A stretch of DNA of 64,000 bases, from assembly GCF_029784155.1 (NCBI RefSeq), contig NC_073692.1, forward strand, positions 322,149,906 through 322,213,905, read 5' to 3'. Of the stretch, positions 1 through 64,000 are shown in pieces (positions within the stretch are counted from its first letter, which is position 1; each line of letters opens with the position of its first letter). Under the pieces are notes generated by a model. That model did not search any database, was not told the origin of the DNA, and saw only the letters and a program-made list of their open reading frames with translations. The position numbers were made by a program, and so were the translations under genes. This DNA is from Uranotaenia lowii (lineage: Eukaryota > Arthropoda > Insecta > Diptera > Culicidae).

Positions 1-640
1 TTCTCCAACTTATGCTTCGTAAAATCTATATTTTAGGTGGCTTCACCCTCCTTCTTCAATTTCTGATACTTTTTGGTCCAATACTTCTCTGGAAACTGGA
101 AACTGGAAGCATTTAAGTGGATACAGTTGTTTCGAAATGAAAAAATTTGATTATTTTTGACCACATTTTTGAACGTTTTTTTTTCGGTACCGGTTTTACA
201 GCTTATGAGCTTTGGAACTATCAAAAAATGGTTGTTTGAGGTTGGATTTCAATGAGTCATCACTAGGCGACACTTTCAGCTTATCGGAGAAAATTGTTTT
301 GGACATTTCAGCGATCTACCCTTAGTTTTTCGTTTATTGAAAATTAAAAGTGCTGGTATGAGACTTGACTTCCTTGATGATACTTAACCGTTGTTGCCGA
401 TCATGTGCTTCTCTCCAATGCTTGATTTGAGCTTTGTGGACATTATTGACAGTGTTTGCATACTTATCCACCACAAAAACTCAGTAATTCTTTGAATAAT
501 CAACGGTTTTGTCAGCTATCAATTTGATAATGACATATTTTCAAGGAAACTGTGCAAAATTATTTTTTTCTTTTTCTCTCGCATCGTACATATATCAAAA
601 ACGCGTAAATTTTAAATTTTGAAAAAAATAGGTCGAATAG
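1..640. other. AT-rich edge, possible decayed transposase tail (minus)
   Basis: No intact gene is visible. A 63-residue minus-strand frame at 33-224 ends in a stretch containing PEKYW followed by a Lys-rich tail. This vaguely resembles the PIEKxW segment around the last catalytic Glu of DD37E-type transposases. The match is short and could be chance. The rest is AT-rich with no recognised motif. Confidence 0.25.
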
Positions 641-646
641 TACTTT

Positions 647-1303
647 TTACAGCCAACAAAATGCTGTCAAAATTTTCAATATCCAATAACTAGTTAACGA
701 GCTATTAGCAAATGAAAGTGTCCCATTTCTAAAAGAACTAAGCTTTAATAGCTGCCCTCCGGAATGGCTGCGTTGAGAACCACCTGTTGTCTTTCTGATG
801 GTTCCTAACACACTACCTACCCCGCTAATTTCACCAGTAATGTTTCCCGAATCACTCTGAACCGTGTTGACATTGTTGACTGAATCGTTGATGTCGCTCA
901 ACAACGCTTCGACTGTATCGCCTAAAACGTTTCGCGCTTCCTCACAACTCGCGACCGGCGGAATCAAAGCTAAACGCTGCTTGTAGTGCAGTAATCTTGA
1001 TCGGAAACCATTTAATTGATCGATATCACGCTTTCGTAAAGCTTCATAAACCCCATTTTTAAGTTCTCTAATAGCTATTTGGCAATTGTTAATGTTTGTT
1101 TCGGGCGCTATTGCGTGTTCCGAATTGACGTAAATCGTGTCTCTCAAGATGTCTTCTTGTAATAATGCTTTTAATTTAGTAATTTTGGCCCGTCTTGTGC
1201 TGGGTGCCAGATTAGTAACATGGCGCAAGGCCAATTCATATGCTAACTCCTCATCGAGGAGGTGAATCAAATCTATTTGATCATACATTTTTATTCGGAT
1301 CAT
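647..1303 (-). pseudogene. gag-like retroelement fragment
   Basis: An open frame of 218 codons runs on the minus strand, with likely starts at 1303 or the internal Met at 1288. The N-terminal 150 residues are helical and charged, with DEELAYELALRHV near the start and a later HYKQRLALIPP segment. This style is typical of the N-terminal Gag domain of mosquito Ty3/gypsy-like elements, recalled from family resemblance and not searched. The last 40 residues look unlike the rest and probably lie past a break. No zinc knuckle, protease or RT follows and no LTR was found on either side, so this is most likely a truncated Gag remnant. It could instead be an unknown host gene. Confidence 0.4.
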
Positions 1304-1683
1304 AAAAAACCAGATTTCTCAATAAGTGGACTTATAGATTAACAAAACTTGATACGATAATTCAAAAGAGCGAAAATTAATCAATAATAACGAAAGAAAC
1401 AACTTTATATATGTTCCATTTAACGTACTCAAAAACATAACGATAAAGATACCATAAACAATATAATGATATCTCAAATGATCGAACTAAAGTGCAACGG
1501 TTCGATTTTAGTTGGGCGCCATTTTGTTATGAGCTTTCATGTGGTCTGCTGCCACCAATGAAAAAATATTAAAGCTCGCAAACAATTTCAGTGCAATCTT
1601 AATTTGATGATTGCGAAATTTCCTAGTAGTTACCCATTTATGTTTACCTCCCCATGGAAAGAAAGAACTTAAAGGCGACTTAC
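1304..1683. other. AT-rich spacer
   Basis: No feature was recognised between the gag-like fragment and the GC-rich block. Confidence 0.5.
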
Positions 1684-3155
1684 GTTGCTAGTTCTGGTTT
1701 GTTGCTCCTTTTTATTGGGCCCGGGGTTGGGTTTCCTTGAGCTGCGAAGATTTCCACTATGGCACATGTTCGTCCCGTCTTGCTTCCTTGCCCTGTCATC
1801 CGCTGACCAAATTCCGGTGGGCGTGTGGACTCGAACTTTCCTCCTGCTTGTGGTAGATGTGAGGGGGCACACTGCTGTAACGATGGATCCGCTGAAATAC
1901 TGCTGCGCGGTGGGAATTCTATGTGGCTACCGGATCTATTTTTCCCTTTCCTCGTGGCTCGTGCCAAATTTTGGTGCGAATTATGCCCACAATAGTGAGT
2001 TACGCACTGGTTCACAAGGTCGAAGTGGTTTTCGTGGGACTTTTACAAGACCACTGACCGACTTTCGCACCAGGGAAACCGGAAAAAAAAACTGCGAATT
2101 CCGCAGAAAAAATAGGGAACGATCCGAAGCTCGCCAAAACAAACACTCCACAGGCGATGAAAAGCGCGATGCCAAGGGTTGCCGCAACTGATGTGGTGAT
2201 GAACGGACGATCGGTGCCTTCTGCCAAGGCCAACCTTGCACCTCGGATTTTTTTTCCGAATCGGCAGTGATTCCGGAGAACCGTTTTTGGATCACCTGCC
2301 AGCTGCTGCGCCTTGATGCGGTGCTAAGCAAGGCAAACGCCAAAAGCAAAAAGGCCAGAATGCCAAACGGATAAATGGGCCAAAAGCCAAAAGGAAATAG
2401 CCAAAAGGGGTCCTGTCGGAACAAAAATATCTTGGTCAGGCATGAACTCTTTTTCTGTATTGTTGGGTACTTACAGCACATGTCTGACCCCTTTTTTTTT
2501 ATCTTGCTCTCTTCCTGTCTGTCTTTGCTGTGGCTCGGAACTAGCCACTCTTCGCCCGACGTGCACGGAATCGATTGGCGGATTTTGTGGCGACCAATTG
2601 GTGGATTCACGACTAGAATGAACTTTCGTAAGGGATCGGTTTGGTTAGAGTTTATTTGAATAACCTACCGACTCCTCGTTTAGCGTGCCGTTCTCGTCTC
2701 CTCCCGATTCTGGGATCGAGCGGTGTTCCTGGCTCTTTCCGCGGAGCGTAGCTAAAAGAACCATTTTTTTTTTGTTAGCTGTGGGTTCAATTTCGAATCC
2801 GAGGTTGTGAATGCCGCTTACCTTCAAATTTGTCCGCAAATCGTTGCTTCTCCGGGGAGCGGCGTTCGTCACACCAATGGCGCACTTTTTCTTTTTTTCC
2901 TTGCACTTTCTGTGCAGTTTTCCGGAAGCGCAATGACAGTTCAATGCTGCCAACCTTTGAGGTTTAGGTTTGACGCCTGTCAAATCCGAGTCTGTTCTAT
3001 GCCTGCCAGATTTCTGGCTAAACATTCTTCCTGCGGTGCGAATTTTTGCACCGTGTTTTGTTTCCGTGTTTTTCGGTTTGTTGATGGCAACTTTTATTTT
3101 TGTACTTATTTCGTGTATGCACGCTCAGTAATCTTTCATGAGGGAATGGGTTAAT
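1684..3155 (-). other. GC-rich block with minus-strand splice-donor-like sites
   Basis: This block is clearly richer in G and C than its surroundings and is open in long stretches on both strands (for example 1685-2191 plus and 1981-2610 minus). None of the translations resembles a known protein. On the minus strand several good donor-like sequences occur: GTAAGT just left of 1684, GTAAGT near 2474, GTAGGT near 2668 and GTAAGC near 2821. This could be a set of untranslated or 5-prime exons of a minus-strand gene continuing beyond the left edge. A GC-rich repeat is equally possible. I do not assign a product. Confidence 0.25.
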
Positions 3156-3494
3156 GAAAATAATGTTTGCGAATGCGCTCGTATCGTATCAAATAAACAT
3201 AGAATATTCATATGTAACAAGGCGTAACTAGAATCGAAAACAATAAAGGGCAAAACTTGAAAATCTCTGAAATTTAGTGAAAAAAGTTAAAGTTCTTGAT
3301 AACCAATGAACAATAAGTGAATATAATGCACATTTTTTGATTTTGTTGTACAAAAAGTGGTCCATTTTTTAAATAGGATTTGATTAGATGTTCCGAAATT
3401 TCAAATGCGTTTTTCTCGTTTCGAGCTAACTGCTAGTTTCGCCCTTATGAAATGTTACGCTAGATTTTTTCACTGTGGTGTTCGCGTCCGAGTT
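3156..3494. other. AT-rich spacer
   Basis: No gene or repeat was recognised. Confidence 0.5.
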
Positions 3495-4379
3495 CACACC
3501 GAAAAAACTATTCACATGACCGCTACGTGAAAATGTACATAGATTTTTGCCACCCTGAAAATCATGTGGAATCTACGTGAATTTCAGGTAGCAAACAGAG
3601 CCCGCATAGCGAGCAGAATTCACGTAATTTTCATATGGGTTATATGTGAAAAGAACGTAGATAGAATGTGAAAGGGATTCGTACTGCTACATGCGATTCA
3701 CGTAGATTTCATTAAAATATGGACGTTATGAGTTCTTTTCAGATGTTAGAAATAAAAAATCTGTTGCAGGACATTTTATTATTTCAAATACAAGATACAC
3801 TATTCATGTTCACTTAAGAATTTGCTTTTCACTTACTATTTTTAACAATACTTGCACTTCACTTATTATTGAATTTCACTTACCTATATATATAAAAACA
3901 TAATTGCGACTTTGTATTTGGGTTGCTCCACAGTGGTTGTCTGGCCGTCCTACCAATTCCAAATTCTGTAAAAATAGCAGACTATTTAAATGACGAATAC
4001 ACAAAAAAAATTTTAATACTCACATAAAATCAGCATCTCCATCACGTAGAATTTCTTTTTTTGTTAGCACCAACTGTTGGATCTACGCCATATTGGATAC
4101 TGAATTCTTTCACATAGATTTTACGTGAATAAGTTATTCAGAGCTACGTGAACATCACATGGAATTAATCAAATCCTTTTGTACTTGGCGTATCAATGGA
4201 TTTTCACGTAAATCGAATGTGTCTTTGTTTAGATAGGAAACGGCTATGTGAATTTTACGTACGGATCAAGTGAATTTGTAATAGTTTCTAAGTGATTCAT
4301 GTAATTCAAGCAAAAATTCACATAACGAGCGCCTACGTGAAAATCCAGGTGAATTTAACGTTTTCTTTTCGGCTGAGTG
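3495..4379. mobile_element. MITE-like element packed with TTCACGTA/TACGTGAA motifs
   Basis: The ends are loosely inverted: CACACCGAAAA at the left, and a right end whose reverse complement reads CACTCAGCCGAAAAG. Both sub-terminal regions carry about a dozen copies of TACGTGAA or its complement TTCACGTA. No coding frame of interest is present. The inverted ends and the density of short motifs suggest a non-autonomous DNA element. The exact borders and any target duplication are uncertain. Confidence 0.45.
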
Positions 4380-4423
4380 CACAAGAACTGTAGACCGGGC
4401 TGAAGAGCGAAAAAATTCCTATA

Positions 4424-5526
4424 CACAGAAAGAAAATCTGAATCTTTAACAACACTGAAATAGTAAACCTTTATCATTACATGACGTGGAACGCGATTTA
4501 TTAATGTAAATTTACAAAATAAAAAAAGTTGAATCCTTAACAGCACTGAATTCTAATGACACAAACATTACTTGACATGGAACGCGATTATTTGATGTAA
4601 ATTTACATCACATATGATGTAAATAAAAAGAAGCATCATGTGTGACGGAATTTTCAGTGCGAAATAAATATTACACGCCTTACATATTTTACATGTCTTT
4701 CATATTTACACGTCTGTTGAAGTTTACAGACGTGTAATATTCAACTCGCACTGAAAATTCCATCATATGTGATGCTTCTTTTTCGTTACATCATATGTGA
4801 TGTAATTTTCCAACATTTTTCTGGACACATAGAATTCTTAACAGCACTGAAATAGAAATTTCTTAAAATTACATTACATGGAATGTTATAGGACATTGAA
4901 TTCGAATTTAATTAATATTACAATACACTGAACGCGATGATGTCATGTAAAAATACAGACTGTCGAAAACAGGCACACACAAATGTCAACAAAGTGTTGC
5001 GTCAAGTCGTGCACAAGAGTATTTTATTAAAACAGTTTTTCCGCGATTAAGTTAATCGATCTTGCTGGTTCCTGGAGATCTTCGAGAAGCAGGAATGGAG
5101 TTTTAGAAGCGACGTTACTTAATTTTGGATCCGGTACTTCAGGGAAGAAAATAAAAGTAAGAATGTTACTTCTAACAAAAAAATATTTATGAGATAAAAA
5201 AAATTGCCACTTAGTAAAATGAATAATCATAGAAAGATTCCATTTTTTATTAAGAAGTGAGAAAATTCCACTATTAAATCAAAATAACAATAAATGAAAC
5301 AAAAAAAAATCTTATTGGAAATTTTTTCTTCCAATATTCAGTGATTTTATAATTTACATCATTTTTATTTTACACGTTTCTAAATTTTACATAATTTTTT
5401 ATTTTACACGTAGTAAAATTTTAATGCATTTAATTTCCAACAAGGACTGAAAATTCCGTCATATATGATGCTTCTTTTTATTTACATCACATGTGATGTG
5501 ATTTTACAGATTTTTTTCGTAGTGTG
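4424..5526. mobile_element. TA-flanked MITE-like element with internal palindrome
   Basis: The left end begins CACAGAAAGAAAATCTG after a TA at 4422. The right end, read in reverse complement, begins CACACTACGAAAAAAATCTG and is followed by TA at 5527. Inside lies an imperfect palindrome at about 4604-4806, whose arms contain TCATATGTGATGCTTC and its complement. A third partial copy of that arm sits at 5440-5510. Around 4440-4620 and 4830-4930 a unit containing AACAGCACTGAA is also repeated. This is probably a composite of related non-autonomous elements. Confidence 0.5.
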
Positions 5527-5684
5527 TATGTAATAAGATGGCTGAGATGGCCGATCAAAATTTTCATGTTTTCGAGAGGGTGATCCCAAACTTTTGACCG
5601 ATAGTGTATATAGCAAAGGAGTATAATTCGTGAAGGTACAAGATCACGTTTAGAAACGAGAAATTCAAAAGTTATCAAGTCTTA

Positions 5685-6736
5685 CACGCAGAAAAAGAAC
5701 GGGGGTTGGTTTCAACAAAACGTTTTGTTATTATATTTTACTTTATCGATGTAGATTTTTTGGTAGCTTTCACAAAAAAATCAGTCGGAAATAATAATAA
5801 AATTTTGTAATTTTTACACACTAATTTTTTACTACTCACATCTAAAATTTGGTTTAATTCGAAACCAAAAGTCAGTTTATTTCTATGAACAAGTAGTAGG
5901 CCAAAAAATGAAAAACAAAAGAAAAAAAAAGAAAATTAGAGGGACAAATTTAACAAATTTTCTCCTCCAAACAGTCAGCAGCAGCGTCGGAAACATTCTA
6001 TGCAGTCATAGAAACAGCAGCTGGGACTGCTCGGAACAACAATTTTCATTCTTCTGTGAGGCCGGACCATTCCGGAATTGTTCTACAATTCCACACTCAT
6101 CGAACAGGTTAGTATCATAAACTAAATTTCGGGTTAGGTAATTTTTTTTTATGTTTAAGGCACAGATCGGATCGGACATCCAAAGCTGGTGAGGCTTCAG
6201 GAAGAAAATCGGACCATGTATTCAAAAGTAAAGCGCATCCAGCAACTACAACTGTTGGTTTAATATTCCCCAATTGGCAAGCGGTTAGTGGGAATAGGTT
6301 GACCGTAATGTGCATAATGTGTGTTCCCCGAAGACTTGCCAATGAAAAAAGGCATTTTGTTTCGAATAAATGAATAAAAAAAATTAATTGCAATTGAATT
6401 AAATATATCCGAAAATCCATAACAATTTTGCTTCCTTTTGAATTTAAACAAAAATGAATCCAAATCGTAAAATATTGTTAATTTTTAAACCCCCTTATTT
6501 TTTAATTTTAGGCTAAACAAATTTTGTGTGTTTTACCCAAAATTTTATTATTCTGACAACTATGATGAATCATTTTTAAAAATGGTGTATTTCAATTTCA
6601 ATCAAACGATAAGTTTAAATCAAATCGATACTTTTATTCATTGTGGCCAAAAATATATTTGTGCTTTTTCCCAACCGAAAATTTTATTATTCTAGATCAA
6701 AATTTGGCTATTTTCACAATAAATTTTTCTGCGTGT
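5685..6736. mobile_element. TA-flanked element with 12-bp CACGCAGAAAAA TIRs
   Basis: Both ends are CACGCAGAAAAA in inverted orientation, each flanked on the outside by TA (5683-5684 and 6737-6738). This fits a TA-targeting, Tc1/mariner-like or related MITE. The outer regions are AT-rich, while the middle (about 5970-6260) is much richer in GC and exon-like. No transposase is encoded. Confidence 0.6.
5975..6107 (+). other. exon-like GC island inside the 5685-6736 element
   Basis: A 133-bp segment is bounded by a pyrimidine-rich acceptor (CTCCAAACAG) and a donor (GTTAGT). Two of its three frames are open. Translation gives no recognisable domain. It could be an exon fragment captured by the MITE, or coincidence. 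Confidence 0.3.
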
Positions 6737-6941
6737 ACGTGACAAATGATGTAAAAGGAATTGTGTTCTGAGTTCATAAGTTGGAGGCAGACTCTTTTAA
6801 TTTTAAACAATCTATTTTTACAGTCAGTATTTAACATTAAATTTTAATGTTAACGGATCCAGATTGACAACGAAAATACTCAGAAATGAGTTATGATAAC
6901 TATACATAACTCTATACCTACTTCAAACTATGCGTGTACCT

Positions 6942-7156
6942 TTATGACTGAAAAACCAAAACAAAAACCGAGGTCTGGCACCCCTTCCAAATCCGAGAGT
7001 TCATTTCTGTTTTTCGGTGCGTGTCTGGTTTGGTGGTAAAATTTTCCCGACTTCCTTCGGTCGAAAAGTTGGGTTTTTCTCGTAGTCTTTCCGGCAGGTA
7101 ATCCGTGTTCAGCTTCGGCCTACCTATTTCGAAGCCCGTTGCCACAGACAAACAGG
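6942..7156 (+). other. EloC: probable non-coding first exon of EloC
   Basis: A GC-richer stretch ends in the donor AAACAG|GTAATT at 7156/7157. The acceptor TCTAAATAG lies at about 7345, a few bases before the EloC start codon at 7351. A short untranslated exon joined to the coding exon is therefore likely. The transcription start cannot be fixed from sequence alone. Confidence 0.5.
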
Positions 7157-7341
7157 TAATTGTTTCAATGATTATTTATACCCGTATCCTTCGGGCTTTA
7201 AGTATGAAGGTCAACTGCATTTTCTGTGCAGTCATCATTCGTTTATCAACCTTGAGCCGGGTTGGACAGATCATCGAGTTCGATTTTAATCGCCAATCTC
7301 AACTCGATTTTGTTTTTGATTTGTGCGTTTTTTACTTCTAA

Positions 7342-8039
<698 letters not shown>

Positions 8040-8593
8040 AATTATCAAAGGAAGTGATTGGAAGAACGAAAACATCAAACGATGCAATGAAAATTACAAC
8101 TAATTATTGTATGCCATTAGGTTTGAACACCCACTGCAAAAAATCCAGCAGAAGCTAGGAATGATTTGTTATGGATGAAGCATTTCGACGGAGTAATGGG
8201 ACAAACTAAAATATTCAATTGATCACTGATAAGCACCATCTGGATGGAATAAGTTTAGCTACATGATCATACAAATTTGGAGATAACTAATGAGCACATC
8301 CCAAAACTACAACCAATTTGAATTATTTACCCGCATCAGAATACTCCAAAATAAGTCACTTAAGCTTTGTAGAAAACAAACATAATAGTGTGTACCAATA
8401 GATCACAGAAACAAGTACGAAAAAATATTCTAACATACTCCACTAGAAATCAACAGAAATGTGCGAAAAAACGCAAAATACCATTACCATTTGATTCGAC
8501 TAATGGATTAAGCCTAGTAATTTATTTGTTGTATTAGATGATTGTCATTGATTTTTTTTGTAATTGGAAAAAAACATGAAAGATTAAAAAATC

Positions 8594-8599
8594 AATAAA
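8594..8599 (+). terminator. EloC: AATAAA poly(A) signal, EloC 3-prime UTR
   Basis: A canonical AATAAA lies about 555 bp past the EloC stop codon in AT-rich sequence without another gene. It is the best candidate for the end of the EloC transcript. Confidence 0.5.
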
Positions 8600-9300
8600 C
8601 AAAAACCAAATCTAACTGTCCCAAGTTTTTTATGATCAGCGCGTGGGCAGATAGTGGATGTATGGCTTATAGCCAACGATTTGGGCGTTGTAAAATAATT
8701 TTAAGGAAGGTAACTCGTTACACATTCGAGCTTGGATTGGAATAACTGGGCTGGGAAGAACCCGTTTTGAAATCAAGATCAATTGAGAAATGTTGTATTC
8801 AGTTATTGAGAAAAAAAAACGAATCAACCATAATTTCGAGCTAGAAGTGTAAAACACAATTGGTATGTGAGTGTGTTGCAGTGCAGAGTTACATGAAATA
8901 GGAAAATAAATTTGAATTTCATTGAATCAATTACGTCTTTTGTTTCACTTAGTACAGTTTAAAAAAACGAAAAAGCAATAACTTTACGCAATAATAGTTT
9001 CCTTAAGTAATCGGCAGTCTTAACGATACAGGTTTTCTGTTTTTCAAAACAAATTTCGAAATATATACCAGTAAAGCCTAGACTAAGGATGGATCATACG
9101 CTAGAATGAAAATCTCGGAAGTCTGGAAAAAAGTAAATTCAATTAAAGTGTTTTCATGCGTTTCACTTCAAGAAACCGGAAATCATGTACTTGATTCAAA
9201 CTTATTTGATTTAAATAGCGAATAGGTATTTGAAAGTTTTGAAAATTTTTCTATAATGGTTTTTTACTTTTAAAAATGAAAATTATGCAGCAAAATCAAT
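8600..9300. other. AT-rich intergenic DNA
   Basis: No gene, RNA or repeat was recognised. The short frames present are low-complexity. Confidence 0.5.
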
Positions 9301-9347
9301 GACCACGTACATAAGTACTTTCTACTTATGTGAGTAAGTACGTGGTC
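9301..9347. repeat. short two-step palindrome
   Basis: GACCACGTAC at 9301 is the inverse of GTACGTGGTC ending at 9347. Inside it ATAAGTA and TACTTAT form a second inner stem around CTTTC. The whole could fold into a 47-nt hairpin or cruciform. It may be the relic of a very small foldback element. Confidence 0.7.
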
Positions 9348-9975
9348 GTTAGAATTTTCGACTTCATGAACCGAAAGAACGGTCAAGAGACATGATGAAA
9401 TTAATCGAAAATACGATAAAATAGCATTATGAGTTGTTAAAAAGAATTTATTGAGTTTTTATTCGAAAGGTTTCATTTGTGTAAATGTAAAAATCTGAAT
9501 ATGCCTGTTCTTGAAAAACATTCTGTTAGCTGAAAAACGTCAAACTGCAGATGTTTTTCAGCAGAATTTAAATTATACATGCAAGGAAAGAAAAAAATAA
9601 ACTAACATACCTTTTTTCCCTTTAACTGTGACCGAAAGTGATCGCCACATGGTCACATTTGCTGTAGAATGGAATAGAATATTGAAAATTACAAATTGGA
9701 GTTTGTTCCTATACAATGAAGCCGTTTATCTTTAATACTTACCATTAAAGGAAACATAAAGAGACGAACATGTAAATTTCGAAGAGATGCTGTACTTGAA
9801 TTTGTGCTAGAAACTTCACTAAGTCTTATAAGTTCAAGTTAAGTTATAAATTTATTCAAAAAAAGCCCTACTCTTTTTACAAAATTTTTCACGAACTAAA
9901 TTTGAATTTTTAATATCACTCACTCATGCATCAAAACCACTCATTTTCCCGCAGCAGTGCTGCTAGATTGATCTA
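9348..9975. other. AT-rich intergenic DNA
   Basis: Nothing recognisable. Confidence 0.5.
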
Positions 9976-10790
9976 CACACAAAATTTTCGAGGCCGGAAA
10001 TTAGCAAAATTTTGCTCAAATTTGACCAGCTAGAAACTTAGCAATCATTTTAGCAAATTTTTCGAGCTGAAATTTTAGCAAACGAGAGAAAAAATTAGCC
10101 GCCGCAATTTTTGCTCACTGTTTTTAGCAAAAACCGGTAGAAAAGATCTTATTGGATTTGAAATTCAATATTTTTTATTTTTTCGTTGGAAATTCGGGAG
10201 AAATATCTGTTTATAAAATAGAAAACCAAATGTTATTTTCACTTTTTTATTTGACAAATTATTTTTCAAATTTCACTACACTTTCTGCACTTGAGAAACA
10301 AAACAGCACTTGACCGCAGTAACTGGACCATCCGCCGAGCAGAAAACAGATGAGGCCAGATCGGCTTACTTCTTAAGTCGGTCATCCTGATGGCAGCAGC
10401 AACCTGTAGAAAAAAAAAACAATGAATTTTTCAAATTCAAATCCGGACTTTCCATTGGCAAAATCGGTTCTTACCTCTGCTCCCGGTGTCAATCTTCATC
10501 CAATTGTCCATCACATGCAGCGATGTCGACCTGGCTTCCATTCCGTCGTTGTCAGCCCAGTCTTTGCAGGTTCCGCCAGCATCTAATTTGTTCAAAAGCA
10601 CTGATTCGCGTCGAACTATTTTTTTCTCGAAGCCGGCGGCTGCTGTCTAAACGAAGCGGCTAGGTAGGCTGATTTTTTACTAGAACCAAGCAAAATAATT
10701 ATTTTGCTATCGCGTTAGTAAAACAACTCTTTTTGCTAATCGAAAGTAACACAGTATTTTTGCTAAGTGGAGCCTCGAAAGTTTTGTGTG
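9976..10790. mobile_element. TA-flanked element with 19-bp TIRs
   Basis: The left end CACACAAAATTTTCGAGGC and the inverted right end CACACAAAACTTTCGAGGC differ at one of 19 positions. Each is flanked by TA (9974-9975 and 10791-10792). Sub-terminal regions on both sides are rich in TTAGCAAAA/TTTTGCTAA words. The centre (10320-10650) is GC-rich and carries a spliced minus-strand reading frame. The element is about 815 bp and lacks a transposase, so it is non-autonomous. Confidence 0.7.
10366..10646 (-). CDS. two-exon ORF fragment carried by the 9976-10790 element
   Basis: On the minus strand an open segment from about 10646 to 10475 ends in the donor AGCAGAG|GTAAGA. It joins in frame to 10403-10366 after the acceptor TTTTCTACAG. 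The 71-bp intron (10404-10474) is of normal insect size. The joined frame stops at TAA 10368-10366. It contains LDAGGTCKDWADNDGM and, further on, VMDNWMKIDTGS. The spacing of LD, DW, GM and a later W loosely recalls a death-domain core, but this is only a visual impression. There is no convincing start codon upstream of the first in-frame Met at 10541, and an acceptor-like sequence near 10650 suggests an earlier exon is missing. It looks like a captured gene fragment. Confidence 0.3.
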
Positions 10791-11044
10791 TATGTTTTGT
10801 TTGTTATACAAATTCAATGAAAAGCGCAAACAAAAATTTTCAGAATTATAAAATTGTTTGGTTGGATTGATTTTTATTTGACAGCTCAACCAATCATCTT
10901 GTTTTTGTTTGCTTAAAAATGCATCAGGAATCGAGATTCTACACAGAGACCATTCTAAATTCATTGATTGAATCAAATTATTTTATATTGGGAAAGGGAA
11001 CTTAAAAACAAAATGCAATTTCAAAGTAATAGTTCAATCCAGCT

Positions 11045-11185
11045 TGTGATGATGTATCTGTATCTTTATGCACATTATCTGTGCCACTGTTATACCTTAC
11101 CTTGATATACTGTGACATTGGTCATTATAATAAACAGACTAGAAAAGTGAACCACGCGTTATTTGTACCTGAAGATATTATTACA
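11045..11185 (+). repeat. 5-prime LTR
   Basis: A 141-bp LTR with TG...CA ends, containing AATAAA at 11129-11134 as a likely polyadenylation signal. No obvious TATA box. Same sequence as 18377-18517. Confidence 0.93.
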
Positions 11186-11186
11186 A

Positions 11187-11205
11187 ATTGGCGACGAAAT
11201 TGGGA
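11187..11205 (+). other. putative primer-binding site
   Basis: ATTGGCGACGAAATTGGGA starts one base after the 5-prime LTR, where the tRNA primer-binding site is expected. The TGGCGAC core is typical of Ty3/gypsy elements. I cannot name the tRNA. Confidence 0.55.
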
Positions 11206-11433
11206 TTTTATTCTAAGTGAAAAGGCTTTGATTGAGTGCTAGGAACGGGTATCCAATTAAATCAGGTGAAGGTAAGTGGAAATTTGGGAACAAATGGACA
11301 GAATTGAGAAAAATGTTCTGCTTTGTTGCCTAGCAGAGAACAAAAAGAGAGGTTATGTTTTGATAGGAAAATCTATCAAGATTCTAGAATATTTGCTGAA
11401 CGAGCAAAATTTCTTTTCAGAAAATAATCAAGA

Positions 11434-11559
11434 TTGGCGCAAGTAGCCTGACGATTGGCGCGAGTTGCCAGAATATCGGCGCGAGTAGCCGGAAGATTGG
11501 CACGAGTTGCCGGAAGATTGGCACGAGTTGCCGGAAGATAGGCGCAGGTAGCCTGGTGA
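11434..11559 (+). repeat. six 21-bp tandem units, each a small hairpin, in the gag leader
   Basis: Units start at 11434, 11455, 11476, 11497, 11518 and 11539. Each has the form xGGCx-loop-xGCCx, with CGAGT or a close variant in the loop. Bases closing the stem change together: T/A in unit 2, C/G in unit 3, A/T in unit 6. The innermost pair is G/T in unit 2 and A/T in units 4 and 5. The repeat lies between the primer-binding site and the gag start, where RNA packaging or translation signals are usual. The minus strand is open through the array, as expected for a period divisible by three. Confidence 0.8.
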
Positions 11560-11760
11560 TTTTTTTTAGTCAGGGCACGACTCGAATTTTCCGAAGCTTG
11601 AATGCGTAACTCAGATTGCTGCAGATTGCATAAACAACAACAAATAGAGTGACCAGCTGTACCAAATAAGAAAACAGTGTTGGTGGACATTTGGAGGTAA
11701 ATGTTATTTTTTTTTGTTTTGGTCCTTCAAGTATTTCTAGCACATATTCTTCTTATTAGG

Positions 11761-14700
11761 ATGGATTCTGGAAAAGCTTTTACGGGTTTCCCCCCGTTTG
11801 TTTTCAATGAAGTGCCAATGGCAGAACGCCGGGGAAAGTGGCACATTTGGAAGCGGGGATTCGAAATTTGGCTCAGAGCAGCGAAAATATTCGATGCTAC
11901 TGAAAAGAAGGATCAGCTGTTGGCTCATGGAGGTTTCGAGCTGCAGGAGGTGTTTTTCGGTATACCGGGCGCCGATGTTGCACATAGCGATGAAGTAAAC
12001 GCGTATGATGTGGCAATAGACAAATTGGACGAATATTTCGCACCTTTGCGTCACGAAGCCCACGAGCGGTATTTGTTTTGGGACATGAAGCCAGAACCTG
12101 AGGAATCTCTTGGGAACTTTTTGATGCGTACCCAAATGTATGCGGGTAAATGTAATTTCGGAAAATCGGCGGTAGAGAGCTCTGGTATTGCGGTGGTGGA
12201 CAAAATCCTTCAGTTTGTTCCATCACATTTGAGGGAAAAATTACTGCAGGAGAAAGAGTTAACCATCCAAGAAGTCATTCGCCAAGTTAATGCTTATGAG
12301 ACTACCCGGCTTGCAAGTGAGCAAATTAGTGGTCAAGCTGCAGCACAGTTGGCCACTCATCAGGTATTGAAGCCGACGGAGAATTTACAAGAGATCGATG
12401 CAGTTTGTAAATACTGTGCGGGGTCTCACCAACCTGATCAACAGTGTCCCGCATGGAACAAGACCTGCGGTAATTGCGGGAGGAGAGGCCACTATCGCAA
12501 AGCTTGTTTTAGCCGTACGTCAGTTACAAGAGGTTCCACATCCAGAATCAATTCCAACAATGTGATTCAACGCTTTGGGAAACGCAGATTTGTTCCCTCG
12601 AATGCAGGGCAATCGCAGTCGAAACGTTTCCATGCAAACCGCCAGGTAAATGCTATTGATGATGTGGACGAGCAGAGGGAAAATTTCGAGTTGGTTGACA
12701 TGGTTTCTACAACGAACGACAACGATGAGCTGATTTGGGCAAAGGTTGGAAATGTGTTGATCGAGATGCAAATAGATTCGGGCGTCCAGTCGAATATTAT
12801 CGACGATCGAACTTGGAGTTACATGCATCAGAATGGAGTAAAATTGATAGGTAGCTGTTCACATCCGGATAGGAAATTCAAAGCGTATGCTCAGACAGAT
12901 TGTCTGGCAGTGACGCTGATGCTTGACGCGGAGATCGTTATCACTGATGGTGGAAAGCAGCTAAAAACAATAGCCCGATTCTATGTCGTTAAAGATGGCC
13001 CGCAGCCACTTTTGGGGAAGAGGACAGCTAAAGAGTTGGGTGTCCTCAAGGTTGGACTTCCAAGCAAGCACGAGTCGAACCATCATTTGGACATTGTGCA
13101 GCGATTCCCTAGTATTCGGGGCATAAAGATCCACATACCCATGGATCATTCGGTTCTGCCAGTCGCGCAGCCTCTAAGGAGACTACCGTTTGCGACGTTG
13201 ACCCGAGTTGAAGAAAAATTGAATGAGTTACTCAATAAAGACATCATCGAAAAGGTTACAGGACCTAGCCGTTGGGTATCGCCAATGGTGGTTGTGGTCA
13301 AAGACAACGGAGACATCCGTTTGTGTTTGGACATGAGACAGTTGAATAAAGCAGTAATCCGCGAAACACATCCATTGCCCACAATAGAAGACATCCGGTG
13401 GAAACTTAACGGCGCGGTCTTCTTCACCCGCCTTGATATCAAGGATGCGTTTCACCAGCTCGAGTTAGATGAAGTGAGCAAACCGTTGACGACTTTCATT
13501 ACACACAAAGGTGAGTTATCTTTGATTATTCCTTATTTTATTTGATCGTCATTAATTACTAGCCTGAATCTGTTACTGATGATTTATATACTTGTTTAAG
13601 GCCTATTCCGATACAAACGTCTTTTGTTCGGAATTTCATGTGCTCCGGAAATTTTCCAGAAAACTATCGAGCAAATCCTTTCCGATTGTGAATGTTGCAC
13701 AAATTTTATTGATGACATTATCGTGTTCGGGAAAACTGAGCGTGAGCACGATGGAGCTCTTCAGCGGATCTTAAATAGATTCAAAGACTACGGAATCCTT
13801 TTAAATCAAGCAAAATGTGTTTTCAAGTTAAAGGAAATTGATTTCTTGGGGCACCATTTCAACGTAGCAGGGATGTCGCCGTCAAAAGACAAAATAGAAG
13901 CAATCCGTAACTGCCGTGCTCCAAATAACTGCGAGGAGGTCAGGAGTTTTCTCGGCCTCGTCAACTATGTAGGTTCTTTTATACCAGATTTGGCTACAGT
14001 ATCATTTCCGCTTCGGGAGCTTCTCAAGGATAAGGCGTCTTTCAAATGGGGCACCGACGAACAGCAGGCATTCGATCTTATTATCTCATACATAGGTAAT
14101 GCAGACAGTTTAGCACACTTCGATCCAAAATTGAAAACCCGTCTAGTAGCAGATGCTTCTCCCGTAGGGTTAGGGGCCGTTCTATTGCAATTCTTTGAAG
14201 GAGCACCGAGAGCTGTCGCTTACGCTAGTAAAAGCCTTACAGAAACTGAACGACGTTATGCCCAAACGGAGAAAGAAGCTCTTGCCCTTGTTTGGGGGGT
14301 GGAACGTTTCAGGATCTACCTTCTGGGAATACGTTTCGAGCTGGAGACAGATCATAAACCTCTTGAGGCTATATTTTCGAGAAACTCAAACCCCTGCCTC
14401 CGTATAGAACGTTGGGTATTACGCCTTCAAGCATTCAGTTATGTGGTGGTATATAGGAAAGGAAAATCGAATATTGCAGATTCTTTGTCTCGATTGAGTC
14501 GATCGAATACGGTTAGACCTTTTGATCCGGAGTCAGAAATGTATATACGTAGCGTCATAGAAACGGCAGCAGTCGATATCGATGAAGTGGAGGCAAAATC
14601 GGAATCCGATCTCGAGCTTAGTGAACTCCGAGAATGTTTGAATAGAGGCATTTGGAACTATACATCGAATTTAATCAAACCATACCACGCATTCAGGAAT

Positions 14701-17700
14701 GAGTTGGGCACCGTCGGGAAGCTTATTGTTAGAGGCTCTAAACTTGTCATCCCGAAAGAACTCAGACAACGCATGGTACAGTTGGGTCACGAAGGGCATC
14801 CAGGAAAAACTAAAATGCAACAACGCTTGAGGAGCACCTGTTGGTGGCCTGGAATGGATGAGTCAATTGCTAAAGCTGTTGATTATTGTGAAGGATGTAG
14901 AATGGTTGGTCATCCAGAACGCCCTGAGCCAATGCAACGTCGAAAATTACCCGAAGCACCGTGGATAGACCTCGCTATCGACTTCTTAGGACCTTTACCA
15001 TCAGGAGATTATCTTTTAGTAATTATCGATTATTTCAGTCGATATAAGGAGGTTGAGATCATGCGTAAAATTACAGCGGGAGAGACAGTTGAACGATTAG
15101 AGAAAATCTTTACCAGGTTGGGATATCCAAAAACACTTACGCTGGATAACGGACGGCAGTTTGTAAGTACTGAATTCGACAATTACTGCAAAGTAAGAGG
15201 CATCACAGTTAACAGAACAACGCCGTACTGGCCGCAAGAAAACGGTTTGGTTGAGCGCCAAAATCGTTCTCTGGTAAAGCGTTTAAAAATAAGCCAAGCA
15301 TTGAATAGAGATTGGAAACACGATTTGTTGACTTACCTTTCTATGTACTATTCTACGCCCCATAGTACGACTGGTAAAACTCCATCCGAACTCATGTACG
15401 GCAGAAATGTGAGAACGAAGATTCCAGCCTTAACCGACTTAAGCTTTGCGGTGCCGTGTACTGACTACAGAGATCGAGACCAACTAGCTAAACAGAAAGG
15501 GAAGGAACATGAGGATCGGCGTAGGCGTGCCAAGCTGTCTGAGTTAGTTGTTGGAGATAAGGTCTACATGAAAAACGTTCTTCCGGGAAATAAGCTCACT
15601 CCCACTTTTGATAACAAAGTCCTGACGGTCAAGTCCAAACAAGGGCCTAGAGTAACGGTACAGAACGATGAAACGGGTAAGCTGTACGAAAGGAATTCAA
15701 CTCATCTTAAAAAGATTTTAATTGATAACTCTCCAGCCAAAGGTATAGTAAAACATCCCGCATACTAAAAAACCATATCTCAAACAGTCTCTACGATACA
15801 ACTACGGTTTCAGAAATAGTGATTGTATCTGTAAACGTAGCTGTTCTTCTTAACTTTACTTCGCCAATGATAACAACGAAATATGAACGTTCATGTGAAC
15901 ACGTGCAATGGTATCTGAAAAAGTGATAGAATGATATGAACGATTTCCTTCAATTTTTCTTTAATCGTGAAACTGAACTCTAACCGTAAAACAAACCGTC
16001 CATCCCTTCTGTCATACTTGTCATACTCGCACGTCAAAATCAACGAAATGCCCGGTCAGAGATGCCAGTTGGTTTTGTACAAACTCAGTACACAATTTTG
16101 ACAATAATTCAATTTTTTCTTCTATCATTATACTTAACGAAGTTCAGCTCTTGATTTGGGCACATTTGAGGGAAATAATATAATAATAATAATAAATATA
16201 CGTATAAGTGCATAAAAGTTTATTTCGAGAAAAACGCTTTAAAGTTGTTGTGTTTGGCCATTTTGCATGCATATATTTTTCGAAAATTTGTTTTTAGCTC
16301 TCGATCGTAAAAGTATGTTAATAGAATAAAAAAAATTTGAAAAATTCACCTAATAGTTTGAAATACGAAGAAGGGGTCCCTTTTTTCATGGTAAATTTTT
16401 CCAGAACTATGAACTTCACTGTCGAAAACTATGAATTGGAAAGTGTATTCAAGGTTCCAAAAACCATGATTCGCATAGTTTCAACCACAACATTCACGGT
16501 TGCGTGAAAATGAAATTCATGATCTTTTCACAATGTTTTTCTATTCAGGTAATAATCCTTTTTATTTTCACAGTTCGATTCCTTTTATCCTTTTTTCTTT
16601 CTTTAAAAACTGTAAAACCAAGTGTTAAACTAAAAAATACATTTTAACATGCGGTCTCAGTGTATAACAACTATCACATCTTTATAGGAACGTAAATTCA
16701 TTGTGAATAATAATTTGACGTTCAATTGTGTCAAATAATATGCGAGAATATATAAAATAAAGAAAAATCAGTACTTTAATTGTATAAAACAAATCAAACA
16801 AACCAAACCTAACCATTATAAAAAGCTACCAAATTCAATACAAATCAAAGCATTTAAATACAACTTTTCAATTAAATATTTTTATCTCGAAGATTTGAAA
16901 TTAGGTGTAATAAAAAAAAATCAGTACAGTTGGCATCAGTGCTGAAAGTTGTCAGAGGAGCAAAAACTAAAATGGCGTTATATTTTTCTCTCGCGTTCGT
17001 TCAAACAATTTGTACGGAAATTTATCCGAATTCGCCGGAAACTGTTTCGCCAGCGGTTTTACTTCAACTTCCACTCGATCCGTACCGACAAATCGCGCGC
17101 TGCTTTCTTATGCAACTGCCATACAAAGAAGCAATTCATCGACGTCAGGAATGCAAGTCGAGTATGCAGCTAGTTTTTAAGTAGGTAAGTGAGCTGTGTT
17201 ATTTTTCAGGCTTTTGATCACCTTTTAGGGCATTTGCATTTGAAATCTATAAAAAGTGATTAATTTAAGTTTTTACATTGCAGTGCAGTGTATGAAGTTC
17301 CCGAATGCTGTCCACTCCCGGCCAATTTTCCGGAACCAAGTCGACCATTGCAAGAAAATATTTCTCAACAAGAGCTAGTTTGTGGTGCAGAATATTGGAA
17401 GAAACCTGCAGGATGTGGCATTTGCGGCAGCTGCCGGTATTACAAGGTAATGAACTGAAAAGTTTACAAACCAGTGAAATACAGAAAAAGTGTATTAACA
17501 TGAAAAATTTATGTGCAATGGTGTATCATTTTTTTTTTCCTTTGAAGTTGTCCCTGTTGTGGGACCGCTAGGGCCAGCGTTTATCAATATTTATAAGATG
17601 TATGAGTAAATTGTGATCAATAAATGCGAAAATCATGAGAATTCTAATAAATAAATAATAAAATCAAACAAAAATGGTTTCAAGAAAATATCCGAAAACC

Positions 17701-18348
17701 CTGAATAAAAATTTACATGTGTGTGCGTGCCACATTCACGAATGATTCCAATAAACGTAGGCATACCTTCGGAAGAAACGTTTTGCCAAATTGTTTCAGA
17801 ACTATCACTGCAAATGTTCAGTTACAAGAAAACTCTAAGAATAACTGTAGTTAAAACAGTTTAATGACCAAAATACGTTTCTAAGAGCGGTTTTTGGACG
17901 CTATCTCAACTGTTTGCAGAACAGTTGTTCCATACAATCGTTTTAACAGTTTTAAACAGTAACATAACTTAACGCCATATTCAACAGACCGTCGTTTTGG
18001 AATTCACAATAAGTGTAATGTTTTTTACGATGTCAGTTATCGTTTTCTAAAAGTTTTTTTACGCTGTTCCAAATAGTTTTATAACTATTATAGTAACTGT
18101 TTGGTAACAGTATTTTTTTATTCGGGATAGCTTATCACTTTCAATTCTCATTTTAACTTATTTCAGATAATCCCGGAGATGATGATGGCAGCGATACCGA
18201 GGATTTCAGAGGGTTTCCAGATGAGTCAGGGAACAATGACGCATCGCCGTCACCCTCGACTGCCGTCGTAGATATTGGGAAGCGTAATAAGAGACAGCGG
18301 AAAATCACTATGCCTAAACGGTTTGACGATTGTTTGATGAAATTCTAA
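11761..18348 (+). CDS. Gag-Pol polyprotein (Gag, PR, RT, RNase H, IN)
   Basis: Three predicted exons, 11761-13510, 13601-15742 and 18167-18348, give 1357 codons plus stop with matching phases. The frame stays open back to 11701, but the ATG at 11761 starts a normal Gag. Two zinc knuckles follow: CKYCAGSHQPDQQC (CX2CX3HX5C) and the canonical CGNCGRRGHYRKAC. The protease has IDSGVQSNII with DSG. RT shows GDIRLCLDMRQLNKA, then the intron, then LFGISCAP and FIDDIIVFG (FIDD in place of the usual YVDD). RNase H has VADAS and ETDHKPLE. Integrase has the HHCC finger (HEGHPGK...CEGC) and the D,D,E residues (AIDFLGPL, TLDNGRQF, PQENGLVERQ). The last exon adds a 59-residue acidic then basic tail. If the second intron is not removed, Pol ends at 15768 instead. 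Confidence 0.88.
13511..13600 (+). other. 90-bp spliceosomal intron inside the RT domain
   Basis: Exon 1 ends ACACACAAAG, followed by GTGAGT. The intron ends in CTTGTTTAAG before GCCTATTCCG. Removing it joins THKG to LFRYKRLLFG in frame, which restores the conserved RT stretch before the catalytic box. Unspliced RNA meets in-frame stops and would end at 13545 after Gag, protease and the N-terminal half of RT. A branch-point-like CTGAT lies about 25 bases before the acceptor. Confidence 0.88.
15743..18166 (+). other. predicted 2.4-kb intron in the pol 3-prime region
   Basis: Donor AAAG|GTATAG follows the codons for SPAK. The acceptor is a long pyrimidine-rich tract ending TTATTTCAG. The phases match (G plus AT) and the next exon encodes a tail ending KRQRKITMPKRF... 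just before the purine tract, a style common at the C-terminus of Ty3/gypsy Pol. No target duplication was seen at the intron ends, so it does not look like a simple insertion. Most of the intron is AT-rich, apart from an exon-like island at 16940-17460. Confidence 0.6.
16972..17458 (+). CDS. candidate small Cys-rich ORF inside the retroelement intron
   Basis: A GC-richer island interrupts the AT-rich intron. Exon 16972-17180 begins MALYFSLAFVQTIC, which could be a signal peptide. Joined with donor AA|GTAGGT to 17284 after the acceptor TTTTTACATTGCAG, it continues in frame as AVYEVPECCPLP and ends near CGICGSCRYYK, with the stop at 17456-17458 (127 residues). The alternative donor GTAAGT four bases later would leave a stop at the junction. 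A further donor-like GTAATG at 17447 suggests another exon may follow. All three frames of the first exon are open, so the choice of frame is weak. It could be an accessory or env-position gene, a captured host fragment or chance. No family recognised. Confidence 0.3.
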
Positions 18349-18376
18349 ACGTTGTTATCTTATATTGAAGGGGAGA

Positions 18377-18517
18377 TGTGATGATGTATCTGTATCTTTA
18401 TGCACATTATCTGTGCCACTGTTATACCTTACCTTGATATACTGTGACATTGGTCATTATAATAAACAGACTAGAAAAGTGAACCACGCGTTATTTGTAC
18501 CTGAAGATATTATTACA
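18377..18517 (+). repeat. 3-prime LTR
   Basis: Same 141 bp as the 5-prime LTR, preceded by a purine tract (18368-18376) and followed by the target duplicate CAGCT. Confidence 0.93.
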
Positions 18518-18618
18518 CAGCTTAAATCTAAAATAAACAAGAAAATATATATCTCGACTCGAGAATATAAAATTTTTATTGAAATTTGATTATGTTTGAT
18601 TCTTTTTTGATGTTTTTA

Positions 18619-18734
18619 AGAATACTTCTAAATAAATAAATAAAATTTATTTATTTATTTAGAAGTATTCTAAATAGGCGTTATCAACACTTTAAACCTT
18701 AATTATTAAGGTTTAAAGTGTTGATTACGCCTAT
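18619..18734. repeat. two adjacent near-perfect hairpins
   Basis: The first palindrome (18619-18671) has arms starting AGAATACTTCTAAATAAAT with almost no loop. The second (18674-18734) has arms of about 27 bp, from ATAGGCGT through CACTTTAAACC, meeting around a TTA centre. They lie about 100 bp past the retroelement and could be short foldback elements. No coding. Confidence 0.75.
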
Positions 18735-19125
18735 CTATTTGTATCGAAAATTTGCAATGATTCTTTTTATATGCTTAACTTTCAAAAAAGTATCTACCTA
18801 AATATTAAAAATATGTTTTAATAATTTCAATCATCACTTTGAATCGTAATTTGACAAATTTGGATAGATTCGAAGAAGATTCGGCATCACTTACTAACTG
18901 TCATTTGACGGCCTCATCGTCCCAGTTGTCATTTGACAGCGTTCATTTCTTCGAAATGAATCCCGGCGGCTGTTCGAAACCGAAATTTTAAAACTAGCCG
19001 CCCCCTGCTAGTGCCGATTCAGTCTTCTTTTGCTTTTGCTCGCGTGTGGAGCGTTGAATGAAATCGTGTTGATCGTCGAATTGGTGTTTTTTCCTCTCTC
19101 CTGGGTGTAGTAAAAGTGATTCACG

Positions 19126-22100
19126 ATGGCCGCCGCAGACGTCGACATACAAAAGGTGACTGGAAAATGTTGCAATTTGGCTGGGAAAGTTAGCTTTTTG
19201 CTGTTGGATTTTATGGTGTCCGTCGTGGCCGATGGTTATTGAATGTGGTTTGACGTTGCAAAAGGTTGCAGAGCCCGTTTATCAAGGTGTAAAGTGGTAG
19301 AACAAGTGCAACATTGAAATTTTCTTTTGGCTCGCGTATGAATGGAATTGCATTGTAATCATTGAAGAACGCTTTGCTCCGGTTGGTTGTTGGAGGGCGT
19401 CGTTGCAATAACTGGAACCTTCTTCACCGAAGCCAAATATTCGCTGTTGGTCTAACTGCAGGGAAATGTATGTGCAATGTTGGATGCATGCATAATTAAG
19501 AAATCATAAACTGACCGTCTGACGATGGGATGGATGCAAGGATTCGGGAGATTCTGAATCAGTACTTGCATTAATATGGTTAGCTGATGTACAAGAATAA
19601 AACAAAATATATAGATTCGAATCAAAGATTTACGTCAAATTATTAGGGTCTGGTCCTAGCCAAAGATGTGTCTGATTTTCTTATATATTTACAAAATTTG
19701 CATTTGTATTGGGTAAACTTTATTAAAAAAAAAATATTAAAAAACAGTATGTGTTGGACCTTATTCTTAATAATTTCTTCCAAAATTCTCATAATTTAAA
19801 AATATAAATTTAAAAAAATCCGAACAAATAAGCTGTTCTTGGATCATTTAAACTTTAGATATATGACTTTATTTATCTTAGCATTTTAACCAAATTCTGT
19901 TGGAATTTAAACGATTTGATTAAACTTAAATTATTAAAATAAATGTTAATGCTGAACAATGTTTTTATGTTAGGTCGATTAGGTACCTCTGGTAAAAGGT
20001 AAAACCAACATATTGTAAATTATTCAGAACCCAAAAATTTTACATTTGCATAACATTGTCCAAACAACACCATGCTAAATGAGCACTTGAGCATTCAATG
20101 GAATTTCGCGATGATCTTCATTGATCCCGCTGCAATCTGATCCAAACAGTAAGCTAACTGTTCATGTTGCGATCAACCGTAGAAACGAACGAGAAAGCAT
20201 TTGAAGTTTGAATAACTTTGACCCAATCGAAGCCCGGACGTGAGATATTCGATACGTACGTGCTTTGTATGTTTTATACGATGGTTTTTTTTTCTCTCCG
20301 CTGCCGCTTACTCTCTGTTCCGCAAGGCCATTCGGTTGCAAATGATGAAGTGCTGTAAATAATTTCAAGTTTCTCGGAATGAAAAGTAGAACAAAGGGAT
20401 ATTCTCGATTAGCATTTATTCGGTTGAATATTTGTAAGGTTGGTTTACTAAACAAAATATTTGCTCTGAAAAAGTTAACATCACCAGATTTCCTTGCATA
20501 TGAAGACGAAAAAAAACCCGACATCAGAATCAAGCCACTCAAGAATTCACCAGATCATACCATTTGTCTGCCATTGATAAACAAACGAGCACAGACGTTT
20601 GGTTTATGCTGTTAGGGAATAGGGCATACGTAATGAAGTCATTCATCGCTGCTGCAAGACATAACACAACAATAAGCAATGTTCATGCTTCTAAGCATAG
20701 AATAGCAGTTTCGAATCTCGAGCTGCTCTGTGGAATAATATTTACATACATGTTGGGCAGCTCTTCCGTTAGAATGGGTTAATCGTATCATTGTCTTGAC
20801 AAAACTCAAACAAACGAACGAGGTATGTGAATGAAAATGTATGCTCAACATAAGTCATATAAATAAAGGGCGTATTACCTATGTACAACTTCCTGAAGTT
20901 GTTTCAACTGAAAAAAGCTTTTAGTTAGAAGCTTTCGTATGTTCAAACATCGTTGATGTTTTTGTTCCTTCCTGAATTTATGATTACCTAATTTGTTTGA
21001 TTGAAACTATACTTTTATGAGCTATGGTTTTTTGTCAATTTAATGAATAATTTCTTCTAGTGAATAACAATCACTTTATCAAGAAGTCTTTAAGTTGTTA
21101 CAAGTTCAGAATAGATCCGACTTATCGCTGCAATAAACTAGAAAGTCGTGAAAGCAAAACACGAAACAATGATCCTACAATATTCTTCTTGCTCTTGTGC
21201 AGCTTTGTACATAAATGAGCTGATTGTGAAGAAAGTTTTATACGATGTTATTTTTCTCTCAAATTGTAGGTCAAAAATATCATAACCCACCAAATTGTAA
21301 ATTAACGTGATGTGAACTTACCTTTCCCAGTTGTTTAACGTTAAAAAAACATTTTATTTTTCTGCTTATAAGGTTAAAAAAATGTTGCTGAGAAGCATTT
21401 ATTTCAGCTCATGTTTAAATTTATTTTTTTTACGTTCACTTTTTAATTAAACTTCATTAATGTGTTTAAAGAAATACAAAAAATATTTTTGCATACCGTT
21501 TATGGCTGTAGATCATTCATTAGAAATGTGGCTACTTCAACATTTCAAATTGAATCGATTAACCATCATCTATCTCACAAGTTCGTTTATGTAGTTTAGT
21601 GTTATTTATCGCATAAAGTAGTTCGAAAATTTTTTTCTTAGGTTTTTTTTCTCCTTGTGATTTTAGCGAACGAACTCAAATTAGGTAGGTACTAACAAGC
21701 ATTATAAGAGAAACATTTTTATGGTAGGTTATTAATTGCAAGCATTTATGAGTTTTTGATGAATTGAAAGTGAAATCTTGGCCATTAATTTTCGCCACAG
21801 TGCGTACCTATATGTACTGATATTTGGATGGAAATTTCCTCTACACTTTCGCTTCTTTTGGTTTTGCTGTTTTGGTGGAACAATGCGTGACTTGCCATGC
21901 ATACTAATATTTATGCTGGACAAGAAAGAAGAATTTCTCTGCTCTAGCTTTCCTAACTATCCTAAATAATCTCTCCGAAGTTAAACTTTCGCAGCATAAC
22001 CATCTGGTCAGTCGTGAATGTTACTTTCGATTTCAATTCTATTTAGGTACCTATCACAATTTGAGGAGTTCACTATACCCGCCGAAGAACGATCGATAGT

Positions 22101-23782
22101 TCCCTGTACCTACGTTTGTTTTTCTGTCTCATTAATAATTCATTCAGTGAATGTTTTTACCACGGTCTGGTCGCAATCGAAGCGTAACACAACAAAACAG
22201 ACAGACCCCGCACAATTGATCGTCTTTCATTGGGGTGTATGTGTTTATATGAACACTTGACGATTACCGAAAAGAAGATCGATTTAAAATCCAGAGCAAC
22301 GGCAACTGGCGCGAAATGGTTTCATCCGATTGGAATGTTGCGCAATATGTGGGACATGATTGAAATTGACCATTGTTAAATAACTGACATATACCTTCTA
22401 TTATCTTTTCATTTACAGGCAAATGATCTCCCGCGTACCCTTAAGCTGTCCGGTCATGTAGGCTTCGATAGCATGCCGGATCAGCTGGTCAGCAAGAGCG
22501 TCCAGAATGGGTTCGTGTTCAATATCCTGTGCATTGGTGAGACGGGTTTGGGCAAGTCTACCCTGATGGATTCGTTGTTCAATACCAACTTCGAATCGCA
22601 ACCGAGTCCGCACACCTTACCTAATGTCAAGCTGAAGGCCCACACCTACGAGCTGCAGGAGAGCATGGTGCGCTTGAAGGTAAGTTTCAGGTTTGACTTG
22701 AATTTGAGAGATAACAATGACGATTCTATTTTCTTCTTTAGCTCACCATCTGCGACACGGTTGGTTACGGCGATCAAATTAATAAGGATGATTCGTTCAA
22801 GGCAGTGGTCGACTACATCGATCAGCAGTTTGAAACGTTCCTCCAGGAGGAACTGAAGATCAAGCGTTCGCTCTCGACTTACCACGACAGTCGAACCCAT
22901 ATTTGTTTGTATTTCATCTGTCCCACTGGCCACGGCTTGAAATCGTTGGATTTGGTGTGTATGAAAAAGTTGGACTCCAAAGTAAACATTATACCAATTA
23001 TTGCAAAAGCAGATACCATTTCAAAAACTGAACTGTCCAAGTTCAAAGCTAAAATCAACGATGAATTGCGCAACAATGGGGTGCAGATTTACGCGTTCCC
23101 GACCGACGATGAATCCGTTGCTGAAATTAACGCAACTATGAACTCGCATATACCGTTTGCCGTTGTAGGCAGTACTGATATGGTGCGTGTTGGAAACAAA
23201 ACGGTTCGTGCCAGACAGTACCCTTGGGGAACCGTTCAGGTAGAGAACGAAGCTCATTGCGATTTCGTCAAGCTGAGGGAGATGCTTATCCGCACCAATA
23301 TGGAGGATATGCGCGAGAAAACCCATACCAAACACTACGAACTGTACCGGCAAAAACGCCTGGAACAGATGGGTTTCACCGATGTGGACAGTGACAACAA
23401 ACCGGTGTCGTTCCAGCAAACATTTGAAGCCAAACGTAGCAACCACTTGGCTGAACTGCAAGCCAAAGAGGACGAAGTTCGTCAAATGTTTGTAGTCCGT
23501 GTCAAGGAGAAGGAAGCGGAACTGAAGGAAAGCGAAAAGGAGGTGAGATCTACATCTTTAAAAAATGTCTCATAATTTTCCTGTTATCAATCGATTTTTT
23601 CAATTTATTTACAGTTGCATGCCAAATTTGATAAGCTCAAGAAAGACCACGCCGAAGAGAAGCGCAGATTGGAAGAATCTCGCAAGAAGCTGGAGGAAGA
23701 GTTTGTCGAATTCAACCGACGGAAGTCGCAAATGGTCGCTTCTCACCACACTCTCACGCTGGGAAAAAGCAAAAAGAAATGA
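19126..23782 (+). CDS. Septin2: septin (Septin2 / SEPT6 group)
   Basis: Coding exons 19126-19155, 22419-22679, 22742-23542 and 23615-23782 join in phase 0 throughout and give 419 residues, the length I expect for the fly Septin2 type. The GTPase domain has the P-loop GETGLGKST at residues 50-58, DTVGYGD at 102-108 and AKAD at 185-188. The septin-unique element follows, then a C-terminal coiled coil rich in K and E (from about residue 330) ending LTLGKSKKK. Septins form hetero-oligomeric filaments at the plasma membrane and cleavage furrow and act in cytokinesis and cortical organisation. The ten-codon first exon ([10 protein letters not shown]) was chosen for its splice fit and similarity to known septin N-termini. 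All splice sites are GT-AG. No damage seen. Confidence 0.96.
19156..22418 (+). other. Septin2: 3.3-kb first intron of the septin gene
   Basis: This intron separates the ten-codon first exon from the rest. It is AT-rich and I recognise no coding sequence, RNA gene or complete mobile element in it. A long first intron is a common place for enhancers, but no specific site can be pointed out. Confidence 0.7.
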
Positions 23783-24949
23783 AACTTGTAGATTGGTGGG
23801 AAGATGACGCCCTGAAAACCAATAGAAAAAAAAAACAAAAACAAATCAAACCATCAAAGTATCTCTTCTACAAATCTGCTTTCCTTTGGACATCGGTCGA
23901 GATGTTTCGCAATAAAGTCTGTTCATCGTCGCACATCTCGAATGCTAAGTCAAACATTAGGAACCAGGTTCACATTTTAGACGGTTGATTCGATGATAGC
24001 GCAAGCTAGTTTACATTGGCTTCTGAAGCCTGAACCTTTTTAGCTGATTTTCAAGTTTTCAAAGTTTAGGCTAAACTGTGCACAGATTCTCCCAACATAA
24101 GTACATGCTTCGCTAATCTGATAAACAGGCATTTATCAGATCGAGTACAAAGCTTTGAAAAAAAAAAACCAGCATGGTGCAACGTGAGACAGCTTACAAA
24201 TCCCCCGAACGAATGCAAAAGTTAGCATAATATTGTAATTTTCCAGAAAAATACGTATTTTAAAATTGGAAAGCATACCACGTAGAGTTTATCGAAAAAA
24301 TATAGCGACATCTCATCGAATAGCTTCCGAAAGGGAAGTCTTCAAGATGATGATACCATTCTCTGTAAAAACAATATGAGATGATAAAACAAATTAAACT
24401 TTGCTTCCATCCTTAAAATAGAACCGGCTGTTGCGAAGAATCTCTTATAGCAGCTTCCATCATGACATAATCCAAAAACAATTGCCTACAACACCCTACA
24501 ACCACCAACAAAAACCCGTAGAAAAGCAGCACATAGTATTTTGGAACAAAGTGAAAAAAGAATACAAATTTTAGCACTAGATCAACAGTATAGAATCTAC
24601 TTAGATAAAAAAACCATTATAACCGATATTTACAGCTTTCTGTCCCGCAATGTATCGCATAATCGTCATTTTTTTCAACGTCTTTGTTGTATTGTCAAGT
24701 ATTCAGGCATTTAGGTTTAAGAACGGAAGAATAAAACTTTACTCGACTAGTGTTGTCCTACTTTTTCGAAGTTCGAATTCGGTCATCAAACCAAATCTAC
24801 CAACAATGAGATTGGTTTCTCGGTTTAAACTCCAAAAATATTTCTCCTAATATATGGCTCTATATATTCTACAAAAATAGGTCGAGTTTTTTTTCGTTTA
24901 GTAGAAAATTGAGAAAATCATGGCAGTCAATATAAAACATGTGATGATG
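23783..24949. other. septin 3-prime UTR and AT-rich spacer
   Basis: AT-rich sequence follows the septin stop. An AATAAA occurs near 24730 and might end the transcript, but several other AT-rich words could serve. No gene seen. Confidence 0.45.
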
Positions 24950-25570
24950 ATACATTTCGATTTCAAATTTGTCACGGAGACTTTTAATCGACTGATAATT
25001 TGATCGTCTTCTTTATCGTTAGAAGAGGATGTTTGACAAATTTCAGATTTCGATTTCAGATTAAATTTTTAGGTATTAGAATTAAAAATTTGATTCTTTG
25101 AAACTTCAGATTTTAGATCTGAAATCTGAACTTGATATCTGAATCTTGAATATGAAATTTGATTTTGAATCATAATAAGAATATGAAATCCAAATCTGTA
25201 ATCTGAAACTGAATCTTAATCTGTATTGGAAACATGAATCTGACATTTTAAACTTGAATTTGAAATTTGAATCTAAATTCTGTATTTAAATAATGTGTCT
25301 GATATCAGATTCAGATAGTAGATTTCAGATTATCGTTTCGTAATTAAGATTTAAATTTCTGATTTTAGGTTCTCAGACGCCGAGTTCTGGTTCAGGTTTA
25401 CACTTTCAGATTCAGATTTAGATTTGAGATAAACATTTATAAATTCCGATTGACATTTAGGAAGTATTCTTCAGTTTCAGACTAGATTTCCGATTCAGAT
25501 TCAGAATTTCAAATTTAGATTTTAGATCTAGATTTGATATTCAGATTTCAGCTTAGGATTTCGAATTCAA
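24950..25570. repeat. degenerate TCAGATT/AATCTGA-rich tract
   Basis: Over about 600 bp the words GATTTCAGATT, TTCAGATTCAGATT, AATCTGAA and close variants recur every 6-20 bases, first mostly in one orientation (GAATCTGAA) and later in the other (TTCAGATT). This looks like a strongly decayed simple repeat or minisatellite. No fixed period could be found by eye. Confidence 0.55.
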
Positions 25571-26201
25571 ATTTCTTATTTATATTGTTCGAAACGAATG
25601 CCATAAGGATGGTAAAGTGTCACTTATAAAACTTGAAAAAATATGAATATTGTGATTATTTGCCCTTAGTCTTTTTTACATAAAAATATCTGTTGTAAAC
25701 AGTATGTTGATGACTGTAGTTTTTATTACTATTAAAGTTTTAAAATAAACTGGCAGCATTGCCAGGAGTTCGACTCTCGAGTTAAAGGCGTTGGGTGTGT
25801 TGTTTGTGAGTAATTAAAATTTGTGAAAAAGTGGGAAATAGAGTGGTCTAACGTTAACATGTAATATGTGTTCCTCGATTTCCAGACCCCAGTTTTATGG
25901 ATAAATCGGAAATTAAAACAAATTCAGGCACCTAATGCCTTTTTCATTGATTTTAAAATTGAATTTCTGCAAATCTGACGCATCTCACTGACAGCTGTGA
26001 ACTCGTTTTTCCTCGAACGGAAAATTGTCAGTGTGTAAGTGAGATTGGGAGCGAGACGAGTTCCGGCGAGTTCATACGCCACCCTTTTCCCCCGCAGGAA
26101 TTATCAGCTGTTATTGTTTGGCTTTCGTGGCATCAAGCCTTTTTTTGCAACATTCTGATAAGCGGGAGTTTCTTCTAGTTGGTCTTTATCAAGGAAATCG
26201 A
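25571..26201. other. upstream region of Ada3
   Basis: A GC-richer stretch from about 26030 probably contains the promoter and 5-prime UTR of Ada3. No TATA box was seen. No other gene. Confidence 0.4.
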
Positions 26202-28307
26202 ATGGCAGACAAAGGCCTGGCGAAACGGCTTTCGATGGCCTCTTCGTCCAAGGGCCGGATGAGCTTGCCCTCGGGCATAGGTGGAGCAGCTGCTGCTGGG
26301 GCATCTCCTGGTTCCCGATTGCCGACTCCCAGAGCCACAGGAACTGCCCCGGTTGGGATTCCGTCCCCGGGATCGCCGGGAGAGATTCCACTGGTTCCAT
26401 ATATCAAGACGTGCGACAACGGAAAAGTGCTTCCAAAATACACTGCGAGTGAGTAGAATCTACCTTATTTTAGTAATTGATCAAATTGGGTAGATGGATA
26501 ATTTCTAAAATTTCAGCTTTAACCAGTACCACAGAAGATTTGGTACTGGCCGAGGATTTGGATATGGTTCAACTGGAACTGGAATTATTGCTGTCCACGG
26601 TTGCACTTCGCTACAGGGTGCTGAGAAGTGAATTTGATACCATTGACAAAAGCGATGAACGTCGGGAACGCAAAGGAAAATTCCTGGATAAAGCTCCTTG
26701 CTCACCGGGGAAGAAAAAGCGCCTGGATGAGAAACTGAAACTACGAGAAAGTGCCGGTAAACTTTTCGGCCACCATATGAAGTTCTCAAAGTTGAAGAAT
26801 TCGTCCATGATTCCGCCATCTCCAGCTCCTTCGCAGCACACCGACGATAGCATGGATGCAGTTCCCTTTTTGCCTCACAACCATCACTTGCAACACATCC
26901 TGAACAGTACAGATCATCCAAAGTTGATGCTGCCCAAGAATGATACACCGAACAAATTTTGGATGTCGGTGGAACCTTACTGTATGCCAATCTCTCACGA
27001 GGATCTCAAAATGTTGGACGATTTGTTGGAGGAATATTCGGGCCCGCTTATTCCACCAATCCCAGAACTAGGTCCACATTACAGTACCCAATGGGCGGCC
27101 GACGATATTAAGGAAGAACAGGATAACTCCAAAAAGGTTAAAGGTCTCACTAATGGAGACATCGGCAAGAAAGAGAAAGTTATGTGAGTAATTTTTTAAA
27201 CAATCTTGGAAGTATCTTGTTATTATATACGAAATTTTCAGGGGTGAAGGAATAACCGGTCCTTTGACGCAACGTTTAGTTTCGGCTCTGATGGAAGAGA
27301 ATCTGTTGCCGGATGGAATTAGCACTAGCAATGAGAATAGCAACAGCAGCTCCGATTTGGGGCATAGCCATTCGCGGAGCGCCATCTCTTTGCTAAAGAA
27401 TGGAATCAACATTGAACGGCGTCTCCGGAAGGAGTTGATTGAACAGGGTATTTTGGACGACGACGATATGCCTCGGGGACAACATGATGATGAAATTTTG
27501 TCCGAAATTAATAGAGTTCGTACCGAGATAGCCGTCATTGCCGAGTACAACTCGAACGAGATTAGAAAGCTGCAATCCATGGCACAGGATGAGATGAAGC
27601 GTATCGAGGTAAAGAGAAAGCTGGATCGTGTTGATCAGGAGGTAATTGTCGGATTCTTTCTATTTTATCCATTAATTTTTTAATAAGCACTCAACTAGAA
27701 GAACAATAAACTCCATATTTGTAGAGAATAGCAAAGTAAAATATTATAATTTTATTGTACTGTTGTCTGATTATAGAAATTCACAAAACTTTCTTTTATT
27801 TAGCAATACGGCAATACTTATGAGAAGAGGAATTTTATGATCAAATTTTTTAAAACCCAATCGGAATCCCTCATTAGTTCAAGAAGACCACAATAAGCAG
27901 AAATATTACTCAGCTCCGATTTATAAGGTCTATATGTTAAGTCGCAATTAGCATAGCATAGGTTTATAAAACTTTACAATACAGTTAGCTCTTGTCATTT
28001 GATCAGATATGTTAAGCCGTATTTCTCTTCCTAGAATTAAACTACTGAACAGACTTAACTTTAAAAATTTTCATGTATTAAAACCTTTAGAAAACTGTTT
28101 TTTTTATTAGTGACTTCTTTCGATTGATTTTAATCTCCTCTTTTACAGATAATCGAGAGTTTCAAAAAGATTTTGGCTGCCCGGCTGAAGCGGCGTCCTC
28201 TCACCAAACAGGAACGGGATGAGGCATATCGGTTGGTGGAAGAGCAGAAACGTTTGTCGGATCAGTTGGAGCGAATGCCCGTCCATGGACCCTTTGCTGG
28301 AAAGTGA
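26202..28307 (+). CDS. Ada3: transcriptional adapter 3 (Ada3/TADA3)
   Basis: Four exons (26202-26448, 26517-27183, 27242-27641, 28149-28307) join in frame to 490 residues. Landmarks shared with animal TADA3: CDNGKVLPKYTA just before the first junction; VQLELELLLS near the start of exon 2; PKNDTPNKFWMSVEPYC, then an HYSTQWAADD motif; then GPLTQRLVSALMEENLLP in exon 3. A charged helical C-terminus starts with RRLRKELIEQGIL and runs through the last exon. The N-terminal 80 residues are low-complexity (S, G, P, A). Ada3 is a subunit of the SAGA histone-acetyltransferase module with Ada2 and Gcn5 (and of ATAC in animals) and works in the nucleus as a co-activator. The start is the first in-frame ATG. 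No defects seen. Confidence 0.93.
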
Positions 28308-28968
28308 AACCAAACACTTTCCTTGAAAACAAATGAAAAAAGCAATTGATGAATTTCTTCTTTCAAAATCTTTACATTAGAAGGGTAAAATCAAATGAAA
28401 AAATATTGTTCACTAAACTCTATCTAAAATATCCAATGTAATATATTTGCTAATAAATAGATTCCCATACCAGGGAACTCCGATCAAATATTTTTATTCC
28501 ACTTAGTTCATTACACTACAGGTATAAATTTTTTTTTTTAACTAAAATATCTTTAAATTGATAGTGGTTAACAGCCGATACTGTTGTTAATCAGTTACTC
28601 TTAATCGTAATAAGCGAGATTATTTGGACGCAAATGAACTTACAACCTTCACTGTTCCTGATCCATCGTATCTGTACACCTCAGCTTTGTTTAAAAAGCA
28701 TTGTATAGTGGCAGCTTAACAATCATTTAACCAAAAAAAAAATGTCTACCTTTTTCATCCCGCTTTATAACATGACAAGATAGACGCACAGCACAGCTTT
28801 TCGTATACCTATACTAAGTGCAACAGTGAATTGTTTTGTTTGATAACGCGAATCTTATCAGCAACTGCGTTGTTGGTAGCTTATTTTGGAAAGCATGAAT
28901 CGTGCCATCAATAGGATAAATCCGTCAGTATTGGATTGTTTGTGCGTGAGTCAACAACGTGATTTAAA
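28308..28968. other. Ada3 3-prime UTR and ninjurin promoter region
   Basis: No gene lies between the two genes. A TCAGT initiator-like word (28925-28929) lies 44 bp before the ninjurin start codon. Confidence 0.4.
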
Positions 28969-28996
28969 ATGGAAACTTCATCCACAACTAACCTAA
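28895..28996 (+). promoter_or_regulatory. possible upstream ORF overlapping the ninjurin start
   Basis: An ATG at 28895 opens a 33-codon frame in another phase that ends at 28996, past the ninjurin ATG at 28969. If the transcript starts upstream of 28895, it would reduce initiation at the main ATG. If it starts at the TCAGT near 28925, this frame is not transcribed from its ATG. Confidence 0.3.
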
Positions 28997-29629
28997 CGGA
29001 AAAGGCTTCTCGAAGTAAAAATTCTGCCGAAGGAGAAAACTCGCAGGTTGATCTAAGCATTGGGCAAATTGTAGGAAATTGCTTTTAAATATGTTCGATG
29101 ACCTTTAGTTTATTTTCTCTAACAAATTAAACCATTGAAAATTTCAAGGTCCAATCCATCAGCAACCTTGATTTGAACAGCTATGCAACGAGAAAATCAT
29201 TTGCCCAGGGAATGCTCGATCTCGCCCTGTTGACGGCCAATGCTTCCCAACTGAAGTATCTGCTAACGGTCGGTGAAGTGCACGAGTTCTACCACTTGCT
29301 AATGACTTTGGTTATACTTTCGATTTCGCTTCAGGTATCTATCTTAAATATTTCCAATACAGTGACACGGTTGTTTTAAACTTTTAAATGCACTTGCTTA
29401 ATAGGTCTTCCAGGCAGTGATGATAATCATTCTGGCTGTGGTGCTCGATATCAACAAAGTGGAGCAGCATAAGAAGTCCGATATACTGAACAATGTGCTT
29501 ATCATATTCACGGTGATAAGTGTCGTGATAAATGTCATCATCAGTGCGTTCGATATGCGGACCCAGGGCGATTTGATACCGACGACTACTCCTCCTGGTG
29601 GAATGACCACAACGGCAGACGCGATGTGA
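28969..29629 (+). CDS. ninjurin family membrane protein
   Basis: Three exons (28969-29070, 29149-29334, 29405-29629), all joined in phase 0, give 170 residues. The N-terminal 45 residues are polar and probably outside the membrane. The conserved ninjurin core follows: an amphipathic segment with KSFAQGMLDLALLTANASQL, a first hydrophobic helix (LLMTLVILSISLQVFQAVMI), the loop KKSDILNNV, and a second hydrophobic helix ending near ISAFDMR. The C-tail is Pro/Thr-rich. Ninjurins are homotypic adhesion proteins; mammalian NINJ1 oligomerises to rupture the plasma membrane in lytic death, and fly relatives take part in adhesion and stress signalling. I cannot tell which of the insect paralogues (A, B or C) this is. 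The gene looks intact. Confidence 0.92.
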
Positions 29630-30384
29630 TTGGAATAAATATCAAATTTAAGGGTAATACTTTTCACGAAAATGAATTTCGTAGCAAATCTAGAGCTGTT
29701 TTAAGTCATCAAATTAATATTAATACAATTTAATATTAAAAAAAGAGTTTTCTAACAAATTTCAATTTCAGCCTGTGATGTATTTTTATTGTAAGGAGAG
29801 GAATCAGTTAAAATGAGGTTTTTCGATTGATAGCTGTTCGACTGTCATATTCAAAAACCTCGAAAACGATGATAAGATAGTGAAGATGTCTGGATCATCA
29901 ACAGAACGTAATGCATAATGAGATCTTTTTTTATTAGAATAAACCGATGACTCAACAATACTAAGAGATTTCAGGGATGGCTATAATAAGGACGTTGTAA
30001 AACAAATGCAGGATGTCTAAAATGAAACGTGGAATCCCTTTCTCCTGAATCGTGCTGTTCCTTATGCATATTTATGCATCATAAATCAACACTCGCCTTA
30101 ATTTATGCAATCATTCTTACGTACAAGGAGATCCTTTCGAAAGCAAGGTGTTGAAATTAAATGAAAAGAGGTTTATTTGCAAAGAAATTGACGTGCTGAA
30201 AACTTGTCAACATTTCAATCTCAAATAATGATCGTGACATGAAAGATTTTATTTAGCGCAATGGTCTGCAGTCGTAGTACCTATCTGCAGATAAAGCTTT
30301 TTTTGAAAATGTTGCTTAGAGTTTGATGCTTTAAGGTAACAGGTATTTGAAAAATTATTAATACACAGAATTAATTGTTTTTTG
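29630..30384. other. AT-rich intergenic DNA
   Basis: Ninjurin 3-prime UTR and spacer. No further gene was recognised. Confidence 0.5.
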
Positions 30385-31605
30385 AACTGCAACAATGTGT
30401 TGTATAATCTCCAATATGGATTTAAATCTGGGTCGAGTATCCTAACAGCTATCTGCGAGTTATTGGACTCCGTAATTGAAAAAATTGACTCTAAAAAATT
30501 GTAGGTGCACTTTTTCTCGACTTAGAAAAGCCTTCGCCACTCTCAACCATGAAATTCTTTTTCAAAAACTAGAGTGTTATGGTATCAGGGGCACTGCGAA
30601 CAACTTGATACGAAGTTATCTGGCCAACTGTGAACAATTTGTTTGTTCAGGAACTGCAAGAAGCTCTTTAGAAGTTTCAGATATCGGTGTCCCGCAGGGC
30701 AGCAACATAGGGCCTCTCTTATTTTTACTGTACATAAACGATATCAGCAAATTACCTCTGCATGGTGTTCCTCGCCTATTTGCTGATAATACAGCTCTTT
30801 TTTACTCTGGCACCTGTCCAAATAGTGTTACCATGCTTATGGAAGAAGATTTAAAAGTTCTTCATAAATACTTTTCCACAAACCTTCTGACACTCAACCT
30901 CACCAAAACAAAATATATGATCTTCAACTCTTATCTAAAAAAAGGGGCCTCATAATAATCCCAAAATCACTGAAATCGCGATCGAAAGAGTGAACAACTT
31001 CAAATAGGTATTTGGGTATTACTCTGGATGAAACTCTGTCATGGAGCAATCACATTGAAAATTTACAAAAAAAGATCTCATCTTATAGCGGAATCTTATG
31101 GAGGGTCAAAGTATTCGTCCCACGCCGAGTTCTGCTAAAATTCTATTTCGCCTTCATACATTGTCATCTATATTATTTGATCGCCATATGGGGAAGGGCT
31201 TCTTTGTCCCTTTTGTCACGTCTACAATCCGTAGAAAACCGATGCCTAAAGACTATCTTTAATCTTCCCCTACTCTATCCAACTAATCTAATCTATTCTA
31301 ACAAGTCACACAACATATTACCTCTAAATCAACTTTTCGACTTACAAACAATAATTTATGTATTTGATAATTTGCACTCGTCAAAGCCTGAGATTTACAA
31401 CAGGAGTTAGAATCCATAACACCCGCTTTTCTCATCACTTAGCACATCTTCAACTTCTCGTGGCCACCGTCGAATTTCTTTTATTGGTCCAACCAAATTC
31501 AACGTTCTTCCTGAAGATATAAAAAATTCAACGAATAGAAACTGTTTCACGACCAAACTCATACATTTTTTCAAAGAAAAAATAAGCCGTTGAACATCCA
31601 ACCAC
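30385..31605 (+). pseudogene. decayed LINE reverse transcriptase fragment (CR1/L2-like)
   Basis: Pieces of one RT domain can be followed in three frames: YNLQYGFKSGSSILTA before 30500, then KAFATLNHEILFQKLECYGIRG and GVPQGSNIGPLLFLLYINDI in the frame 30476-30955, then LGITLDETLSWSNHI in the frame 31012-31410. The block order is that of CR1/L2-type non-LTR elements. The active-site box reads FADN where FADD is expected, so a catalytic Asp is lost. Breaks near 30500 and 31005, and the stop after 31410, confirm decay. No endonuclease part or 3-prime tail was identified. Confidence 0.8.
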
Positions 31606-31675
31606 TATTCAGAAGTTATTTATTATTATTTTTGTATTTTTCTTAGCTGCACTAAGTAACTATATCATTTAAGTT

Positions 31676-33225
31676 CTCAGCATATGAATGATTGATAATT
31701 ACGATTTTTTCTTCCACAGTTTGTTTTGAATTGCTTAACGGATAAATCAAGCATAAGTTTACTTTTTGTTGGACGTAGCAATTTGCGTTGAGGACCAAAA
31801 ATGTGAAAAAAGGGTGCGAAATAAGAATAGCACCACTTAAGTTTTTCAACAAAAAACAGGATCATTTTCGAAAATTTACTGTGTAAAAGTGAATAATAAT
31901 GCTTCTACGAATATTTTGAATAGATAACTGTCTTTTTAGGAGTTTTCCAGAATTCCAAAGGTTTTCAAAGGTATTAAAAGGGGGTTTTAAGAGATGCCCC
32001 TCTAGCGTTAAGGAATTTGATATTTGAGCTATAAAACTCTATCAAACTGCTTGATTTCTTCATTAACATTCATGATGCAAAATGATGAAACATAGATTTG
32101 AGGCTGAGTTTGAATCCAAAAAGCAGGTTGGAATTCAAAAATACTAATGTTTTTTTAATAGTCAAACACTATTTTTCTAGTTTTAAGTCATAGATGGCAG
32201 CACTATCTTGCCATTTAACCAAATTCATTCCCATTTTCGTATATCCGGGATTAATTAGAGAGTGCTGGATGATTTTGGTCACGAAATAAATCCATGTACC
32301 GTGTGGACGCTTTAGAAATTCTAAGATCACTAAATCCAAAAAAATTAGAATTGCATCAAGCTCACTAAAAGTGATTTTTTTTACCGATTATCAGAATAAA
32401 GTTATACTTTACGATGGAGCTTGATGGACCAGACGGCTAGCAGTATTATTGGTATGATTTGCAATTGAATCGAAAGTTGAGATGAGCAGGAATTTTGGCG
32501 GTTGTACATTTTTGTGCTAGTGATTCTTTTGCAAATCCGGAAAAGCTTTCTGCAGAGTGAACTTCCATAAAACTGTGATAAGAAAATTCCTCAAAATGAC
32601 GAACATGGGCCTTACCTGGAAAATCAATATTGATACTAAATTTGGTTGTAACCGCAAGATAGTGCTGCCATCTACGACTTGAAACTGGAAAAGTGTGGTT
32701 TACTGAACAAAATCAAAGTTTTTGATTTCCAACCCATTTTTTCTGAATCAAGATCAATCCCGAATGTTTGTTTCATCATTTCACGTCATTTTAATGAAGA
32801 AAGTAAGAAGTTTGGTAAAGAATTACAGCTCAAATATCAAATTCCTTAACGCTAGAGGAGCATCTCTTAAAAGCCCCTTTCAATACCTTGGAAAACCTTT
32901 GGAATTCTGGAAAACTCCTAAAATGCAGTTATCTATTCAAATAGTTCGTAGAAGCATTATTATTCACATTTACACACTCAATTTTTAAAAATAATCTTGT
33001 TTTTGTTGAAAAACTCAAGTGGTGCTATTCTTATTTCGCATCCTTTTTTCACATTTTTGGTCCTCAACGCCAATTGCTACGTCCAACAAAAGTAAACTTA
33101 TGCTTGATTTATCCGTTAAGCAATTCAGAACAAACTGTGGAAGAAAATTTTCGTAATTTTCAATCATTCATATTTTAACAAGCGAAACACATAGTGGTGC
33201 TATTCTTATTTCGCTCACTGTATTT
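31676..33225. repeat. 1.5-kb foldback element with Tc1-like end motif
   Basis: The left half (from 31676) and right half (to about 33180) are imperfect inverted copies. For example, the sequence around 31890-32030 is mirrored at 32820-32960, and 32180-32220 at 32640-32690. GCGAAATAAGAATAGCACCACT occurs at about 31822, and its inverse at about 33019 and again at 33190-33215, where it runs into CACTGTA at the right border. A terminal motif repeated inside the arm recalls the double-repeat ends of some Tc1-like transposons. The matching outer motif on the left was not found, so that end may be truncated. No transposase. Confidence 0.65.
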
Positions 33226-33659
33226 ACGTTATGGAAATAAATAATTTGATTTATGTTTTTGTTGTTGTATATTTGTAAAACAACAGTTTTTCTTTGGAGT
33301 TACGGTTAGTGCGTTCATAAATTTATATTGTGAGACGGTATACTATGAGAATAAAATAAATTCAATCTTATTCTAAATGCTGATGCTTCAAAACAGTAAA
33401 AAGCATGAAATTGTAAAATCCTTGTGCCAGGTCAAAAGACTCAATTATCGCTTTAGCACAATTTTATAAATTTTTTATTCAAAAGTATATTTATATTAGC
33501 GCAGTGAACTAAAGAGCCGCACGTTTACATCAAAAGGCGCATTCGATGATGGTTATTTTAACATCAATTTGTTTTTAAATACTTCATTTTAGGTAGCAGA
33601 GTCTTAATTGTTATATGTTTTCCTAATAAAATCTTAAAAATAAAACTGAAATGTATTTC
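33226..33659. other. AT-rich spacer
   Basis: Nothing recognisable. Confidence 0.5.
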
Positions 33660-34480
33660 TTTCACTTTTAAAATTATTAACTATTGTATTCAAATGAAAT
33701 TTTTCGGACAATCATCATTATAATTTTTATTTAAAAACATTTTTGACAGGAAAAATGTATAATAAAACTCGAACAAAACCAAAAATTAATGCAAATGGTG
33801 CTTTTGCGTTACGCCATCACAAATATATTTAAAAACTATAAAAAACAAAGTTTGTTGCAACTTACCCCTTTTCTTTAGTAGGGTGAAAATTGCATGTTTT
33901 TGTAAAATTAAAAAAAAATGTTGAAACCAATAATTTTTCTGGCTATACGTCAATTTGATGCCCCATCAACCTTAAAACTTTTGATGTACAAGCGATATGA
34001 TTATCTGTGGACATTAAGTTTTAAGAAGCCATTGAAGTTGGAAAGTGTTGCATGCTGCCCCAGTTGGCGATAGCTCGGTTATTCATATGATGGAAATAAT
34101 ATTAACGCATGAGAAGAATAGGCGCCAGTTAGTTTGAAATCAACAAAAACATGTGATATTTACCCTACTAACAAAAAGGGGTAAGTTGCAACAAACCTTG
34201 TTTTTTTTTAATGAAAAATCAAATGAAATCCTTTGAAAATTTATAGTTTTTGATTTATTTGTGATGTCATAACGCATAAAGCACCAATTGCAGTAATTTT
34301 TGGTTTGGTTCGAATTAAATTTTACATTTCTTCTGACAAAAATGCTTTTAAAGAAAAGGCATATGGGTGCTGCATATATTTAGGGGTAAAAAATACTACA
34401 AAGAATTTTACTAGCTGAAATAATAAAAAAATAATGCTTGGATGGATGAAATTTTGAAATTAATAAACGCGTGGTGCGAA
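33660..34480. repeat. palindromic repeat, copy 1
   Basis: The segment 33690-33900 is the inverse of 34160-34330: both contain GGGTAAGTTGCAACAAAC and a block with TTTGTGATGTCATAACGC or close variants. The spacer at 33950-34060 also recurs, inverted, at 37985-38095. This appears to be a non-autonomous foldback-type element. Borders are approximate. Confidence 0.55.
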
Positions 34481-34778
34481 ACAATCATATTCCAGCATAT
34501 GGAACCGTGATTTAAAAGTCGAATCTTTTTTGATAATTAATTTAAATTAATTCACCGATATAGCCATTCATAAAAAATCACGGTGATAATCTTCATTAAT
34601 AAAGTCGAATCTTTGATTTGCGTTTTGATGTTTTTTAGCCCTGACTAGAAACTGAATTTCAAAAAAATTATTGAAAAAAAAAACTGGTGATTCTACGGCA
34701 TCGAAAAATGCTAAAATTTTTACATAGTAATTTTTTTTGGTGGAAACCAGCAACATTTAGTACCAAATTTATATTTCA
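34481..34778. other. AT-rich spacer
   Basis: Nothing recognisable. Confidence 0.45.
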
Positions 34779-35613
34779 ATAAAAATTGAATCCAGTATTC
34801 ATGTATGTATGTATGTAGATAATCCACCATGGGTGCACGGATTCACCGCAAGTTTCGCCAACGTATGCGCCAAATTGCATTCTTCAGATCATAAGTTCGG
34901 CCAATCTTCAATGCAAATTACCACATACCCGACACCATGGCTTCGTGTGAACTGTCATGTAATGAATGTATTTCGTGTATGTGTATGTCTTATTTGTAGA
35001 ACGAGCAAACAGTGTCGCAACCGTATAAAATTCATAACATTCTCAGTGTTATGAATCTACGACAGGTATTCCGCATGCGTGTAGATACCTACCCAGCTGG
35101 CAACTGATTGAACGATCTTATATAATATAATCAATGTATGAAATAGTTTAAGAACAGAATAGACTTACCTTTATACCCAACTCACCTCAAGACGCACTAA
35201 GCTTACCTTTAGCTGTAACCGGCCTTATTCTGTATCATAACTCATAACCATATTGTCTATTTTCCGATTTAAAATAACTTCCGTTTTGTATAATTTCCAC
35301 ACTTTAAAAAATCATCAAATATCAACCCTACCCACAGCCATACACTCGCGGCTCGCACAAGTCTGTCACAGTTTATTTCTGCTTTCTTCGCTTCCTGATA
35401 ACCCAGGCAGGCTGCAATATATTGCGGAAGTCAAGTTACGCAGCTACATCCGAATAAAAAACCCGATACACACAAACGCAATTGACCAGGCCGGCCTCTT
35501 CGCCCCCACATTTATCATAAATACATCCAAACACTCAATTTCTTCTTCAGTATTCCGTTCCCTTCTTCATCCAACGCATTCAATTTTTCATAAAAATTGA
35601 ATCCAGTATTCAT
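34779..35613 (-). mobile_element. 787-bp insertion with 24-bp target duplication
   Basis: The same 24 bp stand at 34779-34802 and 35590-35613 (both begin ATAAAAATTG and end CCAGTATTCAT). The enclosed 787 bp start with a GTAT repeat, which would be a microsatellite tail if the element lies on the minus strand. A long target duplication with a simple-sequence tail is what LINE-driven insertion leaves. Within it, 35253-35600 is open on the plus strand but looks non-coding. The family is unknown; a 5-prime-truncated LINE or a SINE-like element is likely. Confidence 0.6.
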
Positions 35614-35625
35614 ATGCATATAATG

Positions 35626-35814
35626 GCTTGTGATATAGCTCAGTTGGCAAGTCTGTTGTCTCCTGAGCAGATGTCCGCGAGTTCGAGCTCAAGAGTAAAC
35701 ATCGAACACAGTTGTACCGGATAAGTTTTTCAATAACGATCCGCAAACTGTAACGTTGATAAAGTCGCAAATGCCATAATGATGGTAAAACGACTATAAT
35801 CGAAACAAAAAAAA
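35626..35814 (+). mobile_element. tRNA-derived SINE
   Basis: The head has a tRNA-like pol III promoter: an A box in TAGCTCAGTTGGCAAG (35636-35651) and a B box in GAGTTCGAGCTC. It continues into an unrelated body and ends in an A-rich tail. The 12 bp ATGCATATAATG flank it exactly (35614-35625 and 35815-35826) as target duplication. It is not a functional tRNA: no anticodon arm or CCA-side acceptor stem can be closed. Confidence 0.85.
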
Positions 35815-35826
35815 ATGCATATAATG

Positions 35827-36757
35827 AGCAATGAAAACCAATCATTTTCTTCCATTTTTAAATTATGTTTGTATTTATTTCCGGATTTTGTTTTTAATTA
35901 TCCAACACCAGGTATGAAATGGTGTGCCTAAGTGTTGATCATTCGCCACCTGAGAAAAGAGTTCTGATAAGTATCTTTTATGAAATCTGTCCGACAAAAA
36001 CTCACCCTTACTTATGTCTGGTTGCTATAATATAGATGAAAATAAAAATAATTATATTAATCTAACCAAAGTTCGTAAAATAGAGTCTCACCTTGCTTCA
36101 GCGTACGAAAACAAACAGACTTCAATGTGACAACTTGAAAGCTGATTTTCAAGCAAACTATATCATTTGCTGGAAAGTCCAGCAATTTGAAAACCGATTG
36201 CTGTTTTTTCAGCAAAAATGACAAGAACACATCCAATTGCTGGAAAACCGATTGCTGGTTTCCAGCAAAAATTTGGATTGCTGAACGTTTCCAAAAATTT
36301 TTGCCATCCTTATGAATGAATTAATATTTTTAAGCCTGGTTTTAAAACATACCTACAAGGACGATTGTCAAAATGGCGTAAGGTTGAAATTCTGAGGAAA
36401 TATAAATTAAAAACACATGATAATGTCATTAACAGGCTCATGATATTCAAATGTGTAAGGAGAACTTTTTTCGTAAAAACATTTCAAAATATCAAATTGA
36501 AATTTTATCACTGACACGGGCTTTCACTTGAATAACGACGTTTTGAATATTTTGGATTACTTTACCATTTAAAACTATAACCTCGATTTGACCATGTCAC
36601 ACACTTAAACTTTTTTCCATCGGAAAAATTATTGGTATATTTTAAACTTTTAAACACATGAGAATAATTAAACAACTAATTTTGATATCACTAATAAACA
36701 CAGTCGGATAATCTCTGTAGGCAATTAATGATTCGCCAAATATTTTCGCACACTCTA
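35827..36757. other. AT-rich intergenic DNA with short GATTGCTGG repeats
   Basis: Between about 36165 and 36290 the words TTGCTGGAAA, CCAGCAA and CGATTGCTG recur in both orientations. No gene otherwise. Confidence 0.45.
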
Positions 36758-37191
36758 TCACGTTGGTCTCGCGTGGGTTCTGATATACTCCAGCGCTCGA
36801 ATAATGGCATCCGGAATCGGGGGAGGTTGTGGAATGTGATCTCCCTGGGGTTGAAATCCATTTTCATCGGCCGTGTAGCTCACTTCAATTAGTTCCCCTT
36901 CCGGTGAGTAGTATCGATATCCTCCAGTAGCTACTACGCCACCCTGTCCCTGCTCCTGAGCTTCGGTGCCATCCGAAAGTCTGTAACGGTATGCGTAGCT
37001 GCCATCCGGATTGATGTTCTGATCCCGATCCAGCACTTCCACCTGCTGTTGGCCATGAACTAAATTGAGTGCCGCTAATAGGACCAATATTACTAATCCG
37101 GTTTTGGTTTTCTGAGGAATTTTCAATTCGTTAGCATAATATGGAAGATCATTTGTGTCTGATCGTTTTTTACCTGATGAAGAGATAACAT
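36758..37191 (-). CDS. RR-1 cuticular protein
   Basis: Read on the minus strand, a six-codon first exon (37191-37174, MLSLHQ) is followed by donor GTAAAA. The main exon (37111-36758) follows acceptor ATTCCTCAG. The product of 123 residues starts with a signal peptide ending near LVLLAALNLVHG. The mature part has the Rebers-Riddiford chitin-binding consensus of the RR-1 type (soft cuticle): YRYRLSDGTEAQEQG, then GYRYYSPEGELIEVSYTADE and GFQPQGDHIPQPP. Such proteins are secreted by epidermis and bind chitin. A short first exon interrupting the signal peptide is typical of the family. The longer open frame up to 37303 runs into the TATA box and is not the real start. A TATA box lies about 105 bp upstream of the ATG. 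Confidence 0.93.
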
Positions 37192-37292
37192 GTTGAAAAA
37201 CACTAAACACCTGAGATGAGATCTTCGAATGCCGCCTCCTAACGTTGACACCGATCAAGTTTGAATGGAAGGTGTACAACAAAACTCTTTTG

Positions 37293-37300
37293 CTTTTATA
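37293..37300 (-). promoter_or_regulatory. TATA box of the cuticular protein gene
   Basis: TATAAAAG on the minus strand, about 105 bp upstream of the ATG at 37191. An initiator-like CATTCA falls about 30 bp downstream of it. TATA promoters are usual for cuticle genes. Confidence 0.75.
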
Positions 37301-37954
37301 CATTCGTGGTATTGCATCAACACGTGCATTATGGTCCGTTGCTTTAAGTATTCGTATCTAACTAAGAGATACTAATTTTTATGAATTTGTGGCTGATTTT
37401 GAATTGTTGTTATAGGCTCCATAATGAATCTTACCATTTTTTTAATTCCTCTTAAACTCTTATTCAAATACCAATTTAATCCACTCATTCATAATTTAGA
37501 AGTGATTTCTTAATCAATTAAAATTATGTGCTCGGATCAAAATGTTTATTTTGACAGCGAAGTAGATACCTTATTACCTGTCCATGTGAAGTTTTTTGAC
37601 GGCTTTATCTTCGGTCTGCATATTTAGGTATCTGCATTCGCAATACAGTAGTCTCATGAATACATTAAGGCATTAGTAAGTGCATATATTATCCGGAATC
37701 GACCGAGACCCTCATTTGGGTGGAACACGTTCGTTGATGTTAGCCTTACGAGGGTTGACTAAGATGTATAAATTAACATTTATTCAATTATTGAAGGAGC
37801 CGACTGACTGGAATTTTTTTCGATGCCTGGCTTCGTTAGAGTTTTGTAGGGATTCGAAAAGGGGCAGGAAGAGTAATGACCCTAGTTTAAATTATTTTGA
37901 AATCAATTGAATAAAATTCTAGCAACTAAGAGAAATATTGAAAAATTTATGCGG
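37301..37954. other. AT-rich spacer upstream of the cuticle gene
   Basis: Nothing recognisable apart from sequence that may hold upstream control of the cuticle gene. Confidence 0.45.
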
Positions 37955-38500
37955 TCTTAGAATGTAGAAAAAACACCCACGTACATACATCATGCAACAC
38001 TTTTCAACTTCAATGGCTTCTATAAACTTAATGTACAGTCCACAAATAATTGAACATCAAAGTTTTTGATGGGACATCAAATTGGCGCAATCAGAACAAT
38101 TATTGCTTTCACCAGTTATTTTTCTGTTAACAAAAACATTCGATTTTATCCCTACTAAGAAAAAAGGGTAAGTTGCAATAAACTTTGTTTTAAATGAAAA
38201 TCAAATGAATTCGTTTTAAAATTTATAGTTTTTGATATATTTGTGATGTCATAACGCATAAAGCACCAATTGCAGTAATATTAGAATTTGTTCGAATCAA
38301 ATTTAACATTTTTACTGTAAAAAATTTCCTTAAAGCAAAAGCAAAAGGGTGCTGCATAAATTAAGGGGTAAAAAATACTACAAAAATTAATTATAAACAC
38401 TAATGTTCTGAGGGGTAAAATTTTGAAATTATCAAACGCGTGATGCAAAACAGCATATGGAAACCAGATTTAAAAGGTGATTTTTTTTTATATATTTTAG
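37955..38500. repeat. palindromic repeat family, copy 2
   Basis: From about 38150 to 38500 this runs parallel to 34160-34520 (shared GGGTAAGTTGCAA, GATGTCATAACGCATAAAGC and AAACGCGTG blocks). 37985-38095 matches 33950-34060 in inverse orientation. It is a second, rearranged copy of the element at 33660-34480. Confidence 0.55.
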
Positions 38501-39912
38501 CCCAGACAATAAGTCACACAAACACAACCAATTTGCAAATCATAGCTTGTGCGGAATCGTGGGCCACATTTTAAGGGGTATCTTGGGCCACCTAGATTTT
38601 GGGGTTTTTGTACACATTCAGAACTTAAAATACGTTTTTCCTATCTAAAAAGTTTTCTCATGCAAAATAAAGAGTTTTGAAAAATATGTTGTCCATTTTC
38701 TCCAATGCTTTAGAGACGAACAAAAATGCTATATAAGGAATTTTGCCAAAACGTTCGCGAGTCAGGAATTAGGAACTATTGGATCATACACAACACTCAT
38801 TTTTATTTCTTCATATGAATTTTTTTTAAATAACTAAATGAATCATAAAATTTCAGCTATGGGTCAGCTCATAAACTTTGCACGTTTTTTTTTATCAATT
38901 TGGAAATGGTTGCCCACGTTTCTCCACGGTTTTTCAAAATCCTTAAAAAAATTCTATTTTAAAAACAGTCGGAACTCGGGAAATTCATGTAGGGTAGGTG
39001 TACCCTCCTCCGTCGTATCCCTCTTATTCGTCTTAATTCATGAATGCATGTTTTAGAGCCGAAAAATCACTTTCAACTTTAAATGGCTACTTCACATGAT
39101 AAACTCACGTCTGTGAATTTATTTTCTATCACAAATTTGTCACTTTTGAAATATTTGATTTTGAAATCTCGAAGTGAAATTAATTATTGGCACACTCCGC
39201 CATATTGAAAGACGAACTTAGTGATCCCCCCAACGTGTTTCTTTGTTTTAACGCTTAATGTCAATGCATATAACAATCAAAATCATCAATGCAATGTTTT
39301 AACGCTTAATGTCAATGCATATAACAATCAAAATCATCAAATTCAACAGAACAGTGTTTAAATAAAATTAGAAAAATAATTTCAAACTAATTTGAACTAT
39401 ATAAATTTGTCAATATTCGATTGAAATCGAATCGCTCGGCCCCCATAATTCGTCGTAATTTTGCGACAGTAATAGGAAACCGTTTTGCAAGAATTGGAAT
39501 TAGACCGGTTCATTTTTACTATTTTTTTTATTTCTAAGTAATCACAACACAATAAAGTAATTTTGAAGCTAGGAACTAGATGCGCTGGGAGATAAGTGCA
39601 AAAAGTCTTTTTATATTAATAAATGACTTGAATGTATTCAGCATTGCTTATAATGCATGGTTTTAAATGAACATAGAATTGATGGCTTTTTTAAGCTAAG
39701 TGGTTGGTGTTTTACGAATTATTTACTACCAGTACCGTGCATAATTTAATAGACGTTTGAGTGCACGAGAGAATATCTCCAACTTTACATATTTCTAACG
39801 TTCAACTTCAATGACATTGTTTCTTCATAATTTTATTATTTAATATTTGATTATGTTTGGTTCGATTATCTGATGTCACTAAACCTCTCTCAAGTATTTG
39901 AAACATTAGATA
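38501..39912. other. AT-rich intergenic DNA
   Basis: No gene. It contains the short tandem duplication listed separately and a GTGGGCCAC-type word near 38560 that recurs as TGGCCCA near 44580. Confidence 0.45.
39247..39340 (+). repeat. two tandem copies of a 50-bp unit
   Basis: The unit starting TTTTAACGCTTAATGTCA occurs at 39247 and 39297, with the first 44 bp identical. A local replication-slippage duplication. Confidence 0.85.
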
Positions 39913-39953
39913 CATCAATTATATGAATTTGTTGTTCGACCGGGAATAATTTT

Positions 39954-40970
39954 GAGGTTATGTATTGGCTTTTCGGTCTTATCAGGTCAATTATAACACT
40001 TTTTATATGTGCTTCATCCAACGTTTCGAATTATATTAATTCTTTATCAAGGAACTAAAATTAAATACAGGAGCATAAAACATATTTTCTCATAATAAAT
40101 ATTAACATTAATTACTCACTCGGACATTCGTGTTATTGTCCAAAGCAGATGCACTCCTACAGCGTTCATCAATCGTCGGGATTCTGGCTATAAATTTTGA
40201 ATTTGAACTCTCATTTCATGTCGGAAGTGAGGAGGAAAGCTTGCGTGTGACTTACGTGTCCAATATTCTGGTATCGGCCAGGGCGTCGGCGCCTACTCCG
40301 TCGTTTTGGAACGCGTCCGTGGCAAAACTTCTATCACTCGACTCACTGTTTGTTATTATTGTTTGAGTTTTCTTTACCGCCAGAACCCGGCGTCCATGAG
40401 TGCTTGCGAGTGTTTGCGAGAGAGTGAAACACTCCGCCGTACGAGATTGCTCTCCCGTCTGTGTCGCTCTGGATGTTGACGGTATTCGGGGTACTTTGTA
40501 TGTAGCACATTTCGAGTACCTCTAGGTGCCTACGGTGTTTGTTGGAACTGTCTAGGACGGTGGCTTTATCGAAGTCAAACATGTGCTCCTGTTCGAAACA
40601 ATGTTCAACAACAGCTGACTGCCGCAGTTCCCGGATGCTGGGGTTTGACGCTGTGGCCCCTGTTGCTAATATGCGTTTCAATTTGGTGACATCACATTTA
40701 TGTTTCGACATTCTAGTCCGTAGTTTATAGCTGGTCTGCCCAACATAGCATTTGGAGCATTCTTCATCTCGTTCGGGAGCGCCTGCGCATGGGAATGGTA
40801 GACCACATTGGAGCGATCGATCGGCGATATCGGATCTTTGACCACAGGCAGTAGGCTGCGTATCGTGTGCTTTTGTGTGGTGCCGATGCGTACATGCGGG
40901 TAATCCGTCTTAAGTGCGTGGATTACTTTTGCAGTTAGGCCGTCGATGTGTAATATGGATCGGTAGTGTT
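39954..40970 (-). repeat. inverted left arm of the Penelope-like element
   Basis: Inverse copy of 41811-42828, including the minus-strand coding frame for the GIY-YIG region (40343-40711) and the element 3-prime end. Outermost bases GAGGTTATGTATTGG match CCAATACATAACCTC on the right. Confidence 0.92.
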
Positions 40971-40972
40971 AT

Positions 40973-42439
40973 GTGGGCCGGATACTCCAAGCGTCGATCA
41001 ACAGCAAATACAACGTCAAAGATTCATTTGAGTTCTGCGAATTTATCAATGACGTCGTTTTGCTTCCAGATCACATCCTTGTTTCGTTCGATGTTGTTTC
41101 CCTGTTCACATGCATCCCCAGGGACCTCGTTTTAAGCAACATCATCAACAATTGGGATGCCATAAAGAAGAATACTAACATCAATTTAGATATGTTTCTC
41201 GAAATTGTAAACTTTTGCATGACCTGCAGTTATTTTAGGTACAAAAACAAATTCTACAAGCAAATATACGGAACGGCGATGGGCAATCCAGTTTCTAGTC
41301 CGATAGCTGATTTTGTCATGGAATCGCTCTTGGACAATGTGACACGGACACTCGATTTCCAGATACCAGTTCTAAGAAAATATGTCGACGACCTACTGCT
41401 AGTTTTGCCCCGCGAACATGTTGAAAAGGTAAGAGAAAAGTTTAACCAGTACCACCCCAAAATTCAATTTACGGTTGAGATCGAGTCGAATTGTCGTCTC
41501 CCGTACTTAGATTTAGTATTGATTAGACAACCCGACCAATCAATCAAAACCGAGTGGTACCAGAAATCAATAGCTTCGGGACGATTTCTCAACTTTCGAT
41601 CAGCACACAACACGCGCCTCAAAATCAACACAGCGTTAAATTTTATAAAACGAGTCAAAAACTTTTCAACCAATGTTCCCCCCGAGGAGGCGATCAAATT
41701 AATTCATGAGAATCTGAGAATCAACGATTACCCGAAGACCCTGATCAACAGATTGATTCGAAAAGCGAACGAAACCGACACCCCCCAAAACACACAAGAT
41801 ACACCCACACAACACTACCGATCCATATTACACATCGACGGCCTAACTGCAAAAGTAATCCGCGCACTTAAGACGGATTACCCGCATGTACGCATCGGCA
41901 CCACACAAAAGCACACGATACGCAGCCTACTGCCTGTGGTCAAAGATCCGATATCGCCGATCGATCGCTCCAATGTGGTCTACCATATCCCATGCGCAGG
42001 CGCTCCCGAACGAGATGAAGAATGCTCCAAATGCTATGTTGGGCAGACCAGCTATAAACTACGGACTAGAATGTCGAAACATAAATGTGATGTCACCAAA
42101 TTGAAACGCATATTAGCAACAGGGGCCACAGCGTCAAACCCCAGCATCCGGGAACTGCGGCAGTCAGCTGTTGTTGAACATTGTTTCGAACAGGAGCACA
42201 TGTTTGACTTCGATAAAGCCACCGTCCTAGACAGTTCCAACAAACACCGTAGGCACCTAGAGGTACTCGAAATGTGCTACATACAAAGTACCCCGAATAC
42301 CGTCAACATCCAGAGCGACACAGACGGGAGAGCAATCTCGTACGGCGGAGTGTTTCACTCTCTCGCAAACACTCGCAAGCACTCATGGACGCCGGGTTCT
42401 GGCGGTAAAGAAAACTCAAACAATAATAACAAACAGTGA
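40973..42439 (+). CDS. Penelope-type RT / GIY-YIG endonuclease, N-terminally truncated
   Basis: An open frame of 488 codons with no convincing own start. The RT core shows SFDVVSLFTCIP, GTAMGNPVSSPIADFVME and the catalytic YVDDLLLVLP, followed by a thumb-like region. The C-terminal endonuclease has VYHIPCAG, then CSKCYVGQT (the GIY-YIG pair with the CX2C typical of Penelope), then a conserved HCFEQEH. Full Penelope proteins have several hundred more residues before this, and those are missing because the inverted arm replaces them at 40970. Penelope elements insert by target-primed reverse transcription. This copy probably cannot act alone. Confidence 0.9.
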   Translation: MGRILQASINSKYNVKDSFEFCEFINDVVLLPDHILVSFDVVSLFTCIPRDLVLSNIINNWDAIKKNTNINLDMFLEIVNFCMTCSYFRYKNKFYKQIYGTAMGNPVSSPIADFVMESLLDNVTRTLDFQIPVLRKYVDDLLLVLPREHVEKVREKFNQYHPKIQFTVEIESNCRLPYLDLVLIRQPDQSIKTEWYQKSIASGRFLNFRSAHNTRLKINTALNFIKRVKNFSTNVPPEEAIKLIHENLRINDYPKTLINRLIRKANETDTPQNTQDTPTQHYRSILHIDGLTAKVIRALKTDYPHVRIGTTQKHTIRSLLPVVKDPISPIDRSNVVYHIPCAGAPERDEECSKCYVGQTSYKLRTRMSKHKCDVTKLKRILATGATASNPSIRELRQSAVVEHCFEQEHMFDFDKATVLDSSNKHRRHLEVLEMCYIQSTPNTVNIQSDTDGRAISYGGVFHSLANTRKHSWTPGSGGKENSNNNNKQ

Positions 42440-42842
42440 GTCGAGTGATAGAAGTTTTGCCACGGACGCGTTCCAAAACGACGGAGTAGGCGCCGACGCC
42501 CTGGCCGATACCAGAATATTGGACACGTAAGTCACACGCAAGCTTTCCTCCTCACTTCCGACATGAAATGAGAGTTCAAATTCAAAATTTATAGCCAGAA
42601 TCCCGACGATTGATGAACGCTGTAGGAGTGCATCTGCTTTGGACAATAACACGAATGTCCGAGTGAGTAATTAATGTTAATATTTATTATGAGAAAATAT
42701 GTTTTATGCTCCTGTATTTAATTTTAGTTCCTTGATAAAGAATTAATATAATTCGAAACGTTGGATGAAGCACATATAAAAAGTGTTATAATTGACCTGA
42801 TAAGACCGAAAAGCCAATACATAACCTCATCAATTATATGAA

Positions 42843-43741
42843 AATTAGACTTTTTCAACTTCTTTCATTAAAACTGCAATATCTTACATATGACCTAACG
42901 CTTTGCTCTACAGAATGTTCACTGAAAGATCCTTGAAAACTAAAACTTAAACTTCTCCAGTTTTCAGAAATTCTCTAAATGGGAATCAATTACTACTCGA
43001 GGAAAAAATATCAATTCCTGGACCGATAACCTCGATTTTTATTGAATTTTGACGATGCATGGAAAATAGATGCAAAAAACTCCCGTTGAAGTTCAAAATG
43101 ACAAGAGAATTTAGTTGAATGAATAATTTAAACTTCGAAATAACAGTTCACGAGTCTCTGGTTTAGATCTCAATACAAGTTTGGATAAAAAACATATAAA
43201 ACATATAAAACAAAATCGAACCCCTTTTTTATGCTAATTCCTACCATATAAGTTTTAAAACTTGACTCATGTTTGCTTCATATTTTATAAATTCTCAGTG
43301 AATTTTTAACAAAAGATGTTTTGTCATTTTTGACATATTACAGTTTGAATGAAAAAGTCGAAAAGTTTTATCGCTCGTAAAAAAAACTCGAATAGATGAG
43401 CTGAACCAGTCTAATGCGCATTACACGCATCAACGTGGCGTTGCTTTGTTTCGATATCCTTCGCCAGGGTTCCCACATGTATAAGAATACACATGTTGAC
43501 AAAACGCAAATGTGATTCTGCCTATCCTCAAATGTCTTACTATTCAGTCTCGTTACGTAGAAAAACATATAGTTCTATTAAAAATGTTGATGTTCTTTAA
43601 ATATGGGTAGTTTCTGTATGTAATGTCTGTATGAATGTTATGAAATTTTATCTTACAGACAAATCCTGGATCATGGCAGCCCTGTCCGTTGGAGAGTGTG
43701 TTGGTAGAAAATACATTTGCTGGGTGGATTCAATTTGTAAG
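42843..43741. other. AT-rich intergenic DNA
   Basis: Nothing recognisable. Confidence 0.5.
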
Positions 43742-44222
43742 GTCTAATACTGTGCTGCCTGCAATTGCCTTAGCTAAGCAAAGGTACCTAGCTACAATAA
43801 CGCTACCTTGAGATTTCTTGGCAAGACTATTTTATTGCGACTTATATCTCATTCGAACTTTGCCGTTATCCTGCGCGGTAGATCCGTGCGAAGTAAATAA
43901 TAGCATTTCGCATGAACCGCAACCGCAAAATTTCAAATCTATACCTCATGAGGGAGGAATAGTTTGGGACAATTTCGGTATAATTGAATAGAAGGTATAA
44001 TATTTTGCTGCCTGCAGATGCATTAGCCAAGCAATGGTAGACCTGTTTACAATAAAGCTATCCTAGTTTCATGGCTTATTGCCACTGGTTATTTGAAAGA
44101 ACTTCTGCTGTTATCCTGTGCGGTTGATCCGTTCGAGGTAAGCTAATGCCAATTGCATGAACCGCAACCGCAAAATTTTAAATGTATTTCTGAAGAGGGT
44201 GGAATAAATTGAGACAATTTCG
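43742..44222 (+). repeat. two diverged tandem copies, about 250 bp
   Basis: 43742-43979 and about 43998-44222 share the order GCTGCCTGCA, TTAGC(C/T)AAGCAA, TTATCCTG(C/T)GCGGT, CATGAACCGCAACCGCAAAAT and GACAATTTCGGT. An old tandem duplication of unknown nature, non-coding. Confidence 0.65.
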
Positions 44223-45459
44223 GTCTCCTTGTACGACGGAATTAGGAACCTGGTACGACAATGAAGGAACTTGGAAGAGGAAAATAAATCATAAATTGAC
44301 TAAAAAGTACGTAATGGATTGATCTTTTTCCTTCATAGTTTCATAAAACAGTATTAGAAATATAGTTCAATTACTAAACATCAGTTTTAAACCAACGTGG
44401 AAGGCAATTCTATTGAAATAATGAAAAAAGCTTCCTTAAGCCGTTGTCTTAGGGTCCTTTACCCTATTTAAAACAAAACAAAAATGCCTAATGATACCTT
44501 AAAAATATAGAAAACCTTTCCATTATTTTTTTTCCTTTTATCTTTTATAACAAAAAAGTTATGAAGCAAAGAAAAAAAGTGGCCCATGATACCCCACTCT
44601 CCCCTACTTTAAAAAGTGGAAAATGTCATTGATCAATGATCAAGCTTTAACAATTTACCATACAATAATGTTGTTTGTCCAAAATATTTGAAATTTTCGA
44701 AATACTCACGCCCACGCCAGAAGAAATTTCTAAAAAATATTTTTTTAGTTAATTCACAAAATTTTACAAATTTTAGTTCATAAATTTGAATAGTACCAAA
44801 CTGAACCTGTTGACACGGCCTTGGTTTCGTCATTCAGGGACAGTTATTATTGTAGTTCTTACAAATCTTAGAAATGTCAGAAATTTGATGACAAAAAGAT
44901 AAAAAAAAATTGAAGTAAACTAGTAAACGTGGACACACAAGTTATTAAATAATACTCAAAAGTTATATATAATACCGAAAAATTTTAGCTTGAGCTGTAC
45001 GACTGCTACAGGATTTAGTTTTCGTCACGCACGCATCGATCTGAAAAATACACCTAAACAGAACCTTTTAACATAAAATTTATAATAGCGCCAGCACTAA
45101 ATTTTACTTCGGAAGTCCGGACTTTTGACTTCCGGAAGACTTCTGACAATGAAAAGTGAAGTACTAGATTGTCGGAAGTCTGTGTTTGGTTACCAGTTCA
45201 CCAGCGACGTTTCTAAAAATTATATTTAAAATCACATTATTTTACAACACGAGACTGGAACCGTTTGAAACCAATAATGCTGGAATGTGCATAAATTTTC
45301 TCTCGAGTAGAATTGTCTTTTTTTGTAGTAACCTTTCCTCACTGAATAAAACAAACTAACAATAAAAATGTATATTAAAATATTGTTTTCGTCTTATTTA
45401 CGCAACTTCAGTCATTATCACAATCATATTTGATGCCCTCAGAATCAGAGGGAGCACCT
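44223..45459. other. AT-rich intergenic DNA
   Basis: No gene was recognised. A short segment near 45110-45180 repeats CGGAAGTC and GACTTCCGG words. Confidence 0.45.
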
Positions 45460-45720
45460 AAATAATTGATTTTGAGTTAAGTTTTCAAATCGATTCTTCT
45501 TAGCATTTTTTCGATTGAATTAAAATTGCTCGAATTAAAAAAAAATATAGGAAATATTGAGCACCTTGACAACTTTGAACGCGTTTTCTCGAAATTTTCA
45601 TCTGGGCACTTATCTCTATCTGATTTTGAGGGCCTCATCCATGCAGAATAGCAGTAAACGCTCCATCTATATTTTTGAACACAGCACTCCAAGATGCCAT
45701 GTAACATTTCTCTTCTTTTT
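45460..45720 (+). repeat. dispersed repeat, copy 1
   Basis: Shares, in the same order and orientation with 60110-60380, the words CGATTGAATTAAAATTGCTCGAA and GCGTTTTCTCGAAA and the flanking TTTAGAGTTAAG-like start. Non-coding, family unknown. Confidence 0.6.
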
Positions 45721-45734
45721 AAAATTATGTACCG

Positions 45735-46042
45735 TTAATTGAGGTGAATCAAATGGACCACATCTGCATCAGGAAAAAAAATGGAGAAGGAGCCTTCTTG
45801 ATGTCCGCAACAATTAACGAAGCGCAGATATTGCATCTGACCATCCCCTCGTCCTCGGCGAGATACGACTGAGGGTTGTGCGTGGCCAACGGCAAGAGCA
45901 GAAAGTCGGGTGTTGATATGACGTCCGCTGGTTGTAGAATCCAGAGGTAAAAAAGGCATACGTTGAACAGCTAGAGTCCCGAGCCTTTCAATTTCCGACA
46001 GACGGAAGAACAGTCGAAGAACAGTGGTGTGGAATCAAGAAT
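45735..46042 (+). pseudogene. RTE-like LINE fragment, endonuclease end
   Basis: Reading across frameshifts shows a segment like the end of an apurinic endonuclease domain: MDHICIRK, then ASDHHLVLGEIRLRVARV, and the downstream VEEQWCGIKNAF. This arrangement is characteristic of RTE-like LINEs of mosquitoes, often mis-annotated as craniofacial development protein 2. At least two frameshifts are present. The same LINE continues at 46867 and 52041 after two later insertions. Confidence 0.7.
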
Positions 46043-46866
46043 GCCTTAATCAATGGTCCGAAAATCAATCAAAACAAACACTCAGGATGCGTTTCCTGTT
46101 GGAAACATTCCGATTGTATAATGGGATAGCGCCTCTCGCTACTGCTTCGCCTGGCTGGTATGCAATCTCGATCAGCGCTCCTATCAGCTATGCAAACCGA
46201 GTCGCATCATTCAGAATCATCGGTTCAGCAAACATCGCATATCGGAGATGAGTGAGATACAAACTGATCCATTCTGAATGTAGCTCACTCAGTATCTGCC
46301 TGAATTATATGAAATTAATAATTATTTTTTGCAGGACGAGAAAAATCAAACAGTTGTACGGGACACCATAAATTCTCAGTAGTTTTAACGTGACGTACGA
46401 CATTTTAATAAGAGAACTTGTAAAAATTGAAAAACACGGCGAAAGTGAACATCTTTCCCTCACAAACACAACTGCAATTTGATTTTGATCATACTGATGT
46501 TAAAAAACGTTATAACAACAAATAAATTTATTAATTTGTTTTATATCAAATCAAACAAAATACGCTAATGATCGGCTTCATGTATCATTCACTCACTGCC
46601 TGATCCATTCACTCCTGATCGAAGACCAACAAGATTCGCCATATGCATTGCGCATTGGTGATATTCCAATTTGATGATGGTGCTGCACTGTTTTGACAGC
46701 AAGCATCGTGCGAGGTGATCTGTATTTTAGCGATGAATTGAACGATCGATGATCGGGTAGGTCCAGTAGCAATCAATAACGAAACCCGACCGCTGCACGT
46801 TCAGGTGCGAAGTGCAATCAGAAACATTCATTGAAAATGAGTGATATTCAGAACACTGGCCTTAAT
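46043..46866. mobile_element. hAT-type non-autonomous element (46051-46858)
   Basis: The 8 bp GCCTTAAT stand at 46043-46050 and 46859-46866, the target duplication length of hAT elements. The ends CAATGGTCCGAAAATCA (left) and CAGTGTTCTGAATATCA (right, inverted) agree at 13 of 17 positions, with the CAxTG start usual for hAT. No transposase. The body contains several TCACTCA and ATTCAGAAT-type words near both ends. It splits the RTE-like LINE. Confidence 0.8.
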
Positions 46867-47042
46867 CATGACGAGCCATTATGGTACTCTCGGTAAAGTT
46901 TGTGGAAGAAGGAGTGAATGGATGTCGGATGAAACTTGGAGGATGCTTACGATATGCGGAGCTGGAAAAGGCAGTTAATCGAGCTTGTAGAAGAGACAAG
47001 AGAGCCTGGACAAACTCCCTAGCCGGTGAGGGAAAAAGAGTG
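46867..47042 (+). pseudogene. RTE-like LINE fragment, middle
   Basis: The plus-strand frame reads RYAELEKAVNRACRRDKRAWTNSLAGEGK, the linker before RT in the same LINE type as 45735-46042. It resumes directly after the hAT element and is cut at 47043-47047 by the LTR element. Confidence 0.7.
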
Positions 47043-47047
47043 GCCAC

Positions 47048-47396
47048 TGTAGGAAATGATAGTGCATGATAATACAAATTAGAATAACACAGATATAAGT
47101 CATAACAAGAATATAAACGCGTTCTTCTTCGTTACACATAATTCACATATCTTAATTAAAATTGCTGTTCATCACCAACTTAGACGAAAGTAATCACTCA
47201 AACATTACTAAATCAGTGGTAGAGTGTAACATCGGCTGAAGAGAAAAAGAGAGCGCGAGAGGTTTCGTTCTTCATACGATTGAGAAAAACCGAAGATTCA
47301 TTCGTATAACTAACGTTGTAAATAAATGTCGCGTTTTGCTCAGTTGAAAATATAAATGGTGTTTTTAAAGTGAAAATTTATACCAGGGTCACTACA
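47048..47396 (+). repeat. 5-prime LTR of the non-coding element
   Basis: 349 bp with TG...CA ends. It contains TATAAA near 47112 and AATAAA near 47320 as possible transcription signals, and one GCGAGAGG word at 47255 like the loop of the interior hairpins. Confidence 0.9.
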
Positions 47397-47653
47397 ATGG
47401 CGCAGATAGGTAAAGGACAATATATAGCTCCCTAAAGGTAAGTAGAGGGAATAAAATTTTGTATTCTGGTCAGTGTAAGACAAAAAGAAACATTGAGAAT
47501 AGTGAAAGTTAAAATTGAATTATGAAAGAAATCAAGATGGCGATGTTACAGTCGTCACACATTTCTAGAAAAGGTCTGTAAAAAAAAAAAATTATGGAGG
47601 TATTTTGCGTGAGGTTATACAAAATATAGAAGAGTTAAATATTATACAATTAT

Positions 47654-48163
47654 TCGGGCGAGAGGACTCGATATTTAGTTAAAGTTACCCTGCGAGAGGT
47701 CAGGATGCTGAGTTTCGATCTACATTAAAAAAAATAAATAAATAAATAATAAATCGAGCGAGAGGTCTCGATCTGCATTGTTAAAGTCGAGCGAGAGGAC
47801 TCGGTCTTTAAAAAAGTTGCCCTGCGAGAGGTCAGGAATGCGAACTAAATAAAAAAAAAATCGAGCGAGAGGTCTCGATCTGCAATTTTGAAGTCGAGCG
47901 AGAGGACTCGTTCTTTGAAAAGTTATCCTGCGAGAGGTCAGGATACTGAAATGCGAAAAAAAAAAAGAAAAATCGAGCGAGAGGTCTCGATCCGCATTAT
48001 TGAAGTCGAGCGAGAGGACTCGGTCTTTGAAAAGCTATCCTACGAGAGGTCAGGATACTAAAATGCTATTTAAACGGAAAAAATCGAGCGAGAGTTCTCG
48101 ATGTTCATCAGAAGTCGAGCGAGAGGACTCGATCTTTGAAAACATACCCTGTGAGAGGTCAGG
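47654..48163 (+). repeat. array of 14 hairpins with a common CGAGAGGW loop
   Basis: The array has a partial first unit and four complete units of about 110 bp. Each full unit has three stem-loops: type A, stem ATCGAG/CTCGAT with loop CGAGAGGT (47753, 47860, 47972, 48083); type B, stem CGAG/CTCG with loop CGAGAGGA (47788, 47895, 48007, 48115); type C, stem CCTG/CAGG, extended to ATCCTG/CAGGAT in places, with loop CGAGAGGT (47821, 47925, 48037, 48148). The first unit adds a B-like and a C copy (47654, 47689). A-rich spacers separate units. The same loop on unlike but complementary stems indicates selection on RNA or single-strand structure. Position after the primer site suggests a leader role. 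Confidence 0.85.
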
Positions 48164-48192
48164 ATACTGCACTGCAATCTATATTTAAAAAA

Positions 48193-51100
48193 AAAGGCTA
48201 TTCTGCGGAAGTGCTGGAGTAATGTACTATGATCTAATTCCGGTCGAGCAAGGGTCTAGTTTTTACCGAAGGAATCAATGAAGATGATCGATGGGTGATT
48301 GACAGAAGTATGGATGTGTCTGGATATGTTGCTAGAAATTCACACCTTCATAAATTGATTTCAACTAGTTCAGTCTATCCACCAAAAAAAAAAAAAAAAA
48401 TTGGAAATTAAACAGATATCTGATTTAGAGTATTTTGTTTTCTTAAAATAAATGTTTGAACCTGAAACATAATCTTAATCATAGTTTGAAACAGGAGTTC
48501 AATATTGAAGATTGTACGGTTGATGTTAGTGTATTTATATGATTGTAGAGTCGGAAATGGAATCGATTCTTGTTGTGATATTGGAAACCTTGGTCTAAGT
48601 ATGGAGAGGCAACTGTCTATCCAGTTTTCTTTTAAAAACAAAAGTTACTCTTGAGTCAGCAATCTAAATCTGAACTCAAGTTTTTTTTTTATCTAGAATT
48701 TAAGGTAAAAGAAAGAAAAATAATAAAAATCTATTATTCATTATTTTCTTGAATTCTTCAAGGATGTGAACACATTGAACTGCAAACCAAGGTAAGGGTC
48801 GTTTTCAAATCTGTATAGGGTGGAAAGGTATAAATGTGCATTTCCTTGAATCATAGTCTGGATCCAGAGTTTTCGTAATCTGAACTAGAGATTTGGTTCT
48901 GAATACAAGGTTGGAATCCGAGAGTCTTCCTATATCTCAAATCGAACATGGAAGTTCGATAGCAAAGTTGGCAATTCATGAGAGATCTGGGTTACCTTTG
49001 GTGAGTGAGAAAATAACAAGGACAGATGTGCAATTCATAAGATTCATATGAATTGAAATTGATTGATTTGAATAGTTGAAACTTCGATCACCAATCCTTG
49101 ATAAAACAGTTTTGATATGAACAAAAAGCAAAAAAAAAAAAACTGCTGGTAAAGTTTCGGAGTCTTGCTGTTAAATACCATTTATAATCCATGAACTTTA
49201 AAAAAAAAGATGCTTTCTGCTTGTATTACTTGTAGAATTTAAGAATTTATACTTGGGAAATTCCAAAGCAATGAGATTTGTGATTTTTTCGCTTGACCTT
49301 GCATGAGAAAGTAAAACGGCTTATGCGATATAATTACTTACATAGTGTGTTTGACAACTTATATTGACTTAAAAATGATTGATTGTAATCAAGTATGCCT
49401 TTTAAGGAGGATGTATTAGATTTAGACAAGGAATAAGACTTAACTTAAATATATTAAAATTTACACCACGATAAATCAACATTACTGACAAAGGTTCATG
49501 ATAAGTATACAATGTGCGATTACTCTGAAATTTGATTTTTAAGTCTTGAAACTGAAATTCGAAGCAATAGTCGGTTGTAATAGCTAAATCCTGATCGCTT
49601 ATAAGATATCTAAATAAAAGTTCTTGCTTAAAAAAAAAAAACACCTTATAAGTTACATATGACATACATTGTTCAATTTTCTGGTATGAATCTGGGTTTG
49701 AGTACAGGTGTCTTAAATATGAATTTGTACTATGAGTCTCATATTAAACTGAACTTTCATTATGATTCTAAAGCGAAATTAAGATCAGTGATAAATAAGT
49801 CTTTTAAATTCGATTTAGAGATGCAGAGAAGTAAAACTTACTTTCGGATAGCATTCTGAAACTAAGATTTCTAAGCTGGATTTGAAGTTTAATTTTGTAT
49901 TCTGAGTACAAGTCTGAATTTAAAAAAACCCTACTAAATAGGTATAATTGTAACTTAAGTTATGCAAGACAAATAAGAAAGCGGTAGAGACGACCTTGTT
50001 GTTGGAAGTTTGGATGTAGAGAATCATCTTTAATATATTTTACGAGGTTTAGTTTTGATTTTGTGCTCACCCTGATCAAGGTAGTGTAATGACTAATATG
50101 GTAAACAGGCTCATGATTCTGATGTGTACTAAAGCAAGACTTATCTATCTATCCTTACATTTATTTTAGTACTGTCAGCGAAAGTCTTGTACAATGCTAT
50201 TTTTCAAAAAACCTATAGATGCGATATAACAAAAACTTAAGGAATCATGAAGCAATAGCACACGTAATTTGTTTGTTTTCCTAAAATAACCTTTTTCATC
50301 GCTTTTTCTGCAACGAGAGAGTGAAACAGCCAGCTTAAGTGATAAAATAATTTACAGAAAATGTTTGTCAACTAAAACTTCTCATAAAATTATTGGTTTA
50401 GTACACACTACGAAAAAAAAGTGTTTCACGAGCGAATGCCTTTAGGCGAAAGCATGATGTTTTGTGTTATGATAAATGAGATGCAACAAAGCATCAGTAC
50501 AGTATTATTTTATCCTATTCCAAGAATTTCGCTTATTTAAGGGTGTTGTAGAACGAAGTCCTTTGTTTTAAAACAGTTTTTTAGTGGTTGAGCGAGCTGT
50601 ACTTGTGGTTCCAGGTGGATCACGTTGGATGCATTCACTGCAATTGCAAGGTTGTGCATTGGCTTGCTAGATAAAAAGGGGACTGATCCTCGTAAATCGT
50701 GTCTGGAAGGAAGTGTTATTTGTCGCTGATACTTTTGTGGTAGTTATTTGGTGCTGCCTCAGTGAAAGGGTTCGAATTTTGCACCAAACCTAAAAAAAAA
50801 GTAGGAATAGCGAACAATTAAAAATAAAACTAACCTGTCCAAAGGGATGAATCATCCTGGATAAAAGAATAACAACGACTAACCTGTGACGAAAACATTG
50901 TCAATGTTTCTAAGGCTTATTGCTTATTGAAGAGCTAGTGGTCCTTTCGGTAAGGTGTTTCCAATGCAGGTTTAGAATCGTTTCGGAACAGTTTCGGTTT
51001 GCAGCTGCAATCGATTTTGTTTTTGATTGAAAAACAAAAACAACCAATGATTCCTTGTTTACAATAAATACACACTTAAGATAGAAACATAAATTTGGGT

Positions 51101-51672
51101 GTTATGTGTTACAAGTGGAAGTGATAACGTCAGTGAAAATTTGAGATTTCGACAAATAAAACCGTACTACATATTTACGTAACCTAGTGATATGAAAAAT
51201 AAATAAGAAACCAGCGCATGACATCATTTCGCTTGTAAAAGTGTTGCTAGTCGAACCGGTGCGAAAGTTCTTTTAAATGGAACAAACACGATAGTCTTCG
51301 GCATTGAAAATTAATAATAATAATAATAATAATTATGATTTTTAGAAAGTGCTTTTCGATTATTTTTGTATTCATGTGAGAAGGGTAAGGTAATACAATT
51401 CAAGCTTTCAGCTGCCCTGAGACAAATTATTATTACTAATTTTTATTAAAGACCTTTTATTGTCATTCGGGTCAAGTCCGGAGACAAATGATTTAATCAA
51501 ATATTTTTCATGGTTGTTGAATCTTCAAAATCTGGTTGTTAGATCGAGATTATAATTTACTAATGTTTTTCTGATGCAGAGTTTTAATGAAAGTGTTAGC
51601 TCCTTAAGCTGAAAATCGATATTGGTATTGGTTCATATTTTATTGAATATCAGAATTTACTGATTTACTGTA
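48193..51672 (+). other. interior of the non-coding LTR element
   Basis: AT-rich, without a frame over 90 codons that looks like protein. Words such as CTGAATT and GAAATTTGAATC recur loosely. No motif was recognised. Confidence 0.6.
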
Positions 51673-51686
51673 CAGAAAGGGGGTAA

Positions 51687-52035
51687 TGTAGGAAATGATA
51701 GTGCATAATAATACAAATTAGAATAACACAGATATAAGTCATAACAAGAATATAAACGCGTTCTTCTTCGTTACACATAATTCACATATCTTAATTAAAA
51801 TTGCTGTTCATCACCAACTTAGACGAAAGTAATCACTCAAACATTACTAAATCAGTGGTAGAGTGTAACATCGGCTGAAGAGAAAAAGAGAGCGCGAGAG
51901 GTTTCGTTCTTCATACGATTGAGAAAAACCGAAGATTCATTCGTATAACTAACGTTGTAAATAAATGTCGCGTTTTGCTCAGTTGAAAATATAAATGGTG
52001 TTTTTAAAGTGAAAATTTATACCAGGGTCACTACA
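51687..52035 (+). repeat. 3-prime LTR of the non-coding element
   Basis: The same 349 bp as 47048-47396 with one difference seen, followed by the target duplicate GCCAC. Confidence 0.9.
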
Positions 52036-52040
52036 GCCAC

Positions 52041-52263
52041 CAATGGAGATATCCGATTTCTATATGACATTTCTCGCCGCCTTAGTGGTGCAAGGACTAA
52101 TACTAGAATGCCGTTAAAAGAACGATCAGCTCAAACGATGGACTGAGCACTTCGAACAACTCATCCGAGTCACGAATTGCGATGCCCAACAAAACCCACA
52201 GCTCGAAGCGCCAAAAGTTAGTCGCATTAATGGCGTCAACTCGGAAGCGCCCTTTCTGGCTGA
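52041..52263 (+). pseudogene. RTE-like LINE fragment, start of RT region
   Basis: Continues the LINE split by the LTR element. Read with shifts it gives GDIRFLYDI-like, RLSGARTNTRMPLKE, then LKRWTEHFEQLI and NCDAQQNP, ending LADIK at the border with the DD37E element. The rest of the RT is missing beyond that element. Confidence 0.7.
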
Positions 52264-53482
52264 TATAAAGTATGGATCATCTTAAATCTGGACGCATTAA
52301 AAAGGGTCTATCTCGGAGCTATGTAAACAAAATAGAAATGTTTTGACCTCAGAATGTAAGTCATTTATTACACTTTAAAGGGAAAATAACAAACAAATTA
52401 TCAAAACTTTTCATCATAGTTTAGACACCCTGTTGCTGACCTCAACGGCCATTTTGTTCCACCATCACTTCATCTCTGTTGCATCCCGAGTCGTCCTACC
52501 ATTCTTCTTCATTTTCTGCTTGACAATTGCCCAACATTTCTCGATAGGGCGGAATTGAGGGCAGTTGGGTGGGTTGCAGTCCTTTTCGACAAAATCCATC
52601 CCGTTGTCCCGACACCACTGTAGTACCTCTTTGTTGTAGTGGCAGCTTGCCAAATCTGGCTAAAACTTTACTGGTCCTTTGTGAGATCTAATGTATGAAA
52701 AAAAAATACGTTTTTAAGGCACTCCTCCTTGTACATTTCAGAGTGCATGGTCTTGTTTGTCACAAAAGCCGGGGTTTTTCGTCCGCAGCTGCAAATACCT
52801 TGCTAGATCAAACACTTTCTTGCACACTTATTGGCAAAAACGAATTTGAACTTGCCGGGAACATCACTCCGACCAGCGGCTTTATAAAATTTTTGGCCTG
52901 AAAGCTGCCCAAAATCCATCTTCACGTACGTTTCGTCATCCATGAGAATGCATCCGTTGTACTTCGTTAGAACCTTGTTGTATAACTTCCGGATACGTTC
53001 TTTGGCTACTACATTCTGCTTCTATGTCCTGTCTTATTGCCCGATAAGTTTATATTCCTTCGCGCAGACGAATTCTTCTGACGGTTCACCGATTTATGAA
53101 TTTCTGGACGATGCCCTGGGTTTACCTTGATCGTTCTCAACACCTTCAAATGCAGTTTCCGATCCTTAGATCCACTATGAAGCATGGTAAAAACCTGCTG
53201 ATCGATAGTATGCATTTCAGGGAAAAGTTTGAAAACGATGCATCCGGTCGATTTGACAATTTTCAACGATTTCGCGATTTTTGAACCTGACCATGTTGGA
53301 TTTTTGACGTGGGTGTCCAAAATTAATTTTCGTTTCGTTTCGTTTCGTTTCCATCCCATTTCAGCCCTAATAGAGAAAACATTCCAAAACAAAGTACTGT
53401 CAAAATATTCCAGACCCGACCACTAGGAGCGCTGTTGTATAATATAAAGTGCGTCCAGATTTAAGATGAACTATGCTTTATA
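52264..53482 (-). mobile_element. Tc1/mariner DD37E element (52266-53480)
   Basis: Inverted ends of about 35 bp, both containing TCATCTTAAATCTGGACGCA, are bounded by TA at 52264-52265 and 53481-53482. The element is about 1.2 kb and encodes a transposase on the minus strand. DD37E (ITmD37E) elements were described from mosquitoes, so this supports the host assignment. Confidence 0.88.
52465..53392 (-). pseudogene. DD37E transposase, broken
   Basis: Three regions can be read. The N-terminal DNA-binding part runs from 53392 to about 53009 and contains LILDTHVKNPTWSGSKIAKS. The first catalytic motif CILMDDETYVKMDF lies near 52940-52980. The C-terminal part contains PDLASCHY and CPQFRPIEKCW, with 37 residues between the D of PDLA and the E of PIEK, which defines DD37E. 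A stop directly precedes PDLA, where Trp is usual, and frames change between the blocks, so this copy cannot make transposase. Confidence 0.85.
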
Positions 53483-54229
53483 GTAAAATGTAATTGTTAT
53501 TCCAAATTTATAATAAAAAAATTTGTAAAGATTTGAAGTAGGATGCAATTCCGCTGGAAGTGAACCCATTTTCTCACATGTTTGTTAACACTTATTTTTT
53601 AACACCTTTCCGCAGAGTTCGCGGTTGCTCTTCGTCGGAATCGGTCGTACATTTTCTTCTCTCTCGCTGTCGTGTTTCGCGAAGTGTTTTGCCTCGTTAA
53701 AAACGTTTGCATGTTCGATTTTGTGAAATAGGGTATCAATTCATGCTAAAGCAGGGTTACGGCTTTTCTGTGATGTTAAATTATTCAACAATTGATTGGA
53801 AGAAGGGACGCTTCGAAAAGTCCCGGGAATCAGCCTTATTTTATTCAGTTGCCGTTCGTTGGAAAAAAAATGTTATCGGTATGGATATTGGCGCTAGTCG
53901 CGTAGTGGCTATGTGTGAATTTAGGCTTGGTGTCAAGCGTGTCAAGGTAGATAGGTGGAAGGAGAATTGAGAGGTATCACGCACACTTGTGCGGCGTCGG
54001 TCGGTCGGTCGGAAAGGAAGAAAACGTTGTTTCCCGTTATCGTCTTGGGCGTATGCGCGTATGGCTGGTTGAGCGCTTTAATGAAGATGGGAGAGAGGCC
54101 ATGTAGCCAAACTCAGCTATGATAGGTGTGCATTTGAATGTTCATCAGAATTTCCGTAGAGAAGTGACTGGTGGGTTCGTGAATTTGGGAATGGAAAGAT
54201 GAGTCGAGATTAATTTGCGCGTGAAAGTG
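53483..54229. other. spacer with a short GGTC repeat
   Basis: Mostly non-coding. GTCGGTCGGTCGGTCGG occurs near 53996-54012. CTTATTTTTTAACACCTTTCCG at 53591 recurs at about 61918 and may mark a shared repeat. No gene recognised. Confidence 0.4.
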
Positions 54230-54614
54230 CAATTCTAGAGTTTGTTTTGATTAGGTCGTATGAGCCAATGTAAACAAAATAGAGTTTTTAACGGCAAACG
54301 ATTGCTTATCGTGATCTTCATATACAAAAAAAACACGCATGATTATACATAGGAAATAAAGCAATTTAAAAAGTTTTGAAATTTCGACGTATAATTATTT
54401 TTCATAGAAATCCACTCATTTGTTCATGCAACCTTTTTCGAAATACGTCCTAAAAACTTTTCGAGTGCATTTGGCTCTTACAACGTTTTGATTTGCCGTG
54501 GAGCAAAAGGTCACTAGTGACAGCTTGTTGTTTTGGTTTTTACGACGTTGTGCAGCAAACCAAACGCTTTGCGAGTTTTCAAAAACATTGAAAGTTTTTC
54601 ATTGCAAATTTAAA

Positions 54615-57600
54615 ATGGATGGATTCAAATTGTTGTTGGGTAAGTTGTTGAAAATTAAATGATGCTTTAAGATGTAATTCAAAATCAAACTTTCCCATAC
54701 AGATGCAGCCCAAGCACTCCTTGAGCGACCAGCTGAGTCACTAGTAGATGCGAGGAATGTCCAGTCCACTGAAGTCATTCCTGGAAGACCGCTTCAAGCA
54801 CCGGTTTCTGAAGCTGTAAATATTACACTTGGGCCGAATAGGTCTTTGTTGCGTTCAAGCACAGGGGATCTACCAGGAACATCATTTGGTAACCTGTCTA
54901 GAAGTTGGCAGCTACCTCACTTGTTAAATGCAACAAGTGCTTCGATGCGGATAAATACAGGGCGTCAGCATCGGTGTTACGCCAGACTGTATTCGGGAAT
55001 GCCCGTTCTCAGTGTTTCACACGACGAAAACAGCGGTTGCGTGAAAGTTTTAGGCCTGAAACCTTCGCCCCCGAACAGACAGCCCCTGGCGGAGATATCG
55101 GTCGAAAATAAGGACGGTGAGTATTTTTCTTTTAATTTATAGTGTGTTCAAGATCTCACTCGTAGTATTTTGTTTTCAGCCAATAAAACTCAAAACTTAT
55201 CAACGCAGCCATCATTCAACCGCATTCAGGCGTCGACGCCGAAAAGAAAGCTGGAGCAAGTCATGAATCCAAATTTTTCGGTTTATTCAGCTAGCTCTTC
55301 GGCGATTCCACGTGATCCGACTAGCGTCTCTGGACCTTCACCAAAAACGGATGCAAATAAAAGTATTATTTTGTCATCCCCGCTTACAACTGGCCCAGGA
55401 TTGTCCAGTAAGGTAATTTCGGAACAGGAAGAGACCGACGAAGTTTGCTTCGATTTTTCTGATTCCGATTTGTCCTGGCGTCCCTCAGATGATGAAAATT
55501 ACGATACTTCTACCGAGGAAGACACCAACCTGATAGATGATCGTAGTCTTCAGGAATATTTTCTAAATTTCAGTGAAGTCATACTACGAAAAGCAGGTGA
55601 AAAATCCTCAGATGAAGATACAGGTAAAACTTTTACAGAAGTATTCTTGTATCTCAATTTTAATATATTTTCTTACTTTTTTTTATAGATAATGGTTTCG
55701 TGGATGATATCACGGTGATTCCAGACGTCGATCCATTGTTTGTTTCAAATGATGCAGGACTGAATTTCAACTTGTCGGGTCCATTTGCTGAGTGTAATGA
55801 AACTCTACCCGAACGAAAACGCATTGGCAACCGACGCATAACTAATCGGATTCTTCGGGAAAAAGGGTTGCAGTACACTAGAACGAACGGAACGACGTGC
55901 CCAGCAAGGAAAATCGGTCCCCCTTGCGAATGCAGGCGCCAATGTTATCTGAAATATCCTGACAGCATAAGAGAACAAATTTTAAAACATCTGCTAAGCC
56001 TTAAACGATCAGGTCAAAACCAGTTCCTGGCGGCTCACATGAAAGTCTTTGGATCGAGGCGAACTCGGGTAAGCTGATATTTTTTCATCCAAACTTGAAT
56101 GTTAATGTTAAAATGATAATGTTTTTATTTGCTCGAATTTCGACGCTTTTTTCTTTCAATGCTTTTTTCTCTTTGTCATTTTAATCGAGACTCATTCCTA
56201 ATTTTAACTCTTGAATGGTGTTGTATAGTGACTTATTCATGTCGTTTATATTATTTACAGGTCTTCAATTCAAAACGTGTGTATAGCCGAACGTATTACT
56301 AGCCAGGAATCAGAGATCGCGTGGTCGTATGCAAAAAAATGTATATGAGTACATTTGACGTCAAAGATAGGAAAACGAGATGTATTTCTTCGAAAATTGA
56401 AGGAACAGGAATGGCTACTGAAGACCAGAGAGAACGAAATGTCTCAGCTAGAAAATTAACGGAAGAACAAAAAACGTACATTGAAAAGCACATACAATCA
56501 TTCCCTCTCTATTCGAGCCATTATGCTAGAGAAAAAACAAGTAAGCTTTATCTGGCTCCTGACCTCAATGTCTCTAGGATGTATGAGCTGTATCGAAAGA
56601 AATGCGAGAATGATAGTTGGCAGCCGGCACATTACTCCACTTACTTGTCCATTTTTAAATCTATGGGGCTAGGTTTCAAGAAACCCAGTGTAGATACGTG
56701 TGGTAGATGTGACGAACTTCGATGCCTCATAAAAAACGCATCTGAGGCAGATAGGATAGCATTACAATCGAAACTAGATGAACATTTGGAAGCTGCAAAT
56801 CGCGTCTATCAATCAAAAAAGGTTGATGTTTTATCTGCAAAGTCAAATGATCCGACAGTTCGAACATTCTCTTTTGATTTACAGAAACAGCTTCCAACTC
56901 CGTACCTTACTTGTGGTCAGGCATTTTATTGTCGGCAACTTTATGTCTACAATTTAACAATATTTAATACACACATTGGAAAAAACTCTGGAACCTGTTA
57001 TTTATGGGATGAGACAATAGCAAAGCGAGGCTCAAACGAAATAGCCTCTTGTCTTATCAAAGACTTGATGGGAATGCCAACATCAGTTAGCCATGTCATT
57101 ATGTACAGCGACCGGTGTGCGGGACAAAATAAAAACAAAAACGTGGTGTTCACTTTTTGTAACTTTATTGAACGGTGTAAGAGCAATGGACGGTCGATGC
57201 GTTTGGACCACAAATTTATGGTCACGGGACACTCGCATATGCAGGTCGATACTATCCATGGCGCTATCGAACGCTGCAAAAGAAAATTAACGGTTAACAT
57301 TGAGGTACCAGAGGACTGGGCGGTCATGATAGCCTCAATCCAACGATCGACCCCACTAAATGTTGTGCAAATGAAATTGGACGATTTTAAGAATTTCAGC
57401 ATCCTTGAAACCCGGAACCAGATTCCAAAAACCGACACTTCAGGAGAAAAAATTCGATTTGCTGATATAATGATGTTTTCATACAACACCGATCACCCTC
57501 ATGCTGTAAACTTTAAATATGATATCGGTAATGATTGCTTTCGTGAAATGTTTGTTATCAGGGAATATAATACGGATAATCCAACAACGATATCAGTCCC

Positions 57601-57829
57601 GGTCATGAATACCGAGCGTATAAAATTGAGTGAAGCAAAATCTGAGGACTTAAGGAAACTGATGAAGTATGTTCAAAAGACTGAATATTATAAAGAACTT
57701 CTTCAAAAAGTTGCTCCACTGCAACGTGGTCGTAAACGAAAGCAACGTGCGGATGAGAATGAGGAACTAGAAGTCGAGAACTTTGACGATGATTTGGATC
57801 CCCTCGGTGATATCATAGAGCAACTTTGA
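54615..57829 (+). pseudogene. transposase-like gene, five exons, one in-frame TAG
   Basis: Exons 54615-54639, 54703-55116, 55180-55623, 55689-56068 and 56261-57829 join in phase (944 codons). The N-terminal 330 residues are Ser-rich then acidic. Exon 4 carries a Cys cluster (CPARKIGPPCECRRQC) and RSGQNQFLAAHM. Exon 5 has a CGRCDELRC finger, then TFSFDLQKQLPTP, IMYSDRCAGQNKN and MVTGHSHMQVDTIHGAIERC, which may supply D, D and D/E residues of an RNase H-like nuclease. I recall many uncharacterised arthropod proteins of this pattern but no name. A TAG at 56300-56302 interrupts exon 5; an alternative acceptor ending exactly there (TTACTAG) would skip it in frame. Basic KRGRKRKQR-like and acidic tail at the C-terminus. 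Confidence 0.75.
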
Positions 57830-58036
57830 ATCTCGTGAAACACCGTTTTGTTGTTAATTATTTTATTCGTTATTATATTTTTTATTCCTTTTTTAACTAA
57901 GCTTAAATAACAATAAGTTTTCGTCACATATTGAGAAAATTCTACGATCTACAAAATGACCTTTCCGACAAAAACTTTATTCAATTGGTCGTAAGTACGA
58001 GTTCACTGTTATGAACTAAACTATACTCGATTAGAG

Positions 58037-58783
58037 TACACTGTAGAGAATATTGGAGGTTTTAAAGAATATTGATTATACTATAATTCAAATGATTAAA
58101 ATTATTATATACATAAATTATAATAAAGTATAAGTAGAGAATATTGTCAATTACATAAAAAATAAATAAATAAGGCAGAATACAATAATGCGAATTGTTG
58201 TGGTATGATTGTAATTAAAGTAGTTGTATAGTTTCAAATAATAAACTTATTCCGGCTTATTTTGTATTACCGTGTTTCGAGATTCCGTTCGGAGATGGAT
58301 ATGCCTGTAGAGAATATTGGAGGTTTTAAAGAATATTGATTATACTATAATTCAAATGATTAAAATTATTATATACATAAATTATAATAAAGTATAAGTA
58401 GAGAATATTGTCAATTACATAAAAAATAAATAAATAAGGCAGAATACAATAATGCGAATTGTTGTGGTATGATTGTAATTAAAGTAGTTGTATAGTTTCA
58501 AATAATAAACTTATTCCGGCTTATTTTGTATTACCGTGTTTCGAGATTCCGTTCGGAGATGGATATGCCGATTCCAGAAAAGAGAGACTCTCTTATTCCT
58601 TCGGTTGATCGACTGGAGAAAACGAGAATCATCCCCATACTCGATGAAAAAACAATCTCATGCATTCAGTTGATAGAGAGAGCTTAAAAGGGATACATGT
58701 GTTTTATGCGTAGTTTGTGTAAAGGAAGAGACGATTTGTGTTTGAGTTCATCCGAAAAAGGATCGATCAGTCACGACATACAC
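58037..58783 (+). mobile_element. solo LTR with internal tandem duplication (58042-58778)
   Basis: The sequence begins TGTAGAGAATATTGG and ends GTCACGACA, flanked by TACAC on both sides (58037-58041 and 58779-58783). No internal region or second LTR is present, as expected after LTR-LTR recombination. Its first 264 bp are duplicated in tandem (58042-58305 and 58306-58569), with no difference seen. AATAAA words near 58240 and 58504 are candidate polyadenylation signals. Confidence 0.8.
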
Positions 58784-59330
58784 TAGCCTATTCTTAATCT
58801 ATTATTGTATAAATTGGCCCATTTTGAGATTATTCTGGACAACATTCACAAAATAACAATTTGAAACATGATTCGAAATTACAAATGCGATTCAATTTTC
58901 ACAACCTTTTTTATTGGTTCTTACGACGTTTCGAAAATAACTACGAATTCTGCTTTTAAGGACATGTAAATTTAACTTTTATGTCCATACAATTAGAGGT
59001 ATCAATTATTTTGAATGAAAACACGGAGTTTTATATAATTTTGTTTAATTTAATGGATAGGATTCTAAGATTAACATTATGACGTTTGCGCCAAATTAGT
59101 CAACCGATACGTCGTAAGTACAAGTTCACTGGTAAATAGCATGCTTATGTTTGTTTCGGATATAACAGCTTATAGCTAATGCATTTTTGAAAAGACTATC
59201 ATATTTTTAGATCACTCGAAGCAATATTGTTTAAAAGAGAATTAAAAAGGTAATCCAAAAATTAAACACTGATTTTCTCAAAACACGTTCAATGGCTCAT
59301 ACGACTTAATCAAAACAAACTCTAGAATTG

Positions 59331-60109
59331 TGATTTCAAATACTCAGCCATCTTGTATCTAGGCACTTTTCGGGTCTCAAGTGTGTTCGTGAGAAATATG
59401 AATGGAATGGGAAAGAATAAAATACAAGCTCAGTGAGGGGGAGGGAAGCAAAAAAGAGGTGATGTTGCTCATTTGAACTTGCCCCGACATGTTCAATATG
59501 GTGAATAGGCTGAAGTGTCATTAGTCTTGAAAAAACATCGAATCTCAATCAGCTGGCGCTGGTCTTTCAATGCGTGAAAAAAGCTTGAACCAGAAGCCGT
59601 AAAACAAAAGCTAAGTACATTTGCATAAATGTTTTTTTTTCAAACCAAATTTCGATATTAAATTTTATTAAAAATTGACAACCAACAGGTTGTCAGTCAT
59701 TGTGTCCATATTTATCATTTCAGAATTTCTCATCGTTAAAGGATCGATTAATCGAAGGATAAATGATTACGATAATCATTAATTTCATTAAATTTGTTTT
59801 GGACTCCAAATTTTTATTGATTTCGTTTTTTTAGCAGTACAATAATTAATGAAAGTTTAATTTCAGCCAATCAGAGCTTTTTTAAATGCCATCGCTATAT
59901 ACTCAAATTTCATTAACTTATATACTCAACTCCAATTATCATAATATTCACACATATGTAGTCGTTGTAGTATCAATTTTTATATGATGTATTAGTGTTT
60001 TCGTGATGTTTCTTATTCAGCTTTAAAAAGTGGTAGAAAAACGTGCCAATTTTAATTGTAGGAGTTCAAATGGTAAAGAAGAAAACTGAAATATTATTCT
60101 TAAGTGAGG
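59331..60109. other. AT-rich spacer
   Basis: No gene or repeat was recognised. Confidence 0.5.
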
Positions 60110-60380
60110 CCTTCAGGATCAGAGAGGTGCCAGTCCAAAATCATCAATTTAGAGTTAAGTATACCTAACGCTTCTTCATGATTCAATGTACATCTGGTGC
60201 AATACCCAATTTTTTATATATTTTTTTAATAATTTTCTCAAAACATTTTCGATTGAATTAAAATTGCTCGAAGTCGAAAAATATGAAAAAATCGAACATC
60301 TCCACACCTTGAAGCGCGTTTTCTCGAAACTATCATAAAGGAACTTGCACCCTTCTGATCCCAAGCGCCTCAATTATATT
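60110..60380 (+). repeat. dispersed repeat, copy 2
   Basis: Second copy of the sequence at 45460-45720. Both copies contain CGATTGAATTAAAATTGCTCGAA followed about 55-65 bp later by GCGTTTTCTCGAAA. Confidence 0.6.
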
Positions 60381-61120
60381 ACTATTAATTTTCATAACAC
60401 TTTTACATACCTTTGTATATGAAATTTTTTTTTTCTTACAGATTGTCCACATCAATTGAAATTATCTACATCCATTTTTAAGCATAGTTTTTGTTTTGAA
60501 AAATCATATTAATGTTTAATTTATTGAAGCTATAACGAAATGTAACAGTGTTTAATTAGTCTTATTATTCAATTGATATAAAAAAAAATCTGCAATAAAA
60601 ACTTAAAAATGCATAAGTTGATAAAATAATCCAAATATCTTAGATTTGTAATTTATTTCTCCACCAAGGACTACAATAATAATGTCATGATCCCATTATT
60701 GTCAAGTAATCGCAAGTATTTTGTAATTGATCTTGGCTGCTTATTCAGCAGTTTTAGCATTTAAAAATATAAATACATTGTACGTTAATGGGGTATCGAA
60801 ATTAGAAAACGGCGAATGCAATAACATCAAAGTTTCGAAATAAAATCCGTTCAAGTTTGACAACTCAATACACAATAAAGATATTAAATCTTTCAGATAA
60901 CTTTGTACTATCGAATATAGGTCTCTGAACTTTTTTTCATAAAGCTGATAACTCTATGTTTTACATTTTCCGCATTCGCCCTTTTCAAAATTCAATACCG
61001 AGTAGTTGTCTGGACTTTAATTCATTTTTTTTTCAGTTGCACTTATACATGATGTCAATATTATTATGCCGATTTTTGTACACTTTTTACAGAACACTTG
61101 GAGACATCGATACTTCATCA
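60381..61120. other. AT-rich spacer
   Basis: Nothing recognisable. Confidence 0.5.
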
Positions 61121-61124
61121 AACT

Positions 61125-61125
61125 G

Positions 61126-61152
<27 letters not shown>
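61125..61152 (+). repeat. (TTA)n microsatellite
   Basis: About nine uninterrupted TTA units. Confidence 0.9.
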
Positions 61153-61156
<4 letters not shown>

Positions 61157-61244
61157 GTGCATTATATAACTTTATTTGCATTAAATATTTCAATAAATTT
61201 CAATAAATTGTTTCATGATATTTAAATTGTACATAAAAGATAAA

Positions 61245-61345
61245 AGATCTCCACTGCTGGCGATCCGGAGCCAGCGTCTTCACTTGCTGCCAGCCAAGGT
61301 TCTCGTCAACTGTGCAGATTTCCGCGGCTAGACTACGCCTATTCT
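61245..61345. other. GC-rich fragment of an unidentified repeat
   Basis: About 100 bp, CTGGCGATCCGGAGCCAGCG onward to GCGGCTAGACTACGCC, stand out from AT-rich surroundings. It contains the short inverted pair CTGGC...GCCAG. It looks like a piece of a LINE or SINE but I cannot name it. Confidence 0.35.
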
Positions 61346-63710
61346 TTATTATAAAATTATATTTTTTCAAAACTTTATTTTATTATATAACTTTTTATTA
61401 TATTTTATTACAATATACTGTATTATATTATATTATTTCGTTGAAAAACATTTTATTCGTTTGATCGTTAATATATTTGAACAACGAGGGCAGGGGCATC
61501 TGGGTATCCTCGTTTTACAAAAAGAGCGGGTTACCGTGTATGCTAGTACCGTATTGAATACTAGACGTTCCTCAATTTATGCCAAGGGAATTTGGCATGG
61601 TTGAGAAAAATAAAGTATTTGATTACTTTTTGTAAAATAAGGACGCACTCTTTTTTCGGAAGCCTTGGCGGCGGGATTATAATTTGCATGCTATCGTGGT
61701 TAGTCAACAATATGGTTATAGCTTCTCGAGACTTTTCCCTTTTTCACCCTGGATACCGTTAGTGCCTCTGCTTACGATTCCATTCCTTTAGAAGTCTCAT
61801 TGAGTGGTTATTATTGTGTTGTGTGGTAGCCAAGATGGACGTGTGGGTTATTTTTTTTGCCACAACCGCGGCGCTGCCGTAAACCCAAGATGGATATAAT
61901 ACATACATACATACATACTTATTTTTTAACACCTTTCCGGGTCCAGTTATTTCCCATTAACTATTATGGTAGTTTAATTGCTTAATTTTGATTTGATTCG
62001 GAAAAAAAAATTTCATGGGGGGAAGGTGGTGGGGGGGTTTAAACCCCTATCATACCTCCTCAATATTTCTTACTATCAAGCGGAAAAATCTGACGTGATA
62101 GGCGAAATCAAAGAACCACATCGAGCTTCCGCTGTCAAAACTTATAACGATTGATGTAATTAAGATGTGCTGGAAATTTCGTGTTGACCAGTATCAATAA
62201 TAACGATTGATTCAAATATTTTCCCTTACTTTTTATTTGAAAGATAACATTTCACACAACCCTCGTTCATATTTCCAATACCTTACAAATTTTGTTGTCA
62301 CACACTGTGCTATCAAGGATAATCCGATGGCGGTCATGCGCACATGTTCCGCAATTCCCATGCTGAATGCATCCTTCGTTGTATCCTATCTAATGTTATG
62401 CTCCCGTTTTGCGGGATGATTTTACATTCTTGTTTTCGTTCGGCTGTCAACGGCATGGTTGTGTGGTGTAGTTGGGTTTGAATCCGTCGTCCTGTGGTGG
62501 TTCCTTGAATAAGTTGCAAAATTGTGTGCAAAAAACTTTATTTTCTCTGGGAGGGAGTCCTTGAAATTCTCGTGACAGACTTGAAAACTATTTCAGATAT
62601 TGTGGGGACAGTGTGTTTGTCGAATAATTTGAAGTGATTGTAGTTTGGGTGAATTGTGTCAAGTGAAATATTGAGTATTTTTCTGTGAATGAACGTCTTT
62701 TGCTAGCTCCAGAGGACACCAAGGACTATTTTTGACAGCTGAAGGCCGCAGTAATCCCACGGGTAAGCGAAATTACACTGAAATGAGAGTATGGGACTGT
62801 AAATGTGACGGCATTCGATTGATTTCCTTCCCTAGACGGCAAATTTCAGCAAATTAGATCAGAAACATGGAAGTGCCGTACCACTGGAGAGAAACCTTCA
62901 ATGTAGGGTTCTGATGTGCTGGGAACTGAGTCACAGCTCATTAATAATTCATTCGTTATTGATTTTGTAATAATGCCATCGTTTTTTTTTTATCAATAAT
63001 CGTAAACTCTGTGGTCGACCTAAAACGCATTCGCATAATGAAGCGGGCAAAAAACGAGAGAACGACCTTTTAGCTAATCTAAATGGTTGTAGCACAAGTT
63101 GTACCCAGGTTTCAATAGACTTTCCTGAATGTCGACTTGACTATGTTGCGTAGAAAGTTGCTACTAATTCTGCAGGCTCATACATTCTAGTTGGATCAAG
63201 AGAAAGTGGTCGATTATAGCAGAATACGTATCATACCGGGATTTCATTGTATTTGTCGTTGAACTTTCCAGCAGGATTAAAAATTTACACGAACCAAATC
63301 AAGCATGAACTTTAAGCCACATTCCATGCCGTGAGAAAGAGCCACACAAATCATCTTCATATTTATTACGTGGTTTGACTGGAATTTGTTGCCTGGGGTC
63401 ACTTCCTGCATCGATTGGAACCTACTGCAGCTTCATGGTGTGATTCCATATTATTTTGTCTTCCATTGTTGGCTGCGGGGTTTGTGACATTGAATGTGAA
63501 CGAACAACAACGATCGGCTGAGTTCATCAACAAGTGCCATTTCGGAAGCACTTGACTAGTCAATTAGATGAATTACGTAGCTGCAGGGCGTCAAATGAGT
63601 TAATGTGTTTACTGATCTGGGACACCCTTTTCGAAGAGTTCTCAATGCAAATTATTTAAAGAGATTATTACGTTAAACGTAAAATGATCTGAGGGTTTTA
63701 TCTATTACTA
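61346..63710. other. intergenic DNA without recognised genes
   Basis: AT-rich with some more balanced patches (61455-61860, 62540-63660). Short frames only. A local inverted pair GGGGGGTTTAAACCCC occurs near 62032. No RNA gene or complete element was seen. Confidence 0.45.
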
Positions 63711-63745
63711 GCTGACCCGTTGTGCTTTGCTACACCTTCCAGAAA
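63711..63745 (+). repeat. CTAGCTGACCCGT repeat signature
   Basis: TACTAGCTGACCCGTTGTGC resembles a motif found at one end of a widespread insect interspersed repeat. Recalled pattern only; the family is not assigned and the rest of the window gives no more of it. Confidence 0.3.
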
Positions 63746-64000
63746 TAAATGTAATTTGTAAAAATTTATTCAAATTTAGATTTTAGAAAGCATTTTTTTG
63801 AATCAAACCTCATCATACTTCAGAACCAACAACTTAGAAATGAGAGCTGCAGCTACAGTTCTGAATTGCAATTCAAAGATGGTATTTTTTATTTACTGAA
63901 ACTTGATCTCTAAACTCGTTTTTCAAGATCTGAAATTTGTACTCTGTACCCAAAAAAAAAACCTTTTTAAATATGGTCCCTTCTTTGAAAAGCTCTATAT
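63746..64000. other. AT-rich window edge
   Basis: Nothing recognisable. Confidence 0.5.

Follow-up and report, generated by a model that had tools for sequence, protein, structure and literature searches.

A hairpin array in the leaders of gene-less LTR elements of Uranotaenia lowii as a candidate Gag-recognition signal

Non-autonomous LTR elements that carry tandem repeats between their LTRs and have no master copy were described from Culex quinquefasciatus under the name cqUNK; in Table 2 of that account the primer site is of the tRNA-Ser type in 11 of 38 elements and the target-site duplication measures 5 bp in 26 of 38 (PMC3286476, consulted in part). The same source places in the Mag lineage the elements cqgypsy_24, 25 and 66, which have tandem repeats in the 5' UTR and 5-bp duplications, with primer sites for tRNA-Ser (cqgypsy_24 and 66) or tRNA-Arg (cqgypsy_25). 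In its tables 1 and 2, cqgypsy_66 (Mag, coding) and the gene-less cqUNK_42 agree in supercontig, length, LTR and duplication, and the repeats at 691-1175 are about where the U. lowii arrays sit. Judging from the consulted part of PMC3286476, the cqUNK elements (2012) are the closest described relatives of the gene-less array elements reported here. Trans-packaging is represented by the BARE1/BARE2 system of barley, in which a spliced subgenomic RNA is dedicated to Gag and a parasite that lacks Gag is packaged in trans (PMC3735527, consulted in part).

The window, by which we mean the whole 64,000-nucleotide stretch of U. lowii DNA analysed here, contains on its forward strand an LTR element (47048-52035) whose youth, claimed in a preliminary description of this DNA, is borne out by 99.7% identity between its LTRs and by GCCAC flanking both ends. 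Self-blastn places the 349-bp 5' LTR at 47048..47396 and the 3' LTR at 51687..52035; the sequence as read gives the left and right copies of the duplication (47043..47047 and 52036..52040), the primer-binding site ATGGCGCAGATA (47397..47408), which we take to be of the tRNA-Ser type, and the polypurine tract ACAGAAAGGGGGTAA (51672..51686). A splice-donor-like AAG/GTAAGT lies at 47438..47443. The interior beyond the array (48169..51671) is without genes, as had also been proposed: sense ORFs of the interior do not exceed 89 aa, two antisense ORFs there measure 104 and 113 aa, and comparison with the gag/pol pieces of the coding clade described below yielded no similarity. With its LTR pair, primer site, polypurine tract, duplication and length of several kb, the element has the attributes of large gene-less (LARD-like) retrotransposons. 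Among 21 LTR matches listed genome-wide, six are near-identical and form three elements, a lower bound for the family; one of the three is internally shortened, yet retains five exact loops. Loss of the stem pairing in copies that still move, or absence of the array from young copies, would have spoken against the preliminary description, and neither was seen: all three near-identical copies retain the array, with most of its pairings. That gene-less copies have near-identical LTRs would imply mobilisation in trans by a putative partner. Each LTR also holds one copy of GCGAGAGG (47255 and 51894) without an in-register stem, with a covariance model score of 16.2 bits.

A pattern related to the polypurine tract plus LTR start was found at 22 places genome-wide, 11 of which (L041-L051) lie outside the arrays already retrieved and represent several families of LTR 3' ends. 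The 1.3 kb adjoining the 3' LTR at each of these 11 places contains no large ORF (the longest sense ORF has 142 aa), and a 5' leader, sought twice from the polypurine-LTR-start places, was not found.

The array itself occupies 47650..48168 of the forward strand. Fourteen stem-loops had been announced at 47654-48163 and all 14 are present, with the loop CGAGAGGW on the three kinds of stem originally given; re-reading also recovered the A/C stem mismatch, in the hairpin with its loop at 48042, and the two one-base loop changes, at 48088 and 48151. The tandem unit is 112 bp long and repeated 3.9 times. A covariance model recovers 14 of 14 hairpins (E 4.7e-10 to 7.5e-4), seven of which had been in its training set and seven of which it had not seen. 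If a single mismatch is allowed, the 64-kb window contains 32 copies of GCGAGAGG, as compared with 15.4 expected (maximum of 26 in 100 shuffles). A search of the window against Rfam gave no match at the gathering cut-off and, below it, five weaker matches in the window element (E up to 5), none of them on the array. The phage records searched gave no match, and in IMG/VR 11 contigs had a single pattern match each, with no arrays.

On the sense strand, folding of the whole 541-nt array gives an energy that does not beat shuffles (z -0.44), and the antisense strand folds relatively better (z -1.86); whole-array stability was therefore dropped as an argument, and the evidence for structure is covariation across copies, not bulk stability. 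When hairpins were folded singly, nine of ten formed a pair between the C of the loop and its second G, leaving a GAGAG loop and one bulged base, with energies that beat shuffles by z 1.3 to 3.3; the tenth folds differently. The whole-array folds contain competing long-range pairs, and the near-palindromic arms would be able to pair between molecules, both of which would suit a role in RNA dimerisation or compaction, by pairing of arms with arms or loops with loops, in place of protein binding. We nevertheless regard such a role as improbable, given that the invariant loop is not self-complementary and that arm pairing by itself would not fix the sequence of the loop.

The array is not peculiar to the window family. 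TCGAGCGAGAGGWCTCG occurs 89 times, in 20 clusters, in the 1.08-Gb genome (reversed control 0), and pairs of GCGAGAGGWC loops spaced 10-40 nt apart number 459 genome-wide (control 0). We read 33 arrays, namely all 20 TCGAGCGAGAGGWCTCG clusters, that of the window among them, and all 13 further chromosome-1 clusters among the loop-pair matches listed; those listed out of the 459 are from chromosome 1 and, for one place, chromosome 2, so that most C2 and C3 places with other stem kinds fall outside these 33, and the use of the canonical loop to find loci biases the sample. Each of the 33 arrays has 4-29 exact loops lying within 150 nt of another, the weakest being L018, which is poorly paired. 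Stem kinds include TCGAG/CTCGA, TCAAG/CTTGA, CTGAG/CTCAG, CCTG/CAGG and ACTTG/CAAGT, and further TTGTG/CACAA, TCGTG/CACGA, TCATG/CATGG, TCTAG/CTAGA and GGAG/CTCC; many of the chromosome-1 arrays switch between two kinds at a spacing of roughly 28 nt. Among the 366 exact loops with full flanks, 68 belong to hairpins (TCTTG with CTCGA or CTTGA) that have two mismatches inside the stem, and this class usually has an outer GTATC/GATAC-like stem.

The 128 distinct arm pairs almost always have G-C as the innermost pair, and beyond it the positions swap freely (at stem offset 2, A-T in 59 and T-A in 45). A covariation alignment was made of 90 of these 128 distinct hairpins, drawn from the 33 arrays. 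Standard pairs fill 76% of its pair cells, a share that is 57% after shuffling and no more than 41% under sliding out of register; changes on both sides number 144 versus 66, and further pair types 26 versus 21, values reached by 0, 0 and 3 of 500 shuffles, respectively, in a control that leaves the relatedness of the copies in place. The number of pairs with any both-side change (6) did not exceed that in shuffles (6.2). The covariation supports selection on RNA structure, as the preliminary description had argued, and a conserved RNA structure in the full-length leader, which a packaging signal should have, is thus present, with bulk folding no better than shuffles.

The loop is more conserved than the spacers in four of five array comparisons and equally so in the fifth. 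Single loop changes in 23 loci number 7, 8, 8, 7, 5, 5 and 6 for positions 1-7, counts that include copies in related elements; selection on a GNRA motif only is unsupported, since the changes fall on all seven positions. Of the 366 exact loops, 232 have T and 132 have A as their eighth base. The loop with A, CGAGAGGA (window 47659 and others), matches the tetraloop stretch of the rRNA motif known as the sarcin-ricin loop (large subunit), the flanks of which are missing from the array. The match is probably due to chance: the prevalence of T at the eighth base and the lack of an Rfam match on the array both speak against mimicry. That the array decoys a ribotoxin has, in our estimation, an almost negligible probability, even with eight bases in common and with ribosome-inactivating protein genes reported from mosquitoes (PMC5431988, consulted in part).

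An LTR pair was detected for 12 elements, 2.2-8.6 kb long. Sense ORFs in their interiors do not exceed 109 aa, bar one of 178 aa that has no Pfam match, and antisense ORFs reach up to 178 aa. By our reading of the blastn table, and among the matches listed, 20 loci sort into about ten groups, within which leaders and interiors are 65-99% alike and between which likeness is mainly confined to the array and the LTR end. None of the 20 gene-less 10-kb loci has similarity to the gag/pol pieces of the coding clade (E 0.01). In the interiors of the 12 LTR-paired elements CGAGAGG is found 147 times in sense and never in antisense orientation. Such a strict orientation relative to the transcript would be unexpected of protein-binding sites at the DNA level, as would arms that vary while their pairing is kept, in place of the fixed sequence of an insulator. 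The array does share leader position and multiplicity with the Su(Hw) insulator of gypsy, and enhancers or insulators have been proposed for Culex elements (PMC3286476, consulted in part), and still we hold a DNA-level function to be very improbable. That the array is an ordinary tandem repeat without function, multiplied through gene conversion and retrotransposition, appears less credible again: units within one element are indeed mutual copies, and tandem repeats are common in the gene-less Culex elements (PMC3286476, consulted in part), but such multiplication would hardly leave about ten stem kinds with matched arms around one loop, or an array at the same place in coding relatives.

These relatives were reached through the 13 chromosome-1 arrays, which we probed 1.5-3 kb downstream by tblastn with the gypsy frames of the window, a distant query. 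One of the 13 is followed by sense gypsy pol, and the other 12 had no match with that query; reverse-transcriptase similarity of unassigned type lies downstream of another of the 13 arrays (L063). LTR-element context was examined for one of the 13. The coding element, read in separate pieces, is 7.1 kb long and flanked by TCCTT duplications; over 337 bp its two LTR copies show 100% identity. It shares the LTR start TGTAGGAAATGA with the window element, and its primer site, ATGGCGCAGATC, is of the same type. Nine exact loops lie between the primer site and gag; the gag ORF is followed by reverse transcriptase, RNaseH and integrase, the order typical of Ty3/gypsy. Its Gag has two CX2CX4HX4C zinc knuckles and no Pfam match. 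All 33 Gag relatives bearing a species name come from culicine mosquitoes, many relatives bearing none, and relatives of the polymerase piece extend to Anopheles and a sand fly. Primer-site type, 5-bp duplication and the K02A2.6-like names of relatives would fit, without proving, membership of the Mag lineage. The LTR and leader start of the coding element (L068) had no blastn match in the 20 gene-less 10-kb loci at E<1e-4, and comparison of LTR sequences tied none of the gene-less families to one coding partner.

A gag search of the genome listed 99 places, about 20 of them on chromosome 1, where only the coding element adjoins a listed loop-pair array. We read the leaders of six of the 99 in addition to that of the coding element. 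All six have a repeat array upstream of gag, and five have the CGAGAG loop. Leaders of gag relatives at 91, 50 and 48% identity contain 7, 7 and 5 exact CGAGAGG, with the loop CGAGAGGW, and are found strongly by the covariance model. The leaders at 45 and 44% identity lack CGAGAGG and have 4 and 7 copies of CGAGAG, most of which end in TT or AT, or are shorter, and are enclosed by CAGAG/CTCTG-like arms; one or more of the seven copies in the 44% relative do not form a hairpin. The model finds these leaders weakly (best E 0.007 and 0.03). The 43% relative (L076 1-640) has 13 units with GGTTC/GAACC arms that replace the CGAGAG loop, and its leader gives no match to the model. The loop motif, whose presence in autonomous LTR elements had been suggested as a check, is thus found in a coding Ty3/gypsy element and five further gag leaders. 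Of the recognition by foreign Gag or reverse transcriptase envisaged in the preliminary description, the Gag part gains circumstantial support from these leaders, and nothing points to reverse transcriptase. Loop changes among Gag relatives would favour Gag as the reader of the loop, a link drawn from seven coding elements by gag identities alone, among which the 44 and 43% relatives differ in their arrays despite near-equal identity.

The position of the array in the transcript bears on the same question. At the place of the donor-like site in the window element, 27-41 nt after the primer-site ATG, GTAAGT is present in 17 of 18 elements (about 0.02 expected per element), the eighteenth having GTAGGT; these 18 (15 gene-less and three coding) are the elements whose primer site matched ACAATGGCGCAG, those without an exact match being uncounted, and they include several close copies and are thus not independent. 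The eighteenth element (L075) owns an NCBI gene model, P0026, the first 60 residues of which are found letter for letter in the genome. Residues 1-60 are encoded by L075 nt 39-217 or 218, a stretch that includes the primer site (187), and the model takes up again with residues 61-64 (VTKK) after nt 885; four CGAGAG at nt 335-497 fall in the stretch that the model skips. We viewed ten of 14 NCBI-named Gag models, as proteins alone for those other than P0026. In seven, which come from Aedes albopictus, Armigeres and Malaya, the start is an NGA- or MAQ-bearing peptide, as in-frame reading of the primer site would give, and P0003 and P0031 have no such start. As the array is inside an intron of a predicted gene model, spliced gag mRNA should lose it and full-length RNA keep it; absence from spliced mRNA would fit this one annotated model and the recurrent GTAAGT.

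Packaging signals are missing from spliced mRNA in many but not all retroviruses. The signal of Rous sarcoma virus, for example, lies upstream of the donor and is present in spliced RNA too (PMC5035971, consulted in part). A multicopy array downstream of a donor, and inside an intron in one gene model, is also what might be expected if a host protein on the hairpins controlled export or splicing and let full-length RNA, intron included, evade splicing or exit the nucleus, much as the constitutive transport elements of some retroviruses do; the gene-less RNA would need such an element as well. One fixed host protein, however, predicts a fixed loop, and the loop drifts and is replaced in one coding relative, albeit in a small sample; we rank this explanation as the best rival, while holding it to be unlikely.

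We consider it probable, with room for doubt, that the array is a multivalent, packaging-type Gag-recognition signal, present only in RNA that has not been spliced and preserved by gene-less parasites. The structure and place of the array are well supported; Gag binding, packaging, splicing in living cells and trans use by gene-less elements we infer from sequence. Gag, most simply via its two zinc knuckles, would bind the G-rich loops; splicing after the leader donor would remove the array from gag mRNA, unspliced RNA would retain it, and the Gag-bound unspliced RNA would be packaged and reverse transcribed. Gene-less elements could then persist by keeping the array in addition to the LTR ends, the primer site, the donor and the polypurine tract. 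More broadly, and only tentatively, one culicine Ty3/gypsy Gag clade may place a multivalent hairpin code in a leader intron whose preceding exon is read across the tRNA primer site. Splicing would then part the transcripts to be translated from those to be packaged, the loop would act as a password changing with the Gag lineage, and many gene-less elements would keep little beyond that password and their replication ends. A hairpin conserved over about ten gene-less groups and Gag-coding relatives bears on how gene-less LTR elements borrow the machinery of another element and on which RNA feature a Ty3/gypsy Gag reads, and it offers for both a specific candidate that lends itself to testing. 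Lying behind a splice donor, it would provide a simple means of separating RNA for translation from RNA for copying.

Elsewhere in the window, Ty3/gypsy gag-pol-like frames (11188-15768) have the same layout with another repeat: a different primer-site-like stretch, TTGGCGACGAAATTGGG, at 11188, AAG/GTAAGT at 11272, 21-bp repeats (5.9 copies) with GGC/GCC arms at 11430-11553, and an acceptor-like TTCTTATTAG ahead of the ATG at 11761. No LTR pair was found around these frames between 9500 and 17500. The window also contains a septin-domain frame (22742-23572), a perfect 264-bp tandem duplication (58041-58569) and a perfect 51-bp duplication (39244-39340).

The Su(Hw) insulator of gypsy consists of DNA sites, and the array departs from it in that pairing is kept while the arms change. 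Each is a repeat array within an LTR element's 5' leader (PMC3286476, consulted in part). Among the listed titles and abstract beginnings of open-access papers, none described the combination found here. The cqUNK elements are, like ours, gene-less LTR elements with internal tandem repeats, and the Mag cqgypsy elements likewise resemble the array elements in their 5' UTR repeats, 5-bp duplications and, for cqgypsy_24 and 66, tRNA-Ser primer sites, both comparisons being by description (PMC3286476, consulted in part). The words "hairpin", "stem" and "conserved motif" are absent from the text of PMC3286476, and in the part consulted the account of cqUNK has neither a coding partner bearing the same repeat nor an intron position. 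A hairpin signal might account for the tandem repeats described there in gene-less mosquito LTR elements (2012, PMC3286476). Retroviral packaging signals, to which nucleocapsid binds, are alike in combining a structured leader RNA, Cys-His boxes in Gag and an unspliced RNA as genome, and the array elements differ from them in having many near-identical hairpins and, according to the gene model, a gag expressed from spliced RNA (PMC5035971, consulted in part). BARE is a plant system for which the consulted part of PMC3735527 names no repeated hairpin tag, and the U. lowii elements lack any genes; its spliced Gag RNA and trans-packaged parasite are nonetheless what the model proposed here would entail.
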